Shown: positions 1 through 23,995 of the stretch, piece after piece
How positions within the stretch are numbered: position 1 is the first letter of the stretch
Layout of the letters: every line of letters starts with the position of its first letter
Origin: a virus
Reading direction: 5' to 3' (one strand)
Virus record (IMG/VR): IMGVR_UViG_3300015263_001609
Coordinates: 1-23,995 of that record
Length of the DNA: 23,995 nucleotides
The notes under the pieces: model-generated
Database searches by the model: none
Told to the model about the DNA's origin: nothing
The model's input: the letters and a program-made list of their open reading frames with translations, nothing else
Made by a program: the position numbers and the translations under genes

Positions 1-254
1 CTGAGCGCGCTGAGCGGGAGAAGATTGCCGCCGCTGAGCGCGCCCGGGAGGAAGAGCGTCAGCGCCAGGCTGAGGCTCAGCGCAAGGAAGAGGAAGCTGC
101 CAAGGCTCGAGAGGCCGACAAGAAGCATCGCGGCAAGGTCAACAAGGCTGCAAAAGAGGCGATCATAGCCCTTGGCATTGAAGCAGTGCAGGCTCAGGCC
201 GTTGTTGAGGCCATTGTTCGCGGATCGATTCCAAACGTATCAATCAAATATTAG
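1..254 (+). CDS. Coiled-coil phage protein, C-terminal part (5' end outside window)
   Basis: The reading frame is open from the window edge (first full codon at base 3) to TAG at 252-254. The visible 83 residues begin with a charged, Arg/Glu/Ala-rich stretch (ERAEREKIAAAERAREE and onward) that should form a long helix or coiled coil. It ends in a more ordered tail, KHRGKVNKAAKEAIIALGIE, followed by the terminus IPNVSIKY. From memory, similar tails (a KHR motif, a short helical part, an IPHVSI-type end) occur in phage proteins encoded beside recombination nucleases, which fits the YqaJ-type exonuclease 420 bases downstream. No catalytic motif is visible. The N-terminal length is unknown, so no function is assigned. 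The stop lies two bases before the next ATG, so the genes are probably co-translated. Confidence 0.75.
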   Translation, partial: ERAEREKIAAAERAREEERQRQAEAQRKEEEAAKAREADKKHRGKVNKAAKEAIIALGIEAVQAQAVVEAIVRGSIPNVSIKY

Positions 255-256
255 AT

Positions 257-469
257 ATGGCTAATATTAAAAAATGTGAATGGTGTGGCAAGGAAATGAC
301 GCGAACCAAGCCGGATGGTAGCGTTATCCCGATACAAATCTGGTCGCGCAAGAAATATTGCGATGGAGGAGCCTGTAAAAGTCGCGCCTTTGAGGCGAGA
401 AGGATCAGGAAGCAAAGGATTGCTCCCGATTTCTCGAAGATTGATAAATTTATACGAGGAACACTCTAA
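257..469 (+). CDS. Small zinc-finger-like protein (70 aa)
   Basis: This short basic protein has a CEWC pair at residues 7-10 and a second pair, C35 and C40 (KKYCDGGACKSRAFEARR). That is the usual layout of a small treble-clef or zinc-ribbon finger whose second half runs into an Arg-rich helix. Such proteins usually bind nucleic acid or a protein partner. The C-terminal 20 residues are polar with no recognisable fold. Its position between a coiled-coil protein and a recombination exonuclease suggests an accessory role in DNA metabolism, but this is inference only. ATG at 257 follows the upstream stop by two bases, and the TAA overlaps the next ATG by one base (TAATG at 467-471), suggesting translational coupling. 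Confidence 0.75.
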   Translation: MANIKKCEWCGKEMTRTKPDGSVIPIQIWSRKKYCDGGACKSRAFEARRIRKQRIAPDFSKIDKFIRGTL

Positions 470-678
470 TGATCATAACTAATCGGTTCGAGGGGTCTGG
501 AAGGCCAGGTATTCATCGAAATTGTCCGAAGTGCGGTTTCTGGCAGGCGATCCCGTGCGGAACGAAAATCATTCTTGAATCCCATCGATGTCCACATCAT
601 AAAAATGATCCGAAAGGACAACTTTCGTCGTATAGCGTCAAGAATGTCCAATATATCGACAATCCTGGAAAACCATGA
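469..678 (+). CDS. Small Cys/His-rich protein (69 aa), probable zinc ribbon
   Basis: The protein carries CPKC at residues 19-22 and CPHH at 41-44, with an extra Cys at 30. This is a CxxC...CxxH arrangement able to hold one zinc ion. The rest is short, hydrophilic and without a domain I recognise. It overlaps the previous gene by one base and the exonuclease gene by four (ATGA at 675-678), so these three genes form one tightly coupled unit. It is the second cysteine-rich mini-protein directly upstream of the exonuclease. A role in DNA binding or as a cofactor is possible, but nothing in the sequence proves it. Confidence 0.7.
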   Translation: MIITNRFEGSGRPGIHRNCPKCGFWQAIPCGTKIILESHRCPHHKNDPKGQLSSYSVKNVQYIDNPGKP

Positions 679-1286
679 TCATCGAAGACTTCGAACAGGG
701 ATCTCCTGAGTGGATTAAGGCTAGGCTTGGGATTCCGACCGCCAGCGAGTTCAGCAAAATCGTGACATCCAGAGGTGCGCCATCGGATTCTGTCGGCGAT
801 TATATGAATACTCTTCTGGCCGAATGGTACACGCAGAAAGCTGTCGACGACTTCATCAGCAACTGGATGAAACGCGGGAATGAACTCGAGCCGGATGCTG
901 CCAATGAGTATGCTTGGCGCCGTGATGTGGATCCAGAAAAAGTTGGTATCTGCTACCTGGACGAACGAAAACTGATCGCCTGCTCTCCTGATAGGTTAGT
1001 GTGTACTAACGGACTTCTGGAGATTAAGTGTCCAAAGGCGAGTACAATGGTAAAGTATTTATTGGCCAAGCGAGTTCCGAGTCAATATATCCCGCAGATT
1101 CAGGGTCAGCTTTGGATCACTGGTCGCGAATGGTGCGACTTCATGGCTTATCATCCGGACTTCGACGATCCGTTGATTATCCGGGTAGAACGAAATGAAT
1201 TTCTGATTAACCGTATCTCAGAGGCAGTAAACAGCTTTGTAGATGAGATGCTTGAGAAGAGAGCGAAACTCAAAGAGGCAGCATGA
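675..1286 (+). CDS. YqaJ / lambda-exonuclease family recombination nuclease
   Basis: This 203-residue protein has the order of motifs of the YqaJ viral recombinase family, whose PD-(D/E)XK fold 5'-3' exonucleases produce single-stranded tails for annealing. GSPEW at 9-13 and R17-x-G19 with TAS at 22-24 form the N-terminal signature. RGNELEP at 67-73 and Y79 follow. The catalytic set is D106 (in SPDRLV), E116 and K118 (LLEIK), with the same D-x9-E-x-K spacing as lambda exonuclease D119/E129/K131. The Gln motif YIPQIQGQLWITG follows, then a short C-terminal helix. Length is close to lambda exonuclease (226). A RecT/Beta-type annealing partner is expected nearby but would lie left of the window. 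The 3' end overlaps the next ATG by four bases. Confidence 0.93.
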   Translation: MIIEDFEQGSPEWIKARLGIPTASEFSKIVTSRGAPSDSVGDYMNTLLAEWYTQKAVDDFISNWMKRGNELEPDAANEYAWRRDVDPEKVGICYLDERKLIACSPDRLVCTNGLLEIKCPKASTMVKYLLAKRVPSQYIPQIQGQLWITGREWCDFMAYHPDFDDPLIIRVERNEFLINRISEAVNSFVDEMLEKRAKLKEAA

Positions 1287-1465
1287 ATTATGAAGATTTT
1301 TTTGCTAGCAGGCGTCCTATGAGTCTCCCTGAGATTTTTGGAAGGCGTTGCGGGAAAAGTTATCTCACGAAATATGCTTTTGAATTGGCTTTTCATAATC
1401 CAGGAAAAGTTCTTGGTTATGCGGCATTAGGGATTTATTTTACTTTCGTCGTTTTAGACGATTAG
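1283..1465 (+). CDS. Hypothetical protein (60 aa)
   Basis: The gene starts inside the exonuclease stop (ATGA, 1283-1286) and ends just before the lytic transglycosylase. I do not recognise it. The N-terminal half is basic and polar, with GRRCGKS at residues 20-26, one residue too short for a Walker A motif (GxxxxGK[ST]). The C-terminal part (HNPGKVLGYAALGIYFTFVVLDD) contains one hydrophobic stretch that could be a short membrane helix ending in two acidic residues. Tight coupling on both sides argues that it is expressed. Confidence 0.55.
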   Translation: MNYEDFFASRRPMSLPEIFGRRCGKSYLTKYAFELAFHNPGKVLGYAALGIYFTFVVLDD

Positions 1466-1470
1466 GAGGA
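1464..1470 (+). promoter_or_regulatory. Strong Shine-Dalgarno site (AGGAGGA) of the lytic transglycosylase
   Basis: AGGAGGA lies three bases before GTG at 1474. An ATG at 1472 in another frame runs straight into TGA (ATGTGA), so GTG 1474 is the only useful start close to this site. The spacing is shorter than usual, but the match to the 16S anti-SD is complete. Confidence 0.7.
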
Positions 1471-1473
1471 TAT

Positions 1474-2109
1474 GTGAAAAACTATTTACTTATAGTTCTG
1501 GCAGTCAGCATCAGTTTCAACATTTTCCAATGCGCGGAAAACAGCAACTTGCGCCTGAAGCTTGCTCAGGCGTCGACACAAGCCGCATCGTATTCAGCCA
1601 TTCTCGACAAATATGATGCCGAGGAAGTCCAGCGCGAAAAGATCACAGCCACGATCCGGAATCGAAATCCTCATATTCCATCGCTTATTGCTGATCAATG
1701 GGCCGGAACGATTCAGAAGGCCAGCCGAGTATATCGAATCGATACGGATATCCTGCTCAGCTTGTACCAGGTCGAATCTGCCTTGGTGCATTATGACGCG
1801 CGCGGAAATCTGACGATCAGCAATCGCGGTGCAGGCGGATTGGGTCAGATCATGCCATTCTGGGCAAAAGCTTGTCCCCATTCTCATAGCGAAAGCGATC
1901 TCGCAAATGGCTCGGTAAACATTATGTGCTCAGCCTTCATCTTGCGTCGATACCTTGACGAAAACAGCAATAACATGTTTCTCGCTCTTACAGCTTACAA
2001 CGCCGGGCCTCGAGGTGTGCGGTTAATGGAGAAAGGTCTGGACATTACGAATAAATATGCGATCAAGATATTGACCCAATATCACGAATCGACTGGAAGG
2101 ACTTTGTAA
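1474..2109 (+). CDS. Membrane-anchored lytic transglycosylase (SLT fold)
   Basis: This 211-residue protein cleaves the beta-1,4 bond between MurNAc and GlcNAc in peptidoglycan, by family. An N-terminal hydrophobic segment (residues 4-18) acts as a signal anchor. C20 has no good lipobox (IFQC), so a lipoprotein is unlikely. A polar helical linker (22-60) leads to the SLT domain. The catalytic glutamate is E101 in YQVESAL, followed by GAGGLGQIMP at 119-128 and the substrate-binding AYNAGP at 174-179. These are the three diagnostic motifs. In T7 this activity is the N-terminal domain of internal virion protein gp16, but here it is a separate gene on the opposite strand from the virion genes. It may act in lysis or in entry; three small membrane-protein genes directly downstream favour lysis. 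Confidence 0.9.
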   Translation: MKNYLLIVLAVSISFNIFQCAENSNLRLKLAQASTQAASYSAILDKYDAEEVQREKITATIRNRNPHIPSLIADQWAGTIQKASRVYRIDTDILLSLYQVESALVHYDARGNLTISNRGAGGLGQIMPFWAKACPHSHSESDLANGSVNIMCSAFILRRYLDENSNNMFLALTAYNAGPRGVRLMEKGLDITNKYAIKILTQYHESTGRTL

Positions 2110-2111
2110 TC

Positions 2112-2339
2112 GTGGAACGGAAATTTGACTGGCTGATGCTTTCCGGGCAACTGTCACTCGCCAGTCTTATTTTCCTGTTCTGCGGATTGGCGCTTACTCC
2201 GCTTGTTCCACGCGAGCCCGCAACGACAATGGTATTTGTCTGGTTCTTTCTTGCCATTGCCTCCGGAGCCGGTGCGTGGGTAATTGAGTATTTTTATTTC
2301 AAGAAGATCGGTAAGAAACATGAATTTGGTGAAGATTGA
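2112..2339 (+). CDS. Small membrane protein with two predicted TM helices (75 aa), holin candidate
   Basis: GTG at 2112 lies two bases after the transglycosylase stop. The protein has a short charged N-terminus (MERKFDW), two hydrophobic segments (about residues 9-32 and 39-62) and a basic/acidic tail (KKIGKKHEFGED). Size and topology are those of a class II holin, and the position directly after a cell-wall hydrolase supports a role in membrane permeabilisation. No sequence family is recognised, so the holin call is inferred from topology and context. A better-supported holin candidate sits in the minus-strand lysis module at 5756-5995. Confidence 0.6.
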   Translation: MERKFDWLMLSGQLSLASLIFLFCGLALTPLVPREPATTMVFVWFFLAIASGAGAWVIEYFYFKKIGKKHEFGED

Positions 2340-2475
2340 CCGTATTTTTGGAAATCTCGCTTTCTGTGTTTATGTTATTGGAGGAATAGTCGAGATTTAT
2401 TTTAACTCCTGGCTGACTATCCCGTATCTTGTCATGGTCATCCAGGCATGGAAATACAGGAGAATAAACGGATGA
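2320..2475 (+). CDS. Small membrane protein (51 aa)
   Basis: I chose ATG 2320, inside the end of the preceding gene, rather than the upstream TTG 2284, because the extra residues from TTG would overlap the upstream gene by 56 bases. The product MNLVKIDRIFGNLAF and onward is hydrophobic over about residues 11-28 and 31-45, with a basic C-terminal WKYRRING that should stay in the cytoplasm. It may be a second small holin-like or antiholin-like protein. No homologue is recognised. The stop overlaps the next ATG (ATGA, 2472-2475). Confidence 0.5.
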   Translation: MNLVKIDRIFGNLAFCVYVIGGIVEIYFNSWLTIPYLVMVIQAWKYRRING

Positions 2476-2903
2476 GAAACCTGAAACCTGCGACGATTGC
2501 TTTTATTGCATTTATGGTCTTGATAATTCTGGCCTTGTTTGTTCAACAAAATGCGAAAGCGAATTTCGACTCACGAAAGAAAATAACTTATACCTGTTCT
2601 AATTACCTTGTTCCGAACTATAAGATTACTGTCTCTGGCTATCTTGCCACTGGGAAAGCGCTCGTTACGATAGCCTACAAAGATAAGGTCAAGAAATCTC
2701 CTGCTGAAATGCAATTATATAGTCCTCCGAATGAAGCAAAGACTTTTCACCGATTCGGTTTCGATATGAAGAAAGACGGGAATTACATGTTCCTGATATC
2801 CGTCAATACCGGGACCAGAGAAGCGACGATATTTTGCTTTCCGAAGCTTGGTCAGCGCCGAGGCGATCCAATCTTCTACATGAATTGTTCTACTTATTTT
2901 TGA
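2472..2903 (+). CDS. Membrane-anchored or exported protein of unknown function (143 aa)
   Basis: ATG 2472 is preferred over ATG 2448 because AGGAGA at 2458-2463 lies eight bases before it and its ATGA overlaps the previous stop. Residues 8-27 form one hydrophobic helix behind basic residues, typical of a signal anchor or an uncleaved signal peptide. The remaining 115 residues are beta-rich and polar with three cysteines (in TYTCSNY, IFCFP and MNCSTY), which could form a disulfide if the domain is periplasmic. No family is recognised. It ends in a 14-base convergent overlap with the phosphoesterase gene on the other strand. Confidence 0.6.
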   Translation: MRNLKPATIAFIAFMVLIILALFVQQNAKANFDSRKKITYTCSNYLVPNYKITVSGYLATGKALVTIAYKDKVKKSPAEMQLYSPPNEAKTFHRFGFDMKKDGNYMFLISVNTGTREATIFCFPKLGQRRGDPIFYMNCSTYF

Positions 2904-4071
2904 GTAGGATTCTCGGATAGGTAATTGTTCTATTCACAATGCCTCCGTTTCTATGATAAGTTAGGACGGAGGCGGACTGATCTGAAGTCAGATAGCCATT
3001 TTCAAAATGCCATGCGTCCGCTGTAGCCAATACCTGGAATATCTCAACAAGCACTCCGCTAAGTTCAATAAGTCTTGCATGATGTAAATGACCTGATACC
3101 ACGTGAGAGAAAGACGCATTCCCATGTTCTTTTCTGAACAAACTTACAGCCAGGTTTGCCTTATCTTGATCTTTCAGTTTGTCTCCATGGGTAAAAATAA
3201 TATTGTTGGCCCCGAAAGTGTATTGCATGTGTTTGCTTGTATTATCCAGTACATCTACTCTTGGCTCATTCTCGTAAGCAATGGCAATGCTTTTTGCCAG
3301 CAGGAGTTCAAGAGTCTCTGAATGATTTCCTCGGATACAAACAAATATGACTTTCTGATATTTCTTTAGCATCCGGTCTATCATAGTTCTAATCATTAAT
3401 GTGGCATGATCCCATGCTCGACCAAGACGCCCATCCCAGTCAACAATATGACCGCTTCCTGGAGTAACTGGCCTCAGAGAATCGCTGTGAAAAAGGTCTC
3501 CTGTTGTACATAGGATTCCCGTATTGGCTTTCGGAGAGCGGTTTACCAGATCAGTAGTTGCATCCAGATGGCGTTCACAGGCGATATCAAGATCCCAGTC
3601 ATTCTTAACTTCACCGGCCCATGCGTACATATTCAGATGCGGGTCTCCAAGAATATAGGCATTCATCAAATCATCTGATTGCTGCGGAGGAATCTTTGCC
3701 GGTTTGTAACGAGGAAGATTGAGTGACTCCACTATATCCTCGATTTTTTCTTTTAATTGTTCTGGATCAATCTGGGATTTCACCCATTGGCCTTTTACGT
3801 TTCCATCCTGATCATAATAAGTAGAAGCGCCTTTAACGAGAAATCCGGGCGGAACGGATCGAACCATATCATAATCTGGAGCGTAACCTTGCTTCGCGGC
3901 TCGTTTTGATAGTCTTTCATTTGATCGCGCAATCGCGGTATGGCTGATACCGAATTCCCTAGCCGCAGACCGAATTCCTATTTTCATCGACCGAATGTAA
4001 TATTCCCATTGCTTATCGGTTGCATACTGCTGAAGATTATAATCGATAATATTCTTAAGCTTGTTTGTCAT
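2890..4071 (-). CDS. Calcineurin-like metallophosphoesterase with N-terminal helix-turn-helix
   Basis: The C-terminal two thirds carry the full metallophosphoesterase motif set: GDPH (142-145), GDLFHSD (191-197), RGNHSE (247-252), THGD (294-297) and GHLHH (327-331). These bind two metal ions and hydrolyse phosphomono- or diesters; the GD.H...GD...GNH...GHxH order also fits Mre11/SbcD-type nucleases. The N-terminal 60 residues contain a probable helix-turn-helix (about 32-52, SAAREFGISHTAIARSNERL), and a polar linker joins the two parts. An HTH in front suggests a nucleic-acid substrate, though the substrate is unknown. This is the last gene of the long minus-strand block, and its end overlaps the plus-strand block by 14 bases. 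ATG 4071 overlaps the end of the protease gene by 17 bases. Confidence 0.88.
   Translation of the reverse strand: MTNKLKNIIDYNLQQYATDKQWEYYIRSMKIGIRSAAREFGISHTAIARSNERLSKRAAKQGYAPDYDMVRSVPPGFLVKGASTYYDQDGNVKGQWVKSQIDPEQLKEKIEDIVESLNLPRYKPAKIPPQQSDDLMNAYILGDPHLNMYAWAGEVKNDWDLDIACERHLDATTDLVNRSPKANTGILCTTGDLFHSDSLRPVTPGSGHIVDWDGRLGRAWDHATLMIRTMIDRMLKKYQKVIFVCIRGNHSETLELLLAKSIAIAYENEPRVDVLDNTSKHMQYTFGANNIIFTHGDKLKDQDKANLAVSLFRKEHGNASFSHVVSGHLHHARLIELSGVLVEIFQVLATADAWHFENGYLTSDQSASVLTYHRNGGIVNRTITYPRILLKNK
2941..2973. repeat. Inverted repeat with 8-bp perfect arms near the convergent gene ends
   Basis: GCCTCCGT at 2941-2948 and ACGGAGGC at 2966-2973 are perfect complements with a 17-base spacer. 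The repeat lies inside the 3' end of the phosphoesterase gene and 38 bases beyond the stop of the last plus-strand gene. There is no T-run after either arm, so it is not a classical rho-independent terminator. It could pause transcription or protect a 3' end. Confidence 0.35.
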
Positions 4072-4504
4072 TGTCCTGCCTCTTTTTAACTTTTCTGAAT
4101 GATTTTGTCTCTATTTTCCCTCCAGTACCTGTATCATGCTCTTTTGCTGCCAGCAGAGCTTCATGTGTTGTATGGCCATGGTAAAGCGCACCAAGAGCAA
4201 CCGTGGCTCCTGAACCGATTGCGTAATATTTTGCGAGAATAGGTACTGGGAACATGTTGTCATCCCAGTATTCCATCTTTCCATCCGGATAAAGAACGAT
4301 CGCTTCAAACTCATTGATGTCCGGTTTATCGTTATCTTTATTGTTGAACCAGGAAACAAACTTTGCCCCGGCAGTTTCATCTCCGGCAAATCCTATTATG
4401 TATTTCGAGGTCTTGAATATCTTGCGAGTCGGCGTCGAGTACGAGTCGTTCGTGCTCTGCGAGTCTGCCGACATACTATCATGATTACAAGCGATAGTAG
4501 TCAT
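4055..4504 (-). CDS. HslV-like (proteasome beta-type) Ntn-hydrolase
   Basis: I chose ATG 4504 because it places threonines directly after Met: MTTIACNHDSMSADSQ, the same start as HslV (MTTIVSV...AGDGQ). After Met removal the first Thr would be the N-terminal nucleophile. D14 and K28 sit where HslV has D17 and K33. Further family marks are YIIGFAGDETAGA and the YAIGSGATVALGAL segment. At 149 residues it is somewhat shorter than HslV (about 175) and ends in a basic tail (KSFRKVKKRQDNDKQA). No HslU ATPase gene is visible in the window, so it may act alone, use host HslU, or process a phage protein. Similar stand-alone HslV-like genes occur in other phages. It starts two bases after the Rz1-like stop and overlaps the phosphoesterase gene by 17 bases. 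Confidence 0.82.
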   Translation of the reverse strand: MTTIACNHDSMSADSQSTNDSYSTPTRKIFKTSKYIIGFAGDETAGAKFVSWFNNKDNDKPDINEFEAIVLYPDGKMEYWDDNMFPVPILAKYYAIGSGATVALGALYHGHTTHEALLAAKEHDTGTGGKIETKSFRKVKKRQDNDKQA

Positions 4505-4506
4505 GG

Positions 4507-4749
4507 TTACCTGTTGTTCAGAGATTTCAACGCATCCTTGTCTGCGTAGCATTTCTTGAGCGCTTTCCCTCGCTGATCTGCGAGATCTACCGCATCTCTG
4601 AATGTTGGTTTAGATTGGGTTAGGACAGGATATTCACCTTTTTGTATAAGGTGTTCTGGAACGCTACACGTAGGCGCGACACTAACGCAGGACGTTAGAA
4701 AGGGCGTCAGGCATAACGGTATCAGCACAGCCAGTCGGATCTTTGGCAT
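4507..4749 (-). CDS. Rz1: Rz1-like outer-membrane spanin lipoprotein
   Basis: This 80-residue protein has a lipoprotein signal: basic start (MPKIR), hydrophobic core and lipobox LTSC with C21 as the lipidated residue, leaving a mature chain of 60 residues. The start is embedded in another frame within the 3' end of the Rz-like gene (68-base overlap, 4682-4749), the usual arrangement of Rz/Rz1 pairs. It should sit in the outer membrane and bind the Rz-like protein across the periplasm to fuse inner and outer membranes at the last step of lysis. C28 and C47 may give a disulfide. The mature part is less proline-rich than lambda Rz1, so the call rests on lipobox plus gene overlap. Confidence 0.85.
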   Translation of the reverse strand: MPKIRLAVLIPLCLTPFLTSCVSVAPTCSVPEHLIQKGEYPVLTQSKPTFRDAVDLADQRGKALKKCYADKDALKSLNNR

Positions 4750-4972
4750 TTGCGATTACCTCTTTGTTGATGCGTCGTTGCTCTTCGAGTTTCTTTTCCT
4801 TGGCTTGAAGCTCGATTGTGGCTTTCGTGATTTTTTCCTGATACTTAATCTGTTCCTGCGCAAGCTTAAGCGCGACTCGTTTCGATCCATTATGGCTCCC
4901 AACGAAGTAAAGGCCGGCGCAGAGAGCCAAGGCTGCAATAGCGATGGCAACATATTTATAGATCATGCTCAT
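4682..4972 (-). CDS. Rz: Rz-like inner-membrane spanin
   Basis: I chose ATG 4972, which follows AGGTGAG, over GTG 4981 (no SD) and ATG 4966. The product has an N-terminal membrane anchor (IYKYVAIAIAALALCAGLYF), then a charged helical periplasmic part (KLAQEQIKYQEKITKATIEL and onward) rich in Lys/Glu/Gln with coiled-coil character, ending in a short polar tail. That is the layout of i-spanins such as lambda Rz; at 96 residues it is shorter than lambda Rz (153). It overlaps the upstream membrane-protein gene by 17 bases and contains the start of the Rz1-like gene in another frame. Confidence 0.85.
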   Translation of the reverse strand: MSMIYKYVAIAIAALALCAGLYFVGSHNGSKRVALKLAQEQIKYQEKITKATIELQAKEKKLEEQRRINKEVIANAKDPTGCADTVMPDALSNVLR

Positions 4973-5192
4973 CTTTCTCACCTATCGGCCCTTTGGTTTC
5001 ATATCGAAGATATGCGACCAAGCCGTTCAGAATCATGCGTATTGCCATATAGACACCAACTTTCAAACCAAGTTGCTCGGGCGAGTATAAGACAAAGATA
5101 GTTCCAACGACATCCAGAATCTGGCTCAACGCGGCGAGATCCAGAGTGCGCGACTTCTTGATAAAGCCTTTGTATTTCAATTTACCCTCCAT
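4956..5192 (-). CDS. Small phage membrane protein (78 aa), holin-like
   Basis: A basic N-terminus (KLKYKGFIKKSRT) precedes a hydrophobic stretch (about residues 17-36, LDLAALSQILDVVGTIFVLY), a short polar turn with SPEQLG, a second hydrophobic stretch (about 43-60) and a charged tail (ETKGPIGEKDEHDL). The layout, including the xPEQ turn and an end like LRYETKGPIG, resembles small phage proteins annotated as holins that lie between endolysin and Rz. With another two-helix protein upstream of the amidase, one may be holin and the other antiholin or pinholin; sequence cannot decide. It overlaps the amidase gene by 11 bases and the Rz-like gene by 17. Confidence 0.65.
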   Translation of the reverse strand: MEGKLKYKGFIKKSRTLDLAALSQILDVVGTIFVLYSPEQLGLKVGVYMAIRMILNGLVAYLRYETKGPIGEKDEHDL

Positions 5193-5766
5193 CGAGATCG
5201 CCTACAGGCCGAGCCATTAAATCCCTTAACTTGTCCCATGGCAATCGACCTGGGTCTCCGGTCCGATCATCTCCCTGAGCGCTTGGATAAGTAGAATTCC
5301 ATAATCTTCTAATATGCTGATGAGTCGTAACTTCAGCCGGGGTAAATCTGAATTCGTCCATCAGGTAAAGGAGTAACTCAGCCAACGAATCCATCATTTT
5401 ATCAGAGAATTCATGGCCATCTGAGATAAGACCAATACCTATAAGGAATTTATTGCAGTAATTTTTTCCTCGCCATCTTGACTTTCCGGCGTGGAAAGCC
5501 TGTTTTCTCCATGGAACCAGGAGTTCAACAATACCTTCTTGATCAATCCAGATATTGTAGGAAACTCGATATTTCTCGAATATTTCCTTGACGATTCTTT
5601 CCTTATTGTACGGGTCTTCAGGGAAAGCAATTTTTCCGGAAATCTTGTGGAGACAGACTCCGAGCACGTCTTCCATATCGAGCGGTTTGTTACCTGCGTT
5701 TTGGCTATACCAGCAGCGTCGCGGTAGAAACATCTCGCCGTTTTTAACGTAAGTTTTAATCTCCAT
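5182..5766 (-). CDS. N-acetylmuramoyl-L-alanine amidase endolysin (Amidase_2 / AmpD type)
   Basis: This zinc amidase cuts the bond between MurNAc and L-Ala in peptidoglycan. Numbered from ATG 5766, the motifs are LHKISG with H40 as first zinc ligand, AFHAGKSRW (91-98), IGIGL (109-113), TTHQHIRR with H149, and RTGDPGRLPWDKL with D171 as the second-half ligand pattern (compare AmpD GHSDIAPGRKTDPG). Its 194 residues form a single catalytic domain with no cell-wall-binding domain, typical of phages of Gram-negative hosts. There is no signal peptide, so release depends on the holin. TTG 5805 would extend the protein by 13 basic residues but overlaps the upstream gene by 50 bases; ATG 5766 overlaps it by 11. 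Confidence 0.88.
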   Translation of the reverse strand: MEIKTYVKNGEMFLPRRCWYSQNAGNKPLDMEDVLGVCLHKISGKIAFPEDPYNKERIVKEIFEKYRVSYNIWIDQEGIVELLVPWRKQAFHAGKSRWRGKNYCNKFLIGIGLISDGHEFSDKMMDSLAELLLYLMDEFRFTPAEVTTHQHIRRLWNSTYPSAQGDDRTGDPGRLPWDKLRDLMARPVGDLDGG

Positions 5767-5995
5767 CTTCTTTGCTCTGGTTTTTTCTCTTTTTCCTTTC
5801 GTCAAGGGCTCCTTCTATTCTTAATCCAAGAAGGATTATTGACATTAAAGAAACAATGACGCCAAGTATCGCCGGTATCCATCCGAAATACGCAGCCCCG
5901 GCAGAACCAATACCGGTTATCGCCAACATGAATTCAAAAACATGGTGATGATGTTGGTTAAAAGATGAAATTACTTGGCTTATCTGATGATTCAT
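5756..5995 (-). CDS. Probable class II holin (79 aa, two TM helices)
   Basis: The protein has a polar N-terminus with four histidines in a row (residues 15-18), two hydrophobic segments (about 21-40 and 43-59) separated by a tight GW-P turn, and a strongly charged C-terminus (DERKKRKNQSKEDGD). This is the classic layout of class II holins such as T7 gp17.5. Its place after the tail fibre and directly before the amidase is also T7-like. It should accumulate in the inner membrane and open it to release the endolysin. The ATG overlaps the upstream stop by four bases. Confidence 0.75.
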   Translation of the reverse strand: MNHQISQVISSFNQHHHHVFEFMLAITGIGSAGAAYFGWIPAILGVIVSLMSIILLGLRIEGALDERKKRKNQSKEDGD

Positions 5996-6402
5996 AGTTT
6001 TGCCTTAACCGCGTCTCTCAGTTGGGCCAAACCAGCCGCTCCTTGAGCCTGAAGGTTCGCACCCGGAACGATACTTCCATCATCAATACAGAGTACTACA
6101 GCTTTTAATACTTTCATAAAGTTGTCGTCCCCTTTAAAACTGGCGAGTTCAGATTTAATAATATCCTTTCCGACAGTAACTTGATCCGCTTCCCATTGAG
6201 CCTGGGTAGGAAGCGCATCGAATACTTGCTGCCCGTTCGGTTTAACCGCTGCAGACGACCAGACAACGAGATTGTCTAGCATCCACTGGCATGTAGCTGG
6301 ACTGGAAAAGTCCCACGTATCATCCATCGTGCTGGTATATCGATTCACTTTTTCAAATGAGCCGGGTGCCAGCCGAATTAAGATCATTGTTAAATCAGAC
6401 AT
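5992..6402 (-). CDS. Tail-fibre-adjacent protein of unknown function (136 aa)
   Basis: A soluble acidic protein without membrane segment or signal. It has a Trp-rich middle (DDTWDF, CQWMLDN, VVWSS) and an alanine- and glutamine-rich C-terminus (LQAQGAAGLAQLRDAVKAKL) that may be helical. I do not recognise a family. It stands between the tail fibre and the holin, a place where podoviruses often keep a fibre assembly factor or small tail component; this is context only. It starts eight bases after the fibre stop and overlaps the holin start by four bases. Confidence 0.65.
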   Translation of the reverse strand: MSDLTMILIRLAPGSFEKVNRYTSTMDDTWDFSSPATCQWMLDNLVVWSSAAVKPNGQQVFDALPTQAQWEADQVTVGKDIIKSELASFKGDDNFMKVLKAVVLCIDDGSIVPGANLQAQGAAGLAQLRDAVKAKL

Positions 6403-6410
6403 ATCTCACC

Positions 6411-7925
6411 TTATGAACTGTAATCTACGACTTCAATGCCACAAATTGTCGAAGTGGTAGCTCCTTTGACTGTGCCAGCCCCTGTAGAATATCCAGCCAA
6501 AGTAATTGCTTGAGAACCCGTCGCCATGCCGCTTGCGGCGATGTCAATTTCTATCATTCCAGCAGGGGATTTGGCACCACCTGCGCCAATATTTGGGCAA
6601 AGCCCTTTAGTTTCTACGTATTGAGAAGCGTCTGTGTTTACCGCACTTCCTCTAACACCGCCGGCGCCATTATCATCCCCTGTGGTATAGTAATAAACTC
6701 CATTTACCTTGACCCCGATTCCTAGACGATTCGCAGCCGCCGAAGTATCCAGCCACCGTACTTGCTGCAAGCGTAGTCGAATTACTCCAGCAGCAGGCAA
6801 GGTAAATGTCCCTAAACTGAATAAATCTGTGTCAGTAGCCCCAGTAATAGCACGATCTGATGTGTCCGTAACTTCTGCGCGTTGAATTCCGGAAGCATAT
6901 TGCGGAGTAACTTTCTTTAAAATACCTCCACTCGCATCATACATTAGCAGAGTATCTGTTCCGCGAATCGGTGCGGTTTCAGCGGTAAGCACATCGATTC
7001 TAAATCCGTATGGATTCAGAAGTATCATGTTCGTTCCGTCATACACGAATTCATGAATCGCTCCTGCTTTTAGCATTCCAATAAGCGGAGCAGAACCATC
7101 AACCAATTTGATTGTTGCAGCGGGTGCGGTGCCAACCGTTAGTGTGCAAGTTGCGCTGGTATTCGCGAGCGTGATTAAAACAGAGAATTTTTGATAGGTC
7201 GCCAGAGCAGAAACTGCCGGGCTCGGCGTAATAACATAAGCATTGACTGCGCCGGTATCGGCATAGGCAACATACGTTTGATTGTAGATATCTTCCCGGC
7301 TCGGAACGTCAAAAGTCGACCTGGCGGTTGCTTTCGTAAGCGTCGCCATGAGTGTCGCCCAGAATGTATCGGCATCCGGATCGTCAAGCAGCGTATCGGT
7401 AAAGGCAGTCGCAGGATTTCCGCTACCCGTAGTTCCCGAAGCAGCAATGGCCGTGCCAGAAGTATCGAAGGCAAGAAACTTACTTGCGCGATCGGTCTCG
7501 TTAGGAATCTCAAGCTGACTTCCTGATAACGAGTCGGTAATTGGCACCCGCAACATGCGATCTACAAGTGATTCGATTTTTGCATCGCGTTGCGAGGCGA
7601 GATCAAGAGCATCTTCTACATTGGAAGATGGAAATAGACCTCCGCGAGGAATACTTTTTAACTGGGTATTTGGCGGCTCGAGCGTAATAACCAGTTTCTC
7701 TCCGGTCGCTGGAGCGGTTGTAGCCGTACAGGTTCCACCTGCATCAACGCCGGCATCGGTCAGAGCATAGTCGGTATTCAGAACCCAAACAGTTTCAATG
7801 CCGGCGGAACTACGATGAGTAACGACAACATCGGTCTTTGCGAAATATTTCCACGAAATGGCGAAATCAACGGTTGCACCATCACCGTTGAATCTCAGAG
7901 GAGTTGCGGCAGTAGATATTGTCAT
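6411..7925 (-). CDS. Tail fibre protein with T7 gp17-type N-terminal anchor domain
   Basis: The first 100 or so residues show the virion-binding domain of T7-like fibres: LRFNGDGATVDFAISWKYF, then a VVVTHR...TVWVLNTDY strand pattern, TAPATGEKLVITLEPP, and a SNVEDALDLASQRDAKIESL helix. The remaining 400 residues are Gly/Ala/Thr/Ser-rich beta sequence without a recognised enzymatic motif, typical of trimeric fibre shafts and a receptor-binding tip that evolves fast. At 504 residues it is near T7 gp17 (553). It follows the largest internal virion protein, as in T7, and overlaps it by four bases. The host receptor cannot be read from sequence. Confidence 0.88.
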   Translation of the reverse strand: MTISTAATPLRFNGDGATVDFAISWKYFAKTDVVVTHRSSAGIETVWVLNTDYALTDAGVDAGGTCTATTAPATGEKLVITLEPPNTQLKSIPRGGLFPSSNVEDALDLASQRDAKIESLVDRMLRVPITDSLSGSQLEIPNETDRASKFLAFDTSGTAIAASGTTGSGNPATAFTDTLLDDPDADTFWATLMATLTKATARSTFDVPSREDIYNQTYVAYADTGAVNAYVITPSPAVSALATYQKFSVLITLANTSATCTLTVGTAPAATIKLVDGSAPLIGMLKAGAIHEFVYDGTNMILLNPYGFRIDVLTAETAPIRGTDTLLMYDASGGILKKVTPQYASGIQRAEVTDTSDRAITGATDTDLFSLGTFTLPAAGVIRLRLQQVRWLDTSAAANRLGIGVKVNGVYYYTTGDDNGAGGVRGSAVNTDASQYVETKGLCPNIGAGGAKSPAGMIEIDIAASGMATGSQAITLAGYSTGAGTVKGATTSTICGIEVVDYSS

Positions 7926-10702
7926 TGATTATCCTCGTTGATCGATCCACCATATTCTGCCATCGCGACAGCGGCCCAGGCATTCAGTTTACGCACAGCT
8001 TCTTTCGGAAGCGGCTGATCAGGCTTCAGATTAACACTAAGTAATTCCTTGTAAAGGCTTTCGTCAAATACGGAATCTCGTAGAAGCCGACTTGCGGGAT
8101 CCTTTACGCCTGCATTCGCCAATTCCTTAAATCTTTGGGACATTATACCCGGAATCTGTACGGTTCCGCCAATTCCAAGGCGCCTTGCCTCAGACCGGCC
8201 AACGGCAGCACCAGCAATACCTGCGACCATTTCGATCAATTTGCTCGGTTTATCCTGAAGAACCCCTTCTTTTGCTAGGGGTGCAGACAATCGTTTTTCA
8301 AGCTTAATCAGATCTTCCTGTATCAATTGGATTCGATTTATCTGGTCAGGTGTGAATAATTTTTTCACAGCCGGCCCCATTTTATCGAGATTTTCCTTAA
8401 GCGAATATCCCGACATGAATTTTCTACCAGTAATATCTCTTGTACCAGTTCTAGCCTGGGAATATAGGTATTCAAGAAAACCAGATTTCAGTCCATCAAG
8501 TGCCTCGCCGGTCGCGTCTTTCGAAGCGGTATTAATCAGTTTTTGGACTTCATTACCCATCTTCTTTGCGTCCAGATTGCTGATACTACGGAAGGTCTCA
8601 ACTGGTCCTTTCTGCAGCAACATCGTAGCCTTGGACACGCGGGGATCATCGAGTTTCACCCGGCTATTCTGGCGTAGGGTAACAGCCAGTTTATTCCCTG
8701 TTTTTGTTGCTTCCTGAAGTTGTGCCTCTACATCTGGCATACGCTTGAGCAATTCTTCATTATTCTTGAGAAAGCGTTCCGCGTAGCGAGGATTGAACTC
8801 GCCGCGGATCGTGGTTTCTCTCAGGAACTTTGCCCGAATATAATCGCTTGTTGCTTCGATAATCTGGGCATGTCCGGCTACTTGAGGAGTATCGAAGGCA
8901 TTCATAATCTGGTCCATTGCTTCACGCGCTTTCGGTCCAGTAACACCAATCGATTCCTCAAGAGTTAAACCAGCCGGTACTTTTGCAGCCCCTGTGCTTG
9001 TCCTGCCGAGGAGTTTTGAAATAGTCGGACTTCCGAACCTGTCGTTCAGGTTCCGGGAGAATTCAACAGCTGTCTGGATAGCCTGCGCTGTTTCAGAGGC
9101 AGAAACACCTTCCCCGCCAGTGGCATGGGCAAGATCGTCATTAATGGTATTTGCCAAATCATCTGCTATGCGAGCCAAGTTCAATTGCTTTTTGTCTCCA
9201 GCCCGGGCATTTCGGGCAACTTCACGCAGTTTTGTCTGTAAGGCACGAAGCTCCTTGATGGAGGTTTCGCCAGGCGCCATACCTTCGACCTTTCCGATGA
9301 ACTTAGATGATTCTGGATCAAGCAACTCCTTCGCTATCCGAGGCACATCTCCCTTTTGAGCAGTACCAAGACTTTTCAGGTGATAAGCCAGCTTCTGGGC
9401 AGTTCTTGCATAAGGTACCGGTGTATTTTCAGGAATGGCATTATAGAGTTCACGCTCCTGCGCGCGAGCTGCGTCTAGCGCCCCTTCAAGCTCTTCTTTC
9501 GCGATCCGGTTCGCGTGCTCACGCGTTACACCTTTTCCGAGGTCTGCAATTCGATCATCAGTAGCCTGTGCAGCAATACGTAGGCGGGTATCAAGCAGGT
9601 TGGCCATGTATTCCTGCCCTTCTTTAACCGTGGTAGTTAATACACCTGTGTCGGCCCCGCCGGCCACGCCCTCCAGAGATTGCTGAATAACCCGATTGGC
9701 AGTCGCAATCTGCTCATCGCCTTGGTTTCGGAGCGTTTCACTGGAATCGATAATCGATCGCTCCATCGATAGAAGACCTGGCTCGCCAGTCCGCTGCGCC
9801 GGGGTTAAAACCGGCTTACCTGTTGCTGGATCAATTGTCGTTGGCTTCTCAAGTTCGCTCAACGCTGCACGTCGACTCTGGCCTGAAATTGCTCGTTTCG
9901 CGCGCTGGCCGGCACGAATCCGGCCACCAATCTCAGTGAATGGGTGCTTGAGCGTATTATAGATAGTCCGTAGTCCACCGCCGGCTTTAATAGCAAGGCG
10001 AGTTGGCATAAAAGCAGGGGCTACACCGCCGAGCATTTCGCCTAAAAATCTAGCTACATGTGAATCTGGAAACAACTGATTTGCAGCATACCCACCGCTA
10101 CCGGCTGCGAATCCAGAAGTAATATCGCCGATAGAAGCTTTTCCCGGAGCTTTCGCCCAGGTTCGGCCCATAGTGCTGACAATTCCACGAACCTTTGAAC
10201 CAACGCCGGTGGCGCCAGCAGCGGGCGCCTCGACCGCGCTAAAAACCCTACCCATGATCGGGCCAGCGGCTGCTGTTTGTCCGGCAAAGCGCATACCATG
10301 CTCTATCATCCCGCTAGGTTCTTCCGTCGTACGGCCTGGGATACCAAGCTCACCAGAAGCGCGCTGGCGCATAACCTCTTCCGGACTGATATATTCCATT
10401 TGCGTCAGAGCGGCAAGCGGACCTTGGTCAAGCGGAATTCGAACAGTACCGAAATTACTTTCGATCGGTTTTGCCAGCAGCCAGGTAACATCATCAAGCC
10501 CGGAAAGGAATTGTTGAGCGCCGCTCTTTAATACGCCTCCAATCGAAGAATCCGCAGGTTCGGCGCCGTGAGGCGGGGCTACTTCTGTTGCGCCAGATGG
10601 AGCGCCTGCTGGCTCGGCACCAACCGGTTCTGCGCCGGCAGGCGCAGCCCCTTTCGGAACCGCGCTGTCACCAGTAATCAAATCTTTTAGAGTTCTAGCC
10701 AT
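7922..10702 (-). CDS. Large internal virion / DNA-ejection protein (926 aa)
   Basis: This is the largest gene of the window. It starts with a low-complexity Ala/Gly/Pro segment with GAEP repeats (residues 18-48) and continues with Gly/Ala-rich amphipathic stretches (about 150-260). A long alpha-helical region rich in Arg/Glu/Lys follows, with the motif TPAQRTGEPGLLSMERS that I associate with large phage internal proteins. Position and size order (159, 547, 926 residues, then fibre) match T7 gp14-gp15-gp16, the trans-envelope ejection channel. It lacks the SLT transglycosylase domain found at the start of T7 gp16. The assignment rests on gene order and composition rather than close sequence identity. 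Confidence 0.75.
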   Translation of the reverse strand: MARTLKDLITGDSAVPKGAAPAGAEPVGAEPAGAPSGATEVAPPHGAEPADSSIGGVLKSGAQQFLSGLDDVTWLLAKPIESNFGTVRIPLDQGPLAALTQMEYISPEEVMRQRASGELGIPGRTTEEPSGMIEHGMRFAGQTAAAGPIMGRVFSAVEAPAAGATGVGSKVRGIVSTMGRTWAKAPGKASIGDITSGFAAGSGGYAANQLFPDSHVARFLGEMLGGVAPAFMPTRLAIKAGGGLRTIYNTLKHPFTEIGGRIRAGQRAKRAISGQSRRAALSELEKPTTIDPATGKPVLTPAQRTGEPGLLSMERSIIDSSETLRNQGDEQIATANRVIQQSLEGVAGGADTGVLTTTVKEGQEYMANLLDTRLRIAAQATDDRIADLGKGVTREHANRIAKEELEGALDAARAQERELYNAIPENTPVPYARTAQKLAYHLKSLGTAQKGDVPRIAKELLDPESSKFIGKVEGMAPGETSIKELRALQTKLREVARNARAGDKKQLNLARIADDLANTINDDLAHATGGEGVSASETAQAIQTAVEFSRNLNDRFGSPTISKLLGRTSTGAAKVPAGLTLEESIGVTGPKAREAMDQIMNAFDTPQVAGHAQIIEATSDYIRAKFLRETTIRGEFNPRYAERFLKNNEELLKRMPDVEAQLQEATKTGNKLAVTLRQNSRVKLDDPRVSKATMLLQKGPVETFRSISNLDAKKMGNEVQKLINTASKDATGEALDGLKSGFLEYLYSQARTGTRDITGRKFMSGYSLKENLDKMGPAVKKLFTPDQINRIQLIQEDLIKLEKRLSAPLAKEGVLQDKPSKLIEMVAGIAGAAVGRSEARRLGIGGTVQIPGIMSQRFKELANAGVKDPASRLLRDSVFDESLYKELLSVNLKPDQPLPKEAVRKLNAWAAVAMAEYGGSINEDNQ

Positions 10703-12345
10703 TATTTCTTAATGTACTCTTTTCCGCCCCAAATGAAATGATCCCCTGCCTTAAGTTTGTCGACTTCTTCCTGTGTCGACAATTCCTTTGGTTTTTCAGG
10801 AGCTGGCCCCATCAGGGAAAGAACTTGATCAATAGTTGTAACCTGGTCTCGCAAATCTGCTTTCATTCTTGCGGTTGTACTGGTTTTTCCAATTTCAACA
10901 CTCTTCAGATTTTTCATGTCCACCAAGGCATTTCTTAAAACGCCCATGTCGTTCTTTGCAGTGTCTGGATCCTTAAAGAACTTGTCTTCATGAGGAAGCA
11001 TGTTTAGGATCATTTGTTGTTCAGCAACCGGAAATTTCGGATTTGCCGCAAATGCAGATTTTGCCTGCTGGTTGAAAATCTTCAAAGCCTGTCGAGCATT
11101 TGTCGTATCTTTGTAAAGCGCTCCTTTCCAAAACGGACCAACGAGATTCGCGATTTTTTCTTTCGCAATATTGAGCGGACCAACACCTACTTCGACAGAT
11201 TGTTCAATTGGAGTTTGACCGAGTCGCGGACCTTGATCAGTAGTTTGTGTGCCGGCCTGACCTCCAGGCTGTCCTGCGCCTTGATCGCCGGTGTCGACGC
11301 CAGCAGCGACCATATCTTGTGCCGTGGTCATGGATATTTTCGGATATTTCTGCATGATGGCCGCAACTTTCGTATCGTTGCTCAAAACATCCTTATCCGG
11401 ACCTTCAATCGGCGTTTTCTCGCCGGTGACAGTATTAATCTTAAAATAGCTGCCTGACTGATCCGGTCCATAAACCTTCACATTTCCGGCGGAGATATCG
11501 AAAGCCAGATCCTTTGAATATCCGCGGTCCATCAGGTTACGGCGAATCTTATCGTGTTCGCTGAGCTTCGAGTCGGTTTGATCCCGGGTATATCGAATCG
11601 TATTCATTCGATTCTGGACATTGCGCAGGGAATCGGCAGATAAATACTGATACATTCCGCCTTCATTCAGCAAAGCATCAGCGGTCTCAACCTGCCCGCG
11701 AACCAGCAATGGGTCAAGTGCGGCAAGGGTGATCTGCTCGCGGCCAGCCTGGCGGAATTTGTTTTCCTCAGCCGGATTGTATGCGCCCTTGGTATCTTCC
11801 ATTACTTGATCAAAAGCAAGGAATTGTTTATTCAGATTTTCCAGAGAAGGATCGGCACCAGCTTTTACCATGAGTGGTTTCATCTGGTTGTCAAACATCG
11901 TCTTCACTTTATCTCGAGCGATAGACGATGAGATTCCAGCAGCTTGGCCAGTATATTCTCCGTTCAACTGGCCAAGGCGATCGTAAAGTTGTGCTCTGCT
12001 TTCAGGAGAGCCGCCATATTGCTCAACCAATTTATCCTGCTGTTCCGACATAAAACTGCCGAAATCACTCAATACATTTGGATCAGCCAAATCTTTTTCT
12101 GCCTGAATCCTGCGAAGTTCAGCATCCGTATTCTCACGAAAAAGATTCATTGCTGTTGCGCGATTAATCGTATCCTGCCGAACTTCTTGAGCATATTTTA
12201 CTTTTGCAACGCCTTCTGCCGCAGCAGCTCCACCTTCAGCAATAGTTTGTAAAGGACTTCGAAAAGCCGCGGAAGGCGCCTGCACTCCCGGATCTCTTCC
12301 AGAGCTTTGAGGTGGAACATTTACAGAACTTGGCAGTTTTGGCAT
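10702..12345 (-). CDS. Internal virion / DNA-ejection protein (547 aa)
   Basis: The protein is almost wholly predicted alpha-helical and hydrophilic, with a Pro-rich start, long Gln/Asn/Asp-rich helices, and a Gly/Gln-rich flexible break (TGDQGAGQPGGQAGTQTTDQ, about residues 350-370). The C-terminus (KAGDHFIWGGKEYIKK) looks like a short beta element often found at the end of phage structural proteins. Composition and position between the small and large internal proteins match T7 gp15. No enzymatic motif is visible. Its stop and the next start share one base (10702). Confidence 0.75.
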   Translation of the reverse strand: MPKLPSSVNVPPQSSGRDPGVQAPSAAFRSPLQTIAEGGAAAAEGVAKVKYAQEVRQDTINRATAMNLFRENTDAELRRIQAEKDLADPNVLSDFGSFMSEQQDKLVEQYGGSPESRAQLYDRLGQLNGEYTGQAAGISSSIARDKVKTMFDNQMKPLMVKAGADPSLENLNKQFLAFDQVMEDTKGAYNPAEENKFRQAGREQITLAALDPLLVRGQVETADALLNEGGMYQYLSADSLRNVQNRMNTIRYTRDQTDSKLSEHDKIRRNLMDRGYSKDLAFDISAGNVKVYGPDQSGSYFKINTVTGEKTPIEGPDKDVLSNDTKVAAIMQKYPKISMTTAQDMVAAGVDTGDQGAGQPGGQAGTQTTDQGPRLGQTPIEQSVEVGVGPLNIAKEKIANLVGPFWKGALYKDTTNARQALKIFNQQAKSAFAANPKFPVAEQQMILNMLPHEDKFFKDPDTAKNDMGVLRNALVDMKNLKSVEIGKTSTTARMKADLRDQVTTIDQVLSLMGPAPEKPKELSTQEEVDKLKAGDHFIWGGKEYIKK

Positions 12346-12358
12346 AACTTTCTCCTAT

Positions 12359-12838
12359 TTAACTCCCAGCATAACTTGCGGTTGCTTTACGAGTGCTATC
12401 TTTATAATTTGCGAAACCAGTAAGCAAAGTAGATCCGGCACGAGTAAATCCTTGCAATTGTGCCGCCGATCCAGCCATTTGATCAAGTTGCGCACCTTGT
12501 CTCAGGCGCTGAGCCTTGATTTCTCCTCCCTTTCGAATTCGTTGAGCCTGAAGTTCTTCCTCGCCCTTGAAATCTACGAAAGAAGCAAGCGTGCTTCCGG
12601 CATCAAGACGAATTCCTCCGGCTCCAGCCGCGGCTCTTGATTCTGCTAATTGAGCATCCTGGTTACGACGGAAATCGCGCTCTGCCTCAGCTGCCGCGGT
12701 GATTTCCTGTTCGGCCTGCTGATTAGCTACAGATGCTTGAAAATCGGCCTGTTTCTTTGCGGCATTCCCACCAGCAATCGCGCCGATCCCACCCATAATG
12801 GCTTGGCCAAGCATTAATGTACTGGAAGCAACTGCCAT
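12359..12838 (-). CDS. Small internal virion protein (T7 gp14-like, 159 aa)
   Basis: A Gly/Ala-rich hydrophobic N-terminus (LMLGQAIMGGIGAIAGGNAA, residues 8-27) could insert into a membrane. It is followed by helix rich in Gln/Ala/Glu, the ERDFRRNQ motif, AAGAGGIRLDAGSTLASF and EEELQAQRIRKGGEIKAQRL. I know this pattern from small internal or ejection proteins of podoviruses, where the hydrophobic part forms the outer-membrane section of the ejection channel. Length is near T7 gp14 (196). It follows the acetyltransferase gene, with which it shares one base. Confidence 0.8.
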   Translation of the reverse strand: MAVASSTLMLGQAIMGGIGAIAGGNAAKKQADFQASVANQQAEQEITAAAEAERDFRRNQDAQLAESRAAAGAGGIRLDAGSTLASFVDFKGEEELQAQRIRKGGEIKAQRLRQGAQLDQMAGSAAQLQGFTRAGSTLLTGFANYKDSTRKATASYAGS

Positions 12839-13281
12839 TACTTAATCCTCATAAAGGATTTCTCGATCAAAGTAAATCCCTCTTTCAAATAAAGTTTATC
12901 GACACTCTCAGGGCTATTTGCCAGAGACTTGAAAAATGGGATTGCTTCGTTATCTTCCATTCTCCGAATTGCTTCATCAAAAAGCATTTTACCGGTTTTC
13001 ATGGGTGAACCCGGGTTTGCCCACCAAAATAGCTCTTCGCCCATTATAATAGCCGGATTCCATAGAAATTGCCCATATACTATACCAATTCCGCCTATAA
13101 CTGTATTGTCATGTTCCGCAATCAAGACCTCTACATTGTCATTGGTCACGATTCTACTGACTGCCGCTATGAAATCATCCTCATTCTCAGGAAATAAAGG
13201 CAGCCCGGTAAACTCGGCAAATGCCTTGGCTCCATTAATAATGGCCAAGGCGTCATCCATTGTAGCGTCTCGAATTATCAT
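12838..13281 (-). CDS. GNAT-family N-acetyltransferase
   Basis: The 147 residues follow the GNAT fold: MIIRDATMDDALAII start (strand plus helix 1), VEVLIAEHDNTVIGGIGIVYG (strands 2-4), an acceptor-loop region EELFWWANPGSP, the acetyl-CoA-side helix KTGKMLFDEAIRRM, and a final YLKEGFTLIEKSFMRI strand pair. The usual R/Q-x-x-G-x-G/A pyrophosphate loop is degenerate (PMKTGKML). The substrate is unknown. Similar small GNAT genes lie among tail and internal-virion genes of many podoviruses, at the place of T7 gene 13. It may modify a virion or host protein. It overlaps the tail tubular protein B gene by four bases. Confidence 0.8.
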   Translation of the reverse strand: MIIRDATMDDALAIINGAKAFAEFTGLPLFPENEDDFIAAVSRIVTNDNVEVLIAEHDNTVIGGIGIVYGQFLWNPAIIMGEELFWWANPGSPMKTGKMLFDEAIRRMEDNEAIPFFKSLANSPESVDKLYLKEGFTLIEKSFMRIK

Positions 13282-16028
13282 TTCAGCGGCTTCAGGTCAG
13301 TTTCAGGAGCTATGGCAAGAAGAGTAAACGGTGCTGGCTCATCGCTCTCGATAAATATTCTCGGATCATTCTTCCAATCACTATTAAATTCAAGATAATA
13401 ATCTCCAGTAAACAATGGAGCTGCTGCATCCATTGGATCATTAATTTGTCTAAAACTTATCGGATTAAGATTGCTTTCGTCCGGGCCAACCGAAGCAAGG
13501 TGCGAATTTAAAAGAGACAGCGTCAGGGCATATATATCCTTTTTCTTACCAAGCGCTGTCCCGACAGGATTTCCGGTTGAAACTTTCAAAGTTTTTATTT
13601 TGTGTGTATAACCAAGTCCTACCTGGGCAACAGAAATTGCGCTAACCGATGTAATTGCCCCACTCGCAACAACGGCTGGCGCGATAATACCTCCATCCCC
13701 CCAAATCTTTACTGTTTCGCCTTCAAGATGAGAAAGGCCGGAAATTGCAGTGCCAAGGGCATTTGATTTGCCGCCTGAAATATAAGCAGTGAATGCGGTT
13801 CCATCAATAGTTGTTACCCCATCAGCAGGGTCAACAAGCTCAACAGTATTCGTTGCCTTGTTTGCAACTTGATAAACATTTCCGTTGAGTTCCGTCATTC
13901 CCTTTACTTCTGTGTTTTTTATCAAATCACCATTTACCAGAGAGGTGCCGGTAATAGTCAAAACAACTGGGTTAGCTTGCGTCGCTCCGCTAATCGTCTC
14001 TGGGGTATCAGCTGTAATTAAAGAATCAGCATAATATGCGTCTTCCTGCGGTCGACCAGTCTCATATTCTCCTTCCATGAATTCAATGTAACGAACGTCT
14101 GCGCCATTAATAGTCCGTTTTACGATCATCCAGACCTCATCTCGAGAAGTGGAGTCCTGGTATTGTCCAGACCCATTCGCACCTGGAATAATGGCAATAG
14201 ACTCTACAACGGCATCCCCGCCCTGGAATGATCCTCCTATAATATGCCTGGCCCATCCGATTACATTTTCTGATCGAGCATAAGTAAGCGAAAGAAGTTT
14301 TCCGTCTTGCCGAACAGCCCAAATAGTTGAATTAGGTTCTTTGGCATAAGCCATTTCCACGATACCATCAGCAATGCCTGGCTCTGTAACTCTCGTCATG
14401 TGATACGCGAGCTGGGTCAAATCCGTCGATGTATAACCTTGCGTATCGAATGATACAGCGAATTCATATAGACGGCGCATTGCTCGCTGCAGGAATATCA
14501 CGACTTGTCCAACGCGGACCGGCATAACAGCAGCAGATCCTCGAGTAGTTCGGCGTCGGCAGGTAATATCAAGCGGCGTAATTGCGGCGCCGCTAGAAGA
14601 CGGTACCCATTCTCCACCAGCGGTACCAATAGCCAAATCGTCTTCGCCGGCAGACATCCAGCGGATTACATTCACATCGTCTGCAGCCAGAGTAAAACTC
14701 AGGCCACGATCGGCAGTAACAGTTCCCGCGAGATTATCTGGCGTATGGTCTTCATAATCGCCTGTAACAGTTGCCCAAAAAGTCTGAGAATCGTTATCGG
14801 TATTGGCAGCATAAAGTCGCTGCTCGAAGAAACATCCTACTTTTGGATAACCGGTTGTTCCAGACCATGCGCCAAGTCTCCAGGTTGTAACAGCGGTAGG
14901 CGCTGCCTCAAAATCGCTCCTAACATCTGCATTAGCAACCGTGGTACTGGTAATGCTGGTAATAACTGCATAGCCCCATGTCGTCGTTTTCTTGTATCGT
15001 ACAAGCCGACCAACGTCGGTTGATAACCAGCCTTGGCCATCGTTTACGCCATCCGTCGATGACAAGGTAAGCGTTATTCCAAGTCCCGTGGCAGCGGAAG
15101 GAAGCATGGTCGTCGTAGTCGCATTCTCTTCGAGATAAGGCCCATCTTTCCAAGCCACTTCAACGATTGACCATGAAGTATGGCCATACCTAACGATTTT
15201 ATGGGTAGGATAACTGCCATGAAAAAGATAGAGAACATCCGCATTTTGCGGACCTTCAACTTGGAAAAGATCGGCCTCTGGCCATGGAGAGTCTGTTTCT
15301 ACCACTTGGTTGCTTAAGATCGAAACATCATCGATCTGAACGGTCTTGTTCCGGACCTCGCCGAGGCAACGGAATTGGATATAGAACGGTGAAGCAGATG
15401 GCGTAAAGGCTACGCAATGATAACCAACCTCTCTTGTTACTGCTGCCAGAATATCGGAAGCCGAGGCAGTTGTTCCTACTTGGAATTCGATAGAATCTCC
15501 CGGAGCTCCGATTACTTTGAATTTTATAACGTGCTCGGTCCCGGCTGTACCGGTCGTAATGCTTTGGGTCGCAATGGCGATATCGGTTCCTGCTGTAGTA
15601 CCACCTGGCGTTAGGTTAAGCCGATTGTTCGTAGCATCATGCGAGATCGCACCAGTACCGGTAGAACTATCGGTCCATCCGGTAATACCACCAGTAAAGG
15701 TTCCGTTTGTGACTGCCGCGGTAGTTGTAGCAACAGAGATTGCACCTTGATACCGATAGGCTCGAATCACATTCGCGCCCATTTCCAAGATGTATGCCTG
15801 CGTAACAGAATATTGGAAAGGTTTTAGCCGACCTTTTACCGCGCTACTTTTTGTGGCACCGACATAGCGCGTCCCTGGCCGGCGAGAAATCCCGCCTTCA
15901 ACAAGTGGGATCAGGTTTTCACAAGTCTCTAAGGCACTTGGATATTTCTTGAAATCCAGACGTGCCGCAAGGCGGTCGCTTATTTCACCGACATTGAAAC
16001 TGGTTTGTATATCATGGAAGCGAGGCAT
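13278..16028 (-). CDS. Tail tubular protein B (T7 gp12-like nozzle)
   Basis: The N-terminus is diagnostic of the family: FNVGEISDRLAARLDFKKYPSA is followed by CENLIPLVEGGISRRPGTRY. The LKPFQYSVTQAYILEMGANV segment and the later WFEQRLYAA-type element (CFFEQRLYAANTDNDSQTFWA) also fit. The protein forms the hexameric nozzle below the adaptor and holds the fibres. At 916 residues it is longer than T7 gp12 (794); extra length seems to lie in Thr/Gly/Ser-rich beta domains (about 110-235 and 690-800), which may be inserted carbohydrate-binding or decoration modules. It starts two bases after tail tubular protein A. Confidence 0.92.
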   Translation of the reverse strand: MPRFHDIQTSFNVGEISDRLAARLDFKKYPSALETCENLIPLVEGGISRRPGTRYVGATKSSAVKGRLKPFQYSVTQAYILEMGANVIRAYRYQGAISVATTTAAVTNGTFTGGITGWTDSSTGTGAISHDATNNRLNLTPGGTTAGTDIAIATQSITTGTAGTEHVIKFKVIGAPGDSIEFQVGTTASASDILAAVTREVGYHCVAFTPSASPFYIQFRCLGEVRNKTVQIDDVSILSNQVVETDSPWPEADLFQVEGPQNADVLYLFHGSYPTHKIVRYGHTSWSIVEVAWKDGPYLEENATTTTMLPSAATGLGITLTLSSTDGVNDGQGWLSTDVGRLVRYKKTTTWGYAVITSITSTTVANADVRSDFEAAPTAVTTWRLGAWSGTTGYPKVGCFFEQRLYAANTDNDSQTFWATVTGDYEDHTPDNLAGTVTADRGLSFTLAADDVNVIRWMSAGEDDLAIGTAGGEWVPSSSGAAITPLDITCRRRTTRGSAAVMPVRVGQVVIFLQRAMRRLYEFAVSFDTQGYTSTDLTQLAYHMTRVTEPGIADGIVEMAYAKEPNSTIWAVRQDGKLLSLTYARSENVIGWARHIIGGSFQGGDAVVESIAIIPGANGSGQYQDSTSRDEVWMIVKRTINGADVRYIEFMEGEYETGRPQEDAYYADSLITADTPETISGATQANPVVLTITGTSLVNGDLIKNTEVKGMTELNGNVYQVANKATNTVELVDPADGVTTIDGTAFTAYISGGKSNALGTAISGLSHLEGETVKIWGDGGIIAPAVVASGAITSVSAISVAQVGLGYTHKIKTLKVSTGNPVGTALGKKKDIYALTLSLLNSHLASVGPDESNLNPISFRQINDPMDAAAPLFTGDYYLEFNSDWKNDPRIFIESDEPAPFTLLAIAPETDLKPLK

Positions 16029-16030
16029 GG

Positions 16031-16645
16031 TTAGGTATTGTCAATCCAATCATCTTTCCTTCCACTTCGTACAGAAGCCCAGGACCCACGAGGTCGCTGT
16101 TCTGGCGAGCTTCCCATTCCGTCTGTTGATCTGGCGCGCGCCAAAGAGCGCTTGTACTCTTTATCAAAGATTTCATACATATTGTCGGAATTGGAAATAG
16201 CGATTGACATATTTCTGGAAAGCAGACTCTCAAGCGTGCTTCTAAAATCAGGAGTCATAAAATTAGGATCAGTAACTCGGTGTACATACCGAAGATAAAC
16301 CTGATCACTATTACAGACAATGACTCGCTGATTAACCAGAAATTCCATGCGGTGCTTCAGGGATCCGTATCCACCATCATTGTCATGGACAGAAACAGTT
16401 CTTATCCAATCAGAAGGCAGTGGGTAAGCATAGTCGAATTCGAATATCGGCGTGTTCGAGGATTGTGCAAGCTTCACTCGCTTGATCGCAAAATTCCAAG
16501 GATGTATGCGAAGCAATTCGTCACGCGCCTCTGTATAGAGATCGTTAGCAACATTGGCTGTTGCAGTTCCATCATCGATTGAGGTGATGTTGGTTTGCCC
16601 TATTTTACGCAGGGCAATATTAACGATCTCGGTTACGCTCGACAT
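16031..16645 (-). CDS. Tail tubular protein A (T7 gp11-like adaptor)
   Basis: This 204-residue adaptor links portal to nozzle. Family marks are the start TEIVNIALRKIGQTNITSIDD, the helix ANDLYTEARDELLRIHPWNF with the conserved HPWNFA, then LAQSSNTPIFEFDYAYPLPSDWIRTV, and a C-terminal helical pair with LSRNMSIAISNSDNM. T7 gp11 has 196 residues and the same plan. The last 30 residues are Arg/Ser/Gly-rich and probably extended. It is followed at once by tail tubular protein B. Confidence 0.92.
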   Translation of the reverse strand: MSSVTEIVNIALRKIGQTNITSIDDGTATANVANDLYTEARDELLRIHPWNFAIKRVKLAQSSNTPIFEFDYAYPLPSDWIRTVSVHDNDGGYGSLKHRMEFLVNQRVIVCNSDQVYLRYVHRVTDPNFMTPDFRSTLESLLSRNMSIAISNSDNMYEIFDKEYKRSLARARSTDGMGSSPEQRPRGSWASVRSGRKDDWIDNT

Positions 16646-16653
16646 TCAGGCTC

Positions 16654-17136
16654 CTACGCAGCTTCTTTCAGTTTTTCCAGCTCGGCCTCGACAAGAGCCT
16701 TGTCTGCGCTGGAAAATTTGACTTCATCGCCAACCAGCAGCTCATGCTCTTTCTTGCCAGGATTCCACCTTATTGTAGCCTGTTTTTCGTCATTTTCCGA
16801 GGATGTTCCACGTGGAACCTCGAAACCGTTATAAAATCGCCATTCGGTAACACGCTTGGCTTTATACGACCCTGCCATGCGGGTATTTGGCGAATATTCG
16901 TTGTCAGTGGTTCTCTGCGACTCACGACTTGAGTCAACAACGAATCGTGCATCTGCCAATAGCAGATCGCGCTCATGGTTGACGAATTGCAGATTAAAAT
17001 AGGTTCCGCACGGCCATCCCTGAGCTTGTAGGATGCTCGGAATCAATTTATCGAGATCAGTAAGCTCCCAGGCTTGACGAATCTTGATAGTCGGCTGATC
17101 AGGGGTGGTGCTAACTTCAGGATGAATTACTGCCAT
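16654..17136 (-). CDS. Unknown protein between sugar cassette and tail genes (160 aa)
   Basis: I chose ATG 17136 (MAVIHPEVSTTPDQ) because AGGAGA at 17142-17147 lies five bases before it; the longer form from 17262 would overlap the upstream gene by 146 bases. The product is soluble, with strands and polar loops, a WRFYNGFEVPRGTSS segment and a helical acidic end (KALVEAELEKLKEAA). I recognise no domain. The strong ribosome site suggests high expression, and its place just before the adaptor is where podoviruses keep capsid-associated or head-completion proteins. A minor structural role is a guess from context. Confidence 0.7.
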   Translation of the reverse strand: MAVIHPEVSTTPDQPTIKIRQAWELTDLDKLIPSILQAQGWPCGTYFNLQFVNHERDLLLADARFVVDSSRESQRTTDNEYSPNTRMAGSYKAKRVTEWRFYNGFEVPRGTSSENDEKQATIRWNPGKKEHELLVGDEVKFSSADKALVEAELEKLKEAA

Positions 17137-17728
17137 GGTCTTCTCCTTTCCAGGTTTGATAGATAATTTTATCCCTATCTCGGGATGGTTTTCTATAGGT
17201 TTTGTCAAAAAGCGCTTGATTATTCGAGAAATGACGGTGTTCAAGCAATATATCTGGGGCAAATCTTAGCACATCCTTTTCTTTTGCGATATCTGCCCAA
17301 ACTGTGTCTATGTACAGCCGCTCAAGACCTTGGAGCGAGAGCCAGCCGATATCACGAACCAGCTCCCCACCGAGCACAAAATGAGGTGTCCCACCGGTTG
17401 TCTCTCCTCCTGCTGGAACCGCCATTCCGTCCTTCCCGGCGATCGCAATCAAATGCTGATCCCAAAAGGCCGTCAATGGAACAACATCATCAGCAATGAA
17501 TCCATACCAATTGAGATCAGGGAATTTATAAAAGAATTCATTATAAATCTCTGATAATGGCTTTTGGTATCCTTCCCAGGTCAGCCAGTTATCTGGAATA
17601 TCGTATTCTGGCTGCGGGTCATCTTCGTCGAATCGAAGACAGACCGGTGTCGTTCCACCAGATATTTTATATGCCTCGATAAAGCGCCGCACGTTCTGCG
17701 GCCTGCCTCTACTTGGCAATATCCACAT
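17117..17728 (-). CDS. GT-A-type glycosyltransferase-like protein (203 aa)
   Basis: The start MWILPSRGRPQNVRRFIEAY is the first strand and nucleotide-sugar-binding loop of GT2-like enzymes (P-S-R-G-R-P). A metal-binding acidic motif follows in WYGFIADDVVP (D80-D81). The middle holds GGELVRDIGWLSLQGLERLYIDTVW, a pattern of acceptor-side residues, and the C-terminal part contains an EHRHFSNNQALFDKTY segment that I know from other phage and environmental members. At 203 residues it is a minimal single-domain GT. Donor and acceptor are not evident; the neighbouring nucleotide-sugar genes make their product the likely donor. It overlaps the upstream glycosyltransferase by 20 bases and the next gene by 20. 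Confidence 0.72.
   Translation of the reverse strand: MWILPSRGRPQNVRRFIEAYKISGGTTPVCLRFDEDDPQPEYDIPDNWLTWEGYQKPLSEIYNEFFYKFPDLNWYGFIADDVVPLTAFWDQHLIAIAGKDGMAVPAGGETTGGTPHFVLGGELVRDIGWLSLQGLERLYIDTVWADIAKEKDVLRFAPDILLEHRHFSNNQALFDKTYRKPSRDRDKIIYQTWKGEDHGSNSS
17142..17147 (-). promoter_or_regulatory. Shine-Dalgarno site (AGGAGA) fixing the start at 17136
   Basis: On the minus strand AGGAGA lies five bases before ATG 17136, within an A-rich context (GGAAAGGAGAAGACC). It is one of the clearest ribosome sites of the minus-strand block and decides the start of the 160-residue protein. Confidence 0.65.
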
Positions 17729-18596
17729 GATTGAGCATTTCCCCGTAAATATCGGAAGCCTTATATTTTTCCATGATGTATTGATTCAGGCGCGACGCGG
17801 TTTCGTAGATCGTCTTGTCATCAATATCATTGACAATTTCGGTGATTTGTTTTGGGTTATTATATGGAATTCGACAATTCTCCGGAAACCAATCAGTGAA
17901 TGGCGAATCTTCGTGCTCAAGAAGACAGCACTTTGCAAGGCCGGCTTCGATCACGCGACCCTTGATATGATGACCGCCTCCGGATCCAGTAAACGAAGTA
18001 TTCAACATGATCTTGCAGGACTTCAGAAACTTGATGTGCTCCCGGTATCCGTCCTGATTTGATCGCTTGCGCAACGTCAGACCGCCGAACCAATGGAGAG
18101 AGTTTACAATTTCTGACCTGGCGCAAAAAGTCCCGGTTGAGCCCGAAAACCCGAACCGGATCGTTTTCTCGTTCGGGCCTTGGAATAGATGATGATTGAC
18201 CGGCGTCAATGTAACAAGATCGGCAGGGGAATTAAAGGCTCCGTCGATTGCTACCTGCAAGCTGAAACTTTTCTCACGTTTGTATAGCCTCAGCATGTCA
18301 TGCCATGGACCATCTGCAGCATCCGAGCAGAGATTTATAATCGGCGCCCGTTCTTTTGCCTCAGCAAAAACATAAGGCTTCGGAATTCCACGTCCGCTGG
18401 CGGCGCCAATGTAAAAAATTACATCCGGATTATACCAATTTATTGCCTCGAGCAAGACGTGATCATTTCGGATTCCATTGTGATCAAAGGTTATATGCTT
18501 GCTGGTTCCGAGCATATCCCAGGCCATGACGTGATTGATGCACTCATTCGTATTAGTGGTATAGAAGAGCGCCTTTATTTTATGAAAGTCCATCAT
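17709..18596 (-). CDS. GT-B-type glycosyltransferase, CgeB-like C-terminal domain (295 aa)
   Basis: The N-terminal half is a Rossmann-like domain (IKALFYTTNTNECINH, WYNPDVIFYIGAAS, APIINLCSDAADGPWHDM). The C-terminal half shows the Glyco_trans_1_2 pattern found in CgeB and related enzymes: a FLKSCKIMLNTS strand, a glycine-rich SGGGHHIKGRVIEAGLAKC loop and helix, CLLEHEDSPFTDWFPENCRI, and a terminal helix with NDIDDKTIYETASRLNQYI. It should transfer a sugar from a nucleotide donor. ATG 18596 and ATG 18593 are both possible. It starts within the end of the overlapping RusA-like frame (17 bases) and is coupled to the smaller glycosyltransferase downstream, so the two may act one after the other. 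Confidence 0.75.
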   Translation of the reverse strand: MMDFHKIKALFYTTNTNECINHVMAWDMLGTSKHITFDHNGIRNDHVLLEAINWYNPDVIFYIGAASGRGIPKPYVFAEAKERAPIINLCSDAADGPWHDMLRLYKREKSFSLQVAIDGAFNSPADLVTLTPVNHHLFQGPNEKTIRFGFSGSTGTFCARSEIVNSLHWFGGLTLRKRSNQDGYREHIKFLKSCKIMLNTSFTGSGGGHHIKGRVIEAGLAKCCLLEHEDSPFTDWFPENCRIPYNNPKQITEIVNDIDDKTIYETASRLNQYIMEKYKASDIYGEMLNHVDIAK

Positions 18597-18891
18597 CTAT
18601 CTCGATTATCGTTTTTTCCTTTTCGCCTTTTTTGGTCTTGCGGCTTTCAAAAGTAATTTCCTTGATTTGTTCGGACGTATCATCTGCAAGTATTCCAGCT
18701 CTAACAATTCCGTCCAATACGGCTTTAACCGATACACCATCGGTGTCATGCCTTGCTTTTCTATAACTGATAACCCGTATATTGACTGGTGAATTAAATC
18801 TCGGAGTTTCTTTCTTCCCCAGTGTTCCATTGCCATCATCCGATTCCATGTTGGCAGAGGATATGGAAGCTCGATTATTGCTTTCATTCAC
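18580..18891 (-). CDS. RusA-like resolvase, catalytic C-terminal part (frame B of a two-frame locus)
   Basis: From residue 35 the 103-residue translation follows E. coli RusA closely: PVNIRV (RusA PVKIRI), RHDTDG with D49 and D51 (RusA D70 and D72), K56 (K76) and GILADD with D70-D71 (D90-D91, of which D91 is catalytic). The active-site acids of a RusA Holliday-junction endonuclease are therefore all here. The first 34 residues (MNESNNRASISSANMESDDG and onward) are polar and unlike RusA. The missing RusA N-terminus is encoded in another frame over the same DNA (18606-18887). Start is GTG 18891, overlapping the kinase stop (GTGA). The locus may be a frameshifted or deleted gene, a -1 frameshift product or a dual-coding pair. 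Sure of the homology, unsure of expression. Confidence 0.6.
   Translation of the reverse strand: MNESNNRASISSANMESDDGNGTLGKKETPRFNSPVNIRVISYRKARHDTDGVSVKAVLDGIVRAGILADDTSEQIKEITFESRKTKKGEKEKTIIEIDDGLS
18606..18887 (-). CDS. RusA N-terminal-like frame (frame A of the same locus, 93 aa)
   Basis: The first 38 residues match the N-terminal strand and helix of RusA-type proteins: IIELPYPLPTWNRMMAMEHW (compare RusA LPWPPSNNRYYR) and GRKKLRDLIHQSIYGLS. The rest (VIEKQGMTPMVYRLKPYWTE and onward, ending KKAKRKKR) does not match RusA but is long, open and strongly basic. It overlaps frame B entirely, in the -1 relation. ATG 18887 directly follows the kinase TGA, so the sequence GTGAATG offers one start for each frame. 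It may be a real small basic protein or the front part of a frameshifted resolvase. Confidence 0.5.
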   Translation of the reverse strand: MKAIIELPYPLPTWNRMMAMEHWGRKKLRDLIHQSIYGLSVIEKQGMTPMVYRLKPYWTELLELEYLQMIRPNKSRKLLLKAARPKKAKRKKR

Positions 18892-19868
18892 TTGAGTATG
18901 AGCTGAGTGCCATTGTTTTCAAATCTTACCGGAATACAGATTTTCCCAAGGCCGTTCATTGCCTGAATCAGATTTTCGCGTTTCTCTGGCGGAATCATAA
19001 ACAGCATGAAGCCACCACCACCGGCGCCAAGCACTTTGCCGCCATACGCGCCCTTGCTTATTGCCAGATCGTAGAGATCGTCAATTTCCGAATTTGACAC
19101 CTTTTCTGAAAGTTCGCGCTTCAACTTCCAGGTTTCGTTTAAAAGTTGACCGAAATCATCAAAACGACGTTTTTGCAGGGAATCATAAGCCAATGGAACC
19201 AGCTCTTGGATTCTGGTTAGCTGCTTTTCTTTGCGGTCGAAATTGTCCACCTGGTCTTTCGCTATTTCCGAGGCGAAGCGCTGGATGCCGGTAAAGACCA
19301 TGACAAGATGGTCTTCAAATGTACGGGTATCGCGCGGATCCATCTTGATGCGTTCGACGTTATAGGAACCTCGCCTGTCGATCGATATTTTGTTCAGGCC
19401 GCCGAAAGTACAAGCAATCTGGTCCTGAATTCCGACTGTCTCCTGCAGTATTCTCTGCTCGATATTGATGGCATCAAAAGCGAGTTGTTGTTTATTGAAA
19501 TGGTCATCACGAAGAACGCGCAGGGCGTGAACCAGTCCGACGGTAAAAGCGGATGATGAGCCAAGTCCGCTTCTGGCTGGCAAGTCTCCGGCGTGATTTG
19601 CCTCGATCCCAAGATGAATGTCGAAATATTTTAGACATCCGCGAATACCGGGATGTTCGATGTCTTCGATCCGATCGACTTTTTCGAACTTCGAATAAAG
19701 GAATATATATTTATGCCCGAGGAATGCAGGCATCTCGCGGAGAGAGATGTAGCAATATTTATCGATAGTTGCCGAGATGACGGCGCCGCCGTGCTTTGAA
19801 TACCACGTTTCATAATCCGTACCTCCACCAAAGAATGAGATTCGGTATGGAGTCCTGGTAATAATCAT
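18888..19868 (-). CDS. hddA: GHMP-family kinase, HddA-like (D-glycero-D-manno-heptose-7-phosphate kinase)
   Basis: The 326-residue chain has the three GHMP motifs: PYRISFFGGGTDYETW at the N-terminus, the ATP loop GLGSSSA at 101-107 within PARSGLGSSSAFTVGLVHAL, and KVLGAGGGGFMLF near the C-terminus. The R-x-SFFGGGTD start and the full length resemble heptose-7-phosphate kinase HddA and the kinase half of fucose-type enzymes, not galactokinase or homoserine kinase. HddA makes the 1,7-bisphosphate, by ATP-dependent phosphorylation at C1, on the way to nucleotide-activated heptose. The next upstream gene is a nucleotidyltransferase, overlapping by four bases (ATGA, 19865-19868). No GmhA isomerase or GmhB phosphatase is present here; the host or genes to the right could supply them. 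Fucokinase-like activity is a possible alternative. Confidence 0.82.
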   Translation of the reverse strand: MIITRTPYRISFFGGGTDYETWYSKHGGAVISATIDKYCYISLREMPAFLGHKYIFLYSKFEKVDRIEDIEHPGIRGCLKYFDIHLGIEANHAGDLPARSGLGSSSAFTVGLVHALRVLRDDHFNKQQLAFDAINIEQRILQETVGIQDQIACTFGGLNKISIDRRGSYNVERIKMDPRDTRTFEDHLVMVFTGIQRFASEIAKDQVDNFDRKEKQLTRIQELVPLAYDSLQKRRFDDFGQLLNETWKLKRELSEKVSNSEIDDLYDLAISKGAYGGKVLGAGGGGFMLFMIPPEKRENLIQAMNGLGKICIPVRFENNGTQLILK

Positions 19869-20284
19869 CTAATGTTCTCTACAAGCTTACTTGATGAGTT
19901 TAATTTTCTTACTCCGCCAACTCCAAAAAATTGATTAATCTTGTGAATAAGGCAATAAGCGTTCTCGCTCGCATCTCCATAAGTCCGATCTCCACCATTG
20001 GCGAATATATCCGGTTTTACACTCCGGAGAGCATCACAAACAGTACCGTCATAATCGTTTACTTCAATAACTTTATCAACAAATTTTATAGCCTCGAGAA
20101 TACGCTTGCGGGATTCGAAAGGCATGAAACAATACCCCTTTTTTCGAATAAGCCATTCGTCTGAATTTAATGCGACGACAACGCTACCAAATCTAGCCGC
20201 ATCTTCAAGATAGGCAATATGCCCTTCGTGGATTGGATCGAATCCGCCTGATACGAGAACTACCGGTTTATAGTTACTGCCCAC
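19865..20284 (-). CDS. Cytidylyltransferase-fold nucleotidyltransferase (HldE C-domain / TagD type)
   Basis: GGFDPIHEGH at residues 13-22 is the HxGH nucleotide-binding motif (H19-E-G-H22). ESRKRILEAIKFVDKVIEV and the GGDR element (compare RfaE GEDTP region) follow the RfaE/HldE C-terminal domain and glycerol-3-phosphate cytidylyltransferases. At 139 residues it is a single catalytic domain. The enzyme should join a sugar- or polyol-phosphate to a nucleoside monophosphate, with release of pyrophosphate. Heptose 1-phosphate is the likely substrate because of the HddA-like partner; the base (A, C or G) cannot be seen. Start is GTG 20284, the only start before the motif, with GGAGAGATAGGG just upstream; it overlaps the dehydratase gene by 25 bases. 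Confidence 0.8.
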   Translation of the reverse strand: MGSNYKPVVLVSGGFDPIHEGHIAYLEDAARFGSVVVALNSDEWLIRKKGYCFMPFESRKRILEAIKFVDKVIEVNDYDGTVCDALRSVKPDIFANGGDRTYGDASENAYCLIHKINQFFGVGGVRKLNSSSKLVENIR

Positions 20285-21234
20285 TTAACCCTATCTCTCC
20301 AATAATCAAGCAAATCAGCCATCGTTTTTTCGAACGGTATTTCAGGCTCCCATCCAGTATGGGCTTTGAACTTTGAATAATCCGGTATCTGCCAATTCGC
20401 GTCAACCGGGCGAAGTCTGGACGCTTCTATTTCACACGGATAATCATGAACATTCAGCGCATTCAGAATATCGCCAACCTGGCAAACATGCTGTCCGCCG
20501 ATATTATACACCTCTCCTGCTATCGGGTTCACTGTTAGCAGGAGATGATAGGCTCGAACAGCATCCCGAACGTCAGCAATTGTGCGCGTAGAATACAGAT
20601 TCCCGTGCTTTATAGGAGGCTCCATCAGCCCGGCCTCGATCATGGCTACCTGCTTCGCGAAACTGGACTCTGCGAATACGTCTCCGCGGCGCGGGCCCGT
20701 GTGCGTGAACATGCGCGTGGTGACGATATTCATGTTGTAGGCTTCGGCATAATGCCTGCCGATCATGTCCTGACTGACTTTTGATATGGAATAAGGCGAT
20801 GCCGGAGAGAATGGGCAGTCTTCGGCAATCGGCCCGTAGTCTTCAGGCACCCGACCGTATACCTCGCTTGATGAGCAGTTGTGAATCCACGCTTTCGGAA
20901 CAAAGGCTCTGAGAGAGTCCAGCAGGTTCATCGTCCCGAGCACATTGATTTCCATGGTCGTGCGCGGGTACATGAAACTTGCCTGAACATAACTTTGGGC
21001 GGCGAGATGATAAACGTAATCCGGACGGCATTGCTCTACACATCGCATAATGCTAACCGGGTCTGTCAAATCACCTTCGAGAAGATTTATCCTGCCATTG
21101 ACATTTATGAAGTTATCAAGGGGCTCGTTCCAGCGGGCTATTCCGTAGACTTCCCAATCAGTATTATCAAGCAGGTACTCGGCAAGATGACTGCCAACGA
21201 ATCCTGCGATTCCAGTAATCAGAACTCTAGGCAT
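20260..21234 (-). CDS. gmd: NDP-sugar 4,6-dehydratase of the GDP-mannose 4,6-dehydratase (GMD) type
   Basis: This short-chain dehydrogenase/reductase of 324 residues has TGIAGFVGSH (7-16) for NAD(P) binding, DLTDP (55-59), YHLAAQSYVQASF (75-87) and the SSSEVYG catalytic segment with E124. It also has YSISK with Y148 and K152, NIVTTRMFTHTGPRRG (compare GMD R-x-FNHTSPRRG) and a GWEPEIPFEKTMADLLDYWR end. These are GMD-family marks; the reaction is NDP-sugar to 4-keto-6-deoxy sugar. In the presence of a heptose kinase the substrate may be GDP-heptose (DmhA-like) rather than GDP-mannose. An AAAGGAT ribosome site precedes ATG 21234. It overlaps the PLP enzyme by eight bases. Confidence 0.85.
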   Translation of the reverse strand: MPRVLITGIAGFVGSHLAEYLLDNTDWEVYGIARWNEPLDNFINVNGRINLLEGDLTDPVSIMRCVEQCRPDYVYHLAAQSYVQASFMYPRTTMEINVLGTMNLLDSLRAFVPKAWIHNCSSSEVYGRVPEDYGPIAEDCPFSPASPYSISKVSQDMIGRHYAEAYNMNIVTTRMFTHTGPRRGDVFAESSFAKQVAMIEAGLMEPPIKHGNLYSTRTIADVRDAVRAYHLLLTVNPIAGEVYNIGGQHVCQVGDILNALNVHDYPCEIEASRLRPVDANWQIPDYSKFKAHTGWEPEIPFEKTMADLLDYWRDRVKWAVTINR

Positions 21235-22327
21235 AATAATCCTTTATGATACTACCGATAAGAATTAAATCTTCCATATCCATAGACTGATGACATGGGA
21301 TAGCAAAACCTTTATCCATAATCACATCAGCGTGATGCAAATCTCCCACCACTCTATGCTCATACATATTCATTGCAGGTTGTCGAGAAATGTTCCCGCA
21401 GATAATCGGACGAGTTTCAACGCCGGCTTCCTCGAATCTTTGCCTAAGCATCCCATATTCTACAATCGGGAATCCGAACCAGGATGATCCATTATCCTTT
21501 TGCGTTCTTGCTTTACCATCAATCATCATTTTTATGATCGAAGCTGCATTGCGCCGGGCTTCAACAAAATCCGCAAGTTTCTCGATTTGAACAAGGCCAA
21601 TGGCCGCATTCAGTTCTGAGGCCCGTAAATTGTAGCCAAGATTAATGAAAGTGAATTTCTCATCTATTCCCGGATATACAGGTTTCGGCCCACGCATGTC
21701 CCGCGTCCAACCATGGTTCCGCAGAACACAAAGTAAGTCAGCCGTCTGCTCGTCATGACAGACCACCATTCCGCCTTCCAAAGTCGTAATATGATGCGAG
21801 AAATAGAAGCTATAGGTAGCGAAATCGCCATGTTTGCCGACTTCTGCACCAAGCGCTTCACAACAATCCTCAATTAAAATCAAGTCAAATTGTGCAGCTA
21901 TTTTCTTAATTTCAGGCATGTCACAAGGATTTCCATATACATGGACTGGCATAATTGCCCGGGTATGAGGACCAATGGCTTTCCTAATCTGTTCCGGATC
22001 GATATTCAGCGTCTTTGGGTCAATATCGACGATGACTGGAATAAGTCCACATTGTATGATTGGCCAAACCGTTGTTGACCAAGACAAAGCGGAAACGATG
22101 ACTTCATCGCCAGGCTGGAGATAATTCGGGTAAGCAGGGTTGGTAATTGCCGCCAAGACAAGAAGATTGGCAGATGATCCTGAGTTCACCATTACAGCAT
22201 GTTCACCGAACTTCGATTCGAATTTTCTTACTTTGTCACCAGAAGTAACGCGGCCAGAGCGCAGCACATCGACAGCGGCTTGGATTTCATCTTCACAAAA
22301 CGTTGGTTCATGTAATCGTATTTTCAT
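21227..22327 (-). CDS. PLP-dependent sugar 3-dehydratase of the DegT fold (ColD/RfbH-like, Lys replaced by His)
   Basis: DegT/DnrJ fold, 366 residues. The start MKIRLHEPTFCEDEIQAAVD and VNSGSSANLL (48-56) are typical, and D154 in IEDCCEALG pairs with the PLP ring nitrogen. At the place of the Schiff-base lysine the sequence reads SFYFSHHITTLEGG (173-186), that is H178-H179 instead of K. The same substitution marks ColD (GDP-4-keto-6-deoxymannose 3-dehydratase) and RfbH/E1 (CDP-4-keto-6-deoxyglucose 3-dehydrase), which remove the C3 hydroxyl rather than transaminate. The GMD-like enzyme overlapping it downstream would supply its substrate. No RfbI-type reductase is visible, which favours the ColD type. 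ATG 22327 follows a GGGGGA sequence. Transaminase function is unlikely without the lysine. Confidence 0.88.
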   Translation of the reverse strand: MKIRLHEPTFCEDEIQAAVDVLRSGRVTSGDKVRKFESKFGEHAVMVNSGSSANLLVLAAITNPAYPNYLQPGDEVIVSALSWSTTVWPIIQCGLIPVIVDIDPKTLNIDPEQIRKAIGPHTRAIMPVHVYGNPCDMPEIKKIAAQFDLILIEDCCEALGAEVGKHGDFATYSFYFSHHITTLEGGMVVCHDEQTADLLCVLRNHGWTRDMRGPKPVYPGIDEKFTFINLGYNLRASELNAAIGLVQIEKLADFVEARRNAASIIKMMIDGKARTQKDNGSSWFGFPIVEYGMLRQRFEEAGVETRPIICGNISRQPAMNMYEHRVVGDLHHADVIMDKGFAIPCHQSMDMEDLILIGSIIKDYYA

Positions 22328-22391
22328 TTATTCCCCCATCCTTATCCAACATCCATCATGACCATTTTTATCAACTTTGTCCCAAAATCTT

Positions 22392-22901
22392 TCAGAAATC
22401 TTGTTCATATAGATCGGCCTCTTCTACAAGCATTGTCGGACCGAGCCACGTTAGCGCATCCATGTATTCCGGAACGATCTGCTCAGGTTTCGTAAGTTTG
22501 ATGATTCGGATATTTGGCAGCAGCATCTTGAATGCCTCGGTGAAATCTCCTTTGTGCTGCGGACCTGGGTCGAGCGGCTTCGTTGAACCAATGCCGACCC
22601 TGATGATCATGCGCGGGCGCATGGTGTTGACATGGTTCACCAATTGGCTCATGGCGCTCACGATGAAGTTGTATCTCGGATAAATGCTGATCGGGATCAT
22701 GCCGTCAATCGCAAGACCGATTGACATCCCCATCTGGGACTCTTCCATGACTGGAAGTTCGATTCGGCGCTCCTTCGGAACTTGCTCAAGCGTCGTGCTC
22801 ATAAAGGTTCCCGGTGCCAAGACACCTTGACCAAGGAATACGGTTTTAGGGTGCATGGCAAGTTTGTTCATGGCTCTCGTCAGTTCTTCTTTGTAATTCA
22901 T
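22392..22901 (-). CDS. Thiamine-diphosphate enzyme, pyrimidine-binding subunit (E1-beta-like, 169 aa)
   Basis: I chose ATG 22901, which shares one base with the E1-alpha-like stop (TAATG). The chain MNYKEELTRAMNKLAMHPKT, FLGQGV, and ELPVMEESQMGMSIGLAIDG with E53 (the glutamate that activates the aminopyrimidine of TPP) and IPISIYPRYNFIVSAMSQLV follow the PYR domain of pyruvate-dehydrogenase E1-beta and transketolases. The protein ends after this domain at 169 residues, so the C-terminal transketolase_C domain (normal E1-beta about 325 residues) is absent. With the upstream gene it probably forms a minimal alpha2beta2 enzyme. Within a dideoxysugar cassette it could transfer a two-carbon unit, as proposed for avilamycin AviB1/AviB2. 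Confidence 0.8.
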   Translation of the reverse strand: MNYKEELTRAMNKLAMHPKTVFLGQGVLAPGTFMSTTLEQVPKERRIELPVMEESQMGMSIGLAIDGMIPISIYPRYNFIVSAMSQLVNHVNTMRPRMIIRVGIGSTKPLDPGPQHKGDFTEAFKMLLPNIRIIKLTKPEQIVPEYMDALTWLGPTMLVEEADLYEQDF

Positions 22902-23518
22902 TAGAATTGTACTCGCTGTCCTGCGCCGGCGTGCGGCCATTTTGATTCATACTGGTAATATATAATCTTCGGCGAAGGAAATTGGAAATCCAGAGTATCC
23001 TGCATCCAGACCTCGCGCGTGTCGGTACATACCGATTTTCCATTGTCTTCAACGATGAAGAGGATCGGGAGATCATAGTTCAGCGCAAAATCATGGCATT
23101 CGCGGAAGACGCCGGTCATCGAGGTCATGTCGCCGACGAAGCAAAAAACATATTCGGTTCCTTCCCTGGCTTTGATCGACATAGCCGTACCGACGGCAAT
23201 CGGCACAATCCCACCAACGATAGCGGAGCCATAGACCTTCTGAACCGGGAAATTCAGGGCCATCGAATGACCGTTCATAATGGCTTGCTTCAGTTTGTCT
23301 TTTGGAACACCTTTCAGGAGAGCCTTGAGATGCAGTCTCCAGCTGCCAAAAACGTAATCATTTGGCCCGATACTGTTCTGCTCGAATATTTCGATCAGAC
23401 GCTGTTCATTACCGCTCTCGAGATGAACCGGGTAAGGAATTTGCCCTCGGTTAAAGATATCGGCAATTTCCTCTTCGAATTCTGTTAGTTCATTCTTCGT
23501 GTAGGTCTGTTGGCTCAA
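22901..23518 (-). CDS. Thiamine-diphosphate enzyme, diphosphate-binding subunit (E1-alpha-like, 205 aa)
   Basis: The chain has the PP-domain marks: GSWRLHLKALLKG (58-70), MNGHSM (81-86, compare E1-alpha GSMHM), the GSAIVGGIVPIAVGTAMSIK helix, and the TPP motif FVGDMTSMTGVFRECHDFAL leading to LFIVEDNGKSV, where G129-D130 and N159 hold the metal and diphosphate. Its 205 residues make it much shorter than E1-alpha (about 360). TTG 23518 is the only possible start, with GAGGAG at 23527-23532 eight bases before it. The GD-x27/28-N spacing is intact, so an active site is expected. It overlaps the radical SAM gene by 29 bases. Confidence 0.82.
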   Translation of the reverse strand: MSQQTYTKNELTEFEEEIADIFNRGQIPYPVHLESGNEQRLIEIFEQNSIGPNDYVFGSWRLHLKALLKGVPKDKLKQAIMNGHSMALNFPVQKVYGSAIVGGIVPIAVGTAMSIKAREGTEYVFCFVGDMTSMTGVFRECHDFALNYDLPILFIVEDNGKSVCTDTREVWMQDTLDFQFPSPKIIYYQYESKWPHAGAGQRVQF

Positions 23519-23995
23519 GAATCTTTCTCCTCAAAGGCTTTCCAAGTATTGGATCATTGTGGAAATATTCGCAATGCGCGTAATCCCTGAAAGCTAAGAC
23601 CTCTTCCGAGGTCAAATGTTCCGTAGGAAGTGGCTTGCATTCATAAGAATGTTGGGCATATCCGGCCCATGATCCTGGCAAGTCTTTCTGATCGACCTGC
23701 TCGAACAGCTTTGAGCCTGGATAGGCCATTGCAGAATAGAAGTTCACGAAATCGCAATTCAAGCTAATGGCTAGCTCAAGCGTGTCATTCATGGTTTCCA
23801 TCGTGTCGTCTGGAAGGCCAAATATGAAATTGCCGATTACCTTGATATCGTGTTTCTGGATAGTTTCAACGATTTTCTCGATATCCATGCCACTTAAAGT
23901 CTTGTTGGCACCATCCCGAACATGAGTTGATCCGGATTCAATACCTAGCGCCCGCCAGCGGCTTCCAGCTTTGCGTAATAATGGCAAATGCTCTT
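23490..23995 (-). CDS. Radical SAM protein, C-terminal part (5' end outside window)
   Basis: The frame is open to the window edge, so the gene continues to the right. The visible 167 residues hold the second half of a radical SAM barrel: WRALGIESGSTHVRDGANKT with the GIESG motif, an SGMDIEKIVETIQKHDIKVI helix, NFIFGLPDDTMETMNDTLEL and FVNFYSAMAYPGSKLFEQ. This pattern is frequent in B12-binding radical SAM enzymes (BchE/HpnJ/HpnR type), but the B12 domain and the CxxxCxxC cluster would lie outside the window and cannot be seen. The short C-terminal region (FRDYAHCEYFHNDPILGK, then LEPTDLHEE) is polar. A sugar-modifying or methyl-transfer role is inferred from the neighbours. Confidence 0.8.
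   Translation of the reverse strand, partial: EHLPLLRKAGSRWRALGIESGSTHVRDGANKTLSGMDIEKIVETIQKHDIKVIGNFIFGLPDDTMETMNDTLELAISLNCDFVNFYSAMAYPGSKLFEQVDQKDLPGSWAGYAQHSYECKPLPTEHLTSEEVLAFRDYAHCEYFHNDPILGKPLRRKILEPTDLHEE
23527..23532 (-). promoter_or_regulatory. Shine-Dalgarno site (GAGGAG) supporting a TTG start
   Basis: On the minus strand GAGGAG ends eight bases before TTG 23518. No ATG or GTG occurs in that frame before the conserved E1-alpha sequence starts, so this site supports a rare TTG start and an early, well-translated subunit. Confidence 0.6.

Follow-up and report, generated by a model that had tools for sequence, protein, structure and literature searches.

The window analysed here, a whole IMG/VR virus record of 23,995 bases, carries at 22392-23518 on the minus strand two coupled genes for an E1-alpha-like and then an E1-beta-like protein, which raises the question of whether chains this small can form a working thiamine diphosphate (ThDP) enzyme and, if so, what it would do in a phage. 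The original prediction was of a minimal split enzyme with chains of 205 and 169 residues, and both are present, in those lengths, at that position. Each had been described as about half the usual size, correctly, since solved E1-alpha chains have 365-400 residues and solved E1-beta chains 324-369. A GAGGAG ribosome-binding site lies a few bases upstream of the alpha start, the alpha stop and the beta start overlap as TAATG, and both chains match phrog_34187, one family of unknown function whose 405 positions span a fused form. The record ends 477 bases past alpha, within a radical-SAM gene, leaving that flank beyond view. Our analysis suggests, with a probability of roughly two in three, that the pair is a minimal E1-type (alphaKADH2-like) carboligase that would branch an NDP-3,6-dideoxy-4-keto sugar at C4.

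Table 1 Genes of the predicted branched-sugar cluster in the window.
Feature	Coordinates	Strand	Remarks
Radical-SAM protein, C-terminal 167 aa	23490..23993	-	Cut by record end; overlaps alpha start; B12-type in relatives
E1-alpha-like PP-domain chain, 205 aa	22901..23518	-	TTG start; Pfam, profile and structure matches
E1-beta-like PYR-domain chain, 169 aa	22392..22901	-	Without C-terminal transketolase domain; Pfam and profile matches
DegT-fold, ColD/DdhC-type sugar 3-dehydratase	21227..22327	-	Motif SFYFSHHITTLEGG; His in place of PLP lysine
SDR nucleotide-sugar 4,6-dehydratase	20260..21234	-	Nearest solved relative 7us5, 3e-85
Cytidylyltransferase-fold sugar-phosphate nucleotidyltransferase, RfaE2/TagD-like	19865..20284	-	GTG start
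GHMP sugar kinase, HddA-like (D-glycero-D-manno-heptose 7-phosphate kinase)	18888..19868	-	Family matches
Putative glycosyltransferase	17709..18596	-	Weak Glyco_trans_1_2; conserved in L009, L140
Putative glycosyltransferase	17117..17728	-	phrog_14945; also in L009, L140

Alpha matched Pfam E1_dh (2.4e-14) over profile positions 5-171 of 300, and beta matched Transket_pyr (5e-11). The pair thus has the two parts expected of the E1 (K2/alphaKADH2) ThDP superfamily, a PP domain with its GD-X25-30-N motif and a PYR domain with its activating glutamate. The third domain of that superfamily, the C-terminal transketolase domain on beta, is missing as predicted: a Pfam search of beta for it gave no match, and the chain ends at about residue 176 of 329 of E1-beta, a shortness common to about 150 loci. 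In profile searches of the PDB, the best matches of both chains were PDH and BCKDH E1 (alpha 5e-17, beta 1e-11), with alpha reaching 5e-6 against DXS and 3e-4 against split transketolase (TK). A structure model of alpha, built from a 24-sequence alignment (pLDDT 88.8), superposed on residues 37-270 of human PDH E1-alpha with a Z of 19.3 (2.4 Å over 193 residues), compared with 15.4 for the split-gene transketolase 6yak. A match to TPP_enzyme_C fell below the cut-off, and a structure search of BFVD gave no convincing viral match. Homology to single-chain, YerE-like ThDP decarboxylases was not found, PP and PYR lying on two E1-homologous chains.

Alpha ends at about residue 270 of the ~365 of E1-alpha and also lacks part of the preceding segment. 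The catalytic histidine nevertheless seems to be kept in the minimal chain, because the invariant PHxG motif at the end of the structural alignment lies beside human His263 / BCKDH His291; the corresponding residue would be H196, a mapping taken only from the range ends of the structural alignment, as MAFFT misaligns the alpha C-terminus with full-length E1. On beta, PDB profile alignments pair E53 with the activating glutamate and H116 with the active-site histidine of E1-beta, and the same pairing recurred when beta was aligned with the full-length E1-beta of a phage record. A match in Pseudomonas phage Y12 was to a locus whose E1 alpha and beta genes are of ordinary full length, and it served as a comparison only; one in an Acinetobacter phage was weak and is annotated acoA.

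In the split forms the catalytic residues show little or no variation. Alpha conserves the TPP/Mg motif G129-D130...N159 along with H32, N37, E38, R61, H63, S85, E157 and PHxG; positions without variation among aligned split members are H32, N37, E38, R61, S85, G129, D130, E140, E157 and H196 in alpha, and E48, E53, R76, F79, H90, H116 and E160 in beta. G129, D130 and N159 of alpha and E53 of beta had been named beforehand, correctly, and are invariant in these members. The 57 fused forms retain the invariant set and vary at alpha H63 (38/57), G83 (53/57) and N159 (N in 38, D in 19). The third residue of the alpha motif is M instead of G (GDM, not GDG), which counts against a carboligase reading. 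Amino-acid identity to the nearest phage relative, L008, is 78% for alpha and 83% for beta, and dN is 0.17 and 0.13, respectively, with dS saturated, indicating that both genes are under purifying selection.

The minimal size is a widespread family trait and not a peculiarity of this phage: about 75 further phage contigs and about 75 loci from bacteria or archaea share it. When viral contigs were scanned, alpha as the query gave 2 loci and beta 75, the relatives having mostly 194-232 residues in alpha and 169-205 in beta. A fused PP-PYR form of ~400 residues occurs on 57 cyanophage-type contigs and in the cyanophages S-SM2 and P-TIM68; its structure, predicted from a single sequence without an alignment, reached a pLDDT of just 35, too low to use. 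A single scan covering 84,980 genomes of bacteria and archaea yielded 148 relatives, of which 80 were kept; in each of the 75 genome loci with both genes called, alpha lies next to beta, and the chains are mostly equally small. Carriers include Nitrospira, Verrucomicrobiota, Planctomycetota, Pelagibacteraceae, SAR116, Betaproteobacteria, Cyanobacteria, Parcubacteria-type bacteria and archaea; the cultured, non-pathogenic Piscinibacter defluvii also has the pair. Many of the carriers are MAGs, so single taxon assignments may be wrong; the breadth is not in doubt. One such case, L140 (WGED01000516.1), is filed as a Cyclobacteriaceae MAG and bears phage tail genes together with the same operon; because of those tail genes we treat it as phage, probably a viral contig that ended up in a bacterial bin. 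In a tree of 142 beta sequences the window groups first with L008 (100/99), and these two are joined next by L009 and L140 (100/94); all of them are phage contigs. Since several separate viral groups lie among the cellular ones, the pair seems to have crossed between phages and cells on more than one occasion; support is weak for many of the inner branches. A search of the openly accessible literature found no description of a minimal PP/PYR pair family.

The genes around the pair point to nucleotide-sugar synthesis. They form a compact minus-strand cluster from 23993 down to about 17100, followed by the tail genes phrog_394 and phrog_376, in which beta is trailed in the same direction by four mostly overlapping genes for a DegT protein, an SDR, a nucleotidyltransferase and a GHMP kinase. 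Among solved structures, the SDR is nearest to GDP-D-glycero-D-manno-heptose 4,6-dehydratase, followed by GDP-6-deoxy-lyxo-hexulose reductase (3e-58), with GDP-mannose 4,6-dehydratases at 1e-35 or weaker. Within five genes of alpha in the 75 genome loci we counted a GHMP kinase 54 times, a DegT 53 times and a B12-radical-SAM protein 51 times; other frequent neighbours are an NTP-transferase, HddC-like in L157, and an SDR, Fcl-like in L157 and L146. The window, whose alpha side is cut by the record end, contains no E2 or E3 gene, and none was found among the annotated neighbours of L157, L034 and L015. On these grounds and for want of the C-terminal beta domain we reject a dehydrogenase complex, already considered unlikely in the original prediction.

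The radical-SAM neighbour has features of its own in the relatives. In L008 (5172-7421) and L009 (3-2090) the B12-radical-SAM gene, related to that at 23490-23993 of the window, carries an HNH-type intein inside its CxxxCxxC cluster motif (GCPFK|C...VLVKN|CSFC), and the L140 relative is free of it; the window has just the end of this gene, so the intein region falls outside it. On a further phage contig, a gene for a Twitch/viperin-like radical-SAM protein (L034:8511-9677) adjoins the minimal beta gene.

A histidine in place of the PLP lysine is the hallmark of the PMP-dependent 3-dehydratases ColD and DdhC, and the window DegT, with ColD as its best solved match (4e-67) and DdhC next, has an HH motif with histidine at this position. 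The same holds for about 83 of the 88 DegT neighbours checked, made up of 56 of the 61 from genome loci, the window protein together with all 14 further viral ones aligned, and each of the 12 detected next to a fused gene. In ten of the same genomes, DegT proteins encoded away from the pair have 23 lysines, one serine and no histidine (Fisher p 4e-5 on this ten-genome sample). Because the neighbouring DegT is of the histidine type in split and fused lineages alike, the ThDP pair is, on this genomic evidence, tied to the production of 3-deoxy-4-keto sugars, a partnership with a keto-sugar-making enzyme that would be expected of a sugar-branching carboligase. Five DegT proteins in genome loci are of the lysine type, in L167 and L195 as the only DegT seen near the pair, and in many viral loci none was found within the fetched stretch; both observations count against our proposal.

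Starting from the computed family, architecture, residue conservation, operon and linkage to histidine-type DegT proteins, we infer the reaction, donor and sugar as follows. Heptose 7-phosphate would be phosphorylated and then nucleotidylated, and the nucleotide-heptose dehydrated at C4/C6 and next at C3 to give an NDP-3,6-dideoxy-4-keto-heptose. Alpha (PP) and beta (PYR) would assemble into one ThDP enzyme with its active site at the interface, where a 2-oxo acid, most likely pyruvate, would be decarboxylated on the ThDP held between them. The resulting acyl carbanion would attack the C4 ketone to form a C4-branched sugar, most likely with a branch of two carbons, by analogy with YerE and the alphaKADH2 enzymes, and the adjacent glycosyltransferases would attach the product, perhaps to a surface or virion target. 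Precedents exist for several of these steps: the two dehydrations to GDP-3,6-dideoxy-4-keto-heptose, by a 4,6-dehydratase and a PLP C3-dehydratase, are proven in C. jejuni (PMC10440746), YerE joins pyruvate and CDP-3,6-dideoxy-4-keto-glucose into a branched sugar (PMC12247030), and E1-type alphaKADH2 enzymes, working outside a dehydrogenase complex, use pyruvate to acylate keto sugars (PMC12247030).

An NDP-3,6-dideoxy-4-keto sugar is the most likely acceptor because the DegT is of the 3-dehydratase type and the SDR is nearest to a GDP-heptose 4,6-dehydratase, and these two neighbours both support and sharpen the earlier suggestion of a stand-alone carboligase. The enzyme would then be functionally analogous to YerE, here perhaps acting on a dideoxy-heptose. 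Heptose is possibly the sugar; the HddA and 4,6-dehydratase similarities suggest GDP-heptose, and the cytidylyltransferase-fold enzyme suggests ADP or CDP. Such a nucleotidyltransferase is mismatched with a GDP-sugar route, which counts against the proposed pathway. The donor may also be longer than pyruvate, as for ErwE. In S-SM2 and P-TIM68 (L003 and L002) the gene immediately before that of the fused enzyme is one for a zinc alcohol dehydrogenase, which could be a reductase of the acyl branch, and the phosphoheptose isomerase genes of these phages would suit a heptose route.

The original prediction had left open a carboligase or a ketol transferase, and the first of these is the better reading. 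A ketol transferase would take a two-carbon hydroxyacetyl group off a ketose phosphate and pass it to a sugar with a keto or aldehyde group, as the transketolases proposed for miharamycin would. The shared fold superfamily and the structural match of alpha to 6yak would allow this, and TK-type sugar branching is included in a review (PMC12247030). Both the alpha profile and the alpha model, however, lie nearer to PDH/BCKDH E1 than to DXS or transketolase, so a PDH-type donor, pyruvate, fits better, and we regard ketol transfer as unlikely.

Two-chain sulfopyruvate decarboxylase has the same PP-plus-PYR layout, and the window pair could likewise be a simple 2-oxo acid decarboxylase, supplying an aldehyde to another enzyme of the cluster. 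The lack of E2 and E3 suits this idea as well, and the sulfopyruvate decarboxylase superfamily is a listed one (PMC2831816). Among the NCBIfam matches of the pair there was no ComD/ComE model. The homology of the pair is to E1 and not to the decarboxylase family, and its constant pairing with a 3-dehydratase that makes 4-keto sugars provides a ready acceptor; we rate this reading slightly lower than ketol transfer. Half-size chains and the GDM motif might instead mark what is left of an E1 dehydrogenase that has lost its activity or is decaying. This we consider highly improbable: because of equal sizes and conserved catalytic residues in about 150 loci, together with low dN against saturated dS, we reject a truncation, a frameshift or a remnant of a normal E1. 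A C4-branching carboligase thus remains our preferred reading.

The sugar operon lies just before tail genes in the window (17117-23993), L009 and L140, and in L008 a major head protein gene is found upstream. As the operon adjoins structural genes, late expression and glycosylation of the virion or the host surface are plausible guesses. A small acetyltransferase-like ORF, its translation read by eye, lies between structural genes at 12838-13281. More broadly, and with somewhat less than even confidence, we propose a widespread, undescribed class of E1-type ThDP carboligases built of two domains, which lie on separate chains in bacteria, archaea and many phages and on one chain in cyanophages, that would make C4-branched dideoxy higher sugars for cell-surface glycans. 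In this view, phages would keep the branching genes among their structural genes and use the pathway to modify their virions or the surface of the host. Phage nucleotide-sugar genes, E1 enzymes in two chains and keto-sugar branching by ThDP enzymes are already known; as far as the literature found goes, the two-domain-only E1-derived pair, its wide spread, its tight 3-dehydratase link and the presence of most of a predicted branching pathway in a single phage operon are new. If the proposal is true, an E1-lineage ThDP enzyme works with PP and PYR domains alone, and branched deoxy-sugar biosynthesis, so far known chiefly from the LPS of some bacteria and from actinomycete antibiotics, is a common trait of environmental bacteria, archaea and phages. 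A small, partly fused carboligase would also be attractive for making chiral tertiary alcohols, and a phage family filed as unknown, phrog_34187, would gain a testable function.

Among known systems, YerE, the CDP-4-keto-3,6-dideoxyglucose carboligase of yersiniose synthesis, shares the expected acceptor type, an NDP-3,6-dideoxy-4-keto sugar, and the surface-sugar context; it is partnered with the histidine-type DegT 3-dehydratase DdhC, as the window pair is with its DegT. YerE belongs to the decarboxylase superfamily, whereas the window pair derives from E1 and has its PP and PYR domains divided between two chains. PDH and BCKDH E1 share the fold, the GD...N motif, the activating glutamate and the active-site histidine on beta with the pair, which differs in its shortened alpha, the missing C-terminal beta domain and the lack of E2/E3. 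The alphaKADH2 branching enzymes of aldgamycin, avilamycin and kibdelomycin (KbDH alpha/beta) are also split alpha/beta E1-type ThDP enzymes, of normal E1 size. They serve actinomycete antibiotics, while the minimal pair has PP and PYR only and lies in surface-sugar and phage clusters. The 'transketolase central region-containing protein' of S-SM2 and P-TIM68 (phrog_34187) is of the same family (36-38% identity to alpha) and lies in a nucleotide-sugar cluster, but is a single chain of ~400 aa that joins alpha and beta and has no annotated function. The C. jejuni HS:5 GDP-3,6-dideoxy-heptose pathway has the upstream 4,6-dehydratase and PLP C3-dehydratase steps in common (PMC10440746); there the 4-keto group is reduced after epimerisation, whereas in the window the ThDP enzyme seems to take over. 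According to a review, YerE-like enzymes serve LPS, and those of the TK and alphaKADH2 types are used mainly for specialised natural products (PMC12247030); an E1-type enzyme in surface-sugar clusters would blur this division.
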